From positions 248,001-312,000 of the forward strand of contig NZ_CP151997.1 of NCBI RefSeq assembly GCF_038595005.1: DNA of 64,000 nt, written 5' to 3'. Below the pieces are notes generated by a model. It worked only from the letters and a program-made list of their open reading frames with translations. It was not told where the DNA came from and ran no database searches. The position numbers and the translations under genes are program-made. This DNA is from Chryseomicrobium sp. FSL W7-1435. Its GTDB lineage: Bacteria > Bacillota > Bacilli > Bacillales_A > Planococcaceae. Below, one piece after another: positions 1 to 64,000 of this stretch (its first letter is position 1; every line of letters begins with the position of its first letter).

Positions 1-348
1 GATGTAAAAACGGAAGTACTTCATGACGTTACAGCTACTGGTGACTTTATGGCTGCTCAGTTAAATGAAACGCGTAACAATGTGGAGGAAGTCGTAGAAG
101 CGCACACAGGGTTTGATTTAACCGCTGAAGAAATTGAAGCCATTGCTTCTGCCGAAAATCCTGCACGTGCTATCAACACAGTTGTCAGCGACCGCGCGTT
201 GATCGGCTGGACAACAGGTGCACACACCGGGACGGATCTTCCAATCTACGCATATGGCCCTCAATCTGACTTGTTCACAGGTCTTTTGGACAACACAGAT
301 ATTCCAAAACATATGGCGAAAGCAATGAAAATAAAGTTCGGCAATTAA
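1..348 (+). CDS. Alkaline phosphatase, C-terminal part (gene starts before the window)
   Basis: The reading frame is open from base 1 and ends in TAA at 346-348, so only about the last 115 residues are present. The stretch GWTTGAHTGTDLPIYAYGP is the C-terminal metal-site signature of PhoA/PhoB-type alkaline phosphatases; its His would be one of the zinc ligands. These enzymes are exported zinc/magnesium phosphomonoesterases that release inorganic phosphate, usually under PhoP control during phosphate limitation. Signal peptide, catalytic serine and promoter lie outside the window. A terminator follows 15 bp after the stop. Family assignment is firm; subtype cannot be given. Confidence 0.88.
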   Translation, partial: DVKTEVLHDVTATGDFMAAQLNETRNNVEEVVEAHTGFDLTAEEIEAIASAENPARAINTVVSDRALIGWTTGAHTGTDLPIYAYGPQSDLFTGLLDNTDIPKHMAKAMKIKFGN

Positions 349-363
349 GTTTCGTACCTAGAG

Positions 364-391
364 CAGCCTCACTTTTGTGGGGTTGTTTTTG
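364..391 (+). terminator. Intrinsic terminator of the phosphatase gene
   Basis: CAGCCTCAC and GTGGGGTTG pair (with G-T pairs) around a TTTT loop and are followed by a T run. It closes the alkaline phosphatase transcript. Confidence 0.65.
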
Positions 392-397
392 TTTTAG

Positions 398-426
398 TAG
401 ACAAACCAGATTTTGTGTTGTATACT
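398..426 (+). promoter_or_regulatory. Probable sigma-A promoter of the cold-shock gene
   Basis: TAGACA at 398-403 and TATACT at 421-426 are separated by 17 bp. Transcription would start near 433 and give a leader of about 140 nt before the ATG at 574. Prediction from sequence only. Confidence 0.5.
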
Positions 427-459
427 AGGTTTAATAAGTTCATGAAGTACAACACATTT

Positions 460-525
460 AATTCACCTATTACAAAAAGTATCTGTGTATTATTTCCGTA
501 CTTTTTGTAATACGTGAATTTTTTT
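460..525 (+). promoter_or_regulatory. Long hairpin plus T run in the cold-shock leader
   Basis: Bases 460-481 and 499-520 form a nearly perfect stem of about 20 bp (core ATTACAAAAAGTA / TACTTTTTGTAAT) with a 17-nt loop, followed directly by a T run to 525. It lies between the predicted promoter and the csp ribosome binding site. It could be an attenuator, a temperature-responsive leader structure or an mRNA-stabilising stem. Cold-shock mRNAs commonly have long regulatory 5' UTRs, but this particular fold is not one I recognise. Confidence 0.6.
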
Positions 526-573
526 ATTGCAGAAAAATGATCTTATTAATAATTTATAATGGAGGTCATTTAT

Positions 574-774
574 ATGACACAAGGTACAGTAAAATGGTTT
601 AACGCAGAAAAAGGTTTCGGTTTCATCGAAGTTGAAGGCGGAGCAGACGTATTCGCTCACTTCTCAGCTATCCAAGGTGACGGATTCAAATCACTTGACG
701 AAGGTCAAAAAGTTGAGTTCTCTATCGAAGACGGCCAACGTGGACCACAAGCTACAAACATCGTAAAACTTTAA
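574..774 (+). CDS. Cold-shock protein (CspA/CspB family)
   Basis: A 66-residue single cold-shock domain. [14 protein letters not shown] carries the RNP1-type KGFGFI motif and DVFAHFSAI the RNP2-type motif. The aromatic residues that stack on single-stranded RNA/DNA are present. Such proteins act as cytoplasmic RNA chaperones that melt structured mRNA at low temperature. The ATG at 574 is chosen because GGAGG lies at 561-565 and the family starts with MxxGTVKWFN; an in-frame ATG at 559 would precede that site. The gene is monocistronic with its own promoter, structured leader and terminator. Which paralogue (B, C or D) cannot be told. Confidence 0.97.
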
Positions 775-788
775 TTTTATGATACGAA

Positions 789-816
789 AAGGCATCCCAG
801 CTGGGGTGCCTTTTTT
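789..816 (+). terminator. Intrinsic terminator of csp
   Basis: GGCATCCCAG / CTGGGGTGCC stem with no or minimal loop, followed by TTTTTT. Strong terminator 15 bp after the csp stop. Confidence 0.9.
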
Positions 817-890
817 GTTTTTGTGTGTGATTTTCGGAATGTAAGGTACAAATGAGTTTCCATAATAGCAGGAATGTAAGAGTGGTGACC

Positions 891-974
891 GCTAACGTCA
901 GAATGGAAAAAGTTAACGTCAGAATGGAAGCCGCTAATGTCAGAATCAGCCGAGCTAATGTCAGAATCAAATCC
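891..974 (+). repeat. Tandem repeat, four units of exactly 21 bp (GCTAAYGTCAGAAT core)
   Basis: The GTCAG core recurs at 897, 918, 939 and 960, an exact 21-bp step. The unit is roughly GCTAAYGTCAGAATSRA plus four variable bases. It is intergenic, between the csp terminator and the next gene. Because the period is 7 codons, all frames stay in register and a minus-strand frame reads through as an SDIS/SDVN-type heptapeptide repeat. I see no ribosome binding site for such a product and treat it as a non-coding repeat. The 775-1088 gap holds nothing else I can support. Confidence 0.85.
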
Positions 975-1088
975 AATTCCTCCGGCACCTGCCATCCCCC
1001 TCATAAAAAAATCTTCTCTTTTGATTGTTTTCTGATAAACTAGGACCCTATACACCGCAATAAGGCTGATATTAGGAGGATTCCATTA

Positions 1089-1505
1089 ATGAGTCTAGCT
1101 ACATACATCGGGACGAATCAAAAGATTCCTACTGAAGAGGAAAATCCGGATCATTATGATTCAGATTTCTGGATTGGACGCTGTTTTTCTGATGAAACTA
1201 ATCAAGAAGCTGTCCTAAAAAATCAATTCTCTACAACTTATGCCTATGAAATTTCTTCCCATTGGGGAATTGAAATTTACGAGGGACAATCACTTGAAAA
1301 CCAAGCTGAGTGTCTAATAAAGTTAAATAAATTGCTTAAGATTACGGAGTCTTATGTTTCATCAGGAGACTATTTTGAACTCTATAGCTGTTGGCTGGGT
1401 GAAGAATCCGAACGTCGGGAGAGTGAACTTTCCATCCGTATGACTGAATGTAAAGTAAGCGAAATTCGATTTGCTGAAAAAACTTTAGTTCGCTTCAATT
1501 ATTAA
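1089..1505 (+). CDS. Uncharacterised 138-residue protein
   Basis: I do not recognise the family. The product is a soluble acidic protein (no signal peptide or membrane segment) with several Trp/Tyr residues (YDSDFWIGRCF, SSHWGIEIYEG). AGGAGG at 1075-1080 sets the ATG at 1089. The gene stands alone: a 21-bp repeat block precedes it, and a weak imperfect hairpin at about 1515-1543 separates it from the opposed argS remnant. Size and composition resemble small cytoplasmic immunity or antitoxin-like proteins, but there is no motif to support that. Confidence 0.75.
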   Translation: MSLATYIGTNQKIPTEEENPDHYDSDFWIGRCFSDETNQEAVLKNQFSTTYAYEISSHWGIEIYEGQSLENQAECLIKLNKLLKITESYVSSGDYFELYSCWLGEESERRESELSIRMTECKVSEIRFAEKTLVRFNY

Positions 1506-1552
1506 ACAATCTTAGCCCCTCTCATTATTGAGTGAGGCTATTTGCTAACCCA

Positions 1553-2158
1553 CTACATCTCCTTTGGTGCAGTAATTCCCAAAAGACGCAATCCTTCCGC
1601 TAGAACAATCTGAACTGCTTTGACAACAGCAAGACGGTCCTGCTTATATTGGGAATCGTCGAGCATTCGCACAGCCCCATAATACTTATTAAACGTTCTC
1701 GCCAAATCAATTAAGTACTTTGCAATCTCCGACGGGTCATACTTTTCATAAGCGTGACGAATGACTTCCGGAAATTCTTCAAGGTTTTTTACAACAGGCC
1801 AAGCTTCCTCGTCCACAAACTGACTAGTACGTATCTGCTCTTCATAGTTCCCTTTTTTGAGAAGTGTCGAGGCACGAGCATGTGTGTATTGCACATAAGG
1901 ACCTGTTTCTCCTTCCACTTTTAACATATCCTCTAATGAAAATTCGATGTCATTTCTTCGGAAAGTCTTCAAATCATGAAATAATACGGCTCCAACTCCT
2001 ACTTGGCGAGCAACTTCTTGTTTATTCTCAAGCGATGGATTTTTAGCCATAATTGTCTGTTCCGCAAGAGTCATCGCTTCCTGCAATACTTCTTCAAGTA
2101 ATACGACTCTTCCTTTACGCGTAGACATCTTTTTGCCGTTTTGAAGTATTTGTAGCCG
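1553..2158 (-). pseudogene. argS: argS remnant: C-terminal third of arginyl-tRNA synthetase
   Basis: The 191 residues from MSTRKG onwards match the end of class I ArgS: the KMSTRKG (KMSKS-type) loop, then FSLEDMLKVEGETGPYVQY and the DALR anticodon-binding domain down to the ...LRLLGI end. In-frame homology continues upstream as LQNGKK to about 2158, where a TGA stops it. Full ArgS is about 550 residues, so some 360 N-terminal residues, including the HIGH catalytic motif, are missing and replaced by the promoter of the divergent gene. There is no ribosome binding site. It cannot charge tRNA alone; an intact argS must lie elsewhere. Confidence 0.88.
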
Positions 2159-2210
2159 TCAAGAGTACTGTATACTGTTTAAAACAGCTCGAAATATAAG
2201 GGGTTTACAA

Positions 2211-2639
2211 ATGAACTTATACACTAAATTACTGAAAATCGACCGCCATGTGCGCATTCTTTCTGGCTGGAGTGCTTATCTCTACGCGCAATGGGAAGAA
2301 GCTTTCGCTAGTCATTTATCAGAAGCTGAGAAGAAAGATATTTACTTAAAGGACGTCGATTATTTCACTGGTTACTTATGGCATATCTTCAGTTTTCAAA
2401 AACACGATCATCTCTCTGGGCAAGAAGCCATTCAAGCGTTTGATTCCCAAGCAAAAACACGTTGCTTCGTCTTCTATCAGCACTCAACCGATGCCTACCT
2501 CATTGAGAATGCATCTGGTTTACATGTAAATGATTTGAAGGATGAAGAAGACATTTACATTGTAGATACTGACTTTACGTGGACTTTTGTGATCACTCAT
2601 GAAACCGATTCTTGTGGTCCATACTTTGCAAAAGTGTGA
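2211..2639 (+). CDS. DUF4275 family protein
   Basis: A 142-residue cytoplasmic protein. The segments GYLWHIFSF, CFVFYQHSTDAYLIENA and VDTDFTWTFVITHE match my memory of the DUF4275 family of Bacillales, whose function is unknown. The ribosome binding site is AAGGGG about 10 bp before the ATG. It is divergent from the argS remnant; the deletion junction of that remnant abuts this gene's promoter region. Monocistronic as far as visible. The C-terminal CGPYF motif is retained, so the gene looks intact. Confidence 0.75.
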   Translation: MNLYTKLLKIDRHVRILSGWSAYLYAQWEEAFASHLSEAEKKDIYLKDVDYFTGYLWHIFSFQKHDHLSGQEAIQAFDSQAKTRCFVFYQHSTDAYLIENASGLHVNDLKDEEDIYIVDTDFTWTFVITHETDSCGPYFAKV

Positions 2640-2808
2640 ACATTATTGAATGTTTTCCTATCTCCTATATATCTTCTCTGTTACGTTTCAAAGAAAACCC
2701 GATATGTGCGGCTATTTTCACGTATAATGGACATATTGACATATGTACGGGAACCAATCTGAAAATGATTCTATATATGACGAAAATAAGAATAAAAGAG
2801 GTAATTTC

Positions 2809-4254
2809 ATGACAAAAACCAGCTTTACAGATTATCAACTCAGTGACGACATTCAACGTGCCCTAGCCATCCTCAAGTACGACACACCGACAGAAGTTCA
2901 ACAGAAAGTTATTCCCCTCGCTTTGGAGAACCTTGACCTTGTTGTAAAATCACAGACCGGTAGTGGAAAGACAGCAGCATTTGGTATTCCAGTTACCGAT
3001 CAATTAGAATGGGAAGAAAAAAAGCCACAAGTTTTAATTTTGACGCCTACACGTGAGCTAGCTGTACAGGTTCGGGAAGATATCACGAATATCGCTCGCT
3101 TCAAACGGGTAAAAGCAGTTTCTCTTTATGGAAAAGAGCCTTTTTCTAAACAAAAAGAAGAACTGAAACAAAAAACTCATGTTGTGGTGGGCACACCTGG
3201 ACGCGTCATGGATCATATTGAACGCGGTACGCTTGATTTAGAAAAAATTAAGTATCTGATCATCGACGAAGCGGACGAAATGCTAAACCGTGGCTTCATT
3301 GATGAAGTGGAAGCGATCATTAAAGAAGTGCCTTCTAACCGTGTCACAATGGTGTTTTCAGCTACATTACCAAAAGATATTGAAAGTCTTTGTCACGCCT
3401 ATATGAACGATCCAACGTATATTGAGATTGAGTCGACAGGTGTTACTGCTGACACTATCGAGCATTCACTTATCGAAGTAAAAGAAGAAGACAAGATTGC
3501 GCTTCTTAAAGACATTACAGTGGTTGAAAGCCCAAATAGCTGCCTAATTTTCTGTCGTACAAAAGAAAACGTGGATAGCGTTTATAGTGAATTGGAAGAA
3601 GCCGGTTACCCAGTGGAGAAACTTCACGGTGGTATTGTGCAAGAAGACCGTTTCGCTGTTATGGAAGGCTTCAAACTTGGGAACTTCCGTTATCTAGTAG
3701 CAACTGATGTGGCTGCACGAGGAATTGATATTGATAACGTCAACTTGGTAATCAATTATGATGTTCCACTTGAAAAAGAAAGCTATGTTCACCGTACAGG
3801 GCGTACAGGCCGTGCTGGAAATGATGGGACCGCTATCATGTTTGCAACGCCGCACGAAGGCAAATTTGTTCGTTCAATTGAACGTTATATTGGCTTTGAA
3901 ATCCCTGTAAAAGAAGCGCCAAGTCGTTCTGACGTCACAAGTGCACGTCGTGATTTTGATGAAATGTTGAGCGGTCGCCGTGTCGTCCGAAACAACAAGA
4001 CTGCGCGTATCAATCAAGACATCATGAAGCTTCATTTCAGTGGCGGGAAAAAGAAGAAGATTCGTGCCATCGATTTGGTCGGTACCATCTCCAACATTCC
4101 AGGCGTCACTGCTGAAGATATCGGCATCATCTCGATACAAGATCAGATGTCGTATGTGGACATTTTGAACGGTAAAGGTTCTCTTGTGCTGCAAGCTATG
4201 GAGACTACTCCGGTTAAAGGTAAGAAACTTAAAGTTAGCAAAGCCCTTAAATAA
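2809..4254 (+). CDS. dbpA: DEAD-box RNA helicase DbpA (YxiN type)
   Basis: A 481-residue ATP-dependent RNA helicase with RecA-like domain 1 (QTGSGKT Walker A, PTRELA, TPGR, DEAD, SAT), RecA-like domain 2 ([29 protein letters not shown]) and a C-terminal RNA-binding domain of about 75 residues ([15 protein letters not shown]...). That last domain is typical of DbpA/YxiN, which is targeted to hairpin 92 of 23S rRNA and aids 50S assembly. Length matches B. subtilis YxiN (about 480). The ATG at 2809 is preferred over an in-frame ATG at 2743 because AGAGGT lies at about 2796-2801 and the protein starts at [16 protein letters not shown] at 2723-2728 may be the -10 box. Confidence 0.93.
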
Positions 4255-4259
4255 TAGAT

Positions 4260-4290
4260 TGTCCCCTTCACTTTTGTGAGGGGGATTTTT
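4260..4290 (+). terminator. Intrinsic terminator of dbpA
   Basis: CCCCTTCAC / GTGAGGGGG stem with a TTTT loop and a T run. Confidence 0.88.
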
Positions 4291-4303
4291 AAAATCCTCA
4301 ATA

Positions 4304-4332
4304 AAAATAGCGTCTCAACACGAGACGCTTAA
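4304..4332 (-). terminator. Intrinsic terminator of the 4329-4757 lipoprotein gene
   Basis: AGCGTCTC / GAGACGCT perfect 8-bp stem with a 5-nt loop; its leftward side runs into T's. The stem overlaps the stop codon of the gene. Confidence 0.8.
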
Positions 4333-4757
4333 TCGTATTCTTTTCCAAACTCCTCAAAATAGATGAGTTCCTTCATTTCTTGCCCGTCTTCATTCCAAGT
4401 AATAGTCATTTCCACAGGATCGTCTCGCTTAAGGTCACTAATTAATAGTTGTTTAGAAAAGTCATATTTTAGAATACCGTTAGAGGGAAGGCCATCAAAA
4501 TCTTGCGACACTTGTCCTTTAGATCCAATGATTACAACAATAATGGGCTCATATTCAAGTTGCTCAGAATTGTTCCCGTTATATTCTGCTTTAAATGTAG
4601 CAATTCCTTGATTTTCAACTCCAGTTTCTTCAAGGTTTATCTCAAGGTCCGCTTCCCACTGCTCACCATATGCCTGATAGAGCAGCTTATCGTTTACATC
4701 TCCGCAACCCACTAATGTAAACGTGGTCAATATAAACCAGGCTAGTAGTTTTTTCAA
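4329..4757 (-). CDS. Putative lipoprotein, function unknown
   Basis: A 142-residue protein. The N-terminus MKKLLAWFILTTFTLVGC is a lipoprotein signal peptide with an LVGC lipobox, so the mature protein would be lipid-anchored at Cys18 outside the membrane. The rest is acidic and predicted beta-rich, with no motif I recognise (it superficially resembles FxLYD or BsuPI-like small domains). It is monocistronic with its own terminator. The N-terminal signal supports real expression; function cannot be inferred. Confidence 0.75.
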   Translation of the reverse strand: MKKLLAWFILTTFTLVGCGDVNDKLLYQAYGEQWEADLEINLEETGVENQGIATFKAEYNGNNSEQLEYEPIIVVIIGSKGQVSQDFDGLPSNGILKYDFSKQLLISDLKRDDPVEMTITWNEDGQEMKELIYFEEFGKEYD

Positions 4758-4884
4758 TACCTCACGCCTCTCTGATCGCTTTTTCTTTAGTATAAAACAC
4801 CCCCATAAAATGTAAAATTAAAACCACCCCTTACATTTAGAGGGATTTTATTATGTGTTAATTTAGAAATCAACTAAGGGCCTT

Positions 4885-5403
4885 TTACTCCAAAGTCTCA
4901 ATCTTTCGCAAAATCGTTTTCACAAAATCCGTTTTGTCTTTCGCATACCGATGTTTATCCGTCTCATGTGCCTTCGACAAACGAATCTTGAATCGTTCAT
5001 AATCTTCTTTTGCATCCTCATTCTTTCTTAAATAGTCTCGAAAATTCAGTTGCTCAGTTAGATAGTGGTTCCCTCTTTCGTACATATGAATTTGATGGGT
5101 TCTTGGCTCGCCTTTACTAAAATAATGACGGTCAGGAAGTATGTCTGTCCCTTTGTAGTCATATCCCATTTCTTCAAGGGCCGTTACACACATTTCTCCG
5201 AGCTCAAAACGGTCTACTTCAATAGCGATATCAAGTATTGGTTTAGCACTTAACCCTTGAACGGCGGTACTCCCTATATGATGTACGGCTAGTATGTAAT
5301 CCCCGATTTTAGTTTCTATTAGGCTTTTCTCAGCTTCAAATTCTTGCACCCATCTATGTGACCAAGGCACTAAAAATACTTCTCCTTTTGGTAAGCCTAA
5401 CAT
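4885..5403 (-). CDS. GrpB/UPF0157 family nucleotidyltransferase-like protein
   Basis: A 172-residue protein starting MLGLPKGEVFLVPWSHRW, with HHIGSTAVQGLSAKPILDIAI near residue 45. This is the GrpB-family signature (GSTA.pGl.aKPiiDi), a nucleotidyltransferase fold with the conserved GS and KP..D residues. Members are cytoplasmic; their substrate is unknown, although related proteins are fused to CoaE. AAGGAAGAGGG precedes the ATG. It stands alone between the lipoprotein gene and the cytochrome ba3 operon terminator. Confidence 0.85.
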   Translation of the reverse strand: MLGLPKGEVFLVPWSHRWVQEFEAEKSLIETKIGDYILAVHHIGSTAVQGLSAKPILDIAIEVDRFELGEMCVTALEEMGYDYKGTDILPDRHYFSKGEPRTHQIHMYERGNHYLTEQLNFRDYLRKNEDAKEDYERFKIRLSKAHETDKHRYAKDKTDFVKTILRKIETLE

Positions 5404-5463
5404 TTAGAATCCCTCTTCCTTTTCGTCTGGAAATTTTTGTGTACACTCAACTTACCATAGTAC

Positions 5464-5499
5464 GAATAAATCCCGCCACCTTCCATAGGCAGCGGGATC
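5464..5499 (-). terminator. Intrinsic terminator of the ba3 oxidase operon
   Basis: On the minus strand ATCCCGC pairs with GCGGGAT around an interrupted inner stem, followed by TTTATT. It sits right after the stop of the 27-residue membrane peptide gene and so closes the operon. Confidence 0.75.
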
Positions 5500-5503
5500 T
5501 CAT

Positions 5504-5587
5504 TTACTCTTCTTCTGTCATAACCTCAACCAAAATCCCCGTCGACAATACAATCACGACGAATAAACCGAGTAGTCCTAAAACCAT
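5504..5587 (-). CDS. 27-residue single-span membrane peptide at the end of the ba3 oxidase operon
   Basis: The ATG at 5585-5587 follows AAGGAG, which overlaps the cbaA stop codon, so translation is probably coupled. The product is one hydrophobic helix (GLLGLFVVIVLSTGIL) followed by an acidic tail ending TEEE. It is too short for routine annotation. Position, coupling and composition suggest a small accessory subunit or assembly peptide of the oxidase, like the minor subunits of other terminal oxidases. That role is inference; I know no named family for it. Confidence 0.72.
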   Translation of the reverse strand: MVLGLLGLFVVIVLSTGILVEVMTEEE

Positions 5588-5600
5588 TGTCCTCAACTCC

Positions 5601-7253
5601 TTACCATGTAATAAATCCTTTGGAGCCCGGTGGTGCATGTTGGATCATCTGGAAAATTGGAATAGCGTACGCAATAATGATCAACGCAAACGCGATACCG
5701 ATCCATAATAGCCAGTTTTCTAAGAACTTAGGAGTCGCCGCTTTATCACTTTCCGCTAATGGGAACTCCACAAACTCATGCGCTTCCACAGCTTTTGGTG
5801 ACAAGAACGCACTCATGATGACGATGTACATCAACAACATGGCAGACAGGAACAAAATACTTCCGCCAATCGCCATTGTGACGTGGTTCGATAAGATTCC
5901 ATCAAACCATTCAAGTGCTGCTGGGTGGTCATTGTACCCTGTGTATGCCGTACGACGGGGTGCTCCGAGAAGGCCTAGCAAATGCTGCGCTGTACTCATT
6001 AACAGCATCCCGACTGTCCATAACCCAATTTGGATAAAGCCGAGTCTCTCCATCGTCTTCGAGAACTTCCGCCCTGTTAAATACGGAATCATCCAGAACG
6101 TGATACCCATGAACGTCATCGCAACTGGTGTACCCACCGTGATGTGGAAGTGACCAACAACCCAAAGCGTGTTATGGACGATTTCATTTAACTGGAAACT
6201 TGCATTGATAATTCCCCCAGCGCCTCCAGGAATGAAGAACGCCATGGCGATGAATAGAGATGTGAAACGAAGGTCGTTCCAAGGTAGTTTTGTAAACCAG
6301 CCGAACAACCCTTTGCCACCATTCTTGCGGCCTGCTCGCTCAAAGTTGGCAAACATCGAGAACGCCGTCATCAGTGACGGAATGATAACCATGAATGTCA
6401 AAACGACTTGGAAGAACTTCCAGAAGTTTTCAATTCCCGGCTCCATCAATTGGTGGTGGAAACCGACCGGAATCGAGAACAAGATGAACAATACAAACGA
6501 TAAACGGGCTAGTGAATCACTGAAGACGGGGACGCCCAAAATCTTTGGAACCACTACATACCATGCCATGTACGCCGGTAGTAGCCAGAAGTACACAAGT
6601 GGGTGACCGAAATACCAGAACAATGTCCGGCTCAGTTCAACGTTGATTGTGTCAACCCAACCGAACGCCCACGGGATGTATTGGAACAACACCGTTGCGA
6701 CAACACCCAGACACGCGATTGCCCACAAGATGACTGTAGAAACGGTCATGAAGGCAAACAAGGGGCTTAACTCACCTTTGTGTTCCTTGCGCCAGCGGAC
6801 ATAATGGCCAATAAGTGCAAAGCCCATCACAAGCGACCCGACAACAAATAGTGCTAAACCAATGTAATACCAGCCGCTCGCCATCATCGGCGCATAGAAT
6901 GTATAAAGCACCGACGCTTTTCCGCTAATGATCATGACGGTCGCGAGCACTGTTCCGGCAAGCATCGTGAGGAATCCAATCCAGTTCCACAGCAACACTT
7001 TCGGTCCGAATGCGCCGAGACTTTTACTCATGCCGGTAATAAAGAAAGCAAAGATGAAAAATGTCGTAAAGATAAGTGCGAGAAGAACTCCGTGTGCGGT
7101 CAAGATTTGATAGTAATCCAGCCATGCCGGAAGTTGAAGCTTGTCATTACGAATAAAGACCTGTAGTAATCCTGCAAGTGTTCCAATTAAAAAGGCAGCG
7201 TATGCCACACCGATGTTCCAAAGGGCGAGTTTGCGTTCTCCTGATGCGATCAT
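5601..7253 (-). CDS. cbaA: Cytochrome c oxidase ba3-type, subunit I
   Basis: A 550-residue integral membrane protein with about 13 helices, the catalytic subunit of a B-type heme-copper oxidase that reduces O2 to water and pumps protons. Visible ligands are His in TAHGVLLAL (low-spin heme), GHPLVYFWLLPAY (CuB His with the cross-linking Tyr), VGFHHQLMEPG (two CuB His) and VVGHFHITVG (heme a3 and heme b His). The E286-type D-channel glutamate of A-type oxidases is absent, as expected for ba3. The start overlaps the cbaB stop as ATGA. Such oxidases have high oxygen affinity. Order cbaD-cbaB-cbaA matches Thermus-type operons. Confidence 0.95.
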   Translation of the reverse strand: MIASGERKLALWNIGVAYAAFLIGTLAGLLQVFIRNDKLQLPAWLDYYQILTAHGVLLALIFTTFFIFAFFITGMSKSLGAFGPKVLLWNWIGFLTMLAGTVLATVMIISGKASVLYTFYAPMMASGWYYIGLALFVVGSLVMGFALIGHYVRWRKEHKGELSPLFAFMTVSTVILWAIACLGVVATVLFQYIPWAFGWVDTINVELSRTLFWYFGHPLVYFWLLPAYMAWYVVVPKILGVPVFSDSLARLSFVLFILFSIPVGFHHQLMEPGIENFWKFFQVVLTFMVIIPSLMTAFSMFANFERAGRKNGGKGLFGWFTKLPWNDLRFTSLFIAMAFFIPGGAGGIINASFQLNEIVHNTLWVVGHFHITVGTPVAMTFMGITFWMIPYLTGRKFSKTMERLGFIQIGLWTVGMLLMSTAQHLLGLLGAPRRTAYTGYNDHPAALEWFDGILSNHVTMAIGGSILFLSAMLLMYIVIMSAFLSPKAVEAHEFVEFPLAESDKAATPKFLENWLLWIGIAFALIIIAYAIPIFQMIQHAPPGSKGFITW

Positions 7254-7726
7254 TGTTCAGTCACCTCAATTTCTGTGAACATGAAGTGGTGGCCAGCCCC
7301 ACAGTATTCGTTACAGACAATTAAATAGTTTCCTGGCTCATCGAATGTGTACGATTTGGTCGTCACTTGACCCGGTACGACCATCATGTTCACTTTTGTA
7401 TCATCGATGGTGAAACTATGCACCACGTCTGTGCTTGTTACTTTAAAGATGATTTCTTTTCCTACAGGGACTTTCAATTCTGGTCCCTCATAGCCGAATG
7501 CCATGGCAATGATGGCAACTTGGTACGTATCATCATCAAGTTGCGTCACACCTGGATTATCGAACGGTGCCGTCTCCTTCACTTTCTCCGGATCGATGTG
7601 CTCGATTCCTCCAGCAGGGGTGTGGTGATTATCTGTAAAGGCGCTCACTCCGACGACGGTCAAAAATACTACTAAACAGGTGACACCAAAAACTAACCAT
7701 ATTTTTTCATACTTATGAAGATGCAT
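7250..7726 (-). CDS. cbaB: Cytochrome c oxidase ba3-type, subunit II (CuA)
   Basis: A 158-residue protein with one N-terminal membrane anchor (about residues 9-31) and an extracytoplasmic cupredoxin domain. The CuA site is visible as a His in DVVHSF and C138-x3-C142-x3-H146-x2-M149 in VCNEYCGAGHHFM. It accepts electrons from cytochrome c and passes them to subunit I. AAAGGAG precedes the ATG. Overlaps cbaA by 4 bp. Confidence 0.95.
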   Translation of the reverse strand: MHLHKYEKIWLVFGVTCLVVFLTVVGVSAFTDNHHTPAGGIEHIDPEKVKETAPFDNPGVTQLDDDTYQVAIIAMAFGYEGPELKVPVGKEIIFKVTSTDVVHSFTIDDTKVNMMVVPGQVTTKSYTFDEPGNYLIVCNEYCGAGHHFMFTEIEVTEQ

Positions 7727-7744
7727 GTTCGTTCTCCTTTCTGT

Positions 7745-7867
7745 CTATAGCGACAAGTACATTAAATAAACGGCGACCCACATCGCCACGATGACAAAGC
7801 CGACGAAAAATACGCTGATCAATGTGCCTTTTAGGTTCTCTTCTTCGTGTTGTTTTTTGTTTGCCAC
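7745..7867 (-). CDS. cbaD: Cytochrome ba3 oxidase subunit IIa-like small protein (CbaD)
   Basis: A 40-residue frame with a GTG start (7865-7867) behind AGGAGAGGTG and a stop at 7745-7747. It has a charged head (NKKQHEEENLKG) followed by a single transmembrane helix (about residues 17-37). The EE..KG.L...W..Y pattern resembles Thermus CbaD, the 34-residue subunit IIa whose helix fills the position of the first helix of longer subunit II proteins. It is first in the operon, 18 bp before cbaB. Short and GTG-started, it is easily missed. Homology is judged by eye from a short sequence. Confidence 0.78.
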   Translation of the reverse strand: MANKKQHEEENLKGTLISVFFVGFVIVAMWVAVYLMYLSL

Positions 7868-7927
7868 GACACTCACCTCTCCTATTTCGTTTGTGACTTA
7901 AGCGTAAAGCAATCTCTGACCGGCAAC

Positions 7928-7943
7928 TGTGACATAAATCACA
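7928..7943 (-). promoter_or_regulatory. FNR box upstream of the ba3 operon
   Basis: TGTGA-N6-TCACA is a perfect palindromic CRP/FNR-type half-site pair (centre 7935.5). A second imperfect site starts at 7946 (TGTGA-N6-TCTAT) and a third TGTGA half-site at 7968. A -10-like TACGCT on the minus strand at 7901-7906 would place the perfect site at about -41.5, a class II activator position. The FNR gene itself lies immediately upstream. Confidence 0.72.
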
Positions 7944-8011
7944 CCTGTGACAATAATCTATGCGAAATGTGAAATTACTTCATACTTTTGTCAAACTTTG
8001 TCTGTCATAAC

Positions 8012-8041
8012 AAAAAACCACCTCCGAAATTCGGAAGTGGT
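8012..8041 (-). terminator. Intrinsic terminator of fnr
   Basis: ACCACTTCCGA / TCGGAGGTGGT stem followed by TTTTTT on the minus strand. It separates fnr from the ba3 promoter region, so the two are probably separate transcripts. Confidence 0.9.
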
Positions 8042-8059
8042 CATAAATTATGCATTCAC

Positions 8060-8755
8060 TTAATCAACGCGGCAAAGCGACAACGGACAGTTCTCGCATT
8101 GGATTTCAGTTTTCAAATAGTCGAGATCACGAACAAGAATTTTTCCATCACACGTCGAAATCACTTGTTGCTTCTTCAACTCCGACAACATCCGGTTCGT
8201 GACTTCGCGCGCCATGCCACAGAAATTCGCCAGATCTTGATTGGTCAGCTGCACGTCAATCAACACACCCTCAGACTTTTGCACGCCGTAACTGTTCGAC
8301 AGCCGAATCAGCGTCGAGTAAAGCGCTCCCTTCTTGCCGTTCAACAACAAGTCTCGGAAGCGAGTCTGTGTCTTCTGCTGATTCAAACACATCCATTTCA
8401 TAAACGCCGCAGCGAGTCGCGCATTCTTTTGAAGTTCCGCTTCTAATTCTTGAAGTGGGAACAAGTAACATTCGGCGTCCTCTTTCACCTTCGCATCCAG
8501 CATATAGAATGCATCGGGAGAATAGAGATACACCTCACCGAGCAACTGTCCCGCTCCGCAAATGCGAAGCGTAAGCTCCCGGCCATCTGAACTCATTTTA
8601 TTGAGCTGTACTTTTCCTTTGGTGAGAAAGAACAGATGTTGAATTTTATCGCCTTCTTGGAATAAGTAACTGTCTTTTTCGAAGCTTTTGACATGATGCG
8701 GCAGCGTCAATAATTCTTTCAAGTCATTTGAAAGGAGCTCGTTTTCTACATACAT
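8060..8755 (-). CDS. fnr: FNR-type oxygen-sensing transcription regulator (Crp/Fnr family)
   Basis: A 231-residue protein with an N-terminal cyclic-nucleotide-binding-like beta barrel, a long dimer helix and a C-terminal winged HTH (LTNQDLANFCGMAREVTNRMLSEL). Three cysteines at the extreme C-terminus, C220-x2-C223-x4-C228, match the unusual Bacillus FNR, which binds a [4Fe-4S] cluster there rather than N-terminally as in E. coli. It would activate genes at low oxygen through TGTGA-N6-TCACA sites. One such site is found in front of the ba3 oxidase operon directly downstream. Has its own terminator. Confidence 0.93.
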   Translation of the reverse strand: MYVENELLSNDLKELLTLPHHVKSFEKDSYLFQEGDKIQHLFFLTKGKVQLNKMSSDGRELTLRICGAGQLLGEVYLYSPDAFYMLDAKVKEDAECYLFPLQELEAELQKNARLAAAFMKWMCLNQQKTQTRFRDLLLNGKKGALYSTLIRLSNSYGVQKSEGVLIDVQLTNQDLANFCGMAREVTNRMLSELKKQQVISTCDGKILVRDLDYLKTEIQCENCPLSLCRVD

Positions 8756-8848
8756 GTCGCTTCACTTCCTATACTAGTAGTTGTATTCCATTTTATATCC
8801 AACACTGAGTATTAGCTATGTTTTCTTTAATTAATGAATGCTCGCTAC

Positions 8849-10039
8849 CTACAAGTCTGCTTCTGGAATGAGTTTAAACCCTTCAATCATCGTGTCCTCT
8901 TCCACTTCAAGCAATAGACACATTTTGCCTTTGTAATTCACTTGCTTCACATATCTCAAATCTTGCGGACTGATTTTTATTTCTGCGACCTTGGTGTTGA
9001 TCTTGATAGATTTGGAAGCGTAATTGGGAAGGACATGACTTGCTTTGAGTTCATAGTTTCTGTCCTCTACCACTTGCTGAAAAGCTCTTTCGACTTGTTC
9101 GAGACTCACATCTTTGGCACCGCCCGCTTTTAGTACACGTGTCACTTCAACCGTATCTAGAGTAGGTGGCGTGTCCTCTTCGTCATCTTTGTCTTCTTCT
9201 ACACTAAGCATTTCATGGATTTCATCATAGACTCCCGCAAGCGTCCGTGAATTCACTTTTTCACCGATTACGGCTCTGACGATTTCTTCAAATACGACTT
9301 TGTCTTCTTCGGCAGTCATGATTTCATGGCCGTTCAAAACGTTTTCGATAAATTGAAAATCTGGTTTATTCACTTTACCGGCTGCATACAAGACGTGATG
9401 GATGTCAGCAGCATTGTCTGTGATACTTGGGAACAAAAATCCACCAATTGGCGACGCTAACTTAATGACCGGGTCAACAAGCAGATTAGATTTAAACTCT
9501 TTCTCCACAAAATCAAACACGAGCGAACGTTTTGGCAATTCGGTTTGATTCATGCTACAGAGGACAAACGGTGTCGTGTATACGTTGTCTCGTGTATGAG
9601 TTTCTGTTTCATCCGGTTGACGTTTTGTTGTTTTGTAATACGTACCGCGAATAAATGTGACCACCGTGTCTTTCTCGAATTGTTTGTCTTCCACCATTTT
9701 CAGTGCAATGCGTTGCATAGCTGTTTTCCATTCATCCGCAGGTTCTGCTTGAAGCCCTTCATAGAGAAGGCGTTGCGCATGGTCTTCTTGTTCCTCTTGT
9801 TGTGGCTGAAACTTCACCTCAAAGAGTTTGGCATCGAGCTTTCCACCCAATACTTTTTTAAAATTCTCCAGGAATAGTTCTTGTTGCTCGCGCTCTAATA
9901 GTGAAAATGCGCTACTCTCTTCATGAAAGATCTCGCTAGTCTCTTGCTGAATGTAAACATTATAAATCTCAGCGATATTCATTAAATCGGTATCTAACTT
10001 AAATCGCTTGCGGATATCCGCTATGTCTTTTTGATTCAT
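8849..10039 (-). CDS. DUF4317 family protein
   Basis: A 396-residue soluble protein. The start MNQKDIADIRKRFK and the general arrangement match the DUF4317 family of Firmicutes, whose function is unknown. Acidic, with a highly charged linker (EEDKDDEEDTPP) near residue 290, probably joining two domains. No membrane segment. A purine-rich GAGAGTTGG precedes the ATG weakly. Neighbouring genes are divergent or separately terminated, so context is uninformative. Confidence 0.82.
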   Translation of the reverse strand: MNQKDIADIRKRFKLDTDLMNIAEIYNVYIQQETSEIFHEESSAFSLLEREQQELFLENFKKVLGGKLDAKLFEVKFQPQQEEQEDHAQRLLYEGLQAEPADEWKTAMQRIALKMVEDKQFEKDTVVTFIRGTYYKTTKRQPDETETHTRDNVYTTPFVLCSMNQTELPKRSLVFDFVEKEFKSNLLVDPVIKLASPIGGFLFPSITDNAADIHHVLYAAGKVNKPDFQFIENVLNGHEIMTAEEDKVVFEEIVRAVIGEKVNSRTLAGVYDEIHEMLSVEEDKDDEEDTPPTLDTVEVTRVLKAGGAKDVSLEQVERAFQQVVEDRNYELKASHVLPNYASKSIKINTKVAEIKISPQDLRYVKQVNYKGKMCLLLEVEEDTMIEGFKLIPEADL

Positions 10040-10196
10040 CTATAATTCCAACTCTCTAATTAGTAAAGATACTTTTTAAGTATACCATCTGCTCCTTACA
10101 CCACACGAATCACTAGTTACAGGAAGGGAGTTTAAGTAGTTATAGCGAATATAGTAAAGGATGACAAAAAATGAAGACGTGAAAGGTTGCGAAAAA

Positions 10197-11777
10197 GTGA
10201 ATTCAAGACAAGCATTTTTAGACGAATTTAATAGCCAAATGCAAGAACTTTACACACCAACATCGGAAGCTGGGTGGATGGCTCAAACGACTGGCGAAGC
10301 CGAATGGGCAGAGAAAGCTGGAGAAGCAGAGACCCAGTTCAATCTGCTGTTTTCTTCAAAAGAAAAGTATGAACAGGCCCTACAATTATTAGAGTCAGGC
10401 AGTGGAACGGATATTGAAAAACGCCAACTGCAGCTACTTGTAAACGAAATGAAGAGCAATCAGCTTCCGGAAGAAATGATTGCAGATCTTGCAAAGCGTG
10501 GTTCAGAACTGAACTACTTGTTTAATACTTACACACCGAAAGTAGACGGCAAACCGTATTCTGCGAACGATATTCGCGAAGTGCTATTGACGAGTACGGA
10601 TCTCGAACTGCGCAAGAAAGTATGGCTTGCGAGCAAAGAAGTCGGCGGCGTTGTGGAAAAAGGTCTTCTGGAGCTTGTGAAGAAGCGCAATGAAGCGGCT
10701 CGTTTACTTGGTTACGACAATCACCATCAGATGAGCTTTGAGCTACAAGAACTGGACCGTGACGAGATTTTCTCTATCTTTAACGACCTCATCGAGCAAT
10801 CAGATGCTGCGTACCGAAAGATGAAAACGGACCTCGACGCGCGTCTAGCGAAAAAGTTCGGCATCACAGCTGAGGAGATTCGTCCGTGGCATTACGTAGA
10901 CCCCTTCTTCCAGGAAGCGCCTGCATCAGATGCGACGAATTTGGATACGTACTATAAAGGACAAGATATTTTGCAACTGACGACTGACACGTTCAATTCA
11001 ATGGGGATCAAGATTGATGATTTATATGCAAAGAGCGACCTGTTTCCGCGCGACAAAAAGAATCCGACTGCATTTTGTATGGATGTCGACCGCGCTGGCG
11101 ACACGCGCGTGTTGTGCAACTTGACGGAAGATGCGTACTGGATGGAAACGAACTTGCACGAGTTTGGCCACGCCGCTTATTTTAAATACGTCGACAGTGA
11201 CCTACCCTTCACGCTTCGCACGAACAGTCATACTCTGACGACAGAAGCGATTGCGATGTTGTTCGGAAAGATGGGGAAAGACCCGCGTTGGTTGAAGCGT
11301 TTCTTGAAATTGGATGAAAAGACTGTAGACGGCCTTGAGGGAGAACTTGCGGAGTACCAACAGCTTCAAATGTTGATCATGGTGCGCTGGATAATCACAT
11401 TTGTCTTCTTTGAGAAAGAACTATACGAGAACCCAGACCAAGATTTGAATGCGTTGTGGTGGAAGATTGTGAGTGACATCCAGTTGGTTACGCCACCTGA
11501 AGATACTTCAAACCCGGACTGGGCAGCGAAAATTCACTTCACATTGGCTCCTGTCTACTATCAGAACTACCTACTAGGCGAACTGATGGCGGCACAGCTT
11601 CAGCGCCATATCGAGACGAAGATTTCACCGGAATTCTTCACAAAAGAAGCGGGCGACATGCTCCTCAACGAATTCTTCAAACCGGCAGCACTTTACGACT
11701 GGAATGAAAAAATCGAGCGTATCACGGGCGAGAAGCTCAACCCTGCCCATTTTGTGGCGTTGTATTGTAAGAAGTAA
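10197..11777 (+). CDS. M2/M3-like zinc metallopeptidase (gluzincin)
   Basis: A 526-residue cytoplasmic peptidase. ETNLHEFGHAAYF contains the HExxH zinc motif, and TTEAIAMLFG about 24 residues later supplies the third zinc-ligand glutamate, the layout of angiotensin-converting-enzyme-like M2 and related M3 oligopeptidases. It probably trims oligopeptides. I prefer the GTG at 10197 (AAAGG 10 bp upstream; N-terminus VNSRQAFLDEF) over an in-frame ATG at 10161, which directly abuts its own AAAGG with no spacing. No signal peptide. A strong terminator follows. Confidence 0.85.
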   Translation: MNSRQAFLDEFNSQMQELYTPTSEAGWMAQTTGEAEWAEKAGEAETQFNLLFSSKEKYEQALQLLESGSGTDIEKRQLQLLVNEMKSNQLPEEMIADLAKRGSELNYLFNTYTPKVDGKPYSANDIREVLLTSTDLELRKKVWLASKEVGGVVEKGLLELVKKRNEAARLLGYDNHHQMSFELQELDRDEIFSIFNDLIEQSDAAYRKMKTDLDARLAKKFGITAEEIRPWHYVDPFFQEAPASDATNLDTYYKGQDILQLTTDTFNSMGIKIDDLYAKSDLFPRDKKNPTAFCMDVDRAGDTRVLCNLTEDAYWMETNLHEFGHAAYFKYVDSDLPFTLRTNSHTLTTEAIAMLFGKMGKDPRWLKRFLKLDEKTVDGLEGELAEYQQLQMLIMVRWIITFVFFEKELYENPDQDLNALWWKIVSDIQLVTPPEDTSNPDWAAKIHFTLAPVYYQNYLLGELMAAQLQRHIETKISPEFFTKEAGDMLLNEFFKPAALYDWNEKIERITGEKLNPAHFVALYCKK

Positions 11778-11787
11778 GAGTAAACGA

Positions 11788-11828
11788 AACCAGCTGGCTC
11801 CTTTTGAGGAACCAGCTGGTTTTAGTTT
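11788..11828 (+). terminator. Intrinsic terminator of the peptidase gene
   Basis: AACCAGCTGG / CCAGCTGGTT stem with T-rich tail. Confidence 0.88.
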
Positions 11829-11845
11829 TATTGTTTTAATACTAG

Positions 11846-12031
11846 TTACATCTTCTTATTAATTGCCTGTTTATTTCTTCGCTTTGCCACAACTATGTTA
11901 ACCAATACTACAACGAATACAATGACATTGAAAGCTGTTGTGAATTGTTCATTCTCTACAATAAGATTTACTAGTGTCACTGCAATCAATAGCACTAGAT
12001 GGATATTCATTTGGTTATTATTTGTATTCAT
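11846..12031 (-). CDS. Small two-span membrane protein, unknown function
   Basis: A 61-residue protein: polar head MNTNNNQM, two hydrophobic segments (about 10-26 and 34-49) and a basic tail KRRNKQAINKKM, so the C-terminus is probably cytoplasmic. AAGGAG lies 8 bp before the ATG. No family recognised. It is separated from upstream minus-strand genes by about 50 bp and may be cotranscribed with them. Confidence 0.7.
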   Translation of the reverse strand: MNTNNNQMNIHLVLLIAVTLVNLIVENEQFTTAFNVIVFVVVLVNIVVAKRRNKQAINKKM

Positions 12032-12079
12032 AAGTATTCTCCTTATCTAACTATGGTATACATGTATACCTGTAAACGT

Positions 12080-12547
12080 TTATAGTAAAGCTTCTAACTG
12101 ATCACTTACTTCTTGGATGGATACATGTGTAGTGTCTATGGTGACATCTGAACTTTTTTCTAATAATGGCAAGACAGCAGCGTGATTGTCGAGGATTTCC
12201 TGTCTCTGTTCAGGCGTTTTTCCGTATTGATTTGTGGTTCGATTCTCAATTCTTTCAAACATTGTAGAAAGATCCGCTTTCAATAACACCACCATATCAA
12301 AGTCTTTATAGAACTGTCCTTGATTGTCGCAGCACCCTGAAATAAAGAGATGTTCCTCACCTACACTTTTCAAAAGATGCTCCATCTTTTCCTCATTTAA
12401 GTAATGAGCTATTCCTTCTTCTAAAGCCACGTTTCTCACATAGCCTCCATAATCCGTGTCAATTGTTCTGTAGCCTCTGCGATTCAATTCATCCAATGCG
12501 CTTGTTGTTCCTACTCCAGATAAACCGGTTATGTAGATGATTGTCAT
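12080..12547 (-). CDS. P-loop nucleotide kinase-like protein (AAA_17/AAA_18 type) with altered Walker A
   Basis: A 155-residue kinase-like protein. The N-terminal ITGLSGVGTTSALDEL occupies the Walker A position, but the invariant lysine of GxxGxGK[ST] is replaced by threonine (GVGTT). GTT variants do occur in adenylate-kinase-like family members. LFISGCCDNQ and DMVVLLKAD resemble Walker B and lid regions of shikimate/gluconate-kinase-like proteins. The C-terminal part (RTTNQYGKTPEQR) resembles the lid/base contact segment. Probably a small-molecule kinase or a degenerate one. It sits 9 bp after the frameshifted acetyltransferase gene in the same direction. Confidence 0.7.
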   Translation of the reverse strand: MTIIYITGLSGVGTTSALDELNRRGYRTIDTDYGGYVRNVALEEGIAHYLNEEKMEHLLKSVGEEHLFISGCCDNQGQFYKDFDMVVLLKADLSTMFERIENRTTNQYGKTPEQRQEILDNHAAVLPLLEKSSDVTIDTTHVSIQEVSDQLEALL

Positions 12548-12556
12548 GGGGACCTC

Positions 12557-13037
12557 CTAGTTATTTTCGTATTTCACCATTTTACTGTCTAGCGATTTCA
12601 GCATATTTACCCCTGCAACCTGAAAACCAAGTTCTTCGTAAAGCTTTCGCGCCCCTGTACTGCTGCCAAACACATGAAGTTTAAAGTAAGTGATTTCTTT
12701 TTGGTTAAGTAGATGCTCTATCTGACTCATAACTTCTGTACCGACACCCTTTCCACGGTACGCTTCCAATAAATAGATTTCGTACAGAAACGCACTCTTC
12801 TTCTATTTTTAACCACACATAACCTGCTAATTCCTCATCTACTTGAACAGTAAATAGCCAGTGGCGAGGAGTTGTGAGACCTTGTGGAAGTAAATTGCTC
12901 AGCTGCTTTTTTGCTTGTACAGCAGGAGATTCTCCAATTTCATGTGGGTTTTCGGATAGAATTTCTGTATAGCGCTTAAATTTATCTTGGAAATAGACTT
13001 CAAACTCTTGTATTGTCATTTCTCTTAGTTCGATCAT
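12557..13037 (-). pseudogene. GNAT N-acetyltransferase with a frameshift
   Basis: Two overlapping frames together make one complete GNAT protein. The first (from 13037) runs MIELREMTIQEF to GYVWLKIEEE. The second (to 12557) carries the acetyl-CoA motif YRGKGVGTEVM and the end KLYEELGFQVAG. Around 12797-12803 the first frame reads into CVSVRNLF, whereas the second reads AFLYEIYLLEAYRGKG, the expected continuation, so one base is missing (or two extra) there. It is either a recent pseudogene, a programmed shift or a sequence error. The rest of the domain is intact, which favours a recent event. Confidence 0.85.
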
Positions 13038-13071
13038 ATGTAACCTGCTTTCTTGTGGAAAGATAGTTTAC

Positions 13072-13554
13072 TTAAATCATCCGCTCTTTATTAACCACGA
13101 ATTCTGGCTGAGTTACATAATCCATGTAAGTGATGTCGCCTTTAAATTTCAAGTAAGCTTGGTATCTTTCACGAATCGCAGGAGCAGTAATAAACTCTAA
13201 AACTTCCTCTTTATTTATCCATGCCACTTCTGAAGTCTCAACAGATGTAGTTAAGTCTCCTCCAATAGGTTTGCAGATGTAATCAAGCATCAACTTAGTG
13301 GGCACATCCGTAACACCGTCATACCATTTATAAACTCCTGTATTTGAATAGACTCCGATTAAGTTTATGATTTCAATATCGATTCCACTTTCCTCCTGCA
13401 CTTCTCTCACGAGTGCATCAAGCAAATTCTCTCCAATTTCTACTTGTCCACCAGGAAAAACCCATCCCCCATGTTGTGTTTTCACTAACAGAATATTATT
13501 ATTGTCATCTTCTACAATCCCACCAACTGCGACTATGTGTGTCGGCATTTTCAT
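13072..13554 (-). CDS. NUDIX hydrolase
   Basis: A 160-residue protein. GGQVEIGENLLDALVREVQE followed by ESGI is a complete Nudix box (Gx5Ex7REUxEExGU) near residues 34-56, so metal-dependent pyrophosphohydrolase activity on a nucleoside diphosphate derivative is expected; the substrate cannot be read from the sequence. The start MKMPTHIVAVGGIVED follows AGGGGG. Immediately upstream in direction of the frameshifted acetyltransferase (34 bp gap), so they may share a transcript. Confidence 0.92.
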   Translation of the reverse strand: MKMPTHIVAVGGIVEDDNNNILLVKTQHGGWVFPGGQVEIGENLLDALVREVQEESGIDIEIINLIGVYSNTGVYKWYDGVTDVPTKLMLDYICKPIGGDLTTSVETSEVAWINKEEVLEFITAPAIRERYQAYLKFKGDITYMDYVTQPEFVVNKERMI

Positions 13555-13607
13555 TATGCTAACCCCCTGTTTCTATTTCTAGCTCCCATCAAAAACCATC
13601 CACCATT

Positions 13608-14138
13608 TTATTTGTGTTTTATCTTCACTTCAAACGTCTCTCCGTCCAATTCCAGCGTCACTTTTTTCGCATCATTTAAAAACTCCGTGCACTGAATGGT
13701 GAGTGTGGAGTTCGTCCATTCCTCAAACGATATATAGTCCATCTCAATAGGGCTCTTTAAAGGCTGATTCGTTGTTAAATCTGGCTCCAATCTCACAATC
13801 GAATAATAATCCGCAGCTACAAATTCCCCTGAAGGAGTTACTGTAAGTACTTGAAACTGGGGCTCTGCTTCGTAAGCCAATAACTCCCCGTCTGATGAGC
13901 TGAGTTTATATAGAAAATCTGAGGTTAGGACAAGGATGCAGTTATATTTTTCAGATACTGCCACACCACGAGGACTGCCCCTAAAGTTCCCACACCACTC
14001 TCTGTATGCGTCCGTCGTGAACTTAACCCAGGTCCATTCGGATGAGCTCCAAGGAGTTGAAATGTCATAGATTTTCTCATGATAGTCATTAGAGTTTGGC
14101 TCATCAATTAGTTTTGCATCTATAATCACCTTCGTCAT
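13608..14138 (-). CDS. Uncharacterised 176-residue protein, possibly propeller-like
   Basis: Cytoplasmic protein without signal peptide. Repeated short beta-type segments (GVAVSEKYNCILVLTSDFLYKL, FQVLTVTPSGEFVAADYYSIVRL) resemble WD/beta-propeller-like blades. I do not recognise a named family. It starts MTKVIIDAKL behind a GGGGG-type ribosome binding site. Same strand as the NUDIX gene, 53 bp upstream of it. Confidence 0.65.
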   Translation of the reverse strand: MTKVIIDAKLIDEPNSNDYHEKIYDISTPWSSSEWTWVKFTTDAYREWCGNFRGSPRGVAVSEKYNCILVLTSDFLYKLSSSDGELLAYEAEPQFQVLTVTPSGEFVAADYYSIVRLEPDLTTNQPLKSPIEMDYISFEEWTNSTLTIQCTEFLNDAKKVTLELDGETFEVKIKHK

Positions 14139-14241
14139 CCCCCCTTACACCCTTCACTCTTAAGACCTAAATATTGGTACTATGAGTATATCAATCAACT
14201 ATACTTTTGTTTCACCCACCTCAAAATATTCTCTTCCGTTT

Positions 14242-14267
14242 TGACACACCGAGGAAAACAACTCGTC
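14242..14267 (+). promoter_or_regulatory. Candidate ECF-type autoregulatory promoter
   Basis: TGACAC at 14242-14247, 16 bp, then CGTC at 14264-14267 resembles the ECF consensus TGAAAC-N16-CGTC (one mismatch in the -35). It lies 38 bp before the ECF sigma gene start. Prediction only. Confidence 0.45.
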
Positions 14268-14304
14268 TAATTAGCAACGATACACAAAGGAGGATCAAAG
14301 CTAC

Positions 14305-14829
14305 ATGAACAGCGACCAACAAACCATCTCCGACTGGTTCTATCTCTATAATCAAGACATCTACAACTTTCTTGTCTACTACACCGGCACGCGCGACGTC
14401 GAAGATTTAGTCCAGGATGTATTCATTAAAGCCGGAAAAGGCTTGGCGACTTATCGTAACCAATCGAGCCCTAAGACCTGGCTGATGAGTATTGCACGCA
14501 ATATCGCTATCGATCACGCACGAAAACGACAAACAAAAGTCAGCCTGACCGCACTACCTTGGCAAGACGTGACTTTCAATCAGTCCTTAAACGATTCGCC
14601 AGAACAACGTTTACTCGATAACGAAGACAAACTGGCACTTTATCACGTCATCAACCAACAAAAAAAGAAATTTCGAGACGTGTTGCTACTACGTGGAATC
14701 CAAGGACTCTCGGTCAGCGAAACGGCCATAATCTTAGGCTGCAAAGAGACCGCCGTCCGCACAAATTTCCACCGTGCCATTAAAGCGTTACGATCCGAAC
14801 CCAACTGGAGGGAATTGTATGAACGATAA
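14305..14829 (+). CDS. ECF-family RNA polymerase sigma factor
   Basis: A 174-residue protein with region 2 (YNQDIYNFLVYYTGTRDVEDLVQDVFIKAG, with the DVEDLVQDVF core contact) and region 4 HTH (LSVSETAIILGCKETAVRTNFHRAIKALR). It is typical of ECF sigma factors, which respond to envelope stress and are held by a membrane anti-sigma factor. AAAGGAGG precedes the ATG. Its 3' end overlaps the following gene by 11 bp, so the two are translationally coupled. The related paralogue family (SigX/SigM/SigV/YlaC) cannot be decided. Confidence 0.92.
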   Translation: MNSDQQTISDWFYLYNQDIYNFLVYYTGTRDVEDLVQDVFIKAGKGLATYRNQSSPKTWLMSIARNIAIDHARKRQTKVSLTALPWQDVTFNQSLNDSPEQRLLDNEDKLALYHVINQQKKKFRDVLLLRGIQGLSVSETAIILGCKETAVRTNFHRAIKALRSEPNWRELYER

Positions 14830-15649
14830 TCACATCACACCTGATAGCGAACTGAACACATTCCCGGCGCACCGCATGACAGAAGAAACTCAACACCGCC
14901 TTCACCAAAATATTATGAAAGCACTTGAAGAACCTGTTGCTCCACCAAAGCGAAGCCGTACGAATTGGTCTAAGGCGCGTACAAGTCTCGTTGCAATCGC
15001 TGCTCTTTTTATCCTGACGATTCTTTCGATTAATCTGCTCAACACACCATCGAATACAGCAGTGGAAGAGCCAGTTCTTCCTGCCGAACAACCGGGTGAC
15101 CTCGTTCCAAGTACTGCGCCAGAAGAACAACCGGAAGAAACACCGTTTGATCCTGCTGCACTTGAACAACAAGCGCACGAGATTCTGGAAGCTTTGAATA
15201 ACCGAGATATGGAGATACTCGCGAGCAACGTTCACTCGCAAAAAGGAATCCAGTTCTCACCTTATTACTCTGTATCAGACTCGACAGTTACATTCCAGCA
15301 AAACGAGGTCTCCGTTCTTCTCTCCGACTCCGAAACGTATCTTTGGGGCTACGGGGAAGCAAACACGGAGATTCGCTTGACGCCTGCTGGTTACTTTGAA
15401 GAATATCTTCAAGTCGAGCGCTTTTTTGAAGCAGATGAAGTCTTTGTAGATGCACCGAATACAGAACTCGACCCTTCCAACTACTTAAAGAGCGTTTTTC
15501 CGGACGCGAAAATCGTTGAGTTTTACCATGCAGGAACGGAACAATATAGTGGTCTTGATTACCGAAGCTTGAACCTGGTGTTTGAGCAAGATAATGCAAC
15601 TAGTGATTGGAAATTAGTCGCTATAATCGACAACTTATTCACGCCATAA
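14819..15649 (+). CDS. Probable membrane anti-sigma factor of the preceding ECF sigma
   Basis: A 276-residue single-pass protein: a cytoplasmic N-terminus of about 55 residues, one helix (TSLVAIAALFILTILSINLL), then a Pro/Glu-rich linker (EEPVLPAEQPGD...) and an extracytoplasmic domain. No zinc-binding anti-sigma motif (HxxxCxxC) is visible. Assignment rests on the overlap with the sigma gene and the topology, as in RsiX-like proteins. The ATG at 14819 is chosen for the GGAGGG at 14808-14813; an in-frame ATG at 14774 lies inside the sigma gene without a site. The extracellular domain may sense the signal. Confidence 0.75.
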   Translation: MNDNHITPDSELNTFPAHRMTEETQHRLHQNIMKALEEPVAPPKRSRTNWSKARTSLVAIAALFILTILSINLLNTPSNTAVEEPVLPAEQPGDLVPSTAPEEQPEETPFDPAALEQQAHEILEALNNRDMEILASNVHSQKGIQFSPYYSVSDSTVTFQQNEVSVLLSDSETYLWGYGEANTEIRLTPAGYFEEYLQVERFFEADEVFVDAPNTELDPSNYLKSVFPDAKIVEFYHAGTEQYSGLDYRSLNLVFEQDNATSDWKLVAIIDNLFTP

Positions 15650-15656
15650 GCGAACA

Positions 15657-15684
15657 AAAGCCACCAGGCGTCTGGTGGCTTTTT
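15657..15684 (+). terminator. Intrinsic terminator of the sigma/anti-sigma operon
   Basis: AAAGCCACCAG / CTGGTGGCTTT stem with a GCGT loop and T run; symmetrical, so it may also serve the opposed gene at 15689. Confidence 0.92.
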
Positions 15685-15688
15685 ACTG

Positions 15689-16618
15689 TTAATTTACACG
15701 CGCATAACGTCTCACCGCGCATAGTTCCTTCACAAACTTGGTTCCAGCTAGCGTGCAGTATTCAATCGACTGACCGGTTGAAGGGGAATGAATCATCTGA
15801 CCGTTGCCAGAATAGATGCCGACATGGCGCACATTCCCTTTTCTTTCGTCATTTGCGAAGAACAACAGATCTCCCGGAAGCCATTGTGTCTCGTCTCCAC
15901 TGTTTATCTCTATACCAGATACTGCTTGATCACTTGCATCTCGTGGAATCGAATACCCACATGCGCGCAGCATGTTAGAACTAAACCCTGAGCAGTCATA
16001 GCCGTAGCTCGACATGCCTCCCCAGAAATACGGGAGATCCAGGAACTGGCTGGCTTCTTTTAGCACTGCTACACCATCTCGTTTCGTGAACTCATCACGA
16101 GAACTCGCCACTTCAATGTCTTCACTCCGGACAAGCATCTCCCCATGAGGTGTAATCACTGTTGTAAATTCTTCAGAGGAAAGTCGAACAGGAAGAAACG
16201 TATTGAACGGCACGACTAGAAATGGTTCTTTATCAAGTGTCCAAAGCTGCGCTTTGTTTACAGCTATACGTGCCAGTTCTTGCGAATCTTTGTAGTCTAC
16301 TTCTGTTAGTTGATGTAGCGGAACCCACCCAGGATAGCCACGTTGATCTTTTTTAGAAGACTGCCACTCGCAAACGACTTTCGCCCAGTTCCCTTCAATC
16401 GCATCGATATGTACCGGGTCTCCATAGAGTAGTTGCGTTTGCACTCGGTTGCCTTCACACAAATCCAGCAATTCTTCAAAGCCCAACTTTTCTATCCATT
16501 TCGCCATCTTGACCGGTTGGTCGAATCCAAACTGATCAATTTCTCGTGGTGATTCCGGTGAGGTCCAGACTGTCGCTACTGAGACGGAACACACCCATTT
16601 GGTTGATGAAACATTCAT
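15689..16618 (-). CDS. NlpC/P60 peptidase, YkfC-like gamma-D-glutamyl-L-amino-acid endopeptidase
   Basis: A 309-residue protein with two SH3-like bacterial domains (about residues 45-105 and 120-170) and a C-terminal NlpC/P60 domain. Catalytic Cys lies in YDCSGFSSNM and His in HVGIYSGNGQMIHS. Length and layout match B. subtilis YkfC, which cleaves L-Ala-gamma-D-Glu from murein peptides in the cytoplasm during cell-wall recycling. I see no signal peptide at the N-terminus (MNVSSTKWVCSVSVATVW), consistent with a cytoplasmic role. GGGAGG precedes the ATG. The partner genes ykfA/B/D are not adjacent. Confidence 0.85.
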   Translation of the reverse strand: MNVSSTKWVCSVSVATVWTSPESPREIDQFGFDQPVKMAKWIEKLGFEELLDLCEGNRVQTQLLYGDPVHIDAIEGNWAKVVCEWQSSKKDQRGYPGWVPLHQLTEVDYKDSQELARIAVNKAQLWTLDKEPFLVVPFNTFLPVRLSSEEFTTVITPHGEMLVRSEDIEVASSRDEFTKRDGVAVLKEASQFLDLPYFWGGMSSYGYDCSGFSSNMLRACGYSIPRDASDQAVSGIEINSGDETQWLPGDLLFFANDERKGNVRHVGIYSGNGQMIHSPSTGQSIEYCTLAGTKFVKELCAVRRYARVN

Positions 16619-16803
16619 TTCTATTCCTCCCTTTAAGCTTCATACTAGTTCAGCGAATCACTGCTAATGCTACTATATGTGGTTGAATAAAAATAAAGCA
16701 AACATTCCTCTTCAAATTCATAAAGTCATCCATATATGAAAAAAACACAAACCCTAAATTCTTAGGATTTGCGTTGATTTTCGATTGGGAGAATTTCCCT
16801 CCG

Positions 16804-16933
16804 AGGTACCTGTGCACCAAACAACTCTGTTTATTTACTACAATTACATAATTATGAGTAGTAAAACCAGTAGCATAAACACTCTCTATTCATTTATGCA
16901 AATTGTGTTGAATAGTTTCGTGCACAGGTACCT
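16804..16933. repeat. 130-bp element with perfect 14-bp terminal inverted repeats (copy A)
   Basis: AGGTACCTGTGCAC at 16804-16817 and GTGCACAGGTACCT at 16920-16933 are exact inverse complements. The interior is AT-rich and non-coding. A second copy of the same length and orientation is at 18134-18263. It looks like a MITE-type mobile repeat or a large structured RNA/terminator element. No transposase is seen in the window and I see no clear target-site duplication. Similarity to copy B extends slightly left of the inverted repeat. Confidence 0.85.
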
Positions 16934-16948
16934 ATTGAAATAAAAAAC

Positions 16949-17551
16949 TTAATGTTGAGCAGTGATCAAACTTTTCATGGACACTTTAAATTGGTCGATC
17001 CATTCTTTGAAATAGACATTCTTTGAAATGAATTTCATCGCCAAGTAGCCGAGAACACCACCGAGCGTGTTGGCAATCAAGTCATTCACATCTACACTTC
17101 TGGCACTGTTAAAGATGATATACATAAGTAACTGCAGGACTTCTATAGAGAGACTGAACAGCAAGCTACTGATTACAACTGGCTCCCACGAAATTTTGTC
17201 CTTTTTCACTAGTAACCATTGGTATACACCGAATGGAATGAACATAATGATATTCAAAACAAACGTCGCTATATCTATTGTCAGTATCGGAATTGGGTTA
17301 ATTCGGCTAAGCCAGGAAGTCTGATTCTTATACATCCCCCAGTTCACTTCAATCGGGAACGTTGTCAATGCCACCACCGATACTAGATAGATGCCTACAG
17401 TAATCAACGTGATATATTGAAACGCATTAAAACTCTCATTCTGTCTCTTTATCTTCCCCATCATTAAAACTAAATACACGACAAACAGTGGCCCCAAAAC
17501 ATACCATGCGTCAATAGTGGTCACATACGACCATGAATCTTCTGTCATCAT
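16949..17551 (-). CDS. VanZ family membrane protein
   Basis: A 200-residue protein with about five hydrophobic segments. INPIPIL, LNIIMFIPFGVYQ and DVNDLIANTLGGVLGYL match the VanZ core (the N.i.fiPfG..l and D..Dl..NtlGg motifs). VanZ proteins confer low-level teicoplanin resistance in enterococci; most homologues are uncharacterised membrane proteins. AAGGAG lies 10 bp upstream of the first ATG. The gene and its neighbour at 17770 are bracketed by the two 130-bp repeats. Confidence 0.85.
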   Translation of the reverse strand: MMTEDSWSYVTTIDAWYVLGPLFVVYLVLMMGKIKRQNESFNAFQYITLITVGIYLVSVVALTTFPIEVNWGMYKNQTSWLSRINPIPILTIDIATFVLNIIMFIPFGVYQWLLVKKDKISWEPVVISSLLFSLSIEVLQLLMYIIFNSARSVDVNDLIANTLGGVLGYLAMKFISKNVYFKEWIDQFKVSMKSLITAQH

Positions 17552-17769
17552 TCTTACCCAACTCCTTTTCTTCAGATCGAAATCGTGCCTGCACTTTAGC
17601 TAGTACACTTATTATTTCATTCAAATCTGAAGAAATGAGTAGGGAAATTCTTAAGGTTTTCTTAGAGAACTCTTAAACAATTTAATTATGGCTCGGAAGA
17701 AATACTTAGCAGTCACTGAGGTATCTATTTATAAGTTCTGACTCTAAGAAATTCATTATCCAACACAAA

Positions 17770-18087
17770 TCAGTCCGTATCTTTTCTGTTGTAAAGATAT
17801 GTTAGATCCTCAAAATAAAACAGTGAATAATCTTCTGAAATGTCTACTTCGAAAAAATATTCTTTTTTCGTTTCAGATTCCAGAACTAGCACCTCATATA
17901 ATCCTGGGCCTATCCGATACTGAATATCCATGTCCAAGTTCTCTCTACTAAGCTCATATTTTCTTTCTAAATGCTCTGCCACATAGTTATATACAATAAT
18001 TTCTTTAGCTTTAAAATCATAATACATGTTACTTATTAGCATAACTACCAAGCAAAATAAGATGTTAAATACTATAATTTTTTTCAT
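17770..18087 (-). CDS. Uncharacterised 105-residue protein with N-terminal membrane anchor
   Basis: MKKIIVFNILFCLVVMLISNMYYDF is an uncleaved or cleaved signal/anchor, followed by an acidic external domain of about 80 residues (IQYRIGPGLYEVLVLESETKKEYFFEV). It may belong to the short secreted DUF3139-like group, but I am not confident. It lies between the two 130-bp repeats with the VanZ-like gene. Confidence 0.6.
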   Translation of the reverse strand: MKKIIVFNILFCLVVMLISNMYYDFKAKEIIVYNYVAEHLERKYELSRENLDMDIQYRIGPGLYEVLVLESETKKEYFFEVDISEDYSLFYFEDLTYLYNRKDTD

Positions 18088-18133
18088 AGTTTATTCCTTC
18101 ATAATTTATTTTAAATGGAAGAATTCCCCTTTT

Positions 18134-18263
18134 AGGTACCTGTGTACTAAACAACTCTAATTATTTACTACAATTTCATAAATATGCGTAGCAAACTCAG
18201 TAGATTAAACACTCTCCGTTTATTTATACAAATTGTGTTGAATAGTTCCGTGCACAGGTACCT
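18134..18263. repeat. 130-bp element with terminal inverted repeats (copy B)
   Basis: Left end AGGTACCTGTGTAC (one mismatch to copy A), right end GTGCACAGGTACCT. Interior blocks TTATTTACTACAAT and AATTGTGTTGAATAGTT are shared with copy A in the same order, and length is identical (130 bp). It sits between the VanZ cassette and the NAD(P)-binding gene, in the same orientation as copy A. Confidence 0.85.
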
Positions 18264-18356
18264 ATACAAATCGGTCTCAGTGTTTAAGTCTCTCAAATGA
18301 CTTTCTGGGTAGAAATGGGGTACGATGCACATAACTACTATTCGAGGAGTGGGGTT

Positions 18357-18974
18357 ATGAAACTCATCGTGTTCGGTGCTACTGGCGGCGTCGGTCAGCA
18401 TGTCGTGAAACAAGCCTTAGAAAAAGGCATGGACGTTACGGCGTTCGTTCGCACCCCTTTCAAACTAAACGTGACGCATGAAAAACTCCAAGTCATTCAA
18501 GGAGATGCGTTCAATCCGGAAGAGGTCGCTGCTGCCATTGAAGGACACCAGGCCGTCGTGTCGTGTTTAGGTTCTAACAAAGGCACGAAAAAATCTGGTG
18601 AGCTAGAAGAAATGGCAAAGAATATTGTTCTTGGAATGAAACAACATAACGTCGACCGAATTGTGTATACGGCTTCTGCAGGAATTAATAAAGAGCTTCC
18701 GGGAGTCAGCGGCAAACTGATCATGCAGATTCTTAAAAATCCTTTGACCGATCATCGCAATGCTGTCGATTTCATTCAAGCAAATGGGTTAAACTACACA
18801 ATCGTTCGACCGCTCGGCTTAACAAATGACGCGTTCATGGGAACTTACAGAGAATCCGTAGAAGGTGTGCCCGACAAATCTAGAACGATTCCTCGCGCCG
18901 ACGTAGCGCACTTTATTGTGAAAGCGTTGAGTGAGGAAGGCTATACAAACGCATCTATTGGGATTGCTACGTAA
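18357..18974 (+). CDS. NAD(P)H-binding SDR-like protein (NmrA/YwnB type)
   Basis: A 205-residue atypical short-chain dehydrogenase. The N-terminal VFGATGGVGQHVVKQAL has the GxxGxxG dinucleotide motif, and VVSCLGSNKG and DRIVYTASAG follow as in NAD(P)-binding flavin-reductase/NmrA-like proteins. The catalytic YxxxK is absent, as in this group, which often senses redox state. The ATG at 18357 is set by GAGGAG; a longer in-frame start at 18297 lacks a site. Followed 38 bp later by an HmoA-like gene, probably cotranscribed. Confidence 0.85.
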   Translation: MKLIVFGATGGVGQHVVKQALEKGMDVTAFVRTPFKLNVTHEKLQVIQGDAFNPEEVAAAIEGHQAVVSCLGSNKGTKKSGELEEMAKNIVLGMKQHNVDRIVYTASAGINKELPGVSGKLIMQILKNPLTDHRNAVDFIQANGLNYTIVRPLGLTNDAFMGTYRESVEGVPDKSRTIPRADVAHFIVKALSEEGYTNASIGIAT

Positions 18975-19012
18975 ACAGCCCAATAAAATCTGCACGTAGG
19001 AGGAATTCACAA

Positions 19013-19333
19013 ATGATTATCGTCACAAACCGAATCAAAATGAAAAAAGGCTTCGCTGAAAAAATGGCTCCGCGATTCACAAAGCCAGGCGCACTACAAA
19101 AAATGAACGGCTTTGTAAAAGTGGAGGTATGGATTACACAAAACCTCACTGAGCATGATGAAGTAAGCGTCAATATGTACTGGGAGACGATGAAAGGCTT
19201 CACAGAATGGAGAAACAGCGACGCTTTCAAAGAATCTCATTCACGTCCAGGAAATGATGGAGAAGAATCGCCGATGCTAGGAAGCGAGATCATTGTCTCG
19301 GAAGTGGCTTCTACTTTGGAAGCTGAGAAGTAA
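19013..19333 (+). CDS. Heme-degrading monooxygenase (IsdG/HmoA family)
   Basis: A 106-residue dimeric alpha-beta barrel. Asn6 (IIVTNRI), Trp (FTEWRNSDAF) and His (KESHSR) match the N-W-H catalytic triad of IsdG/HmoA, which open heme with O2 and release iron. AGGAGG lies before the ATG. Partner of the preceding NAD(P)H-binding gene, which could supply electrons (inference). Confidence 0.85.
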   Translation: MIIVTNRIKMKKGFAEKMAPRFTKPGALQKMNGFVKVEVWITQNLTEHDEVSVNMYWETMKGFTEWRNSDAFKESHSRPGNDGEESPMLGSEIIVSEVASTLEAEK

Positions 19334-19370
19334 CTGGTAGATACTCTAAATACACCATACAAAAGAGTCC

Positions 19371-19397
19371 ACATTCGTAAAAGAATTGGGCTCTTTT
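19371..19397 (+). terminator. Terminator after the HmoA-like gene
   Basis: AAAAGAGTCC / GGGCTCTTTT stem with a loop of 7 nt; ends in T's followed by A's, so possibly bidirectional. Confidence 0.65.
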
Positions 19398-19453
19398 AAA
19401 ATGTGTCTGCAAGTGAATGCAAAGCATCTATTAGTTATATGAAGATGAATTAA

Positions 19454-19672
19454 TATAACGTTCCATTAGCTGGGTTTCCTCATTTAGTAATCGCGAAAGA
19501 AATAATAATGGAAGATATTAAAAACAGAAAAGAAAATCGTCATACATCCATCACGCTCTCCTATGAACCTCTGAATGAAAAAGCAAAGCATATATACGAA
19601 AAACTAGGGTTCCAAGAAGTAGAGGGTCTTGTAATTAACGATGAACAAGTCGCTCGTTATGTTTTTGAGTAG
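19454..19672 (+). pseudogene. GNAT acetyltransferase remnant (C-terminal end)
   Basis: The frame 19454-19672 has no start with a ribosome binding site but encodes the end of a GNAT fold: KEIIMEDIKNRKENR, then LSYEPLNEKAKHIYEKLGF, QEVEG and VARYVFE. These are the beta5-alpha5 elements (N..A...YEKLGF) of acetyltransferases. The N-terminal two thirds, including the Q/RxxGxG acetyl-CoA loop, are absent. A stop (TAA 19451-19453) precedes it. Decayed gene fragment. The 19334-19882 gap otherwise holds only a terminator and AT-rich upstream sequence. Confidence 0.8.
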
Positions 19673-19882
19673 GTTACTTCATCAATTCTCACAATTATTA
19701 GCTGAGTATTTTGAGGATGCCGAGGTACTTATAGGTAGCTGACTGACCTAATCTTTCAATACAGATCATTGAGTGAATATTAAAATATTGACTTATAACC
19801 TAGTTAACCAATATGATTAATATTGTTCAAGGGATAGAATTTTCATTAAATTATAATAACTTTTTAAAGGGGTTGAATAACG

Positions 19883-20929
19883 ATGCGGTATGGATTTTGG
19901 CTTCCTATATTTGGAGGATGGCTTCGCAATGTCGAAGATGAGAATATGCCTCCCACTTTTGACTACGCAAAACAAGTAATTCAAGCAGGAGAAAGACTTG
20001 GCTTTGATACCACACTCATCGCCGAGCTTTACCTGAATGACATTAAAGGGCCCGAATCCGACTCTTTGGAAGCATGGTCTACAGCAGCTGCGCTTGCAGC
20101 CGTTACAGATAGAATTGAAATTATGGCCGCTGTCCGACCTGGCTTCCACAACCCGGCAGTAACAGCAAAAATGGCCGCAAACATCGATCAAATCAGCAAC
20201 GGACGTTTCACTCTGAATGTCGTTTCTGCGTGGTGGCAAGAAGAAGCCAACCAATACGGAGGAGTCTTCACGGAACACGACGAGCGGTACGACCGTACAG
20301 AAGAATTCCTGGAAGTCATAAAAGGACTTTGGACGAAAGAAGTCTTCTCTTTTAAGGGTAAATTCTACACTATTGAAAATGCACACTTGCACCCGAAACC
20401 GGTCCAAAAACCGAACCCAATTCTGTATGCAGGCGGTGAAAGCCCTCGAGGGAAAGAAACCATCGTTGCAGGATGCGATGCTTACGTCATGCATGGCGGA
20501 ACGGTCGAGGAAATCAAAGCCAAAGTTGACGGCATGAAATCTCTTCGTAACCTGGCTGGAAAAGAACCATTCAAATCTTTCGGTATGGCAGCCTATGTCA
20601 TCTGCCGCGATACGGAAGAAGAGGCTCTAGCCGAGCTTGAACGCATCACAGATGTGAAGGAAAACAGTGGATATGCCGGTTATAATGACTTCACGAGTAA
20701 ATCACAACTTGAACAGCAAGTTAAACTCTACGACTACTCGGTTTCCAACCGTGGGCTGAGACCGAACTTAATTGGCACTCCTGAACAGATTGCCAATCAG
20801 ATAATTGCATACGAAGAATCCGGGCTTGATCTATTACTGCTCCAATTCTCCCCGCAACTCGAGGAGATGGAACGCTTTGCAGAAAAAGTCATGCCACTCG
20901 TTGAAAGCAAGAGAGCCCGAGTTATCTAA
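19883..20929 (+). CDS. LLM-class flavin-dependent monooxygenase (SsuD/SfnG-like)
   Basis: A 348-residue TIM-barrel luciferase-like protein. MRYGFWLPIFGGW, IDQISNGRFTLNVVSAWW, EHDERYDRTEEFLEV and HPKPVQKPNP are hallmarks of the alkanesulfonate (SsuD) / dimethylsulfone (SfnG) monooxygenase branch, which use FMNH2 and O2 to cleave C-S bonds. AAAGGGG precedes the ATG. It is 20 bp upstream of an ATP-grasp gene, clearly one operon. No ABC transporter or FMN reductase for sulfonates is adjacent, so the substrate may differ from classical sulfonates. Confidence 0.88.
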   Translation: MRYGFWLPIFGGWLRNVEDENMPPTFDYAKQVIQAGERLGFDTTLIAELYLNDIKGPESDSLEAWSTAAALAAVTDRIEIMAAVRPGFHNPAVTAKMAANIDQISNGRFTLNVVSAWWQEEANQYGGVFTEHDERYDRTEEFLEVIKGLWTKEVFSFKGKFYTIENAHLHPKPVQKPNPILYAGGESPRGKETIVAGCDAYVMHGGTVEEIKAKVDGMKSLRNLAGKEPFKSFGMAAYVICRDTEEEALAELERITDVKENSGYAGYNDFTSKSQLEQQVKLYDYSVSNRGLRPNLIGTPEQIANQIIAYEESGLDLLLLQFSPQLEEMERFAEKVMPLVESKRARVI

Positions 20930-20949
20930 TCAAAAGGAGGACCCTAAAC

Positions 20950-21900
20950 ATGAGCAAAGTTTACATCATCCATGAAAACAGCGAATGGACTAACCATTTG
21001 ACCAGTAGACTTGAAGAGCTTCAGGTACCCTACGAAGAATGGCATCTTGACCAAGGTTTAGTGGACCTCACGGAAGCGCCGCCTGAAGGCATTTTTTACA
21101 ACCGTATGAGTGCTTCTTCGCATACACGCGGCCATCGTTACGCACCGGAACTTACTTCCTCGGTACTTGCATGGCTTGAGCACCATGGTCGTACCATCTT
21201 TAATGGCAGCAATGCCCTTAGACTTGAACTCAGCAAAGTGCTTCAATATACGGCATTGAACGCTGCGGGCATTAAAACACCGGATACCATCGCAGCGGTA
21301 GGTAAGGAACAGATCATCAAAGCAGCTGAAAAACTCGGTGAAAGCTCTTTTATCACCAAGCATAATCGTGCAGGGAAAGGCCTTGGAGTCCAGCTATTCA
21401 ATTCTATCGATGGATTACGGGGCTACGTCGATGGACCAACATTCGACGAGCCGGTAGACGGAGTCACACTGATTCAGAAATATATCAAAGCACCTGAACC
21501 TTTCATCACTCGTTGCGAATTCATCAACGGTGATTTTCAGTACGCAGTTAAAGTCGACACTTCCGAAGGCTTCGAACTATGCCCAGCAGACGCTTGCCAA
21601 ATTGACGACTTGTTCTGCCCTGTAGGCGAACAACCGACATCTTCACCAAAGTTCCAGATTATCCAAGGTTTCAAAGAGCCGATTATTGAAAAATACGAAG
21701 CCTTCTTAAAACAAAACCAAATCAAAGTAGCAGGAATCGAATTCATCTACAGCGAAGACGGTGAAATCTATACGTACGACGTCAACACTAACACCAACTA
21801 CAACGCAGACGCCGAAAAAGTTGCAGGCAAATACAACATGTTAACACTTGCAAAAGTTCTTAAAGAAGAACTCAATAAACAATATGATGGAATAAGATAG
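20950..21900 (+). CDS. ATP-grasp ligase, RimK-like
   Basis: A 316-residue cytoplasmic enzyme. FITKHNRAGKGLGVQLF is the ATP-grasp phosphate loop, GVTLIQKYIKAPEPFITRCEFI the central strand, and GIEFIYSEDGEIYTYDVNTNTNYN the metal-binding end (D..N.N) of the fold. Such enzymes join a carboxylate to an amine or thiol through an acyl phosphate. AAAGGAGG lies 10 bp upstream. Cotranscribed with the LLM monooxygenase; together they suggest processing or synthesis of a modified amino acid or peptide. The substrate is unknown. Confidence 0.88.
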   Translation: MSKVYIIHENSEWTNHLTSRLEELQVPYEEWHLDQGLVDLTEAPPEGIFYNRMSASSHTRGHRYAPELTSSVLAWLEHHGRTIFNGSNALRLELSKVLQYTALNAAGIKTPDTIAAVGKEQIIKAAEKLGESSFITKHNRAGKGLGVQLFNSIDGLRGYVDGPTFDEPVDGVTLIQKYIKAPEPFITRCEFINGDFQYAVKVDTSEGFELCPADACQIDDLFCPVGEQPTSSPKFQIIQGFKEPIIEKYEAFLKQNQIKVAGIEFIYSEDGEIYTYDVNTNTNYNADAEKVAGKYNMLTLAKVLKEELNKQYDGIR

Positions 21901-21940
21901 AAATTCTTTGGCCCGACACCCCCAGCGGATTCACAATAGA

Positions 21941-21979
21941 GAAAAAGGCTTAGAGACATATGTCTCCATGCCTTTTTTT
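21941..21979 (+). terminator. Intrinsic terminator of the LLM/ATP-grasp operon
   Basis: AAAAAGGC...GAGACATATGTCTC...GCCTTTTT: an outer and an inner palindromic stem with a T7 tail. Confidence 0.88.
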
Positions 21980-22179
21980 GTATGTTCTTGTTGCACTAAA
22001 CTGCCCGTTAGTTGAATAATATCGCTTACTTTTATTCATCTCGTTCACAAAATTTTTCAGCTGTCTCCTTCTCCCCTCCTTTTAGTGTACTCCTAACTAA
22101 ACAAAGCAGAAAGTTTGTTAAACGTTTTTAGTGAGTGTTAATATGGACAAACTTAGGTAAATATTGAGGAGGATCCGGA

Positions 22180-22479
22180 ATGGTAAATGAAGTGATTATG
22201 GACGATTTTTCTTTGAAGGTAACTGGTTTTGAACAAGGAGTCATCACAAGCAGTTCCGGAAAAGAAGCAAAGACGATTAGGTTTGATTTTGAAGTAAGAG
22301 GCGGGAATGAGTACCACGACGTTACGGTCCATTTATACAAAAATACATTTGATGTATTGGTCCCTGAACTCGATTTGAGCTTCAGAGGAACCATCAACAA
22401 TTACTCTACTTCACGGACTGATTTCACGAATGAAAATTCTTCATCACTATTCAGCCTGGAGCTGATTGAAATTGGATAG
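22180..22479 (+). CDS. DUF3219 family protein (YkvR-like)
   Basis: A 99-residue beta-rich cytoplasmic protein. RFDFEVRGGNEYHDVTV, the NYSTSRTDFTNEN segment and the FSLELIEI end match B. subtilis YkvR (DUF3219) from memory. Function unknown. AGGAGG lies 8 bp before the ATG. Its last 14 bp overlap the next gene, indicating translational coupling with an LLM oxidoreductase. Confidence 0.8.
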   Translation: MVNEVIMDDFSLKVTGFEQGVITSSSGKEAKTIRFDFEVRGGNEYHDVTVHLYKNTFDVLVPELDLSFRGTINNYSTSRTDFTNENSSSLFSLELIEIG

Positions 22480-23482
22480 AGAAAATCGACTGAAATTAAG
22501 CATCCTGGATCAATCACCTGTATCCGCTGGCAAAACACCAGCTACAGCTTTGCAGGCTTCCATGGAGCTCGCAAAAAGTGGTGAACAGTTCGGGTACACG
22601 CGGTATTGGATTGCCGAGCATCACGATTTTTCCGGACTGTCCTGTTCTGCGCCGGAAGTGATGCTGGGCTATATTGGGGCGCACACTAAAACAATCCGTA
22701 TCGGAGCAGGGGCGGTATTGCTTCCGCATTATAAACCGTACAAGGTTGCGGAAGTCTATAATATGCTAGCGACTCTGTTTCCGGGCAGAATTGATTTAGG
22801 AATCGGAAGGGCTCCGGGCGGATCAGCTGAAGTGACGATGGCTCTCTCGGATAATTATTTGCAAAATGTTTATAAATTGCCGGAATCCTTTAAAGAACTT
22901 TTGCATTTCCTCAAAGATGATTTTCCGGAAGAACATATGTATTCAAAAGTATCTGCAGCACCGCTTCCGGAAATTTCTCCTAAACCATGGCTTCTCGGGA
23001 CAAGTAGTAAAAGTGCCCAGCTTGCTGCAGAGAATGGAAGCGCCTATGCATTCGGTCATTTTATGAGTGATAAAGAAGGGCCAGAAACCCTTAAAACCTA
23101 CGAAGAAAATTTTCAACCTGGTTTATCCCAAAAACCGGAATCGATTATAGCCGTGTCTGCCATTTGTGCAGAAACTACCGAAAAAGCTGAACGCTTGGCA
23201 AAGAGTGGTTTTCTCTGGAAATTAAAGATGGCAAAAGGGGAAGGTAGCGTTGGAATCCCTTCACTAGAAGAAGCCGAACGCTATCCATATACAAGTGGAG
23301 ATCAACAAGAAATTGAAGAGATGCGGCGCAAAATGATTATCGGCAATCCACAAGAGGTACGGGAGCAGCTTGAACAGTTACAATCCATCTACCACACTAA
23401 TGAATTCATGATCCTTACTATCACTCATGACTATAGGGATCGCTTACAGTCGTATAAATTGATTGCTAAAGAACTCTTGTAA
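22466..23482 (+). CDS. LLM-class flavin-dependent oxidoreductase
   Basis: A 338-residue luciferase-like protein. LSILDQSPVSAGKTPATAL, RYWIAEHHDFSGLSCSAPEV and GRIDLGIGRAPGGS are typical of the bacterial luciferase-like MsnO8-type group. The TTG start at 22466 lies inside the end of the preceding gene with GGAG a few bases upstream; another TTG is two codons further. Substrate unknown; members need FMNH2 or F420, and FMN is expected in Bacillales. It is not closely similar to the SsuD-like protein at 19883. Confidence 0.88.
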   Translation: MKLDRENRLKLSILDQSPVSAGKTPATALQASMELAKSGEQFGYTRYWIAEHHDFSGLSCSAPEVMLGYIGAHTKTIRIGAGAVLLPHYKPYKVAEVYNMLATLFPGRIDLGIGRAPGGSAEVTMALSDNYLQNVYKLPESFKELLHFLKDDFPEEHMYSKVSAAPLPEISPKPWLLGTSSKSAQLAAENGSAYAFGHFMSDKEGPETLKTYEENFQPGLSQKPESIIAVSAICAETTEKAERLAKSGFLWKLKMAKGEGSVGIPSLEEAERYPYTSGDQQEIEEMRRKMIIGNPQEVREQLEQLQSIYHTNEFMILTITHDYRDRLQSYKLIAKELL

Positions 23483-23485
23483 TAA

Positions 23486-23522
23486 AAACAACCAGTTAAT
23501 TGGAAGTTAACTGGTTGTTTTC
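23486..23522 (+). terminator. Intrinsic terminator
   Basis: AAACAACCAGTTAA / TTAACTGGTTGTTT perfect stem followed by TT-rich sequence, right after the LLM stop codon; symmetrical enough to serve both directions. Confidence 0.9.
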
Positions 23523-23570
23523 TATTTAGCTGATTACATTTTAATGCTCTCCCTAACTCCCTCTGATATT

Positions 23571-24290
23571 CTAACTCCCAAAGATAGCAACATACTGATT
23601 TTGCAAACCAAATCTATTACCCGACCATGCTAAAGTATTCAAGACATACCCTAAAGAATCCGCATTGTATCGCCCTGCAATTCTCTGATAGGCCAACAGT
23701 TCAAACTGTTGATTGTAATCAAAATCTACAGGATATAATCCACTAAGCGGATTTACAAATCCAGTAATCGGACTCTTCAATTTCCCATTTTCATCATAGA
23801 TTTCATCTAAATATTCGCTGCCTCTTGCTGAGATGTCAATAATGTACGTTTCATTATTGATCAGGCTAACGACCTTCACTTTGTAATGATCTTGATACGA
23901 AACTTCATACTGGTACTGCTCATTATAAGCATCAAAATCAAAAATCAACTTCGGTTCATTGTCCACAAATGAATAGATATAGTGATACATAATTCCCCCA
24001 CTGCCACCTGTGGCAATGCTTATGAGAATATCATCTACACCATTCCCCGTAAAATCCCCCAGGAACAGAGTAGGATTGTAGCCTGCATTTTCACCAAGTG
24101 GAACCCTGGTTACCGCGCCAGACCTTCCATCTTGCACGAGTAAGGTGATATTTTGAATAAATGGACTATCTGGCGTCATGACTCCGGTCAAATAAACATT
24201 ATCAGGCACTCTATCTCCCGTTACATCCCCACGTGCAAACGAAACCACATTCGGAGTATTGATGTGCATCCCAGCGTAATAATTAGACAT
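23571..24290 (-). CDS. VCBS/FG-GAP-like repeat protein
   Basis: A 239-residue protein. ARGDVTGDRVPDNVYLTG and FLGDFTGNGVDDILIS are two FG-GAP/VCBS-type calcium-binding repeats (D.tGDG..D pattern) of an integrin-like beta-propeller. There is no signal peptide at the chosen start MSNYYAGMH (24290, set by AGGAGAAGG); an upstream in-frame start at 24311 would include that ribosome binding site in the coding region. Such proteins in Bacillus are often annotated only as VCBS repeat-containing. Role unknown. Confidence 0.8.
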   Translation of the reverse strand: MSNYYAGMHINTPNVVSFARGDVTGDRVPDNVYLTGVMTPDSPFIQNITLLVQDGRSGAVTRVPLGENAGYNPTLFLGDFTGNGVDDILISIATGGSGGIMYHYIYSFVDNEPKLIFDFDAYNEQYQYEVSYQDHYKVKVVSLINNETYIIDISARGSEYLDEIYDENGKLKSPITGFVNPLSGLYPVDFDYNQQFELLAYQRIAGRYNADSLGYVLNTLAWSGNRFGLQNQYVAIFGS

Positions 24291-24487
24291 ATCCTTCTCC
24301 TTTGCATACAATCTACACTCTTTCTCTGCGTTCTATAGATGTATGCTCCGCTCCCCTAGCTTATATCTACTTAATTCGGAACAATTCTATAAAGCTGAAT
24401 AGCACAACGTACAGTTACCTTTTAGTGTAAATAAAAAGAAGTTGTATAATTAAGGGAAGGGATAGTAAAAAGCGAAAGGGCGATGAA

Positions 24488-25552
24488 ATGTTTAATCAAA
24501 AAAGAATACGAGATTACGGAGTAGAGATTGGTCGATTAGAAACCGGTCCTTATAACGCGATTACCGATGTAGAAGGCGTAACAGTTGGACATGTGACGCT
24601 AAGCGATAACACTATGCAAACAGGTGTTACAGCCATTTTGCCGCATCAGGGCAATATCTTTAAAGAAAAACTAATTGCTTCCAGTCATGTGATTAACGGT
24701 TTTGGAAAAACGATGGGTACGATTCAAATGAGTGAATTAGGTACTTTAGAGTCACCTATTCTATTAACGAACACATTGAGTGTCGGGTTAGCTGCAGATA
24801 CATTAATTGATTACATGCTAGAAAAAAATCCTGAAATTGGACGTACCACGGGAACCGTGAATCCCATAGTCGGTGAATGCAATGACATGTTTTTAAATGA
24901 TATAAGGGCAAAATTTGTGAAGCCGGAACATGTCCGTCAAGCACTTGAAAATACTTCGTCTGAATTCGAAGAAGGAACAGTCGGTGCAGGGACTGGAATG
25001 CTTTGTTATTCACTAAAAGGAGGAATTGGTTCTGCTTCTCGACTACTAAATCTGCAGTTTGGAAACTACACACTCGGGGTTTTGGTGTTGTCTAATTTCG
25101 GAATCTTAAGCGATTTGTTGGTGAAGGGTAAAGCTGTTGGTCAAGAATTGAAGGAAGCCATTCGTGCATCTTATAAAGAAGAGGATAAAGGGTCCATCAT
25201 GATTATCGTTGCAACCGACCTGCCAGTGTCTGAGAGACAATTAAATCGCATACTAAAAAGGTCTATTACAGGCTTATCTAGAACGGGTTCAATCATTACA
25301 AATGGAAGTGGCGAGATCGTCATAGGATTCTCTACAGCCACCAAGATTCCGCATGAAAAACCAGAACATTGTTTGGCAATCCCTCAAATTCATGAAGAAG
25401 ATATGGATGTGGCTTTTAGAGCTGTGGGAGAAGCGACAGAAGAAGCAGTATTAAATTCATTAGTAACGGCAGAAGCAGTGATTGGACGAGATGGGAATGA
25501 AAGGCCAGCATTTAAAGATTTAATACAAAAGTTTGGTATTCAGCTTAAATGA
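24488..25552 (+). CDS. P1-family peptidase / beta-aminopeptidase (DmpA type)
   Basis: A 354-residue Ntn-hydrolase-like protein that self-cleaves to form two chains. GMLCYSLKGGIGSASR and DKGSIMIIVATDLPVS are the DmpA/BapA signatures; cleavage is expected between Gly235 and Ser236, and Ser236 becomes the nucleophile. Family members remove N-terminal D-amino acids or beta-amino acids from peptides. AAAGGG precedes the ATG. Monocistronic; no terminator hairpin except the SD-sequestering stem at 25585-25624. Confidence 0.9.
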   Translation: MFNQKRIRDYGVEIGRLETGPYNAITDVEGVTVGHVTLSDNTMQTGVTAILPHQGNIFKEKLIASSHVINGFGKTMGTIQMSELGTLESPILLTNTLSVGLAADTLIDYMLEKNPEIGRTTGTVNPIVGECNDMFLNDIRAKFVKPEHVRQALENTSSEFEEGTVGAGTGMLCYSLKGGIGSASRLLNLQFGNYTLGVLVLSNFGILSDLLVKGKAVGQELKEAIRASYKEEDKGSIMIIVATDLPVSERQLNRILKRSITGLSRTGSIITNGSGEIVIGFSTATKIPHEKPEHCLAIPQIHEEDMDVAFRAVGEATEEAVLNSLVTAEAVIGRDGNERPAFKDLIQKFGIQLK

Positions 25553-25599
25553 ATGCTACTCATTGCAAAAGTTGATAGCCAGAAGGAGGTCGATAATCA

Positions 25600-25683
25600 A
25601 TGGCATTGAGAGACATCGACCTCCATTTAGACTTGCCTAAGATGACTGAGGGTATCCTGCTCGCTAAAATACTCCTATTTTAA
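25600..25683 (+). CDS. Possible 27-residue peptide with a hairpin-sequestered ribosome binding site
   Basis: AGAAGGAGGT at 25581-25590 is a near-perfect Shine-Dalgarno sequence 9 bp before an ATG; the frame runs 27 codons to TAA. The product ([18 protein letters not shown], then hydrophobic) has no recognised homologue and may be the start of a truncated gene. GGAGGTCGAT (25585-25594) pairs perfectly with ATCGACCTCC (25615-25624), which would bury the ribosome binding site. The last bases overlap the 3' end of queC on the other strand. Confidence 0.4.
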
Positions 25684-26328
25684 CGATTGTACATAAGCTT
25701 CCATTCCTTGCAGACGAAGCTTACATGCTGGGCACTCCCCACATCCATCCGCAATTATTCCGTTATAACATGTCAATGTTTTTTGACGCACAAAGTCAAA
25801 CGCACCTAGCTGATCTGCTAAAGCCCATGTTTCTGCTTTATCGATCCACATGAGTGGCGTATGTATAACAAATGAGGTATCCATCGACAAATTTAATGTG
25901 ACATTCAATGATTTTACAAAGGCATCGCGACAATCTGGATAGCCACTAAAATCGGTTTCACACACACCTGTTACAATATGCTTCGCGCCAATTTGGCTTG
26001 CTAAAATCCCTGCGAAGGATAAAAAAACTAAATTACGACCTGGTACAAACGTAGATGGGAGCTCGCCTTCCTCCCCTTCTTTTATTTCGATATCGTCTCG
26101 CGTTAACGCATTCGGTGCCAACTGATTCAAGAGCGACATATTTAAAATATGATGTCGTACGTTCAACTCCTGGGCAATTTGTTTAGCACATTCAATTTCG
26201 AGTGCATGGCGTTGTCCATAATCAAAAGTTACGGCTTCTACCTCTTTAAAGTTTTTTAAAGCCCAAAACAAACACGTTGTACTATCTTGCCCGCCACTAA
26301 ATACAACAACGGCCTTATCATGTTTCAT
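25675..26328 (-). CDS. queC: 7-cyano-7-deazaguanine synthase QueC
   Basis: A 217-residue ATP-dependent enzyme that converts 7-carboxy-7-deazaguanine and ammonia to preQ0 in queuosine biosynthesis. [17 protein letters not shown] is the PP-loop; the C-terminal [10 protein letters not shown], with an upstream Cys, binds zinc. The ATG at 26328 is chosen because GAGGAG lies just before it; an in-frame start 9 codons upstream would contain that site. Last gene of the queDEC operon. Confidence 0.96.
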
Positions 26329-26391
26329 TATGTTTTCTCCTCTTTTTGCAAGCAAAGTTTATTGAATTGTCTATCGTTTTACAGCCCAGAA

Positions 26392-27120
26392 TTACACCCC
26401 TCTTTTATTTCCCCAGATGAGGGTATGCAGCTGTGGCAGTACTTTAACATCGTTTAATTGTTCATCCATCATCACTTGATCAATGAGCATTTCATACTTT
26501 GCCAATAGATGATTTGCTAATTGTCCAGTGTCTGATGAGGTAATATCATCATTTCCGACTTGTAAATAAAGTGGGATGTCTGGGTATCGTTGATGTACAT
26601 CTTTGGCATACTCATAATCCTTTTGATTAAAGATAACGATTTTTAGGGACATGTGCTGATTACCATTTCGAATTTTCAACTTCTCTATAATAGTAGACAG
26701 CATCGAAAAATTTGTGATCATATTAGAGCTAGGTGGCTTTGGAGAAATTGTCAATTCATCGATGTCATATAGCCAATCCTGCCACTTACTTCCTTGTGTC
26801 TCTACACTAATTTTTATATTATTTTGTTTTAAAATTGCAATCAGTGCACCTAGGTTGGAAAGAAGTGCTGGATTCCCTCCTGAAATTGTGACAAATGAAA
26901 ACCTATTTCCACCAACACGTTTTAACTCTGTCCAAATATCCTCCGCCGTCATTTGCACGATTAAATGCTTGCCGCTACCGTCCCATGTAAATGACGAATC
27001 ACACCAAGAACAGGCATAATCACATCCAGCTGTGCGTACAAACATTGTCTTCTGACCTATTACCATGCCCTCGCCTTGCACTGTAGGACCGAAAATCTCC
27101 ATTACAGGAACTTTACTCAA
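26392..27120 (-). CDS. queE: 7-carboxy-7-deazaguanine synthase QueE (radical SAM)
   Basis: A 242-residue radical SAM enzyme converting 6-carboxytetrahydropterin to 7-carboxy-7-deazaguanine. The cluster motif C-x3-C-x2-C is in GCDYACSWCDSSFTWDG. The TTG at 27120 is preferred: it gives the family N-terminus (L)SKVPVMEIFGPTVQGEG and an 8-bp overlap with queD (TTGAGTAA). An ATG at 27180 would add a 20-residue extension inside queD with no homology. Confidence 0.95.
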   Translation of the reverse strand: MSKVPVMEIFGPTVQGEGMVIGQKTMFVRTAGCDYACSWCDSSFTWDGSGKHLIVQMTAEDIWTELKRVGGNRFSFVTISGGNPALLSNLGALIAILKQNNIKISVETQGSKWQDWLYDIDELTISPKPPSSNMITNFSMLSTIIEKLKIRNGNQHMSLKIVIFNQKDYEYAKDVHQRYPDIPLYLQVGNDDITSSDTGQLANHLLAKYEMLIDQVMMDEQLNDVKVLPQLHTLIWGNKRGV

Positions 27121-27583
27121 CTTCCATCCATTCCCTTCTTGCTTCAGCATAGCTCGTAGGCGTTTCATATAGCTTAACAAACTCTACACGTGCGCCATCA
27201 TACCGTTGCTCCTTTTGCAAAGCTTCATGTAATTTTTCATAAATCCACACAACAATATTTTCAGCTGTTGTATTCATTGGTGGTAGCGTTTCATTGATAT
27301 AATGATGGTCCAAATACGTTTCGATTTGCTTCCACATTTCCTTAATTTCTCCAAAATCAATCATCAATCCTCGATCGTCCGTATAACCGCTTATGCCTAA
27401 AATCGCACGATACGTATGTCCATGTAGATTTTTACACTTTCCCTCATAGTTATGTAAATGATGGGCGGCGTCAAACGTAAACTCTTTACTGACAAGTACA
27501 CGCTTTGCATGATACTTCAATTGACTACTTTTAATATCCACATCGATTTTTTGTAGCTTATCGACAATTCTAAATTCAGGCAT
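27113..27583 (-). CDS. queD: 6-carboxy-5,6,7,8-tetrahydropterin synthase QueD
   Basis: A 156-residue protein of the PTPS family acting on dihydroneopterin triphosphate, the first pathway-specific step of queuosine synthesis. Zinc-binding His are seen in FDAAHHL and LHGHTYR; Cys in GKCKNLHGH is the catalytic residue. GGAGATTTT precedes the ATG. First gene of the operon, controlled by the preQ1 riboswitch upstream. Confidence 0.95.
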   Translation of the reverse strand: MPEFRIVDKLQKIDVDIKSSQLKYHAKRVLVSKEFTFDAAHHLHNYEGKCKNLHGHTYRAILGISGYTDDRGLMIDFGEIKEMWKQIETYLDHHYINETLPPMNTTAENIVVWIYEKLHEALQKEQRYDGARVEFVKLYETPTSYAEARREWMEVE

Positions 27584-27695
27584 ATGTTAAAATCTCCTTC
27601 AGCTTATAAATATAAAAAACTCCCTCGTAAAATGTTTCCGACACTTTCCAAGAGAGGCGCTATGATTCGTTCTATTAAAACATAGGAAGAAAACA

Positions 27696-27727
27696 TAAAA
27701 AAAGCCACGTCCTATATGGACATGGCG
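27696..27727 (-). terminator. Riboswitch-controlled terminator of the que operon
   Basis: GCCATGTCC / GGACGTGGC stem with a short loop, then T7 on the minus strand. It lies between the preQ1 aptamer and queD, the expected expression platform. Confidence 0.88.
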
Positions 27728-27741
27728 AATAGTCATGTTTC

Positions 27742-27780
27742 CATAGTTTTTTATAGAGGGTAGTAGCTATGAACCTCTCC
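27742..27780 (-). ncRNA. preQ1-I riboswitch aptamer
   Basis: The minus-strand sequence AGAGGTTC...AGCTA...ACCCTCT followed by an A-rich tail (ATAAAAAACTA) is the class I preQ1 consensus: a P1 stem AGAGG/CCTCT and an H-type pseudoknot with the 3' tail. Bound preQ1 would stabilise the downstream terminator and shut off queDEC. An upstream small stem (CCCGT-N6-ACGGG) at 27778-27793 immediately precedes the aptamer. Confidence 0.95.
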
Positions 27781-27811
27781 CGTTTTATTACGGGCGTTAT
27801 TGTATAAGATT

Positions 27812-27840
27812 ATCATATAGTAGTTTCCAGTAGATATCAA
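27812..27840 (-). promoter_or_regulatory. Sigma-A promoter of the queDEC operon
   Basis: On the minus strand TTGATA (27840-27835), a 17-bp spacer and TATGAT (27817-27812). Transcription would start about 25 nt upstream of the riboswitch aptamer. Confidence 0.7.
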
Positions 27841-27938
27841 ATGTAATTCCAATGAAACCGCGCTTACTTTGCTATTTACTAGAATTTTTTGATCCTCTAG
27901 ATTCATAATCGATTACTGTTAAATTAAGCGTTTTATTC

Positions 27939-28048
27939 TAAGGTAACAGTGTACCCAATGATTCTGAGTTTGCATTGCAATTCTATAACTATATAGAGCA
28001 AACCTTATTAAATTAAGATTGTTGAATTGTGTGAGGCACAGGTACGGT
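27939..28048. repeat. Degenerate relative of the 130-bp inverted-end repeat (copy C)
   Basis: The right part TTGTTGAATTGTGTGAGGCACAGGTAC resembles the right end of copies A and B (TGTTGAATAGTTTCGTGCACAGGTACC), split here as two short matches; the left part AGGTAACAGTGTACC resembles the left inverted repeat. About 108 bp. The rest of the 27841-28150 gap shows nothing further. Confidence 0.5.
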
Positions 28049-28150
28049 TTTACCCAATCAACACATAACCACTTTAGTTCGAGTAATTGTCGCTACTGAT
28101 AATGTTCCAACTATTGTTAGTAGCTAAAGAGGTAGTAAAAAGTACACTAT

Positions 28151-28468
28151 CTAAACTTCCTTATTAGTATTGTATTTTGTTCTTTTCCGATTTCTGAAAT
28201 ACACATACAAATTCCGAATGAAGATGATGACAAGAGCGATGTATGCGATGAACATCACATAGAAGTCGGTTGAAAGATTCTCTGCTATGTACTCCATATT
28301 GGTGACAAGTAAGCTTGAAAAGAGAATTAACAGTAAAGTTGTACTAAGCAGCCAAATCAAATCTGTTCTAGACTTGAAAATAGCAGAAGCAATCAAGCTG
28401 AAGATGAATACTAGAAGTGCAAGACTCAGATGATTGACATACGACGTCATGAACTCTAAATCGCTCAT
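28151..28468 (-). CDS. Small three-span membrane protein
   Basis: A 105-residue protein with three hydrophobic segments (about 14-30, 37-55, 68-89) and a basic tail (RNRKRTKYNTNK). Its ATG immediately follows the stop of the M50-like gene (TAAATG), so the two are cotranslated and probably work together. I recognise no family. Confidence 0.72.
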   Translation of the reverse strand: MSDLEFMTSYVNHLSLALLVFIFSLIASAIFKSRTDLIWLLSTTLLLILFSSLLVTNMEYIAENLSTDFYVMFIAYIALVIIFIRNLYVYFRNRKRTKYNTNKEV

Positions 28469-28927
28469 TTATTTTCCTCCAGTTGATTTAATGAGTTCCA
28501 AGCATTGAAGACCATCTGATTTCAAATTTAGATTTTTATAAACGATTGGAAGTAAATTGAGTACTGCCATAAAGTAAGAGGCAACAATAAATGACCTATA
28601 CCAATCTGCATACTGCGCCTCCCCAAAAATCCACACAGTAGTTGCAGTAGCTAGATTAAAAATGATTCCTCCCATATAAATGAGAAGTTGTTTATACTCT
28701 GCGAGAGAATCTATATCTTCCCATGCACAAAACCCGGTCCACCAATCGCTTTTATACAACACGAACTTACCAAATCGAAACGTTTCTTCCCCGCGACCTA
28801 TACTCACTTCTTTAACTTTGCCTCCAACTAATACAACAAACACAGCGTGTCCTAGTTCATGGATGAGGATGATGATGGGAAGATAAACAATGTACATTAC
28901 TATATTTAGTAAATCACTAGCCATCAT
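28469..28927 (-). CDS. M50-like intramembrane zinc metallopeptidase
   Basis: A 152-residue membrane protein. IIILIHELGHAVFVVLVGG in the first helix holds HExxH inside a hydrophobic segment, as in site-2 proteases. The second M50 motif (N/x-LDG type) near the C-terminus is weak: LNLLPIVYKNLNLKSDGLQ provides an LNLLP and a D about where expected. Shorter than RseP/SpoIVFB, lacks a PDZ domain. GGGGGAG precedes tandem ATGs. Tight coupling with the 105-residue membrane protein suggests a two-component membrane unit. Confidence 0.72.
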   Translation of the reverse strand: MMASDLLNIVMYIVYLPIIILIHELGHAVFVVLVGGKVKEVSIGRGEETFRFGKFVLYKSDWWTGFCAWEDIDSLAEYKQLLIYMGGIIFNLATATTVWIFGEAQYADWYRSFIVASYFMAVLNLLPIVYKNLNLKSDGLQCLELIKSTGGK

Positions 28928-29040
28928 TTACTCCCCCAATCAAATCATTACTTATTGAAATTAAATTGATTATAGCATTATATTCCATTTATTAAATCAC
29001 ATATAGGAAATTAGTGAAATATATTCCAATCGAATCAATA

Positions 29041-29075
29041 TAAAAAACACGAACCTAGTTAAAAGACTCGTGTTT
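29041..29075 (-). terminator. Terminator of the GNAT gene at 29094
   Basis: AAACACGA / TCGTGTTT stem followed by TTTTT on the minus strand. Confidence 0.78.
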
Positions 29076-29093
29076 AACTCTGCGCTTTATCTA

Positions 29094-29639
29094 CTATTCT
29101 TTTTGCCAAACGTTCCTCTGAACATAATATAAAACATGCTTCCTCAACATACTTTTTGGATCAACTCTCGGATGATCAAACTTCTTCACAAACTCCAGCC
29201 CGATTTTTCTCATCACTTGCTTCGAAGGCTCGTTGATATCCGCAGTGAGGCTGAAAATTTCGTCAAAACCTAATTCCTCAAATCCATACTCCAAACAAGC
29301 TTTTGCTCCCTCAGTTGCGTAACCTTTCCCCCACGCCTCTTTTTTCAATCTCCAACCAATTTCGATACACGGCGTAAAGTCAGATTCAAACGTGGCTCTG
29401 TGAAATCCAATAAAGCCGATGAACTCCTTCGTTTCTTTCATTTCCACAGCGTACAATCCAAACCCGCATTCTTTGATTTCAGCAATGATGGCCTGACAAA
29501 AGACATCTGATTCTTTTTTCGATAATGCTTTCGGAAAAAATCTCATCACTTTTTCATCAGCATTCAGATATTGGAAAGGCTCTAAATCCGAGTCTTTCCA
29601 GTCACGCAATTTTAATCTCGGGGTCTCGATATAAATCAT
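29094..29639 (-). CDS. GNAT N-acetyltransferase, RimJ/RimL type
   Basis: A 181-residue protein. METPRLKLRD-type N-terminus (IETPRLKLRDW), EIGWRLKKEAWGKGYATEGAKA (acetyl-CoA loop) and NEPSKQVMRKIGLEFV are the classical RimJ/L-like features. Substrate unknown. GGAGG precedes the ATG. Confidence 0.92.
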   Translation of the reverse strand: MIYIETPRLKLRDWKDSDLEPFQYLNADEKVMRFFPKALSKKESDVFCQAIIAEIKECGFGLYAVEMKETKEFIGFIGFHRATFESDFTPCIEIGWRLKKEAWGKGYATEGAKACLEYGFEELGFDEIFSLTADINEPSKQVMRKIGLEFVKKFDHPRVDPKSMLRKHVLYYVQRNVWQKE

Positions 29640-29669
29640 GGTGCACCTCCAAAAATAAACTAATTACTG

Positions 29670-30158
29670 CTAAATTGGTTTTAATGTCTTTACTTTCGAA
29701 ATCGCTTTAAGCACCTCAGACTTGTTCTTTGAAAGCTTCATCCATTTTGGCAATCTACTCTCAGCACTTAAATAATATAAACCGGAGGGCCTGTTATTCT
29801 TTTGAATATAGTCTTCGATTTCTTTCAAATGGTCATAATTTAAAAACCAAATCTTATGACCACAACATGTAGTTTGAAGGTACAGAGGCAGACCGAAGTA
29901 CCAGTCGACTCCCTCTCTCACATCATAAAGTGTGTGTTCAAAAGCTAAAAGGTTGTCCCATCTTCTTACTGGATGTAGATCTTTTGTATAGCCACATTCC
30001 TTACAAAGCAACCGTTTAGATTCGTGACCAACCACTCTTTGTTCATCTTCCTCATTCGTAAGCGTAAACACTCTAGCACCTTTTTCACATTTGGGACACT
30101 GAACAAAAATTAAATTTGAATAGCTCCACAGACTTCCATTCAAATAGTCATATGCCAT
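29670..30158 (-). CDS. Uncharacterised zinc-ribbon protein
   Basis: A 162-residue protein with two CxxC knuckles (CPKC near residue 21, CKEC near residue 52) that form a zinc ribbon, plus a CCGH motif in TTCCGHKIWFLNYDHL near residue 95. I recall similar unannotated Bacillus proteins but no function. AGGAGG at 7 bp upstream sets the ATG at 30158 (MAYDYLNGS); a TTG two codons further upstream is possible. Acts probably in the cytoplasm; binding of nucleic acid is only a guess from the zinc ribbon. Confidence 0.7.
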   Translation of the reverse strand: MAYDYLNGSLWSYSNLIFVQCPKCEKGARVFTLTNEEDEQRVVGHESKRLLCKECGYTKDLHPVRRWDNLLAFEHTLYDVREGVDWYFGLPLYLQTTCCGHKIWFLNYDHLKEIEDYIQKNNRPSGLYYLSAESRLPKWMKLSKNKSEVLKAISKVKTLKPI

Positions 30159-30263
30159 AAACAATCCTCCTGCCCTGCAAATGCTACCAAATCCAATGCA
30201 AAACCTTTTTCATCCCATCACCCATTCTAAAAAAACCACACCTACTCCTGGTGCGGTTCCTCT

Positions 30264-31040
30264 TTATAGTTTATATCCGTCCACAAAATAAGAGATTGTC
30301 TCGAGTTCGTCTTCGGTGAGCTCTCTCTTCACATGGGCTTTGTAATGTTCCGTTATTTTCAGCTGATCACCTTGGCAACTTTTTGTGTAGTTCGCAAGGG
30401 TTCGAAGCATCGCCACTTCCTGATTGAATTCCTCTTTGGAAATCGGCTGTTGGTGCGAAGGAATATACGTTTCCGCATCAAACGATTCCAATACGTCTAA
30501 CAAGCGCAAGGTTTCATCAACCGTATAGTGCACTTTTTCCGCGTACATCTTCGGATAGATGCAGTCTCCTAGGAATAGAATTTTCTCTTCCGGTATATAC
30601 ACAACAACCGAGTCTTCCGCGTGGTCGCCTCCGACATGTTGCACGATACAGGTCACACCGCCAAGATGAATCTCTGCTTTTTTATCGATTGTAATGTCTG
30701 GCAACGTCACTTTAATATCTCGATGATCCTTGTATTCTTCTTTGATTGCTTTGGCACAAAACTCAATTTCCACGCCTTCTCGTACCCGCTCATCAATGGC
30801 TTCATCTGACCACGAGTATGGCAGTAACTTCTCCATCTCCGCAGCAGTCTGTTTCGAAGCAAGTGAAACTGTTTCCCGTAGTGTGGAAAGGCCAAGGATG
30901 TGGTCCCAGTGCCAATGCGTCAGTACAACTATATCTGGATTCGGAACACCCCACTTGTTTAGCTCTTGGATAAAATAAGTCACATGCTCTTCCGAATTTC
31001 CTGCATCAATCAGGAGTGTCTTCTCAGTGCCCGTCACCAT
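30264..31040 (-). CDS. MBL-fold metallo-hydrolase (start unresolved)
   Basis: A protein of at least 258 residues with THWHWDHILGL (HxHxDH), HVGGDHAEDS and LGDCIY, the metal-binding motifs of metallo-beta-lactamase hydrolases; the specific substrate is unknown. The first canonical start is ATG at 31038-31040, but the same frame stays open upstream to a TGA near 31134 and encodes FWYISAISLTDRPILG, which looks like the normal first strand of this family. No ATG, GTG or TTG exists there; ATT at 31122-31124 is the only near start. The N-terminus is therefore uncertain. Confidence 0.85.
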   Translation of the reverse strand: MVTGTEKTLLIDAGNSEEHVTYFIQELNKWGVPNPDIVVLTHWHWDHILGLSTLRETVSLASKQTAAEMEKLLPYSWSDEAIDERVREGVEIEFCAKAIKEEYKDHRDIKVTLPDITIDKKAEIHLGGVTCIVQHVGGDHAEDSVVVYIPEEKILFLGDCIYPKMYAEKVHYTVDETLRLLDVLESFDAETYIPSHQQPISKEEFNQEVAMLRTLANYTKSCQGDQLKITEHYKAHVKRELTEDELETISYFVDGYKL

Positions 31041-31198
31041 TCCTAGAATCGGACGGTCGGTTAAAGAGATAGCGGAAATGTACCAAAACCGCTCACCTAG
31101 TTTGTGTATTGAGTGGATGACAATCGCCCCGTTTCATCATATATACAAGTATTGTATCATCTCGATGGGGGCAGATATGATTTCCATGAATTTTACGA

Positions 31199-31564
31199 TT
31201 AGTACTGCTCAACCTTTATTTTCATCACTATTTTATCTTCAGTAGCCGCTTCAGTTTCAGAAAGGTCTTGAATCACCTCTTCAACTAGTTTTTGAATCAT
31301 CTCTCCATCGCTATCTGCATCGTTCGGGAAACCAACTGAAACTGTATATTCGTCCACTCCACCATCAATTATGATTGCTAGTGATTCACTATCAAGTTCC
31401 GTTTCTTCAGTGATAGACGCGATTAGTTCATTTTGTAATTCAGAGGATATAGTTTCCTGTGAAAGTGCTGCTTCCAGTTCGCTTTCTAAGACGTCATTAT
31501 TGCTACACCCAACTAATAAGATTGAACAGATTATAGCGCTTGAAATTATAGCTTTCTTCATCAT
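31199..31564 (-). CDS. Small lipoprotein of the sigma/anti-sigma cluster
   Basis: A 121-residue protein: signal peptide with lipobox LLVGC (Cys20), then an acidic domain rich in Glu/Asp (ETELDSESLAIIIDGG). No known family. It follows the anti-sigma gene at 43 bp in the same direction and is probably in its operon; it could be a target or a co-sensor of the sigma system. Confidence 0.72.
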   Translation of the reverse strand: MMKKAIISSAIICSILLVGCSNNDVLESELEAALSQETISSELQNELIASITEETELDSESLAIIIDGGVDEYTVSVGFPNDADSDGEMIQKLVEEVIQDLSETEAATEDKIVMKIKVEQY

Positions 31565-31607
31565 TTTTAAGTCCTCTTTTCAAAAGTTATTATCACACTG
31601 GCAATAG

Positions 31608-32579
31608 TTAATATAGATCTGTTGTCGCCCCTAATGTAGCGCCTCGAATTATAGGTTCATCAAGTAAGCTTACTAGCTCGCTTGGCTTTCCTGTAACTAT
31701 CACACCACTGATTCTGAGACTTTGAGGTTCTAGTGGTATCTCACCTTGATTGGTCAGAGTAGTAATGATTCTCTCAGCATCCTCTTGATAATCACCACCA
31801 TCTTCCTTAACTTTCTCTAGGTTTGCTATAAACTCCGAAGCCGAATAATTCTCTGCATTTGGGTTATGTGAAAATCCGTATGCTTCAAACCCATAGACCG
31901 TCGTATCCGGAAAATTTTCATCTTTATTAAAATTCGTATCTCTTTCTATTTGTTCTTCGCTAAACGTATCTACCCAATACCAAGCTACTTGTTCTTCAAA
32001 TACCTCGTTTATTTGCTCTATTGAATAACTGTCATCAAATGAGAGGGCCATCTCCACAACTCTACTATCCTCAATCTCATTGAGTAAGAGTCTTTCATCG
32101 AGTAATTGCGCATAGTCTACTTTGGGATGAAAGAATTCAACAATTCTTTCCCCTTCATAGTACATAGGAATGCGCGCATCATCTGAATTCCCTAATGCGA
32201 ACGCACCATTATCTGAAACAATTTGAGAGGAACCAAAAATTGAAAAGACTTTTTCACGTTCTCCCCAGGGAATTGGGACCCCTCCAACAACTTTTACTAA
32301 CTTCGTTTTGGCCGTTGCAGAAGTTATGGAGTAGTGAAAGATGCCTCCTCTCTCTTCGACATTAGCTCCTTTCACTTCGCTCCAAGCGGAATCTAAGTCT
32401 GTTTCTTTTTCCATTTTTATTTTCATTACGAGATTGGCTGCACTATATAATCCAACTAATACGATGGCACTTATAACTGATGAAATAATCACCATTTTTA
32501 AAGTCGAACGCCTCTTAGCCTTTTTTACTAGACCTTCAAATTCTAAATCCTTAGGAAAAAAATCATTTTCCTTGCTCAT
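31608..32579 (-). CDS. Anti-sigma factor with Sigma_reg_N/Sigma_reg_C-like domains
   Basis: A 323-residue single-pass protein: a short cytoplasmic N-terminus, one helix (MVIISSVISAIVLVGLYSAANLV) and a large extracytoplasmic domain. PIPWGEREKVFSIFG and LRISGVIVTGKPSEL near the end match my memory of the sigma factor regulator N- and C-terminal domains found next to Bacillus ECF genes. The ATG at 32579 is preferred because AGGAGG lies 7 bp upstream; an ATG 6 bp earlier has no spacing. Overlaps the sigma gene by 17 bp. Confidence 0.8.
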   Translation of the reverse strand: MSKENDFFPKDLEFEGLVKKAKRRSTLKMVIISSVISAIVLVGLYSAANLVMKIKMEKETDLDSAWSEVKGANVEERGGIFHYSITSATAKTKLVKVVGGVPIPWGEREKVFSIFGSSQIVSDNGAFALGNSDDARIPMYYEGERIVEFFHPKVDYAQLLDERLLLNEIEDSRVVEMALSFDDSYSIEQINEVFEEQVAWYWVDTFSEEQIERDTNFNKDENFPDTTVYGFEAYGFSHNPNAENYSASEFIANLEKVKEDGGDYQEDAERIITTLTNQGEIPLEPQSLRISGVIVTGKPSELVSLLDEPIIRGATLGATTDLY

Positions 32580-33075
32580 TCTCATGCCTCCTATAGTGTT
32601 CGATAAATTCTTGTCTCGCTCTATGCAAAATCGTTTTAACTGACCCTTCTTTCATGTTGTAGAGTTCTGCTATCTCTTTGATTTTCAAACCTGTACTGTA
32701 TTTCAAAAGAAGTAGCTGTCTGTATTTTGGATTTAGTTTCACTAATACTTCATGTATGTCTCTTTCTAATTCGCTTTGCATGAGAACTCTTTCAGGTGTT
32801 TCCTCTTCAAATATTTCTAGTATGTTGAATTTTAATACTATTTCTCTTTGTTTAGATTTCTTACGGTAAAGATCATAATAGTGGTTTATAGCTACCCTAA
32901 ATAGCCAACTTTGGACTTTATCCACTTGAATAGAATCTATGTATTTTAAGAATTTATACGCAGTATCTTGAATAATATCTTCTGCGTCCTCCTTAGAAGC
33001 ACCCATTTTAATTAAGTACGAGTAAACAAACTTTAGTAGTTCATTTAATTTTCTCCCCATTATGGAATCATTCAT
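32563..33075 (-). CDS. ECF-family RNA polymerase sigma factor
   Basis: A 170-residue protein. Region 2: ASKEDAEDIIQDTAYKFLKY and VQSWLFRVAINHYYDLYRKK; region 4: YRQLLLLKYSTGLKIKEIAEL, then SVKTILHRARQEF. It forms an operon with the downstream anti-sigma and lipoprotein genes. The ATG at 33075 follows GGGAGG; a longer frame to 33123 overlaps the promoter. A candidate ECF promoter at 33096-33121 suggests autoregulation. It is a different subgroup from the ECF protein at 14305. Confidence 0.92.
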   Translation of the reverse strand: MNDSIMGRKLNELLKFVYSYLIKMGASKEDAEDIIQDTAYKFLKYIDSIQVDKVQSWLFRVAINHYYDLYRKKSKQREIVLKFNILEIFEEETPERVLMQSELERDIHEVLVKLNPKYRQLLLLKYSTGLKIKEIAELYNMKEGSVKTILHRARQEFIEHYRRHENEQGK

Positions 33076-33095
33076 TTCAAACCTCCCACCTTTAA

Positions 33096-33121
33096 AACGT
33101 TTCACTATTAGAAAGGTTAAC
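33096..33121 (-). promoter_or_regulatory. Candidate autoregulatory ECF promoter
   Basis: On the minus strand GTTAAC (33121-33116), exactly 16 bp, then CGTT (33099-33096), similar to the AAC-N16-CGT pattern of ECF promoters. It lies 20 bp upstream of the sigma gene start, giving a short leader. Confidence 0.4.
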
Positions 33122-33181
33122 AAAAAAATTACAGATTTAGGTCATTTACTTCGATTTACTATATATTCCTTGCATTGAGCA

Positions 33182-33226
33182 ATAAAAAAGAACTTAGCAA
33201 GAATGATTTCACTTCTCGCTAAGTTC
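33182..33226 (-). terminator. Leftward terminator upstream of the ECF sigma gene, without an obvious gene of its own
   Basis: GAACTTAGC / GCTAAGTTC stem, with TTTTTT on the leftward side. It is about 105 nt upstream of the sigma start and no minus-strand gene precedes it. It could be an attenuator or the end of an unrecognised short transcript. Confidence 0.7.
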
Positions 33227-33303
33227 CTATGAAAGTTACTTTTAGTTTGTCACTAATACAAGAATGTAGGTATAGATTACATACTTGTTCCTGAATACTT
33301 CAT

Positions 33304-33332
33304 TTGTTGGATTGTTTCGTGCCCAGATACCT
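33304..33332. repeat. End fragment of the 130-bp repeat family
   Basis: TTGTTGGATTGTTTCGTGCC followed by CAGATACCT resembles the right end of copies A and B (TTGAATAGTTTCGTGCACAGGTACCT) with a few substitutions. No left end is seen. Confidence 0.45.
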
Positions 33333-33370
33333 CGTATTATAGATGAGCAGTATATATTAGGAGGTTTCTC

Positions 33371-33874
33371 ATGCAATACAAGACCCATTTCGCTGGCGGG
33401 GCGCTCATCACACTCGCGGTCCTTCACCATACCGAGTATGTGTCGCCAGAGCAAGTGGTGCCATTTGCCGTCGCTACCCTGATCGGCTCGGTTGCGCCAG
33501 ACATCGACCACAAGAACAGTTTCATCAGCAACCGCTTGAAACCTTTTGGCTTTTTAGTAAGACGCACGACCACCCATCGCGGAGCAACCCACTCCCCACT
33601 TATCATTGGACTGTTCAGCCTGCTTCTCTTTTCCGGGCTGGAAGTAACAGAATTCAGCTCTTACGCTTACCCAATCGCATTTGGCTTCTTTGTCGGTGCG
33701 CTCAGCCATTTACTGCTCGACATGCTGAACCCTCAAGGGGTGCCGCTTCTATTCCCTATACCGAAAGCGAAGCGATTTCGTATCGCTCACTTTCGCACGG
33801 GTGGCCTAGTCGAGAGAATAATCTTTATCACTCTCGTTATCGTCACAATCCAGTTTTTGTTGAACGCACTTTGA
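33371..33874 (+). CDS. Membrane-bound metal-dependent hydrolase, YdjM/DUF457-like
   Basis: A 167-residue membrane protein. THFAGGALITLAVL, VAPDIDHKNSFISNR, THRGATHSPL and HLLLDMLNPQGVPLLFP are the conserved His/Asp motifs of the YdjM (LexA-binding inner-membrane hydrolase) family. About four helices. AGGAGG lies 8 bp before the ATG. Actual substrate is unknown. Confidence 0.9.
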   Translation: MQYKTHFAGGALITLAVLHHTEYVSPEQVVPFAVATLIGSVAPDIDHKNSFISNRLKPFGFLVRRTTTHRGATHSPLIIGLFSLLLFSGLEVTEFSSYAYPIAFGFFVGALSHLLLDMLNPQGVPLLFPIPKAKRFRIAHFRTGGLVERIIFITLVIVTIQFLLNAL

Positions 33875-33875
33875 A

Positions 33876-34415
33876 TCAGACATCCTCATGTATTGTGAGG
33901 GTGTTTTTATATGGCTTCTGGAATTGAAAAAACAATTCCCCGTTCTCCTCATTCACCTGTGTAAACTTCAATTTCCGTAGCAACTGAATCGATGCACTAT
34001 TCTCCACTGCTACCCCGGCCATAATCTGATAGTCGCCTTGCTGCTGGATCCATTCAACCATTGCCTGGACTATTTCAAAAGCGTAACCTTGCCTTTTAAA
34101 GGACGGATGAACGGTATAACCAATCCAGAAAATAGCATCTTCCTTTTTGATGAAGACATCTCCAATTAGCGTTTGATCCACTTTCCTGATAATCGCTAAT
34201 TGCGCTCCGCTTTCCAATGTAGCTTCCTTCAATAGAAACTCTTTATATTCTTCCCGTGAATATCCTTTAAACGATTGATATTTCATCCATTCCACATTGT
34301 TGCGATAGTCAACAAAAGCATCCAAATCGCTTTCGGCAAAACGTCTGACATAACATCTTTCTGATTCGAAGATTGCTTGGCTAGTCGGTTCTATCTTAGT
34401 CACCTCGTTCATCAT
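33876..34415 (-). CDS. GNAT N-acetyltransferase
   Basis: A 179-residue RimJ/RimL-like protein: SERCYVRRFAESDLDAFVDY (N-terminal substrate strand), GYTVHPSFKRQGYAFEIVQA (acetyl-CoA pocket, QGYA instead of GxGxA) and NSASIQLLRKLKF. Substrate not known. Overlaps the ankyrin gene stop by one base (TAATG), so they are an operon. Confidence 0.9.
   Translation of the reverse strand: MMNEVTKIEPTSQAIFESERCYVRRFAESDLDAFVDYRNNVEWMKYQSFKGYSREEYKEFLLKEATLESGAQLAIIRKVDQTLIGDVFIKKEDAIFWIGYTVHPSFKRQGYAFEIVQAMVEWIQQQGDYQIMAGVAVENSASIQLLRKLKFTQVNEENGELFFQFQKPYKNTLTIHEDV
33882..33909 (+). terminator. Terminator of the YdjM-like gene
   Basis: ATCCTCA / TGAGGGT stem with a T5 tail; it overlaps the end of the opposed acetyltransferase gene. 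Confidence 0.7.
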
Positions 34416-35011
34416 TACTCTTCTAAAAGTTGAACCATTTCTGTGTATCCCATCTCCTTGGCATAATCCAGTGCCGTTTTCCCGCGGTTGTCACGAAGCT
34501 CTTTGTTCGCACTATACTTCAGTAATTCTTGAACTATTTCCTGATACAGCGCTGAACCGTCCGTCAAAGCTACTGCTTCAATCAAAGCCGTATAGCCATA
34601 ATTATTTTGATGATCGATATCTGCTTTCCCGTCTTGCAGAAGAACCTTCACATTCTCTAAATGGCCTTTTTCCGCTGCCGGAATCAAAGCATTGCCACCA
34701 TAGCGATTCACAACCGTATGATTCGGCTCAGCATGTGCAATCATATACTTCAAAATCTCTGTTTTCCCTTGTGCCCCCGCATACAAATACGGGCTGTCCT
34801 GAATATGATCTTGCTGATTAATATCAGCGCCAGCATCAATTAGACGTTTTGCGACATCAATAAAGTTTTTGTGTGTAGCAATCAACAGAGGAGATTCTCC
34901 TTTGTCATTTGTTTCATTTATCGGATAGGACGGATTCTGTAAAATAGCTTCTACTTTTCCGACATCATTGTTTTCAACAGCCTGAATAAGAGACCCCTGT
35001 TGCGACTTCAT
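34415..35011 (-). CDS. Ankyrin-repeat protein
   Basis: A 198-residue protein made of about five ankyrin repeats (DKGESPLLIATHKNFIDVAKRL, YGGNALIPAAEKGHLENVKVLL, RGKTALDYAKEMGYTEMVQLL). Acts as a protein-binding scaffold; partner unknown. No signal peptide. The ATG at 35011 is preferred since GGGAGG of the longer frame forms its ribosome binding site. Coupled to an acetyltransferase. Confidence 0.88.
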   Translation of the reverse strand: MKSQQGSLIQAVENNDVGKVEAILQNPSYPINETNDKGESPLLIATHKNFIDVAKRLIDAGADINQQDHIQDSPYLYAGAQGKTEILKYMIAHAEPNHTVVNRYGGNALIPAAEKGHLENVKVLLQDGKADIDHQNNYGYTALIEAVALTDGSALYQEIVQELLKYSANKELRDNRGKTALDYAKEMGYTEMVQLLEE

Positions 35012-35047
35012 ATGCTCTTCCTCCCTCAAAATGATTATTCGTTAGAG

Positions 35048-35527
35048 CTACTTATGATAAGGCTCTCCCTTAATAATCCGAAAACTCCGATACACCTGCT
35101 CCAACAACACCAACTTCATCAACTGATGCGGCAACGTCATCTTCCCAAACGACAATTGCTCATTCGACCGCTTCAATACATCTTCGTGTAGACCCAGGGA
35201 GCCGCCGATGACAAAGACGATTTTGCTAGTACCGTACGTCATGAGGGAATTGAGATGCGCAGCGAGTTCTTCAGAGCTGCGCGTCTTCCCGTTAATGGCA
35301 AGCGAGATGACATGTGCGTCTGGGTGAATTTTAGCTAAGATGCGCTCGCCTTCTTTGCGTTTGACGATTTCCATGTCCGCGTCACTTAAATTTTCTGGAG
35401 CTTTTTCATCTGGCACTTCGATCTGTTCGATTTTTGCATAAGCGCCGAGACGTTTTGCGTATTCTTCGATGCCCATTTTTAAATACTTTTCTTTTAACTT
35501 TCCAACCGTCACAATTGTGATATTCAC
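35048..35527 (-). CDS. rlmH: 23S rRNA (pseudouridine-1915-N3)-methyltransferase RlmH
   Basis: A 159-residue SPOUT methyltransferase, dimeric, methylating pseudouridine 1915 in helix 69 of 23S r[20 protein letters not shown] contains the SAM-knot GGsxG, and [25 protein letters not shown] the C-terminal knot. It starts with GTG behind AAAGGTGG. Near-origin gene in most Firmicutes (YydA in B. subtilis). The region to its upstream side is dense in DnaA boxes. Confidence 0.96.
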
Positions 35528-35614
35528 AGGTTATCCACCTTTACAGTTCATTTACAAACACATTGTCCACATTAGTTATCCACATATCCACATAGATTAT
35601 CTACATATTGTGTC

Positions 35615-35782
35615 TTATTTTTTTCCAGCTACGATATATATAGCTGCCTGTTCACAATGTTCACAGCGTGTGGATAAGTTTTCTGGATTCTCGAGCTTTT
35701 CAAGAATTGGAAATTCTCCTGTCGACGCCGTTACCTCGTCAAGTACTTGATTTACATGGTTTTCGCATGCGTATTTCTCCAT
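35615..35782 (-). CDS. CxxH/CxxC zinc-binding small protein (YyzF-like)
   Basis: A 55-residue protein with CENH near the N-terminus and CEHC near residue 40, forming a zinc knuckle; MEKYACENHVNQVLDE matches the YyzF type that sits beside rlmH in many Bacillales. GAGGAGG sets the ATG at 35782. Function unknown. Confidence 0.85.
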   Translation of the reverse strand: MEKYACENHVNQVLDEVTASTGEFPILEKLENPENLSTRCEHCEQAAIYIVAGKK

Positions 35783-35865
35783 TATTCGACCTCCTCTGAC
35801 AATTAGGATTATGCACAAAGTTATTCACAATTCGTACTAGTTTATCCACACCCTATTGTAACAAA

Positions 35866-35908
35866 TAAAAAAGAAGCAGGAAAGACGCCACTTCGTCCTC
35901 CTGCTCCC
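35866..35908 (-). terminator. Terminator of htrA
   Basis: AGCAGGA / TCCTGCT stem with a long loop, then T6 on the minus strand. Confidence 0.7.
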
Positions 35909-35948
35909 TGTGTAAATCTTTTGTGAAGTGAATTTAGTTATCCACATC

Positions 35949-37178
35949 TTATAATGCGTTGTTGTCTGTCAGTTCCAATGTGAATTCTACAATCTCACCT
36001 TGGCGGTATACTTTCACATCCATTGTATCGCCCACTTCTTTTTCTGTGTAGAGATATTGGCGAAGGTCGAGCATATTTTCAACCTTTTCTCCATCTAGTT
36101 CCACAATGACATCATATTGTTGCATGCCTGCTGCTGCAGCTGGAGAGTTATCAATCACTTCATCTACCACAACACCAGTTGTAATATCTTCTGGAAGTTT
36201 TAATGTTTCTTGCTGGTGGAAGGATGGAACTTGTTCCACATCGACGAGCGTCACTCCCATCGTCGGGCGTTTCACTTCACCGTTTTGTTCAAGGTCTTCA
36301 ATGATTGGAATGGCTGAGTTGATTGGAATCGCAAGTCCAATTCCTTCAACTGTTGTTGTCGAGATTTTCATCGAGTTGATTCCAATCAGTTGTCCCGCGA
36401 TGTTGATCAATGCACCACCGCTGTTCCCTGGGTTGATTGCCGCATCTGTCTGAAGCACTTCTGTCTGCCAGTCTTGTTGTCCATCTTCGTTCAAGTCCAC
36501 TGGGATGACACGTTCTTTCCCGGAAAGAATTCCTGTTGTGACCGACCCGAAGAAATCGAGGCCAAGTGGATTCCCGATTGCGATAACCGGTTCACCTTGC
36601 GTTAACGCATCCGAGTCTCCAAATTCAATCACCGTTTCTACGTCCGTTGCGTCCATTTCAAGTACAGCTAAGTCGGTCCAAACGTCACTACCTACTAATT
36701 CAGCACTGACTTTTTTCCCGCCAGCAAGTGTCACTTCAATCGAGTTGGCTCCGTCCACTACGTGATGATTCGTCACGATAAATGCGCGGTCACCTTCGAC
36801 TTTATAAATAACGCCAGATCCCGTTCCTGCTTCTTGTTCACCGGACTGTTCGCTGCTCCAGAAATTATTCACTTCCTGCAAGTTCGTGATTCCGACGACT
36901 GCTGCCGAGGTCTTTTCAACCGCCGAGGTGATGTCTGTCGTGACTTCCGTGCTCACTTGCTCGGTCTGAGTGATGTTGCCTGCAGTGCGTGTTCCATTGT
37001 TCGGAAGGGCGCTCTGCAAGCTCGGCATCATGAACCAAAGTAGCAATGCACCGACGAGTACTCCGGAAAGTCCCGCTAAAAAGTAGCCGGCAATTCCTCG
37101 TTTTTTCTCTGGTTTTTCTGAACGTTTTGGCGGCTGTGGATCTTCCGCGTACGGATTGTATGGTCTGTAATCATCCAT
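35949..37178 (-). CDS. htrA: Membrane-anchored HtrA-type serine protease
   Basis: A 409-residue protein with a short cytoplasmic head, one helix (about residues 30-52), a trypsin-like domain and a C-terminal PDZ domain. The triad is His (TNHHVVDGA), Asp (DLAVLEMD) and Ser (GNSGGALI). PDZ: ITTGVVVDEVIDNSPAAAAG. HtrA degrades misfolded exported proteins. The ATG at 37178 is chosen (AAAGGAG 9 bp upstream); an ATG three codons earlier has no spacing. Last gene of the wal neighbourhood (YycK/HtrC in B. subtilis), separated from walJ by a 350-bp gap with a tandem repeat. Confidence 0.95.
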   Translation of the reverse strand: MDDYRPYNPYAEDPQPPKRSEKPEKKRGIAGYFLAGLSGVLVGALLLWFMMPSLQSALPNNGTRTAGNITQTEQVSTEVTTDITSAVEKTSAAVVGITNLQEVNNFWSSEQSGEQEAGTGSGVIYKVEGDRAFIVTNHHVVDGANSIEVTLAGGKKVSAELVGSDVWTDLAVLEMDATDVETVIEFGDSDALTQGEPVIAIGNPLGLDFFGSVTTGILSGKERVIPVDLNEDGQQDWQTEVLQTDAAINPGNSGGALINIAGQLIGINSMKISTTTVEGIGLAIPINSAIPIIEDLEQNGEVKRPTMGVTLVDVEQVPSFHQQETLKLPEDITTGVVVDEVIDNSPAAAAGMQQYDVIVELDGEKVENMLDLRQYLYTEKEVGDTMDVKVYRQGEIVEFTLELTDNNAL

Positions 37179-37369
37179 CTTCGTCATCTCCTTTGTTGTA
37201 CTGTATATGTATACTGTACCCTAAGAAGATGAAAATTAGATGAAAATTGCTTAAAAGTTTATTAAAAAGTGGGAGAGTTGATGAATCGCATCTAACGTAC
37301 TCGGCTTTTTCTAGCAAGAACTTGAGTAATTGGGGTTTTGCGGACTACATTAGTTTCCATAATATGACC

Positions 37370-37474
37370 CAGGGCACAAAGCGGGACTTTCGGGGCACAT
37401 GTGGCTCGCTCGAGTCACAAAACGGCCGTCTCAGGGCACAAAACAGTCCTTCCACGGCACAAAAACCAGCTGAA
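37370..37474 (+). repeat. Tandem repeat, five units of 21/20/21/21 bp (GGGCACAAA core)
   Basis: CACA cores at 37375, 37396, 37416, 37437 and 37458. The unit is roughly RGGCACAAARC plus about ten variable bases. GC-rich, intergenic between htrA and walJ. The rest of the 37179-37531 gap contains only AT-rich sequence (htrA promoter side) and the walJ terminator. Confidence 0.78.
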
Positions 37475-37485
37475 AATTCCACTCA

Positions 37486-37522
37486 TTAAAAAAAACAGCC
37501 CCCTGATTCTAGGAGACTGTTT
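37486..37522 (-). terminator. Terminator of the wal operon
   Basis: AACAGTCTCC / GGGGGCTGTT stem and T8 on the minus strand, 10 bp after the walJ stop. Confidence 0.85.
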
Positions 37523-37531
37523 CGAGATTAC

Positions 37532-38320
37532 TTATACTTCCACAAGCGGTGTTGGAATCTCGGCATCGGTGCCGTGCAAATGCACGTACTCGCCGGCGAT
37601 GATGCCGCACGAGCGCAACGTTTGCTCAACGCTCATATGCGCAAGGTCTTTCATGTTGTTGTCTTTACTTAAATGCGATAAGTAAATCTGCGTTGGCTTC
37701 AAATCCACCACTTCACTCATCGCGACAGCGGCATCTTCGTTGGAAACGTGCCCGACGTCTGAAAGAATGCGGCGTTTGACAGACCATGGGTAGCGTCCCA
37801 TCTGCAGCATGCCGACGTCGTGATTGCTTTCAAAGACAAAGGCATCGGAACCTTTGATGTAGCCCTTCATTCGGTCACTGACATAACCTGTGTCGGTGAT
37901 GAGCGTGAGCTTTCTACCATTCTCGTGAAAGACATAGAACATCGGCTCAGCCGCATCATGGGACACCTGGAACGATTGGATATCCAGGCCGCCGAACGAC
38001 TTCACCGTCTCCATATCAAACTGGAAGCGTTGTTCCGTCGGGATGATGCCAAGGTGATGATCCATCGCTTGCCACGTCTTGGCGTTCGCGTAGATCGGCA
38101 CTTTGTATTTGCGGGCCATGACACCCAGCCCTTTTATATGATCACTATGTTCATGTGTAACAAGGATACCACTCAATTTGCGAGCATCTCGATCAATCTG
38201 CTGAAACAGCTGGTCCATTTTCTTTCCGCTCAGTCCGGCATCTACTAAAAAGGAGTGCTCCTCGTTTTCAACGTAAATGGCGTTGCCAGTACTGCCGCTC
38301 GCCAATACACTAAATCTCAT
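37532..38320 (-). CDS. walJ: WalJ (YycJ), MBL-fold nuclease of the wal operon
   Basis: A 262-residue metallo-beta-lactamase-fold protein. [13 protein letters not shown] (HxHxDH), [16 protein letters not shown] and SHLSKDNN are the metal and substrate motifs of YycJ, a 5'-3' exonuclease reported to affect replication or mismatch repair and cell-wall homeostasis. Last gene of walR-K-H-I-J. Confidence 0.94.
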
Positions 38321-38325
38321 GCTGA

Positions 38326-39141
38326 TTACTCCTCTGTATCTTCTGACTCTACTGCATCAATCGGGATGTCGAGAATTCGACTATCAATCGCATTGACGAA
38401 GTACTCTTCCATTGTACCATCTGCTAGCTGAACCTTCACGGCCCATGTTGGTGAAAATACCTGCGTTTCCCCAAGCTGCGCCAGTGTGGAATAGCCAAGG
38501 CTAACTTCTGTGACTTCCGACTGCGGAAGCAAGAGTGACCGGTTGTATAGTACTTCAATGGCACTCATATAGGTGATCAAACTGCGTTCTTCGTTATAAT
38601 CTTCTAGGTTCTCTAGGTAGGTTTGGGTGAAGCTGGTCACTTCATTGTTGTCATTCCAACGCACCAAGATATAGGCACGGGAATTGTGATAGACACTACG
38701 CTCATTCACTTGTTGGAACAGAAGCGCGGTCTTGGTTTCTGGGTCCGTTGACCACATCTTGTACTCTTCGCCTTGGTAGGCATGCTCTTGCGCAATAGCT
38801 TCTAATGACATCTCATCTGTCACAGCTACCGGTTCACGCAACACGCCTTCTAAAACACCTTGGGTCTGAGAAGTGGCACTGACGTTTTCAAGCGCGTTCA
38901 TCTCTTCCAGGGAAAAGTTATGCACGGTTCCCGATACGTAAGCCACTGAGCTTGGCAAGTTGGTCAACCGCGGAACCGTGATGGAATCGGCCGTCAGTTG
39001 GTCTTCAATGGAAGCAGACCCTTCTAGCGTGCTCTGGAGTCCAATGGATTCGTTGTAGCGGTCTACATAGAGAGACATCAAGAAAATATTCAAGATGGAG
39101 AACACGACGATAAAAATAGTTTTGGTTCTACTCCAATCCAA
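38326..39141 (-). CDS. walI: WalI (YycI), membrane regulator of WalK
   Basis: A 271-residue single-pass protein: helix [19 protein letters not shown] near the N-terminus and an extracellular beta domain. WalI and WalH interact with the WalK helices and hold it inactive. The TTG at 39141 is preferred: it gives the family start [10 protein letters not shown] with AGGAGG 8 bp upstream; a GTG three codons earlier abuts that site. It overlaps walH by 14 bp. Confidence 0.92.
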
Positions 39142-40462
39142 TCGCGCCACCTCCTGAAAGTTCCGGCACTATGCGCACCCATGTCTCGCCGACTTGATAA
39201 TACCAATAAGGCTCTAGTGTCAAAATCGGTTGTGCCGGGTCACGTCGAATGAAATACCCCGGTTTGATGTCGGTCACCAGGTTCATATCGACCGTTCCTT
39301 GTGTAGCCAAATAATCATAAATGAATTGCCCTGATGGCAACTGCTTGCGTGTCGTGCGGAAAGGTGACGATTGATTAAGCGTATAGTACGGGCGAATGTA
39401 CCGATACACTTGGTCTAGTCCCCAGTACTGCGTCATATCGGTCGCCATCGTGTCACTGAACACTGGCAAGCCTTTCAAGTGCATCTGGAAGTTGATTTGC
39501 TGACCGCGTGCGTTGATGCGGCTCAAGCGGTAATCGTCTGTCCAGCCTTCATGTTCATTCACAAATTCGATACTGTCCATAACAAGTGTTGCGGAGTCGC
39601 CTGGCAGCTCCGTTTCTGAAGCCGGGTGGACGTAACTGATACGGCGTGGACCGTAATCAATATTCATCAAAGCACTGTCATCTGTATATTGTTGCGACGA
39701 CGCACCTACCGGGTTGCTGCGCACTAAGTTCGGATTAGTGAACAACGCATTTTTGAACTTCTCTGGTGAGATTTCTTCCATTCCGAATGTGTACTCTTCA
39801 AGAGGCACTTGAACGGACGACACATAGAGCGACTGAACATCTTCCCGTACAATTTCATTGAAAATCGGCAAGCGGCGATCCATATCTTCCACACGGTTCA
39901 AGAATTCTGCCACATCTGCTTCGAGTACGTCAGAGCGGAAGATGCGCTGAGACACCGTGTTGATAAAGTTGATGTGGAGTTCAACATCGCCTGAACCATT
40001 TTCCCAATGAACGATCATGTGATTAAACGAAAAATCGGGAATGGCCTGGTCGTTGAACGGAATAATCTGGCGGAATGTTTGAATCGGAATTTCAGTCGGA
40101 TAATAGAACACAAGTTGATTGGTGTCCCGTATCAACGCGTCGACCTCTTCAACTGGCGCCTCACTCGTCAGCAGCTGAGGGGAATCTAATGTCCACATCC
40201 GCATGATGCCCATGAGTCCGTCCATCTCAGTGGACTGCAGAGAGCCTTTCATAGCTGCCGCACCGCTATAGCTGACTAGCATACGGTACGGTTTGACGAT
40301 ATCGCTTGTGCGCTTCTTCTCTGCAATCGCAATATCGACTATTGGGGTATCTTCAAGCGGTGCATACGGCGGCGTATACGTCCAAATAGAAAACGTCAAA
40401 AGGATACTGAGCGCTATGAGGATGACAAGAACGGCACTTTTAACATGTTCAAGATATCTCAT
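39128..40462 (-). CDS. walH: WalH (YycH), membrane regulator of WalK
   Basis: A 444-residue protein with an N-terminal membrane helix (SAVLVILIALSILLTFSIW) and a large extracellular domain of the YycH type. It acts with WalI as a negative regulator of WalK. The ATG at 40462 overlaps the walK stop (ATGA). Divergent in sequence, as usual, but length and synteny are right. Confidence 0.93.
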   Translation of the reverse strand: MRYLEHVKSAVLVILIALSILLTFSIWTYTPPYAPLEDTPIVDIAIAEKKRTSDIVKPYRMLVSYSGAAAMKGSLQSTEMDGLMGIMRMWTLDSPQLLTSEAPVEEVDALIRDTNQLVFYYPTEIPIQTFRQIIPFNDQAIPDFSFNHMIVHWENGSGDVELHINFINTVSQRIFRSDVLEADVAEFLNRVEDMDRRLPIFNEIVREDVQSLYVSSVQVPLEEYTFGMEEISPEKFKNALFTNPNLVRSNPVGASSQQYTDDSALMNIDYGPRRISYVHPASETELPGDSATLVMDSIEFVNEHEGWTDDYRLSRINARGQQINFQMHLKGLPVFSDTMATDMTQYWGLDQVYRYIRPYYTLNQSSPFRTTRKQLPSGQFIYDYLATQGTVDMNLVTDIKPGYFIRRDPAQPILTLEPYWYYQVGETWVRIVPELSGGGAIGLE

Positions 40463-42279
40463 TCCCACTCACTCTCCTCTGGCTCGACGTGCAGCGTAAA
40501 GAAGATGTTCGTTCCGTAGCCTTCTTCACTTTCCGCCCAAATTTTACCTCCGTGCGCTTCGATCATTTCCCGTGCAATCGCAAGACCCAGTCCTGTGCCA
40601 CCCATAGAGCGTGCACGCGCTCGGTCCACTCGGTAGAAACGTTCAAAGATCTTGTCGACGTTTTCTTTCGGAATTCCCATACCATCATCTGAAATCATCA
40701 CTTGCATCATTTCGTCTTTCACCGTGAAACCGAATCGCACTGTCCCACCGTCTGGTGAATACTTCAATGCATTGGAGATGATGTTGTCGATGACCTGCGT
40801 CAGCTTATCCGGGTCGATTGCCACGAAGTATTCTTTATCTGGCAACATTCGAGAGAACGAAACATTCTGCGACTTGGACATTTCAAAGCGGTCAATGATG
40901 CGGTGGAAGAACTGGTTGAAGTTCACCACTTCGATGTTCAAGTCATAATCGCGACTGTCCATTTTTGATAACTGCAGCAAATCGTTAACGAGGCGAATCA
41001 TACGTGCCGTCTCTGTCTGCGTGACTTGCAGGAAGTTCGGTGCAATCGTTTCGTCTTTCCAGGCTCCTTCAGCGAGTGCTTCTAAGTAGCTACTCATCGT
41101 CGTCAGAGGTGTACGCAGTTCATGCGAAACGTTGGCCACAAACTCGCGACGTTCCATATCAATTTTTTCTTGCTCCGTAACATCATGAAGAACCGCGATG
41201 AGTCCATTGACGAAGCCAGTCTCTTTTTGAATGACTGAGAAATTGGCTCGCAAGATGTACGGCATATCATACGTACTGTAATTGAGCGACATGGGGTCTT
41301 GCTGATGAATCAAGTCTTCAAAGCTCGTATCGTCTTCAATTAATAAAACAGAAGTAATCGGGCGGTTGAGGACGCTGTCTCGGTTGATATTGAGTAACTC
41401 CAGCGCCGGGTCATTGATCAAGATGACGCGCCCTTTGCGGTCAGTCGCAATAACGCCATCGGTCATATTGGAAAGTACAGAGGCGAGCTTTCGCCGTTCG
41501 GCATCGGTTGTCGATTGCGCTTCTTGCAAACGGTTGGTCAGATGATTGAAGGCAATGGCCAATTGACCAATTTCATCATCCCCGTAAACCTTAACCTTGC
41601 GGGAAAAGTTCCCACGTGCCATTGCTTGCGCTTGTTTCCGCATATCTGAAATCGGATGCGTAATGGTTTGGGCAATAAAAATCCCAAGGATAACTGTTAT
41701 TCCGAGTGAAACGGCTGTTCCTCCGGCTAAGATCTGATTGATCTCATCCATCTGACTGAACACTTTTTCAATGTCCGATTCCACATACAAGGCACCAATG
41801 ACGGTTCCTTGAGAAGTAATCGGTGTAGCTAGGATCCAGATACGTTCACGTGACTGTTCATCAAGAGAAATCATGCTCTCTGGATTTTCAGAACTGATCG
41901 TCCGGCGAACCAATTCATCAACTGAACGTTGCCCAACGATTGCTTGATTCTCGGAATCAGAAGTTCCGAGAATCTGATAGCGGTCATCGATGACGCGAAT
42001 TTCATTAATATCAGTGGAATTTAAACCAGCCAAAATAGAACGCAGACTTTGTTCCGTCGTCGCGTCCTCTTCTGTGCGTTCCCGTATTAGTTCTTCGCGC
42101 ACACTAAATTCCATGAGCCCGACACGTTCAGTGACGGACTCTTGGAAGTTGGTGCGAAACGATTCTTCGAGCTCTCGTACAAAGTACAGCCCGATAATCT
42201 GCATCGCGATCATAATAAGTAAAATGTAAATCAACACGATTTTTACGTGTATTGATTTTAGAAAGCCAACTCTATGCAT
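40459..42279 (-). CDS. walK: WalK (YycG), essential cell-wall sensor histidine kinase
   Basis: A 606-residue kinase: two membrane helices (about 13-33 and 183-203) flanking an extracellular PDC-like domain, then HAMP, PAS (about 265-370) and a HisKA/HATPase core. Phospho-acceptor His in FVANVSHELRTPLTT, N box DNIISNALKYS, G1 DDGMGIP, G2 GGTGLGLAIA. It phosphorylates WalR and controls autolysins. It starts 5 bp after walR. Confidence 0.97.
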   Translation of the reverse strand: MHRVGFLKSIHVKIVLIYILLIMIAMQIIGLYFVRELEESFRTNFQESVTERVGLMEFSVREELIRERTEEDATTEQSLRSILAGLNSTDINEIRVIDDRYQILGTSDSENQAIVGQRSVDELVRRTISSENPESMISLDEQSRERIWILATPITSQGTVIGALYVESDIEKVFSQMDEINQILAGGTAVSLGITVILGIFIAQTITHPISDMRKQAQAMARGNFSRKVKVYGDDEIGQLAIAFNHLTNRLQEAQSTTDAERRKLASVLSNMTDGVIATDRKGRVILINDPALELLNINRDSVLNRPITSVLLIEDDTSFEDLIHQQDPMSLNYSTYDMPYILRANFSVIQKETGFVNGLIAVLHDVTEQEKIDMERREFVANVSHELRTPLTTMSSYLEALAEGAWKDETIAPNFLQVTQTETARMIRLVNDLLQLSKMDSRDYDLNIEVVNFNQFFHRIIDRFEMSKSQNVSFSRMLPDKEYFVAIDPDKLTQVIDNIISNALKYSPDGGTVRFGFTVKDEMMQVMISDDGMGIPKENVDKIFERFYRVDRARARSMGGTGLGLAIAREMIEAHGGKIWAESEEGYGTNIFFTLHVEPEESEWE

Positions 42280-42284
42280 TGCTC

Positions 42285-42992
42285 CTACTCCTGTTCAGGA
42301 CTGCGCAGGTAATACCCCACTCCACGGCGTGTGACAATCCAGTTCGGATGACTTGGGTTGTCTTCAATCTTTTCACGCAGGCGACGAATCGTCACGTCTA
42401 CTGTGCGGACGTCACCGAAGTAATCATAACCCCATACCGTTTGCAGCAAATGTTCACGTGTCATCACTTGACCCGTATGTTTAGCCAAGTAGTGCAGCAG
42501 TTCAAATTCACGATGTGTTAGCTCAATAGCGGTGTCGCGCTTCATGACCATATAGGCATCTGGCTGAATCGTTAGTGGCCCAATATGAATGTCGTTCGAG
42601 CTGGCTTCCATATCTTCCGCTGGAACAACTTGCGAACGGCGCATGTTGGCTTTAACACGTGCAATCAGTTCTCGTGTTGAGAAAGGCTTGGTGACGTAAT
42701 CGTCTGCCCCTAACTCAAGGCCGAGCACTTTATCGATTTCCGAGTCTTTAGCAGTTAGCATAATAATCGGGAACTCGTATTTTTTACGCACTTCTCGGCA
42801 GACTTCCATACCATCACGCCCAGGTAACATAATATCGAGTAGCATTAAGTCTGGTTGAAAAGCTTCTACTTTTTCAAGCGCTTCGTCGCCATCATAGGCG
42901 CACTCCACTTGGTAGCCCTCTTTTTTCAAATTAAACTGCAGAATATCCGCAATCGGTTTTTCGTCGTCAACGACTAGTATCTTCTTATTCAT
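42285..42992 (-). CDS. walR: WalR (YycF), essential OmpR-family response regulator
   Basis: A 235-residue regulator: receiver domain with the acidic pocket (VVDDEKPI), phospho-Asp in [13 protein letters not shown] and Lys in MLTAKDSE; winged HTH with [25 protein letters not shown]. Controls cell-wall hydrolase genes (consensus TGTWAH-N5-TGTWAH). The ATG at 42992 follows GGAGGAG; a longer frame to 43064 has no support. First gene of walRKHIJ. Confidence 0.97.
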
Positions 42993-43136
42993 TTCGTTTC
43001 TCCTCCATGCTTCGTTCAGACTTGCCCAATTTATCTCATGTTGTATTACCCTTAACAATACCACGCCAGCCTTATTTTCGCATTTTATTTCCCATTCCTG
43101 TCGAAAAACGTCGTAATATTTCCCGGGAAATAATTC

Positions 43137-43222
43137 GAAGATGTGGAAGGCGTTCGCCCAGAAATGCTTCGGGAATCAAGCGTGCACATAGAGGCGTTCT
43201 TTGCCTCTGTGGGTGCGATTGA
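43137..43222. repeat. 86-bp perfect direct repeat, left copy
   Basis: Identical to 43262-43347 over 86 bp, offset exactly 125 bp. It contains nested hairpins: GGCGTTCGCC, and TAGAGGC-N7-GCCTCTG. Non-coding on inspection; it lies between walR and the LysM/M23 gene. Confidence 0.92.
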
Positions 43223-43261
43223 TTTTCGAATGTATTTCTAACGCCTGCAACTCGATTGCGT

Positions 43262-43347
43262 GAAGATGTGGAAGGCGTTCGCCCAGAAATGCTTCGGGAA
43301 TCAAGCGTGCACATAGAGGCGTTCTTTGCCTCTGTGGGTGCGATTGA
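43262..43347. repeat. 86-bp perfect direct repeat, right copy
   Basis: Exact second copy of 43137-43222, separated from it by 39 bp and followed within 10 bp by the 21-bp tandem repeat. The lack of any mismatch indicates recent duplication or strong maintenance. Confidence 0.92.
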
Positions 43348-43355
43348 GCGATCGT

Positions 43356-43444
43356 TCTACAACAAGTAAACCGATTTCTAGGACAAGTAAGATGATTTCT
43401 ACAACAAGTAGCGCCTTTTCTAGAACAAGTAAACTGATTTGTAG
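43356..43444 (+). repeat. Tandem repeat, four units of exactly 21 bp (CTACAACAAGTAAA core)
   Basis: ACAAG cores at 43362, 43383, 43404 and 43425, an exact 21-bp step. The unit is roughly TCTACAACAAGTAAACYGATT. Intergenic, between the 86-bp repeats and the terminator of the M23 gene. No ribosome binding site for a heptapeptide-repeat product is seen. Confidence 0.88.
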
Positions 43445-43523
43445 ATCCGAAGTCGTTTTATGGAAACCAATCCAACCCCCACAAAACCTTATTTCCCAAG
43501 TTCTTTCTAGAAAGAGCTCTTAA

Positions 43524-43554
43524 TACAAAAACCGCCCAACTCGGGGCGGTTTTC
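43524..43554 (-). terminator. Terminator of the LysM/M23 gene
   Basis: AACCGCCC / GGGCGGTT stem with T5 on the minus strand. Confidence 0.9.
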
Positions 43555-43563
43555 TCTACACTA

Positions 43564-45039
43564 TTATTTCAATACAGACATCGGGTTGATGTGAGTACCG
43601 TTTTGAATCACTTCGAAATGAAGATGCGTACCCGTTGAACGGCCTGTATTTCCCATCACACCAATGTTCGTACCTTGTGGGACAGTTTGTCCTACAGACA
43701 CATTGATAGACGCTAAGTGGCCATACACAGTGCGGTAGCCGTTATTGTGATCAATGATGACACGATTTCCAAGGCCACCCTCCACTCCAGCAGCTACGAC
43801 AACACCATTGTCAGATGCGAGAATAGCATAACCACTTGGACGGGCAATATCGATTCCTTGGTGCATGCGTCCCCAGCGATGACCCATGTGACTGGAAATG
43901 TAGCCTCCTTGAGCAGGCCAAGCAAATGAGCCACTACCACGAGATGGCATTACTTTCGTTCCTTTTAACGTTACTTCATGCTGCACTTGTTTCGTGATTT
44001 CTTCCTCAATCATTTCTTTCGACGTCTGGACGCCATTTTCTTTTGTGATGACATAGGTAGCCAGGCGCTCACCGTTTGCGCCTTCTGTCTTCATTTTTGT
44101 ATCGCCTTTATAGAGCGTATCGGTTTCTTCGACGATTTTATCGAATGCAATTTTCTCTTTGGCTTTCTTTTCATACTGCGCTTCGAAATGAAGAGCCGGC
44201 TCTAACACAGTCACCTTTAATTCTTGACCGATTTTCAAAGTGCCGCCTTCTTGTAAACCTTCATTCAATGCCAGCAATTGTTTTGTTGATAGATTATGAG
44301 CGCTCGCAATCGATGAAATGACATCGCCTTGTTGGACTGTATAGGTCTCTTGCTTTTCTACACCCGTCAACAAGCGTTCAACTGCATCATCTACTGCTAC
44401 AACTTCTTCCGGTTTGACAGTCATCGTCGCTCCGAACACATCTTGTTTTACCAGCAAATCTACAATTCGAGTTTCACCCGGTTTTAATTCGGGTAATGTA
44501 TCAGTAGTAGTTTTTCTAGCTTCCAAAAAGTTGAGCTCTTTTTCCGAAACGTAGTTCAACTTCACTTTTTGAAGAACTTCATTGTAAGCATCTAAATCTT
44601 TAACGTAGGCTGCCACCTCGTTATCGATTGAAATGGCGAATGCATTAGCATTCACTTCAATGAGGTCCTCTACTTGTTGCAAAGTAGTGGCGTTATCGGT
44701 AGCAGGTGTGAACACTTTCTCTTCAACCACCGAGAAATTGTTGCCAGCTGTTAACGATAGATCTTTAAACTGTGATTTGGAAGCTTCAATTTTTTCTTCC
44801 ATTAATTCATTGATTTCATTTTTGTCAGAGAGTGCACCAATGTATTGATCCTCTGTATATATATGATAAATTGTTGTCAACTCACTGTCCGCTGTTTCAT
44901 CAGCGAAGGCAAGATTGACGGACAATCCAGAAAGCAAAATGACGGTTATTGCTGCTTTCTTTACCACATTGGTTTTCTTCCGCGAAAGTCCTTCTGTCGC
45001 TAGAACAGGGGTTTCTTCCTTCGATTTATTCCAAAACAT
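43564..45039 (-). CDS. LysM/G5/M23 peptidoglycan endopeptidase
   Basis: A 491-residue exported cell-wall hydrolase: membrane/signal helix (AAITVILLSGLSVNLAFA, about 28-45), an N-terminal region of about 200 residues, LysM (YTVQQGDVISSIASAHNLS), a G5-like segment (VTKENGVQTSKEMIEEEIT) and a C-terminal M23 domain with zinc ligands in HQGIDIA, VYGHLAS and THLHFEV. It cuts peptide cross-links. The ATG at 45039 follows GGAAGGAG. Position beside walRK fits a WalR-controlled autolysin, but I find no convincing WalR box. Confidence 0.92.
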   Translation of the reverse strand: MFWNKSKEETPVLATEGLSRKKTNVVKKAAITVILLSGLSVNLAFADETADSELTTIYHIYTEDQYIGALSDKNEINELMEEKIEASKSQFKDLSLTAGNNFSVVEEKVFTPATDNATTLQQVEDLIEVNANAFAISIDNEVAAYVKDLDAYNEVLQKVKLNYVSEKELNFLEARKTTTDTLPELKPGETRIVDLLVKQDVFGATMTVKPEEVVAVDDAVERLLTGVEKQETYTVQQGDVISSIASAHNLSTKQLLALNEGLQEGGTLKIGQELKVTVLEPALHFEAQYEKKAKEKIAFDKIVEETDTLYKGDTKMKTEGANGERLATYVITKENGVQTSKEMIEEEITKQVQHEVTLKGTKVMPSRGSGSFAWPAQGGYISSHMGHRWGRMHQGIDIARPSGYAILASDNGVVVAAGVEGGLGNRVIIDHNNGYRTVYGHLASINVSVGQTVPQGTNIGVMGNTGRSTGTHLHFEVIQNGTHINPMSVLK

Positions 45040-45274
45040 GATAAAGCTCCTTCCATTTGTAAAGACACTTCGGCATTTTTCATGCCCTTCTAATTTACCA
45101 TATTCATTTGTGTTAAGTGACCGAATAGACCTGTTTGTAATCAAAACGTGAAATAGATTCCAGTTCCTACAATTATTTAGGAGTATTTGGTTTTATGCTA
45201 TGAAATTACGACTATTTTATATTTCAATTATTTCAGTACTTATCTGAATTGCGCGAATTTATACATAAAAAGAC

Positions 45275-45315
45275 AAAAAAATCCTCTTTCCCATTAGTAG
45301 AGAAAGAGGATTTCT
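45275..45315 (-). terminator. Terminator of purA
   Basis: AAATCCTCTTTC / GAAAGAGGATTT stem followed by T's on the minus strand. Confidence 0.92.
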
Positions 45316-45321
45316 TACTGA

Positions 45322-46608
45322 TTAACGCCAAACACTTGAAACGATGTTCGTTTGTGTACGATCGGGTCCTACTGAGAAGATTGAGATTTGTACGCCAGTC
45401 AACTGCGCGATGCGCTCTAAGTAATGACGGGCATTGTCAGGAAGCTCATCAAGCGATTTGCAGCTCGTGACATCTTCTGACCAACCTGGCATTTCTTCAT
45501 AAACGGGCTCACATTCTGCCAACATGCGAAGATTCGCTGGGTATTCTGTGATCAATTCTCCGTTGTGACGATAAGCTGTACAGATTTTCACTGTCTCTAG
45601 ACCGCTCAATACATCAATGGAATTCACAGTTAGATCTGTTAGCCCACTTACGCGACGCGCATGACGAACGACTACTGAATCAAACCAACCAATACGACGT
45701 GGACGCCCTGTTGTTGTTCCATATTCTTTCCCGACTTCACGGATCTGGCTTCCCACTTCATCAAACAATTCTGTTGGGAATGGGCCGTCTCCTACACGTG
45801 ACGTGTATGCTTTACATACCCCAACGACGTGAGAAATCTTAGTCGGTCCGACACCGGCACCGATTGTGACGCCACCTGCTACTGGGTTAGAAGAGGTTAC
45901 GAATGGATACGTTCCTTGATCGATATCTAACATAACGCCTTGTGCGCCTTCAAATAATACGCGACGTCCTTCATCTAGTGCATCGTTCAATACTTTCGAT
46001 GTGTCTGTTACATACTTCTCGATTTCTTGTCCATATGCAAAGTATTCTTCTAGAATGTCTTCTAATTTGAAGCCTTCTGTTTCGTAGAACTTTTCAAACA
46101 TGCGGTTTTTCTCTTTTAAGTTCAGGTCTAGTTTCTCTTTGAATGTCTCGTAGTCTAAAAGGTCAGCCATACGGATTCCTACACGAGCTGCTTTGTCCAT
46201 GTATGCGGGGCCAATCCCTTTTCCTGTCGTGCCGATTTTATTCGCGCCGCGACGGGTCTCTTCCACTTCGTCTTGCTTCAAGTGGTACGGTAAGATGACG
46301 TGTGCACGGTTGGAGATGCGCAAGTTGTCTGTGCTGACACCACGCTCGTGCAATCCTTTTAATTCTTTCACTAATGCTTTTGGATCTACAACCATACCAT
46401 TACCGATGACTGAGATTTTATCTTTATAAAAGATACCTGATGGGATCAAGTGCAGTTTGTATGTTTCTCCACCGAAAATGATGGTATGTCCTGCGTTATT
46501 TCCACCTTGGTAACGTGCGATGACTTCTGAATGCTCTGAAAGAAAGTCTGTGATTTTCCCTTTTCCTTCGTCTCCCCATTGGGTTCCTACAACTACGACT
46601 GATGGCAT
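45322..46608 (-). CDS. purA: Adenylosuccinate synthetase
   Basis: A 428-residue enzyme joining IMP and aspartate with GTP to adenylosuccinate (AMP branch of purine synthesis). [14 protein letters not shown] is the N-terminal phosphate loop, GNNAGHT, GTTGRPRR and [10 protein letters not shown] follow as in PurA. The ATG at 46608 follows GGAGG; a longer frame (to 46686) covers the promoter. It has its own promoter with PurR boxes. Confidence 0.98.
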
Positions 46609-46657
46609 ATGATCAGCACCTCCGCTAGACACTCTGTGTCCTATTTCAAACAGTATT

Positions 46658-46686
46658 AGTGTATCAGCGTGAGCCGATTCCGTCAA
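46658..46686 (-). promoter_or_regulatory. Sigma-A promoter of purA
   Basis: TTGACG (46686-46681), 17-bp spacer, TACACT (46663-46658) on the minus strand. Leader of about 45 nt. Confidence 0.72.
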
Positions 46687-46698
46687 CTAAAAACACAA

Positions 46699-46744
46699 TA
46701 AAAAACGAACATCTTTTTTATTCGAATACAGAATGTTCGTGTTT
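46699..46744. promoter_or_regulatory. PurR operator: two inverted PurBoxes
   Basis: Plus strand AAAAACGAACATC (about 46702-46713) and, 17 bp on, GAATGTTCGTGTTT (46731-46744), the inverted pair of CGAAC-centred PurBoxes seen upstream of B. subtilis pur genes. It lies just upstream of the purA promoter, so PurR would repress purA when PRPP is low. Confidence 0.78.
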
Positions 46745-46791
46745 AGGTACTGATTATTTCTAAAAACTCACGATTTTAAAGTTTATCTGTA

Positions 46792-47169
46792 CTAATCTTC
46801 TCCGATAGTCAAAGTCACGCCGCGTTTCTCCTGCTCCCCGTCCATTATCATAATGTATGCCACATTTTCTTCCTGCCACTCTATACCCATAGACGGGTTT
46901 GCATACCCATTTTTAGGCATATACAGCATGCTCATGTCTTTTATCTCTTGTTCCCAACGTCCGTAGTACACTTCATACGGTTCGTCTCCTCCGTGATCGA
47001 TAATCTCTACACGATAGTCTCCCTTAGGCGATACGCTCTCCATTCCCGTAGAAGAAATCTCTACTACTGTACTCTGTTGCGGAGCCAATGTGAAAAAGGC
47101 AAAAACTCCGATGATGCTTAAACTGATGAAAATGACGACGGCAAACAGACAACCCATCAAACTTTTCAT
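46792..47169 (-). CDS. Uncharacterised membrane-anchored protein (possibly DUF5412-like)
   Basis: A 125-residue protein with one N-terminal helix (LFAVVIFISLSIIGVFAFFTLA) and an external domain with SPKGDYRVEIIDHGGDEPYEVYYG, which resembles the phage/Bacillus DUF5412 pattern (S.dg.y.i..y...). AGAAGGAG sets the ATG at 47169. Lies between dnaB and purA in the same direction. The assignment to the DUF is tentative. Confidence 0.65.
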   Translation of the reverse strand: MKSLMGCLFAVVIFISLSIIGVFAFFTLAPQQSTVVEISSTGMESVSPKGDYRVEIIDHGGDEPYEVYYGRWEQEIKDMSMLYMPKNGYANPSMGIEWQEENVAYIMIMDGEQEKRGVTLTIGED

Positions 47170-47221
47170 TGCGTCCACTCCTTCTCGTTTGTAACTATAC
47201 GTTCGACCCTCTAAAAAGTTA

Positions 47222-47251
47222 CAAAAAAAGCCCCCTACAGTTAGGAGGCTG
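47222..47251 (-). terminator. Terminator of the rpsR-dnaB gene group
   Basis: AGCCTCCT / AGGGGGCT stem with T7, overlapping the last codons of dnaB. Confidence 0.82.
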
Positions 47252-48599
47252 GCGGAGCTGTATGTTGGCTCCAATCAATATTCACGAACTTGTTGAATTC
47301 TTTGACAAACGCAAGAGTCACGGTCCCTGTTGGACCATTCCGCTGCTTGGCAATAATGATTTCAATCATGTTCTGATTTTCTGTTTCTTTGTCGTAGTAA
47401 TCTTCCCGGTAAAGGAACGAGACGATATCGGCATCCTGCTCAATAGAACCCGACTCACGAAGATCGGACATCATCGGACGCTTGTCCTGACGTTGTTCTA
47501 CACCACGTGATAGCTGGGACAGGGCAATAACCGGTACTTTTAATTCTCGGGCTAAGGCCTTCAAGGAACGAGAGATTTCAGATACTTCTTGCTGACGGTT
47601 CTCGCCTTTTCCGCCAGACCCTTGAATCAACTGCAAGTAATCAATCAAAATCATACCCAGTCCATACTCTTGTTTTAGTCGACGGCACTTGGCACGGATC
47701 TCTGTGACTCGAATACCTGGTGTGTCGTCAATAAAGATTCCGGCGTTCGAGAGACTTCCCATTGCCATCGTCAGCTTCTTCCAGTCTTCATTCGTAAGAG
47801 CCCCTGTACGCAGCACTTGAGCATCGATATTGCCTTCTGCACATAGCATACGCATGACAAGCTGTTCAGCTCCCATCTCAAGACTAAAGATGGCCACGTT
47901 CTCATCTGTTTTGGTCGCAACGTTTTGTGCCACGTTTAACGCAAAGGCTGTCTTACCAACCGAAGGACGGGCGGCAACGATGATTAAGTCATTGCGCTGG
48001 AAACCTGCTGTGATGCGGTCCAGGTCACGGAAACCTGTCGGCACACCCGTGATGTCTCCTTTGCGAGAATGCAGCTGCTCGATATTGTCATAAGTCTGAA
48101 CTAAGACATCTTTGATATTTTGAAAGTCTCCTGCATTTTTTCGGCTGGAGACGTCCATCATTTTCTTCTCAGCTTCCGATAAGACGGCGGCCACTTCATC
48201 TTCTCGTGTAAAGCCGTCTTCTACGATGCTTGTGGCAACGCGAATCAAGCGACGCAACAGTGCCTTCTCTTCCACAATACGGGCATAGTAGACGATATTG
48301 GCGGCTGTTGGTACAGCATTTGCTAGCTCACTCAAATAGGCGATCCCACCGACGTCTTCAAGCTCTCTTTTAGCAGAGAGCTCCTCTGTGACGGTGACAA
48401 CATCAATCGCCTTCCCTTGATCGCTCAGGCGTATCATGGTGTGGAAAATACGCTGATGCGCTGTTCGGTAGAAATCTTCAGGTACAAGGACCTCTGCCGC
48501 CGTGATCAGCGCCTGTGGTTCTAGAAAGATGGCACCGATCACTGATTGTTCAGCTTCATGATTATGGGGGGGAACTCTGTCCATGAACGGCTCGCTCAT
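47241..48599 (-). CDS. dnaB: Replicative DNA helicase
   Basis: A 452-residue hexameric 5'-3' helicase (called DnaC in B. subtilis). N-terminal domain EAEQSVIGAIFLEPQAL; RecA-like motor with Walker A ARPSVGKTAFAL, Walker B MILIDYLQLIQG, and motif QLSRGVEQR. It unwinds DNA at the fork. 12 bp downstream of rplI. Confidence 0.98.
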   Translation of the reverse strand: MSEPFMDRVPPHNHEAEQSVIGAIFLEPQALITAAEVLVPEDFYRTAHQRIFHTMIRLSDQGKAIDVVTVTEELSAKRELEDVGGIAYLSELANAVPTAANIVYYARIVEEKALLRRLIRVATSIVEDGFTREDEVAAVLSEAEKKMMDVSSRKNAGDFQNIKDVLVQTYDNIEQLHSRKGDITGVPTGFRDLDRITAGFQRNDLIIVAARPSVGKTAFALNVAQNVATKTDENVAIFSLEMGAEQLVMRMLCAEGNIDAQVLRTGALTNEDWKKLTMAMGSLSNAGIFIDDTPGIRVTEIRAKCRRLKQEYGLGMILIDYLQLIQGSGGKGENRQQEVSEISRSLKALARELKVPVIALSQLSRGVEQRQDKRPMMSDLRESGSIEQDADIVSFLYREDYYDKETENQNMIEIIIAKQRNGPTGTVTLAFVKEFNKFVNIDWSQHTAPPAS

Positions 48600-48611
48600 C
48601 TTATTCGCTCC

Positions 48612-49058
48612 TTACTCTTCTGTTACGTGAACTTTTAATAACGCCGTGACATCTTGGTGTAGTTTCACAGGTACGTTCGTGTAGCCAAGTGTACGAATGG
48701 CATCATCAAGCTCCATTTTACGCTTATCAATTTTGAAGCCATGTGTTTTTTCAAGCGCTGTTGCCACTTGTTTAGTTGTCACAGAACCGAATAGACGTCC
48801 ATCGGCACCTGATTTTGCTTTCAATTCAACCGTTAGTGCTTCGAGCTTTTCTTTTAGAGCTTGAGCATCTGCTAGTTCTTGCGCAATTTGTTTTTCCGTT
48901 AATTTCTTTTGTCCTTCTACTGCTGATAATGCAGAAGCTGTTGCTTCTACCGCAAACCCATTTTTCAGTAGGAAGTTATGTGCGTAGCCATCTGCCACAT
49001 TTTTAATTTCGCCTTTTTTACCTTTACCTTTTACATCTTTTAAAAATACAACTTTCAT
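48612..49058 (-). CDS. rplI: 50S ribosomal protein L9
   Basis: A 148-residue protein: N-terminal domain [20 protein letters not shown], then a long linker helix and a C-terminal domain ([16 protein letters not shown]). Structural 50S protein. Overlaps the gdpP stop by 4 bp. Confidence 0.98.
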
Positions 49059-51031
49059 TGGTCAGTTCCTCCTTGCATAGTTCGATCAATATTTTCTTTC
49101 ACTTGCTCAATCGCTTGAGCGACCGTGGTATTTTCAAGTAAGGTAGCCGCATTGGTTAAATGCCCGCCTCCCCCTAACTGTTCCATGACGAGTTGGACGT
49201 TGACATCTCCTAAGGAGCGGGCGCTGATGCCCACCTTGGACTCGTCACGACGTCCAATGACAAAGGATGCCCGTACGTCGTTCATGGTGAGAAGAATGTC
49301 TGCCGTCTGTGCCAGTAGGATCTGGCTATAAAATTCTTCTTCCGGTGCATGCGCGATGGCAATTCCCTCATGATAGAACTCAACAGATTGTATGATTTTA
49401 GCGCGCTCTACATACGTATTCAAGTCCTCTTTTAACAAACTCTGGACGAGAACGGTATCCGCTCCATTGGTCCGCAAATAAGAGGCTGCTTCAAACGTAC
49501 GCGCTCCTGTGCGAAGTGTAAAGCTTTTAGTATCAACCGTGATTCCTGCGAGCATCGATGTCGACTCGAGCATCGTCAGTTTATCGTGCTTCGGCTGGTA
49601 CTCAATCAATTCTGTCACAAGCTCTGCTGTAGACGACGCATACGGCTCGAGGTACACAAGTAGCGTATTCTCGATAAACTCTTCCCCTCGACGGTGATGG
49701 TCGATCACAACGACCTTCTCAGCACGCTGTAATAAGCGATCATCGATCACTAGACTAGGTTTATGCGTGTCAACGACAACTAGGAGTGTTTTATCCGTCA
49801 TACGGTTCAACGCTTCCTCTGGCGTGATAAAACGTGAGTACAGTGACTCATTTTGTTTGATCTCATGCATCAAACGCAACACACTCTTATCGAGCTCTTG
49901 GAAATCTACGACGACAAAGCCGTCAATCTTGTTCATCTCTGCCATTTTACGGACACCGACAGCGGCGCCGATGGAATCCATATCCGGCAACCTGTGACCC
50001 ATAACAAGTACTTGGTCACTATCTTGAATCAGATCACGCAGTGCGTGTGAGATAACACGAGCCCGGACGCGCGTACGCTTTTCAACAGGATTGGTTTTCC
50101 CGCCGTAAAACTTCACTTTTCCATCTGCCTGTTTAATGGCGACTTGGTCACCACCACGGCCCAGTACTAAATCAAGACTGGATTGTGCTAGCCCGCCAAG
50201 CTCGACGAGTGATGTAGAGGATGTCCCGACACCTGCACTGAGCGTCACGCCATGACCAAATGTTGCGGTCACATCGCGAATTTCATCTAATATACTAAAT
50301 TTCGTTTTCTCTAGCGATAATAGGATGGATTCATTTAATACGGCAATAAAGCGGTCGGACGCAATACGTTTTACAAAAATCCCGTACTCGGCACCCCAAT
50401 GATTGACCGTTGATGTAATCAAACTGTTCAATTGACCACGTACTTGGTCATCCATTCCCTGTGTAATTTCATCATAGTTATCAATAAATAAAATCCCGAT
50501 GACTGTTCGGTCCCCGTAATACAACGTTTCGATTTCGACCTGTTCGGTTACGTCAAAAAAGTACAGCAGCTTTTCTTCTGGTTTATAGAACACCTTGTAG
50601 CTGCTATCTCCCATCTCAATGGTCGAATCGTTGAGGATATCTGAATTCAACACTTCCGGAATTTGGTCCGAAAGCTCGTGGACATTGACACCGATTAATG
50701 AGTCCTGTGGCATCTGCTTGGTCATATAGGGATTGGCCCATTCAATGACTTGCGCATCGTTCAGCAAAACGATTCCAATCGGCATCTCAAGTAGCGCTTC
50801 TTCCCCCACTTTTTTTAAGCGGTAGGACATGGTTTCTATATGTTTTTCTGTTTCTTGGTACACGCGGTTTTCCGTCACCCATGCATAGCCCGTTATGACA
50901 GCTACAAGGAGTCCGAAAAGCACGCCTATCCATAAAGATTGCGACACCAGGATAATCGTCGCAACGACACCTAAAATCGCAAATAAGATGATGCTGTAGC
51001 GCATCGGTCGTTTCCGGAAAAAAGTGGCCAT
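49055..51031 (-). CDS. gdpP: Cyclic-di-AMP phosphodiesterase GdpP
   Basis: A 658-residue membrane enzyme degrading c-di-AMP to pApA: two N-terminal helices (about 10-55), PAS-like domain, degenerate GGDEF domain, and DHH/DHHA1 domains with [25 protein letters not shown] and VIDHHRRG as metal motifs, and [10 protein letters not shown] at the DHHA1 end. It links c-di-AMP with wall homeostasis. The ATG at 51031 follows AAGGAG. Confidence 0.97.
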
Positions 51032-51044
51032 GCTGCTCAACTCC

Positions 51045-51983
51045 TTACTTTTTTGGACTTGCGGCAATGAAAGCACGCAGACGGAAACCTAAATCAATCA
51101 CACCTAGAATGACGACAATCGAGTAAAACGGCAGGGCCACAATTGTTGTAGCCACCGCTCCCCACTTAGGCCAGCCTTGGTGATGGAAGTAGAAATGAAT
51201 TAGAGAAATCCCTTGTAAAAACAGTAATGCCCGGAAGACAAAGACGGCATTCACAATCACCATTTCTCCAAACGACCCTGCTTCAAATGTAGCAAGTAGA
51301 GATAACAGCGATACGATTAAATAATACCATATCACCGCACGAGGTAATTGAAAATGACGAAACGCCGTAAAGCGTGGTACAGGTACTTTTAGTTTACGCA
51401 AAATCGGCAGGGCTAAAGCAACGTAGAGCCAAGCTGTCCCAAACATGACGGCAATAAAGTAACCTGGTAATACCAAACTAAATGTTTGTAGGCTAGAGGC
51501 GACTATTTCATTGAAGTTGTCAGGCAATTGACCTGCACTTTCCATGATGTCCCCTACTTGGGTATACGTGTCGCGGATCTGCTCAATCATGAGTTCAATG
51601 ACATTCGCTTCAAACAACACGCGTGCCAACAAGATTTGCATGAGAGACGTCACCATCAAAGTGAGCGCAGTCGCTACAAAAATAAAGACCTTTGATTTAC
51701 GCTCAGCTAAACCGTCTCCAATGATCCAACCGACAGGTACAATAACTAGGGCAATAAATAAGCCTATGTAGCCCCCGAGTAAAATAGCAATCAACAAGCC
51801 AAGAATGGCTAAAAATACAGCATTAATGCGGCTATACTTCGCGCGGAACCAAGCAATTGGCACAACTGCCAGTAGAAGTCCGACGAGGGCAAGCACAGGT
51901 AAGTACACGGAAATAAGTAGGAGCAATGTATAGATGGATAACGCACTTAAACCATGTAACCAGATTGATTTTTCTTGTTGCAT
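51045..51983 (-). CDS. yybS: YybS family (DUF2232) membrane protein
   Basis: A 312-residue protein with about eight hydrophobic segments, related to the S-component-like membrane proteins of the DUF2232 group. Function unknown. Conserved between rpsR and gdpP in many Bacilli; here it keeps that position (13 bp upstream of gdpP). Confidence 0.9.
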   Translation of the reverse strand: MQQEKSIWLHGLSALSIYTLLLLISVYLPVLALVGLLLAVVPIAWFRAKYSRINAVFLAILGLLIAILLGGYIGLFIALVIVPVGWIIGDGLAERKSKVFIFVATALTLMVTSLMQILLARVLFEANVIELMIEQIRDTYTQVGDIMESAGQLPDNFNEIVASSLQTFSLVLPGYFIAVMFGTAWLYVALALPILRKLKVPVPRFTAFRHFQLPRAVIWYYLIVSLLSLLATFEAGSFGEMVIVNAVFVFRALLFLQGISLIHFYFHHQGWPKWGAVATTIVALPFYSIVVILGVIDLGFRLRAFIAASPKK

Positions 51984-52059
51984 AGGAACCTTCCTTCTCT
52001 CAAGATATCCCTACTATTTTATCATACTGAAGCGTTAAACGCTTTGAACACTCTGGGAA

Positions 52060-52099
52060 CAAAAAAACACAGCAAAGGACGAATCCCTTACTGTGTTTT
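52060..52099 (-). terminator. Terminator behind rpsR
   Basis: AAACACAG / CTGTGTTT stem with inner pairs and T7 on the minus strand; it separates rpsR from yybS. Confidence 0.88.
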
Positions 52100-52116
52100 A
52101 TTTAAGAAGTTTGAGA

Positions 52117-52353
52117 CTATCTCTCTTCTGTAGTGAATGGTAATAAAGCCATGATACGTGATACTTTGATCGCACGTGTAAGTTTACGTTGGTACTTCGC
52201 GCTAGTTCCTGTCACACGACGTGGAAGAATTTTTCCACGTTCAGACACGAATTTTTTCAACAAATCTACATCTTTGTAATCGATGTGAGTGATGTTGTTG
52301 CTAGTGAAGTAACAAACTTTACGGCGTCGTTTGCCTCCGCGACGTGGTGCCAT
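52117..52353 (-). CDS. rpsR: 30S ribosomal protein S18
   Basis: A 78-residue protein with the family signature [24 protein letters not shown]. It pairs with S6 on the 30S platform. AAGGAGG precedes the ATG at 52353. Normally the third gene of rpsF-ssb-rpsR, but no ssb or rpsF is found upstream; the upstream sequence changes directly to AT-rich non-coding DNA. Confidence 0.98.
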
Positions 52354-52635
52354 ATTGGTTGCCTCCTTTTTCGTTATCAAGTAAACCGCATTAGATGCGC
52401 ACTTTTAGAACGGTAGTTATGTTAACCGTTTTGTGTGTAATCTCTTTCAGAACAACGTATCTTTATATATAACTAAAAAAACTGTGTATTCTTTCGTCTT
52501 TTTTATAATTATATATAATGTATATACACGTATTGAAACACCTGCATAAACCCCTAATACCCATTCATACAATAACCCCCAAAAATTAGTCATACAGTTC
52601 TCTGTTCTACTCAGCAACCAATGGTTTTAAACGCA

Positions 52636-52763
52636 AAAAAGCCCCTGGACGATTGTTCAACATAGCAAAATAAAGCTATGAATCAAAATCAGCCCAGAGG
52701 CTTAATAAGTTCGTCACCTGCGAAACCTGTAAGGTTTGCAAAAAAGTAAAAAGAAAAGTATAT
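52636..52763 (-). ncRNA. Candidate small structured RNA (about 130 nt)
   Basis: On the minus strand a TATAAT -10 (52775-52770) and TGTCCA -35 (52798-52793, 17 bp away) are followed by a hairpin (GCAAACCT / AGGTTTCGC, 52721-52740) and then a long hairpin with outer stem AAGCCTCTGG / CCAGGGGCTT and inner stem CATAGC / GCTATG, ending in T6 near 52635. No open frame of note. It matches no RNA class I recognise. Alternatively it is the 3' end of the XRE regulator transcript. In the 52354-52868 gap I see nothing else. Confidence 0.4.
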
Positions 52764-52868
52764 ACCCTTATTATAACAAAGGATTAAAGTGCTGGACAGT
52801 GAAATAATGATTATTGTTATCTCTTTTTCAGCTCAAAATGAAATATGCCTGCAAGTAATATGAATTTG

Positions 52869-53093
52869 TCACTTAATAGTTTTCTCTGTCATTTTAATTA
52901 GTTCGTGAGGCAAGATTTGCAAAGCTTTAGCAATCGAAAACACAGTATTAATGGTAGGTTTTCTTTTACCTCTTTCTAGTAAGCTTATATATGTTCGATC
53001 TAGACTGCTATTATGTGCTAATTCTTCTTGGGACATTTCTGCTTTCTTTCTTACAATTTTTAATACTTCACCGAATGCTTTTTCAATATCCAT
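52869..53093 (-). CDS. XRE-family regulator resembling restriction-modification controller (C) proteins
   Basis: A 74-residue single HTH_3 domain. SQEELAHNSSLDRTYISLLE, then RGKRKPTINTVFSIAKAL and the LPHEL end follow the pattern of C proteins (RTYIS.lERG.RNPt...i..Ia.aL...p.eL), and the length (74) fits. C proteins are dimers that activate or repress their own gene and a restriction gene through C-boxes. A C-box-like sequence lies 48 bp upstream. No methylase or endonuclease gene is recognisable nearby, so it may be an orphan controller of the neighbouring unknown genes. Confidence 0.85.
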   Translation of the reverse strand: MDIEKAFGEVLKIVRKKAEMSQEELAHNSSLDRTYISLLERGKRKPTINTVFSIAKALQILPHELIKMTEKTIK

Positions 53094-53140
53094 GAATTAT
53101 CCCTACAATCGTTTTTACCTCATGATTGGAGAATTGCAGC

Positions 53141-53162
53141 ACTTAGTCTACGGACTATAGTC
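53141..53162. promoter_or_regulatory. C-box-like operator upstream of the XRE gene
   Basis: ACTTAGTCTACGGACTATAG plus TC contains the GACT/AGTC half-sites of controller-protein boxes (the GACTATAGTC palindrome and an AGTC-N4-GACT pair). Compare the remembered pattern ACTTATAGTCYGTRGACTATAGTC of C-protein operators. Confidence 0.6.
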
Positions 53163-53232
53163 TTCGCGGATTTTGAAAAAACTCTTACTGTTATAGACTT
53201 TGATACATTACTATTTTAAAACTCAAAACAAA

Positions 53233-53276
53233 ATTTAAACGGCAACTTCTTTAAATTTAGAAGTTGCCGTTTAAAT
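53233..53276 (-). terminator. Perfect 18-bp hairpin, terminator of the 77-residue protein gene
   Basis: ATTTAAACGGCAACTTCT / AGAAGTTGCCGTTTAAAT is perfectly paired with an 8-nt loop and T-rich flanks on both sides; it works best leftwards, behind the gene at 53308. Confidence 0.85.
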
Positions 53277-53307
53277 CTTTCCACTGTTTTTATAATACAC
53301 AGTTTTA

Positions 53308-53541
53308 TTAATCTTTATTGTTTGATGAATACTTGTTTCTTAGAATCTCATTTGCAATCCAAGATGTTCCCTTATGTCCAAAAATCGGATCATCCAAATC
53401 TATTTTGAAGGCTATAGATCTTGAAATTAATTCAATTTCTGACTCTGTAATATTTTTATTTCGGATTTTTGAAAAGTATTCTAAATCATCTTTTAATCTT
53501 TTACGTACACGATCCCTTTCTCTTGAGAATTTTAAATCCAT
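53308..53541 (-). CDS. Uncharacterised 77-residue protein
   Basis: A small, strongly charged, probably helical protein (MDLKFSRERDRVRKRLKDDL..., later ISRSIAFKIDLDDPIF). No known family. GGAGGTGA lies 9 bp before the ATG, so expression is likely. It is divergent from the 178-residue protein gene, sharing a 210-bp region with a second C-box-like site. AT-rich composition unlike the ribosomal genes nearby points to horizontal transfer. Confidence 0.65.
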   Translation of the reverse strand: MDLKFSRERDRVRKRLKDDLEYFSKIRNKNITESEIELISRSIAFKIDLDDPIFGHKGTSWIANEILRNKYSSNNKD

Positions 53542-53656
53542 TACATTTCACCTCCGTCACTTTAATTCGAAAATATTAAATCATTAATCTAAAGATTTAT
53601 GACATTAGAAATTACTTAGCGAATATTTTTTTCTTTTTATTTTTAAGAATATTTCG

Positions 53657-53678
53657 AACTTTATTGTATACTATAGTC
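53657..53678. promoter_or_regulatory. Second C-box-like site, in front of the 178-residue gene
   Basis: AACTTTATTGTATACTATAG plus TC ends in ACTATAGTC, as in the site at 53141-53162. It covers a TATACT -10-like box and lies 73 bp before the ATG at 53752. The left half is weak. It suggests the XRE regulator also controls this gene. Confidence 0.4.
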
Positions 53679-53751
53679 ATCAGCATTGCTACTACTCAAA
53701 TTAAATTGAAATTTTAATTTAACTACACCTTATGGTGAGAGGGAGGAAAAA

Positions 53752-54288
53752 ATGATAAGCATATACACAATTATAAGTGAAGCCAGAATTCCAGATCAGC
53801 TCAAACTATATTTTAACGATAGTAACGCTATTAAAGAGTTCTTGGACGAAGAAAAAATCAGGATTCTTGAAGAAGTCACAACATACTTTTATTCTATTTA
53901 TACTTTTGATACCCCTCAGTATTGTGCTGCAGTTGTTTCTGCTTTTAAAAGAAGTAAAGATGTTGATTCATTTTATTCCTTACTTAAGGGAGTGATTGAA
54001 TTAGATTTACAACTCACTTCAAAGAAGAGAATCGCGAGTAGTAGTGATGAGTATCTTTTCATAAGCAGAAATTCTATAAACACTGTTTTTAAAGACGCCA
54101 CAGTATTATTAATTGAAAGTATAGAGAAACTTTCAATTAATAATACTGTCAATCTCCCTTTAATCTATGCTTACTTGGGGAAGATAGATTTAATTTTGAG
54201 TTACACTAATGAATCTCACTTCATAAAATTAAAAGAAACAGCTGAGTATATCATTTCTGAATGTAATCAAGCGTCGAATACAATATAG
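53752..54288 (+). CDS. Uncharacterised 178-residue protein
   Basis: A soluble, mostly helical protein (ISEARIPDQLKLYFND, YAYLGKIDLILSYTNESHF), with no signal peptide, membrane segment or catalytic motif I recognise. It is not obviously an endonuclease or methylase. GGGAGGAA precedes the ATG. AT-rich. Own terminator at 54349. Context: the controller-type XRE regulator and a 77-residue protein. Function not inferred. Confidence 0.65.
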   Translation: MISIYTIISEARIPDQLKLYFNDSNAIKEFLDEEKIRILEEVTTYFYSIYTFDTPQYCAAVVSAFKRSKDVDSFYSLLKGVIELDLQLTSKKRIASSSDEYLFISRNSINTVFKDATVLLIESIEKLSINNTVNLPLIYAYLGKIDLILSYTNESHFIKLKETAEYIISECNQASNTI

Positions 54289-54348
54289 CTAATTATCGAT
54301 TATAGTAAATGATATTTAAATTATCCACAGCCAAAAATATTAAACTAC

Positions 54349-54397
54349 AAAGCCCTACAGACCAAGAATTACAAGTCTGCAGGGCTTCCTTTTTTGA
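54349..54397 (+). terminator. Terminator of the 178-residue protein gene
   Basis: AAGCCCTACAGAC / GTCTGCAGGGCTT stem with a loop of about 12 nt and T6. The remaining 54289-54666 gap also holds a lone perfect DnaA box (TTATCCACA, 54321-54329) and otherwise AT-rich sequence. Confidence 0.92.
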
Positions 54398-54636
54398 ATC
54401 AATCTTGTATGCAAATAATATAGTTATTTTAAAAGGTCTTGAGTAAAGCCCTGCTTTCAGCACACCTTTTATTAAATATCATAACGTAGTTTAAAAGAGT
54501 AGCCCTTTATTAAACAAGTACAAAATATAAATAATAAAATTGTTTAAAAAGCGTAATTTTTTAATCAGCATAGGCTTTTTTAGAACTTTAAGTTAAAGTG
54601 ACTTCTCATAATTTATCATATGTTAACTTACCAAGT

Positions 54637-54664
54637 AAAAAAGAGCTCAAAATGAGCTCTTTTC
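54637..54664 (-). terminator. Terminator of the ars operon
   Basis: AAAAGAGCTC / GAGCTCTTTT perfect stem with a 5-nt loop and T6 leftwards, right behind the HesB-like gene. Confidence 0.92.
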
Positions 54665-54666
54665 AT

Positions 54667-54945
54667 TTAGCAACCAGCCGGTACCCCGACCATGACCAGA
54701 CCTGATTGTTCTCCTTGTTTTTCAAAATCCAATGTTAAGCCCTCTGCTAAATCTTTTGCTTCAGGGGCAACCGCCATCCGGATGCCGTTGATGTCCAATA
54801 CTTCATCCATCGCTTCCGGTGCATCCAGCGACATGCCGATCTGCGGTCCGCAGCACCCAGCTACTGTGTGAATCCGCATACCTTCGGCTTTTTGTTCTTC
54901 CAGAATGGATTGAATGTATTGTTTGGCTTCATTTGTAATCATCAT
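54667..54945 (-). CDS. HesB/IscA-like small protein of the ars operon
   Basis: A 92-residue protein of the HesB-like fold: AKQYIQSILEEQ start, GCCGPQIGMSLD with C31-C32, and a C-terminal Cys in GVPAGC. IscA-type proteins hold Fe-S or iron through three Cys, here partly retained as CC and C. In an ars operon it may bind arsenite or repair Fe-S clusters; that is inference. AAGGAG precedes tandem ATGs. Last gene of the operon, 50 bp after the phosphatase. Confidence 0.75.
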   Translation of the reverse strand: MMITNEAKQYIQSILEEQKAEGMRIHTVAGCCGPQIGMSLDAPEAMDEVLDINGIRMAVAPEAKDLAEGLTLDFEKQGEQSGLVMVGVPAGC

Positions 54946-54995
54946 AGGTGGTATCTCTCCTTTTGAGTTTATGTGCGCTTTAATTTTGTCACTTG

Positions 54996-55424
54996 TTAGG
55001 CGTTCGGAAAAATTCGTTGAAGAGATTCTTTCAGTGCCGGTTTCACATTGATTTTCTCACGAACGGATTTCGCCTGTGCTTCCGCTTCTTCGATGCTGTC
55101 GGCTTTGCTAAGTGCCAAAAGCGTACCGATCGCCACGGTGCCGGTCCGGTTGCTGCCGCCTGCACAGTGGAAATAAATTTTCTTGTCGTCGTTATAGGCG
55201 TCTACCACTTGGTCAATCGCTTTTTTAACCGATTCATCTTGCTGTTCATCGGAATCGTCGACAATCGGGCTATGGATCCGAAGGTATTCGTACTCCCCTT
55301 CGGTCACTTCTGCCCGCAAGTCCACGACGACATTGATTTGTTCTCTGTCTACAGCTTCCTTTGCATCGGCCGCACCGCCAATAAAAATGCGGTCCTTGAC
55401 CAATTCCTGATAATCGTTGCTCAT
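54996..55424 (-). CDS. Dual-specificity/tyrosine phosphatase-like protein of the ars operon
   Basis: A 142-residue protein with the CX5R active site HCAGGSNRTG (C87, R93) and a likely general acid Asp in PIVDDSDE (about residue 56). Belongs to the cysteine phosphatase superfamily with a DSP-like fold. Why it is in an ars operon is unclear: arsenate is a phosphate analogue, and CX5R enzymes share the P-loop chemistry of thioredoxin-type ArsC. It may be an accessory reductase or phosphatase. Starts MSNDYQELVKDRIFIGGAAD. Confidence 0.85.
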   Translation of the reverse strand: MSNDYQELVKDRIFIGGAADAKEAVDREQINVVVDLRAEVTEGEYEYLRIHSPIVDDSDEQQDESVKKAIDQVVDAYNDDKKIYFHCAGGSNRTGTVAIGTLLALSKADSIEEAEAQAKSVREKINVKPALKESLQRIFPNA

Positions 55425-55489
55425 CCTCTAACCACCTTTCTAAATTGGCCCTATCGCTTTAAAAATAATCGTATATCAAACTTTACTAT

Positions 55490-57262
55490 CTATAAAATGA
55501 ATTCTTTCAATTGGGTATAGCCAATTTTCTCTTCTTGCAGCCATGGAATGATAGCAGAATTTATCGCCAGCTCTTCATTGACTTTCTTGATCCACTTTTT
55601 CTCAGCATGTGCCCGCCCTTTTAAAACCGGGTCTGTCGTATCCGTAGCGCTTAGGCTCTGGTTGATGACCCACCATTTCGGTTCGATCTGGGCACGTTTC
55701 AAGTCTTCCTGGAGCCTTGATGCCTCCAACACCGGTGTCGCTTCCGCCAGCGTGACGATAACGACGCCGGTTTCTTCCGGATTGCGCAAACGGGGAAGAA
55801 GTTTCTTCACGTTCTCCGGCACGTCCCCGGTCGAACGGCTCATTTCTTTGTGGTAAGCTTCCGTCGAATCCAGCAACAACAGTGTATGGCCGGTCGGAGC
55901 CGTATCGATGACGACAATCTCGTTCTCCGATTTCTCGACGACTGCCGCAAATGCTTGGAATAACGCAATCTCTTCCGTACAAGGCGATTCCAGATCTTCT
56001 TGCAGATAAGCCAATTCTTCTTCGGTCAGTCCGGTTCCGGCATTGGCCAGAACCGTTTGTTTGTAGCGCGCGACTTCAATTTCCGGATTGATGCTGCTGA
56101 TGGACAGGTTGTCGCGTGTCTCGCTGCCCGCAAATGTATACGCCAGATGGGCTGCCGGGTCGGTCGTGGTCAAGTGGACGCGATGCCCTTTTTCGGACAA
56201 GCCCACCGCGATAGCTGACGCAATCGAGGTTTTGCCTACGCCGCCTTTGCCCATGGTAAAGATGACACGGGTGTTTTTCTCCGAGAAATCTTCAATCACT
56301 TGGTTCAAACCCGGAAGGGCTAACGCTTCTTCGTTTGCATCTTCCACTTCGAAATTCGTCATGCTATAAGAGCTGAACAGGTGACGCAGGTTCTCCACGC
56401 CCGTCAGGGAATACGAAACGAACGGCAGCGCGAACGTCATGACTTGTTTCAAGGCTTCCGGCGTTTCCTGCAACGCTTGTCGCTGTCGGTTGTAAAATGC
56501 GCTCGATACCGCATCTTCCGGCTGGTGCGTCTGCAGCAGTCCATTCACAATCAGCAACTGGTTCCGAATGCCGATTTCCTTTAATTCGGCCGAAGCCCGG
56601 TCCGCTTCAAGCAGCGATGAATTATCGGGGCGCGCAATCAACAGTAGCGTCGTCTTTTCCCGGTCGGAGAGGGAGGCAACCGCTTTGGCATACATCTCTT
56701 TCTTTCCTTCTAACCCGGCCAGCGGCCCCAAGCAAGAAGCCCCATGTGTGCTTTCATTCAGGAACCCACTCCATGCCGTCGGCAGCTGCAACAGCCGCAA
56801 GGTATGACCGGTTGGTGCGGTATCAAACAAGACATGATCGTATTGCGTCAAGATGGTTTCGTCCGCCAACAGGTGTGAAAATTCATCAAAAGCCGCAATC
56901 TCTACGGTGCAAGCGCCGGACAACTGCTCTTCCATGGTCGCCAACACCGTGTCCGGAAGTTTTCCACGGTAAGGGCCAACCACGTTTTCCTTGTAAGCTC
57001 GTGCCGACTCTTCCGGATCGATGTTGCACGCCGATAGGTTGGGAACGTTTGGAATGGCCATCGGCTCATTCGTCAATGCCACTTCCAATACGTCTTGTAG
57101 ATTGGATGCGGGGTCAGTGCTGACCAGCAACACTTTCTTCCCTTGGTCGGCAAGTGCCACAGCCGTGGCACAAGCTGTCGACGTTTTGCCGACACCGCCT
57201 TTTCCGGTAAAGAACAGGAATGGAGTCAAGGGCATCTTTTTCGGATTGAACAGTGAATACAT
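55490..57262 (-). CDS. arsA: Arsenite-stimulated ATPase ArsA (two-domain)
   Basis: A 590-residue cytoplasmic ATPase with two homologous halves: P-loops GKGGVGKT (residues 20-27 and about 330) and DTAPTGHTL in both. Cysteines in SGACTVEIA, GASCLGPLAG and ESPCTEEIA correspond to the three As(III)-binding Cys of E. coli ArsA. It drives ArsB. The ATG at 57262 follows AAAGGAG. 13 bp after arsD. Confidence 0.97.
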   Translation of the reverse strand: MYSLFNPKKMPLTPFLFFTGKGGVGKTSTACATAVALADQGKKVLLVSTDPASNLQDVLEVALTNEPMAIPNVPNLSACNIDPEESARAYKENVVGPYRGKLPDTVLATMEEQLSGACTVEIAAFDEFSHLLADETILTQYDHVLFDTAPTGHTLRLLQLPTAWSGFLNESTHGASCLGPLAGLEGKKEMYAKAVASLSDREKTTLLLIARPDNSSLLEADRASAELKEIGIRNQLLIVNGLLQTHQPEDAVSSAFYNRQRQALQETPEALKQVMTFALPFVSYSLTGVENLRHLFSSYSMTNFEVEDANEEALALPGLNQVIEDFSEKNTRVIFTMGKGGVGKTSIASAIAVGLSEKGHRVHLTTTDPAAHLAYTFAGSETRDNLSISSINPEIEVARYKQTVLANAGTGLTEEELAYLQEDLESPCTEEIALFQAFAAVVEKSENEIVVIDTAPTGHTLLLLDSTEAYHKEMSRSTGDVPENVKKLLPRLRNPEETGVVIVTLAEATPVLEASRLQEDLKRAQIEPKWWVINQSLSATDTTDPVLKGRAHAEKKWIKKVNEELAINSAIIPWLQEEKIGYTQLKEFIL

Positions 57263-57275
57263 GTGCTTCTCTCCT

Positions 57276-57635
57276 TTAGTTGCCAAAATTAACGGACACG
57301 CGAACCCGTGGCTTTTCCTGCAGTTCGGCTGGTGCGGTTTCGGACCATTCAGCCAGTTCTTCGTTTGTCGGATACTCCGCCACTTTGACGACTTCCCCGT
57401 CTACCAGCACTAGCGGAAGGGATTCCGGCCCTTTGTCAACCAACACTTGATTGACGACTTGATTCTCTACAAAAGCACTTGGATCGTTCGTCAAATTGTA
57501 ACGGGTAATGTTAAAGCCCTTTTTCTCCAGCGAATAAACCGCAGAAGCGATGCGGGTTAAATCAGGGTCCACAACAGGACCGCAGACGCCTGTCGAACAG
57601 CACATGGCCGGGTCAAAGATTTCAATTTTTTTCAT
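57276..57635 (-). CDS. arsD: ArsD arsenite metallochaperone
   Basis: A 119-residue thioredoxin-fold protein with the As(III)-binding cysteines C12-C13 and C18 (PAMCCSTGVCGP). It hands arsenite to ArsA. The extra C-terminal Cys pairs of E. coli ArsD are absent, which is usual in Firmicutes. GGAGG precedes the ATG at 57635. Confidence 0.95.
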   Translation of the reverse strand: MKKIEIFDPAMCCSTGVCGPVVDPDLTRIASAVYSLEKKGFNITRYNLTNDPSAFVENQVVNQVLVDKGPESLPLVLVDGEVVKVAEYPTNEELAEWSETAPAELQEKPRVRVSVNFGN

Positions 57636-57708
57636 GTCAAATTCCTCCATTATAATATGCTAATGTTCTATTGAGAAAGAAAGCCGGACACAAGGTCACG
57701 GCTCTTTT

Positions 57709-58128
57709 TTACTTTCCTGTTTCAGCGAATTGACGGATGCGTTCTCCGATTTCATCACGGACGTTTTGGAAGACGGTCCATTTTTCTTCTTCTGTGCCTT
57801 CTGCTTTTGCTGGATCTACGAAACCCCAGTGATCGCGCTTTACATGAGGAGGCGTCATCGGACACTTGTCTGCAGCATCGCCGCAAAGCGTGACGACAAA
57901 GTCGGCATTGTTCAGGATGTCCATGTCAATCATGTCCGACGTTTGATTGGAAATGTCGATGTCCACTTCATTCATCGCCTTCACCGCGTTCGGATTTAGT
58001 CCGTGCGCTTCAATCCCGGCACTCAATACTTGCCATTCGTCTCCAAGAATTTCTTTCCCCCAGCCTTCCGCCATTTGGCTTCGGCATGAGTTGCCTGTGC
58101 AGAGGAAATACAATGTTTTTTTCGTCAT
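57709..58128 (-). CDS. arsC: Arsenate reductase, thioredoxin-coupled
   Basis: A 139-residue enzyme of the low-molecular-weight phosphatase fold. C10-TGNS-C15-R P-loop, then C82 and C89 ([11 protein letters not shown]), the redox relay of S. aureus/B. subtilis ArsC; thioredoxin recycles it. Converts As(V) to As(III) for export by ArsB. Confidence 0.97.
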
Positions 58129-58161
58129 GATAAAAACTCCTTTTCGAATTCACTATTTTTT

Positions 58162-59457
58162 CTAGAGAATCAATAACCATAGATACAGCCCGATAAGCGT
58201 TGACAGAAGCACCGGCACCGTCAGGATAATCCCGACCTTGAAATACGTGCCCCAGGAGATTTTCACGCCTTTCAATGACAACACATGGAGCCACAGCAAC
58301 GTGGCCAGGGAACCGATCGGCGTGATTTTCGGCCCTAGATCCGATCCGATGATGTTCGCATAAATGAGTGCTTCCCGGATGGTTCCAGACGTTTGCGTCT
58401 CGGAAATGGCGAGCGCGTTGATCATTACGGTTGGCATATTGTTCATCACCGATGACAAAATGGCCGCAATAAAGCCCATCGAAATCGTGGCGACAAACAA
58501 GCCTTGCTCTGCCGCAACTTGGATGACGTCCGCCAAAACACTCGTCAAGCCGACATTGCGGAGTCCGTACACTACGACATACATGCCGAGTGAGAAAAAG
58601 ACGATGTTCCACGGCGCACCGCGCAAAATGATCCGCGTCCGGACTGCCGGACTTTTCTGCGCCATCAGCAAAAAGAAGATGGCGATGATGCCCACGACAA
58701 TCGAAACCGGAACACCGATGAATTCACTGGAGAAATACCCCACAAGCAGAATCGCTAGAACAAACCACGAAAGTCTGAACATCTTGTGGTCTTTGATGGC
58801 ATCGTTCGGTTTCTTTAAGTTTGTCACATCGTAATCTTTCGGAATATCCTTTCGGAAGAACAAATACAGCACGAGGATACTGGACACTAACGCAAACAGG
58901 TTCGGCACAATCATCCGGGACGCGTATTCCACAAATCCGATGCCGAAAAAGTCAGCCGAGACAATGTTCACCAGGTTACTGACGACCAACGGCAAGGACG
59001 TCGTATCGGCAATGAACCCACTGGCCATGATAAACGGAAAAATCATCTTCTCCGAAAAGTTCAAGTTCCGGACCATCGCCAGCACAATCGGCGTCAGTAT
59101 GAGTGCGGCCCCGTCATTCGCAAACAACGCCGCCACAAAGGCACCGAGGATGCTGACAAAAATAAACATGCGCACGCCGTTCCCTTTGGCGATCCGCGCC
59201 ATGTGAAGCGCCGACCACTCGAAGAGGCCGATTTCATCCAAAATCAACGAAATGATGATGATGGCGATAAAAGCAAGTGTGGCATTCCACACAATTCCAA
59301 ATACATCTTGTACATCTTGAAAATCAACGACTCCAACCAGCAAAGCAAGTACTGCACCGCCAATGGCTGACCACCCAATCGAAAGATTCCGTGGCTGCCA
59401 GATGACGAGTACCAGTGTGAGGAGGAAGATTACGGATGCTAAAATTCCTTGTATCAT
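58162..59457 (-). CDS. arsB: Arsenite efflux permease ArsB
   Basis: A 431-residue protein with about 12 membrane helices. [13 protein letters not shown] and [18 protein letters not shown] match the ArsB/ion-transporter family; with ArsA it forms an ATP-driven pump, alone it uses the proton gradient. 13 bp upstream of it lies arsR. Confidence 0.96.
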
Positions 59458-59470
59458 TTACTTCCCTCCA

Positions 59471-59833
59471 CTATTCACAACTGATTCTGAGTCCTTGTTT
59501 TTCCAATTCACGAATTCTTTCATCCTGGCTTGGAATAAATTCCATGATGTTCAGCACCATTTCATACATGTCGCTTTCTTTATTCAGCGAGTAGAAAATC
59601 CACTGACCTTTCCGATTTTCCTTCACCAACCCGACATCCCGGAGTTTCCTTAGATGCTGGCTGATGGCTGATTGGCTGATGCCGAAAATCTCCACAAATT
59701 CGCAGACGCAGCACTCGTTCTGTTCCAACAGCTTCATCATCGAAAGCCTGGTTTTATCCCCTAAGAGCTTTAAGACCATGCTGGCTTTCTCGATTTCAAT
59801 TTCCTTCGCTTTTACTTCCATCTGTTTTTTCAC
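59471..59833 (-). CDS. arsR: ArsR, arsenite-responsive repressor
   Basis: A 120-residue winged-helix ArsR/SmtB repressor. The As(III) site is in ECCVCEF (C41, C42, C44), the DNA-recognition helix in GISQSAISQHLRKLRDVGLV. Releases the promoter when arsenite binds. First gene of arsRBCDA; operator at 59900-59928. Confidence 0.96.
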   Translation of the reverse strand: MKKQMEVKAKEIEIEKASMVLKLLGDKTRLSMMKLLEQNECCVCEFVEIFGISQSAISQHLRKLRDVGLVKENRKGQWIFYSLNKESDMYEMVLNIMEFIPSQDERIRELEKQGLRISCE

Positions 59834-59899
59834 CTCTTCACTTTACTGACATTCTGTCATCTCGTTGATTCATTTATATATTATTTCTAAACCGTTTAC

Positions 59900-59928
59900 A
59901 GCATATCAGCATATGCTTATATGTTCAA
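59900..59928 (-). promoter_or_regulatory. ars promoter with overlapping ArsR operator
   Basis: On the minus strand TTGAAC (59928-59923), 17 bp, TATGCT (59905-59900). The spacer holds a nearly perfect 22-bp palindrome (59902-59923; CATATCAGCAT / ATGCTTATATG, one mismatch), the expected ArsR site that blocks polymerase. Confidence 0.78.
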
Positions 59929-60089
59929 GTGCTTTTTCTTGTTTTTGCTATAAAATATGCTGCATAGAGTATGGGTTTAAACTAAAAAAAGAAAGACTGA
60001 CTGCAAGCAATCCGTCTTCCCATTTATTTTCCTTCTATATAAATAGTATGGGTTCAGCTAATACTTCCGATAACGCTTCAGGCAAACTG

Positions 60090-61058
60090 CTATTGGAGAT
60101 TTTTCGCTGTATTGGTTTTCCTTAATGAGAGCAATACTTGAGAAACGAGTGCTAACATGGGCAATTCAATCAGTGGTCCGATGACCAAGGCTAACGCGAT
60201 CAGCGGTTGATTGGGAAAAGCGATGACAGCGATCGCTAACGAAACGGGAGAATTGCGCGCAATGATGGTAAGGCTTAGACTCACTGTATCTTCATACGAA
60301 AATTTCATGGCTTTCCCTACAGTCTGGGCAAGCACGAAGTTAATAATGAAGAAAAGTAACACCGGTATGATTAATACAGAAATGACCTCAAGATTATTGA
60401 TTAAATAATTTCCTTGTGACGCGAACATGGCCATAATTGCTAAAGACAAGAAGATGATTTGTGCAGCAGCGAAAAAGGGAACCAACTTCTTATTTAAGAA
60501 GACTTCTTTCTTCCTCAAGACATAACGAGTCAAATGGGCAAGAGCGAAAGGAATCACCAGCACCAGGACGATACTTTCGCTGATGGTCGCTAGCGGGATT
60601 GGTTCAATCGTGCCGGCAAAAATGAACAAATAGACAGGCAGAAGCACAACCTGAAGAATCAAATTGATCGGCAAGACAGACGCGGACAAGGGCACATTCC
60701 CTTTGGCAATGGAAGTGAACATCAAATACCAGTCGGTACAAGGGGTTACCATGAGCATGATGAACCCGATCCACAGTGCTGGATGGTCCGCAAGGAAAAT
60801 TGCCCCCAGTGCCCATGCCACTAGAGGCGTCCAGACAAAGTTGATGATGGTGTTGGTATTAAAAAATTTCCGATTCTTAAAAGCATCTCTAAGATGCTGC
60901 AATGGAATGGTTAGAAATAATCCATAAAGCATCAGCAGTAAAAATGGAACGATAAAAGACTCAGCGTGCGTTTCAAAAAAAGCAACCTGTCCCAGTAGAA
61001 GTCCGATCCCTACTGCCGATAAAATGATAACAGTTTGAAACTTTTCGAATACGTTCAT
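60090..61058 (-). CDS. ACR3/SBF-family transporter (putative arsenite exporter)
   Basis: A 322-residue protein with about ten helices. MVTPCTDWYLMFTSIAKGN holds the conserved Cys of the ACR3-type P-C-T motif, and ARNSPVSLAIAVIAFP the second conserved helix of the bile acid:sodium symporter (SBF) fold. Shorter and more divergent than typical ACR3; similar proteins are annotated as arsenic resistance proteins. It has its own gene next to an ArsB system, so arsenite export may be duplicated, or the substrate may differ. Confidence 0.8.
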   Translation of the reverse strand: MNVFEKFQTVIILSAVGIGLLLGQVAFFETHAESFIVPFLLLMLYGLFLTIPLQHLRDAFKNRKFFNTNTIINFVWTPLVAWALGAIFLADHPALWIGFIMLMVTPCTDWYLMFTSIAKGNVPLSASVLPINLILQVVLLPVYLFIFAGTIEPIPLATISESIVLVLVIPFALAHLTRYVLRKKEVFLNKKLVPFFAAAQIIFLSLAIMAMFASQGNYLINNLEVISVLIIPVLLFFIINFVLAQTVGKAMKFSYEDTVSLSLTIIARNSPVSLAIAVIAFPNQPLIALALVIGPLIELPMLALVSQVLLSLRKTNTAKNLQ

Positions 61059-61157
61059 GATGGCACTCCTTTACGGAAAGAGAAAACTAACTATATGAGC
61101 GACTGCCTATTAAGATTAACTAAGTCAAAAAAATTAAGCCAGCACTTTAACACACAA

Positions 61158-61195
61158 AAGAGAGAAGAGAAGCTTTGGGCAGCTTCTTCTCTCTC
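61158..61195 (-). promoter_or_regulatory. Long hairpin between the divergent ACR3-like and ArsR-rhodanese genes
   Basis: AAGAGAGAAGAgaAGCT / AGCTTCTTCTCTCTT pairs over 15 bp with a two-base bulge and a 6-nt loop; the leftward side continues TTTTG. It may terminate antisense transcription or regulate the ACR3-like gene. The rest of the 299-bp region is AT-rich with probable promoters. Confidence 0.5.
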
Positions 61196-61357
61196 TTCGT
61201 ATATAGGCAGCTTCCGATAAGTTATGATATGTAAACTGATTATTTGAGGAAATTTTATTTTATTCCGTTCTTTTAAACTAAACACTTTACAAATCCCATT
61301 GTATATTATAATATTCAACTATTCAATTGATTACTTTAATAGATAGGAGGTGTTTTT

Positions 61358-62011
61358 TTGGAACCAAGAGATTTTAAAGATTTTGTATTTGGCCATTTCG
61401 CCAAAATATCTAAAGCTCTTTCAAGCCCAAGGCGTTTTGAAATCCTCGACTATTTGTCCCATGCACCGAAAACAGTCGAGAAATTAGCTAAGGAAACGAA
61501 TATGTCCGTAGCCAACACATCACAACACCTTCAATCATTGCTGGAAGCCAAGCTTGTTAAGTTCACTAAAGAGAAGAATTTTGTTTATTATTCTTTGGCA
61601 GACGATCAAGTGGTCGAAGCTCTACGTGCCATCCGCAATTTAGCTGAAACACGTTCTCCCGATATCGAATATCAGAGGAAAGAATATATTGAAAGAAACG
61701 ATCAAGTGAAAGTGGTGGAACTGGAAAGCATGCTGCAGGAACTACAGGATGGAGAAGCCATTCTGATAGATGTCAGACCTGAAGAAGAATATGATACACA
61801 GCATATTTTAGGAGCCGTGTCCATTCCCCTTCACGAGTTAGAAAATCGTATTTCTTCCCTTCCGCAAGATAAAAAAATCATTGCATATTGCCGCGGACCC
61901 TATTGCCTTTTTGCTACGCAAGCCGTTGAAGTTCTAAACTCATATGGCTATGAAGCGTACCGCATCGAAGAAGGCGTCAATGAAATGAAAAACTCGGATT
62001 ATATCCAGTAA
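61358..62011 (+). CDS. ArsR-type regulator fused to a rhodanese domain
   Basis: A 217-residue two-domain protein: an ArsR/SmtB winged helix (about 15-95; SVANTSQHLQSLLEAKLV) and a rhodanese domain (about 125-215) with active-site Cys178 in YCRGPYCLFA. The rhodanese can take up a persulfide, so the protein probably senses sulfane sulfur. TTG start at 61358, with AGGAGG. Followed 20 bp later by a persulfide-dioxygenase-like gene. The classical ArsR metal Cys motif is not present. Confidence 0.92.
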   Translation: MEPRDFKDFVFGHFAKISKALSSPRRFEILDYLSHAPKTVEKLAKETNMSVANTSQHLQSLLEAKLVKFTKEKNFVYYSLADDQVVEALRAIRNLAETRSPDIEYQRKEYIERNDQVKVVELESMLQELQDGEAILIDVRPEEEYDTQHILGAVSIPLHELENRISSLPQDKKIIAYCRGPYCLFATQAVEVLNSYGYEAYRIEEGVNEMKNSDYIQ

Positions 62012-62031
62012 ATTTTAAGGAGGAATTTTAC

Positions 62032-62760
62032 ATGTTATTTCGTCAATATTTGCATACCGAACCAGTAGCAGCATCCTATTTATTTGGGTGCGGAAGTCAA
62101 TCACAGGGAGTAGTTGTAGATCCACTTGAAGACCAGGTAGATGTTTACGTGGATGAAGCCCAGAGATTGGGCTTGAATATTGTTTATGTCATTGATACAC
62201 ACCTTCACGCTGATCATGTATCAGGTGCAAGAAAATTAGCTGAAAAAACAGGGGCAAAATATGTGCTTCATTCTTCCGCTGAGACAAATTACGATTATTT
62301 ATCGGTAGAAGACGGAGACGAATTATTTGCCGGAAACACAAAACTCACATTCTTGCATACGCCAGGGCATACACCCGAACACATTTCTATCGTTGTTTCA
62401 GATACACGCAGAGCAGATGAACCCTGGTTTATCTTAACCGGACACACCTTAATGGTTGGAGATGCAGGTAGAACTGAATTGGCGGTGTCTGTTGAAGAAG
62501 GAGCAAAAGATTTGTATCAAAGCATCCAAAAAATCACTCGATTAGAAGACCATATTGAATTGTATCCAGGAGCATTTTCAGGATCAGTTTGCGGACGTGG
62601 TTTAAGCGGCAAACCTTCTTCCACTATTGGATTTGAAAAACGTTACAATGAAGCGTTGAAATTCGATAATGAGAAGGAGTTTGTTGACTTTATGACAACG
62701 AATGTACCGCCACAGCCAGAAGGTTTTAAAGAGATGAGAAAAAATAATCAAGGGAAATAA
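62032..62760 (+). CDS. MBL-fold protein, persulfide dioxygenase (ETHE1)-like
   Basis: A 242-residue protein with THLHADHVSG (H57, H59, D61, H62), THTPEH-type motif in HTPGHTPEHISIV, and VGDAGRTEL, as in ETHE1/PDO and CstB MBL domains. Non-heme iron oxidises glutathione- or low-molecular-weight persulfide to sulfite. Context with an ArsR-rhodanese regulator supports sulfane-sulfur detoxification. AAGGAGG precedes the ATG. Confidence 0.9.
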   Translation: MLFRQYLHTEPVAASYLFGCGSQSQGVVVDPLEDQVDVYVDEAQRLGLNIVYVIDTHLHADHVSGARKLAEKTGAKYVLHSSAETNYDYLSVEDGDELFAGNTKLTFLHTPGHTPEHISIVVSDTRRADEPWFILTGHTLMVGDAGRTELAVSVEEGAKDLYQSIQKITRLEDHIELYPGAFSGSVCGRGLSGKPSSTIGFEKRYNEALKFDNEKEFVDFMTTNVPPQPEGFKEMRKNNQGK

Positions 62761-62766
62761 TATTGA

Positions 62767-62797
62767 GGAGAACCTCTTTTCTGGTTCTCCTTTTTTT
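62767..62797 (+). terminator. Terminator-like hairpin between the PDO-like and MFS genes
   Basis: GGAGAACC / GGTTCTCC with a loop of 8 nt and T7. The T run abuts the ribosome binding site (GGAGG) of the following gene, so MFS expression needs readthrough or is attenuated. Confidence 0.85.
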
Positions 62798-62810
62798 GGA
62801 GGTAAATAGT

Positions 62811-64000
62811 TTGAGCAAAGTGCAAATTGGAATTAAAGAAAATTTACTGAATTTCATACTTTTGGTTGTAACCAACTTCTTTGTCGGATCCATGGTTGGC
62901 TTAGAAAGAACCCTTCTTCCTATCATCGGTGAAGAAGATTTTGGTTTAGTATCTACAAGTGCAGCCTTATCCTTTATCATCAGTTTTGGGTTTTCAAAGG
63001 CGATTGTGAACTATTTTGCAGGAGCAATCGCTGATCGGTTTGGAAGAAGGAAAGTCTTGCTGATTGGTTGGGGTGTGGGCTTGCTAGTGCCGTTAATGGT
63101 TATCTTCGCAAGCTCATGGTGGATGATTGTAGTCGCGAACATTTTCTTGGGTATTAATCAGGGGCTTACATGGTCCATGACTGTGAACATGAAAATCGAT
63201 CTGGCGAAGCCCACTCAAAGAGGACTTGCGGTAGGTTTCAATGAGTTTGCAGGCTATACCGGGGTAGCGGTAATGGCGGCAGTTTCCGGTTTTGTAGCTA
63301 CGAGTTACTCGAACCGGCCAGAACCCTTTTATATAGGAATTGGAATCGTAGTAATCGGCTTTATTTTATCGCTGATTGTAAAAGATACTGAATCACACAT
63401 TAAACTACAAGCTAGCTCTTCTAATAAAAACCCTGCCGTTTCAGCAATAGAAGTCTTCAAAAATACGACATTCAAAGATAAAAATCTTTCTACCCTCACA
63501 TTTTCAGGATTGAGCACCAATCTTAAGGATGGGATGGCTTGGGGACTCTTCCCGATTTTCTTTGCAAGCGTTGGCTTGAATTTAGCACAAATCGGGCTGC
63601 TGGTTGCTATTTACCCCGCCTCATGGGGACTTTTTCAACTGTTCACGGGAGTACTAAGCGACAAAATAGGAAGAAAAGGATTGATTGTAGGTGGTATGTG
63701 GCTTCAAGCCATTTCATTATGGATGATTCTTGTTGTAAATGAATATAGTCTGTGGATAGTTGCAGCCGTCTTGTTAGGTCTCGGAACAGCAATGGTTTAT
63801 CCGACATTGCAAGCTTCAATAAGTGATGTAGCTGATCCGTCGTGGAGAGCTTCATCAATGGGAGTTTATCGTTTCTGGAGAGATAGCGGATATGCCTTTG
63901 GCGCATTATTTGCAGGCGTACTGACGGATTTACTGAATGTGAATTGGGCTATCGGATTAGTCGCTTTTTTGCCACTGAGTGCAGGTATACTAGCGGCAGT
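62811..64000 (+). CDS. MFS transporter, N-terminal part (continues beyond the window)
   Basis: Open from the TTG at 62811 (TTTGGAGG upstream) to the window end, 396 codons. At least ten hydrophobic segments; ADRFGRRKVLLIG after helix 2 is the MFS loop motif and SDKIGRKGLIVGG its repeat in the second half. Part of the ArsR-rhodanese/PDO operon; substrate not known, possibly a sulfur or arsenic compound. Not clearly ArsJ, as no GAPDH gene is seen within the window. Confidence 0.9.
   Translation, partial: MSKVQIGIKENLLNFILLVVTNFFVGSMVGLERTLLPIIGEEDFGLVSTSAALSFIISFGFSKAIVNYFAGAIADRFGRRKVLLIGWGVGLLVPLMVIFASSWWMIVVANIFLGINQGLTWSMTVNMKIDLAKPTQRGLAVGFNEFAGYTGVAVMAAVSGFVATSYSNRPEPFYIGIGIVVIGFILSLIVKDTESHIKLQASSSNKNPAVSAIEVFKNTTFKDKNLSTLTFSGLSTNLKDGMAWGLFPIFFASVGLNLAQIGLLVAIYPASWGLFQLFTGVLSDKIGRKGLIVGGMWLQAISLWMILVVNEYSLWIVAAVLLGLGTAMVYPTLQASISDVADPSWRASSMGVYRFWRDSGYAFGALFAGVLTDLLNVNWAIGLVAFLPLSAGILAA

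Follow-up and report, generated by a model that had tools for sequence, protein, structure and literature searches.

Whether chromosomal clusters of DnaA boxes are selected for titration of DnaA, or only for regulation of their neighbour genes, is a long-running question. It is raised here by the rlmH-htrA interval of the 64 kb stretch of DNA that was analysed (hereafter the window; positions 248001-312000 of a 2,710,361 bp genome), where positions 35520-35946 hold eleven DnaA boxes, six of them exact copies of TTATNCACA and five with a single mismatch, and part of the group falls within yyzF. The original prediction had placed six exact and five one-mismatch boxes between rlmH and htrA, partly in a small zinc-protein gene; a recount returned the same sites, and the gene is yyzF, encoding a CxxH/CxxC protein. 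The features of the locus are listed below by window position, together with the recurrence of each box in an alignment of 56 distinct loci from the window's family, all with a compact layout (loci with yyzF further from rlmH were left out).

35048..35527, minus strand: rlmH (yydA, orfX), NF000985
35520..35946, both strands: DnaA-box cluster of 11 boxes (6 exact, 5 one-mismatch)
35520..35528, plus strand: near-box ATATTCACA, over the rlmH GTG start; at most one mismatch in 46/56 family loci
35531..35539, plus strand: near-box TTATCCACC; at most one mismatch in 38/56 family loci
35563..35571, plus strand: near-box TTGTCCACA; exact in 31/56 family loci
35576..35584, plus strand: exact box TTATCCACA; exact in 38/56 family loci
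35584..35592, plus strand: near-box ATATCCACA, one base in common with the box at 35576..35584; at most one mismatch in 49/56 family loci
35597..35605, plus strand: near-box TTATCTACA; weakly conserved, 15/56 family loci
35615..35782, minus strand: yyzF, CxxH/CxxC protein, TIGR04129 and PF14116
35669..35677, minus strand: exact box TTATCCACA, wholly within yyzF and in frame as Leu-Ser-Thr; exact in 48/56 family loci
35809..35817, plus strand: exact box TTATGCACA, upstream of yyzF; weakly conserved, at most one mismatch in 13/56 family loci
35821..35829, plus strand: exact box TTATTCACA; exact in 49/56 family loci
35842..35850, plus strand: exact box TTATCCACA; exact in 50/56 family loci
35873..35901, minus strand: terminator-like stem-loops 3' of htrA, two found against 0.7 expected
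35938..35946, plus strand: exact box TTATCCACA, adjoining the htrA stop; exact in 40/56 family loci
35949..37187, minus strand: htrA-type serine protease, TIGR02037 and others, best scores under the curated cut-offs

Across the window, exact TTATNCACA sites number 7 against 2.59 expected, and 6 of the 7 fall in the cluster. Sites with up to one mismatch show no overall enrichment (71 against 68.45 expected); since this window total is ordinary, the excess is local and the signal lies in the clustering itself. When 64 kb sequences were simulated 300 times with an order-1 Markov model, no 427 bp stretch contained more than 2 exact sites or more than 6 with up to one mismatch, as opposed to the 6 and 11 observed. 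Past htrA, the window continues with a gene for an MBL-fold protein, which we take to occupy the walJ/yycJ position, followed by yycI, yycH, and walK, while an ankyrin-repeat protein gene (34415-35029) lies directly beyond rlmH. An Rfam search of 34900-36100 gave no match. A promoter scan of the locus found 3 candidates against a mean of 2.2 in shuffles, and because this is no better than the shuffles, we do not argue for an overlap with promoters.

On the chromosome, the cluster starts at 283520, i.e., 62.7 kb left of dnaA (346223-347533, plus strand). Exact boxes amount to 124 genome-wide versus 91 for the reversed pattern. The oriC box groups among the matches listed are at 345792-346111 (six exact) and 347555-347647 (four), so the rlmH-htrA cluster equals the larger of them in number of exact boxes. 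Other groups were seen elsewhere in this genome. Five exact boxes at 2386101-2386216 (L042:10102-10217), ~670 kb from dnaA, lie between an ABC-F gene and a second gene which, by recognition, we take to be ydiF-like and gcp/tsaD, respectively; this group resembles the B. subtilis gcp/ydiF DnaA region but sits on the opposite arm from the B. subtilis one (628 kb). Four exact boxes spaced by 33–38 bp are found at 214212-214327 (L038:10213-10328), ~132 kb from dnaA and upstream of a pair of ABC-transporter genes. Comparable runs occur in both congeneric genomes (G001 and G036), and no counterpart was matched among 20 genomes, compared without their neighbour genes; with dnaA at 346 kb, this group was ruled out as oriC. 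Finally, three exact boxes on one strand lie within 390 bp at 2639653-2640042.

To place the cluster in a broader taxonomic frame, we relied on RlmH, found in 200/200 genomes drawn for the order (all from the window's family) and 290/299 drawn for the class, and asked of each locus whether the 700 bp upstream of rlmH hold ≥2 exact boxes. Box density is conserved in relatives, so that the original prediction withstands its own check: the rule is passed by 53/53 family loci, 31/52 loci from other families of the class, and 69/80 named loci (the best 80 of 579 confirmed), although near relatives are over-represented in these figures as the 80 named and the first 30 family loci are best-scoring matches to the window. 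Mean numbers of exact boxes are 5.45, 2.02, and 3.71, respectively, against 0.00, 0.08, and 0.05 for the reversed pattern. The 53 family loci comprise the 30 best-scoring ones (own genome included) and 23 picked for genus spread, some of them because they are without yyzF, while the 52 other-class loci represent 30 other families and were picked from among the matches listed. The named and unnamed sets overlap and are not additive (L152 shares a contig with L017, and L219 with L061), and L159, L210, and L215 are truncated where their contigs end.

At least one locus with ≥2 exact boxes was detected in 16 of the 30 other families, and the cluster is displaced in f38 and f41. Named genera with the cluster include Viridibacillus, Ureibacillus, Sporosarcina, Planococcus, Bacillus, Priestia, Exiguobacterium, Listeria, Anoxybacillus, and Aneurinibacillus. 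Beside rlmH, no exact box was found in f2, f12, f13, f22, f23, f28, f36, or Brevibacillus (L226), and a single one in f10 and f19. One locus scored as lacking the cluster by the 0–700 bp rule (L043) nevertheless carries 4 exact boxes within 450 bp, beginning 550 bp upstream. Loci of f9 are AT-rich and their background is raised, with exact/near counts for the box versus the reversed pattern of 3/16 versus 2/7 (L075), 4/15 versus 1/3 (L137), 5/14 versus 0/0 (L138), and 3/12 versus 0/4 (L139).

The four loci of the Staphylococcus-like f9 carry 12–16 exact or one-mismatch sites 5' of rlmH/orfX, which is the SCCmec target gene; no paper among the open-licence PMC matches listed brings together "DnaA box" and orfX or rlmH. 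Two f22 genomes without the rlmH-htrA cluster have small box groups 20–23 kb from dnaA (L232:7468-7501 and L233:6501-6617), possibly another sink of that lineage. Neither these groups nor a box run in G245 (L234) were accepted as the same locus.

The boxes are conserved in place and orientation. Across the 56 aligned family loci, columns within boxes have a mean conservation of 0.87, whereas those outside boxes average 0.63 in intergenic sequence and 0.72 in yyzF. Measured from the rlmH start, the recurring offsets are 36 and 49 (forward), 57 (a near-box with one base in common with 49), 142 (reverse), and 294, 315, and 411 (forward), whereas offsets 70 and 282, two of the window's eleven boxes, are weakly conserved. 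Within yyzF, this conservation reaches the codon level. Leu-Ser-Thr is present in 98/132 distinct yyzF from loci with ≥2 exact boxes, and these 98 encode it as TTA TCC ACA (83), TTA TCA ACA (14), or TTG TCC ACA (1). Counted by column, the box codons are ACA in 104/104, TCC in 86/102, and TTA in 97/100, whereas at other conserved positions whose residue has four or six codons, usage is mixed (top codon: Ala 45/111 and 74/117, Leu 43/102, Val 39/114 and 63/126, Pro 60/131). The bias persists once yyzF is thinned to 71 sequences of <80% identity (ACA 48/48, TCC 33/46, TTA 42/45), although one two-codon column (Tyr, TAT in 125/128) is equally biased, which counts against codon constraint. When yyzF comes from loci without an exact box (n = 20), Leu-Ser-Thr occurs once, in L043 with its more distant boxes, and 13 have a Pro-Ala end at these places. 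The rlmH start is GTG in 127/162 loci with ≥2 exact boxes, 5/9 with one, and 1/36 with none, counts that are uncorrected for kinship and include three misplaced starts in the last row (L093, L147, and L226). A DnaA box held at the codon level inside a protein gene represents a clear case of DNA-binding constraint prevailing over synonymous freedom.

We then considered genomes in which neighbour genes were lost or moved. By profile search of the stretches examined (and of the whole genome in a subset), yyzF is undetectable in 32/207 loci, and 16 of these 32 keep ≥3 exact or ≥5 near boxes beside rlmH, including loci from Sporosarcina (L163 and L200), Savagea (L218), Listeria (L210), and f9. Four family genomes without yyzF (L118–L121) still have 152 bp from the reverse box to the next forward box, the same as in the window, and PF14116 had no match anywhere in three of these genomes (G008, G016, and G027). 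In eight loci of the Terribacillus/Gracilibacillus/Halobacillus/Virgibacillus group, i.e., G339, G358, Terribacillus, Paraliobacillus, Thalassobacillus, Amphibacillus, Halobacillus, and Virgibacillus, both rlmH and yyzF are outside the stretch examined. All but Paraliobacillus, where none was found, have 4–5 exact boxes in an interval reaching from the last 100 bp of htrA to 600 bp past its 3' end, although these seven cases are not all independent, with nearly identical box positions in G339 and Terribacillus. In the complete genome G339, the cluster is 37.6 kb from dnaA, and rlmH lies without boxes 195.7 kb from dnaA (L044). In Gracilibacillus orientalis, the cluster abuts htrA and rlmH is 2.9 kb away. 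Conversely, htrA was not detected beside the cluster in the stretch examined for Savagea L218 and f9 loci L075, L137, and L139, where walJ was detectable. Genomes of f3, f7, and f18 with rlmH elsewhere do not have the cluster at the htrA end (≥2 exact boxes in 0/10 loci), and f2, f22, f23, f28, and f36 have a yyzF-rlmH pair without boxes.

The cluster is thus explained by no single neighbour gene, and the retention of boxes where neighbours were lost or moved suggests that the sites themselves matter. The original prediction had proposed selection on the boxes; conserved positions, codon constraint, and survival after neighbour genes are gone all bear this out, while the titration it invoked would follow by analogy. 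Genomes that kept the boxes after losing or moving yyzF, rlmH, or htrA represent natural experiments that speak for a role independent of neighbours, and they point to particular species and sites in which such a role can be tested.

Several explanations can be considered for this pattern. Chance or base composition would fit the ordinary whole-window count of near-boxes, but we give this practically no credence: the simulations never came close, reversed-pattern controls are near zero, and conservation across families had already refuted it. Alternatively, the boxes may form an operator through which DnaA regulates yyzF-rlmH, and perhaps a gene on the other side, tying expression to replication status and leaving titration as a by-product. 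Boxes do lie upstream of both yyzF and rlmH, and DnaA appears to repress the B. subtilis yyzF-yydD operon (PMC4447404), itself a listed DnaA target (PMC8203912), a point that also counts against a sink. We nonetheless find the operator explanation unlikely, as the cluster persists in half of the loci without detectable yyzF and in seven of the eight with both genes outside the stretch examined, the relocated G339 rlmH is box-free, five families have the gene pair without boxes, one conserved box is inside yyzF and another by the htrA stop, and the promoter scan did no better than shuffles.

Another possibility is a structured control element akin to datA/DARS, in which ordered boxes would build a defined DnaA complex altering DnaA activity (nucleotide state or hand-off to oriC) rather than passively sequestering it. 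The order and orientation of the boxes are kept, as is the exact spacing in L118–L121 even though the gene between these boxes is gone, and such order and spacing are not obviously needed for simple sequestration. However, L118–L121 form one genus-level group whose spacing may reflect a single recent loss, no partner-protein site supports the putative element, and, according to a 2026 review, the existence of B. subtilis regulators balancing ATP- and ADP-DnaA is unknown (PMC13220808). Accordingly, we judge a structured element of this kind quite improbable.

Taken together, we consider it likely that the cluster is a conserved, stand-alone, origin-proximal DnaA sink, orthologous by position to the B. 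subtilis yydA/yyzF cluster. By analogy with B. subtilis, DnaA would be expected to bind the cluster in this organism, with high affinity, and the selected role would be sequestration rather than gene regulation. At ~63 kb from dnaA, the cluster would be copied very soon after each round of replication begins, so that the additional copy would take up free DnaA and thereby help keep oriC from firing too early or more than once. A regulatory effect on yyzF/rlmH may exist alongside this role. The effect of the window's site alone may be small, given that the B. subtilis phenotype is strong only when six clusters are removed together.

Some observations temper the sink interpretation. Some lineages do without the cluster (f3, f7, f18, and Paraliobacillus, as well as f2, f12, f13, f22, f23, f28, and f36), and the raised f9 background and weak f34 cases slightly lower our confidence. 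Distance from dnaA was not used as support. In 39 genomes with a cluster and a known dnaA, 35 clusters are at 25–45 kb and 38 within 85 kb, with G294 at 265 kb, a count that omits the two weak f34 genomes (G284 and G437; 2 exact boxes, with 3 and 6 near) at 405 and 517 kb. However, cluster-less genomes G245, G388, and G239 still have rlmH 39–47 kb from dnaA, so the kept distance is partly synteny and was discounted as evidence. A bolder version, which we regard as conceivable yet doubtful, would make the cluster an ancient stand-alone replication-control element of Bacillales and functional counterpart of datA. It would be defined by a fixed box architecture instead of a mere number of sites and untied to its present neighbours, with selection dictating yyzF codons, even amino acids (Leu-Ser-Thr, as opposed to the x-Pro-Ala of most box-less lineages), and the rlmH GTG start.

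Both the kind of element and the locus are already known from B. subtilis, where yydA/yyzF/yycS is reportedly one of the extra-origin clusters (Okumura and colleagues in 2012). Added here are the spread of the yydA/yyzF-type cluster beyond Bacillus, its neighbour-independence, and its codon constraint. The open-licence PMC literature had no report of conservation of the locus outside Bacillus, neighbour-independence, or codon constraint; Okumura 2012 and Ishikawa 2007, which may already report conservation among Bacillus, were outside this search, as were most subscription papers. Like the B. subtilis cluster, the one in the window packs several consensus boxes into a few hundred bp that are not part of oriC, lies upstream of rlmH (=yydA), spans yyzF, and is to the left of and near dnaA. 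Unlike it, the far neighbour is directly htrA instead of yycS, and the two clusters do not share the same set of boxes or distance (62.7 kb here). Among B. subtilis relatives, the locus has 3 exact and 10 near boxes in B. mojavensis (L183) and 3 exact and 9 near in B. halotolerans (L196). The original prediction had pointed to a B. subtilis DnaA-box cluster beside yydA (rlmH) and to a control of initiation timing by remote clusters, and both points were right. In B. subtilis, a strongly DnaA-bound region "upstream of yydA, spanning yyzF" (region 8) is among the eight strongest affinities (PMC4447404), and removing six extra-origin clusters together leads to early initiation, strong only with all six gone (PMC5295017), an early initiation also reported in the 2026 review (PMC13220808).

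In E. coli, datA, DARS1, and DARS2 are likewise DnaA-box loci that lie away from oriC and adjust the availability or state of DnaA (PMC5295017, PMC13220808), yet they differ by an IHF/Fis-dependent change of DnaA nucleotide state, which the window cluster is not known to bring about, and by another genomic context. Boxes in E. coli also accumulate near the origin and titrate DnaA, a pattern reported as conserved in E. coli strains and Salmonella (PMC12371093); the E. coli pattern is, however, an accumulation towards the origin, while the cluster described here is one compact ~430 bp element with a fixed layout.
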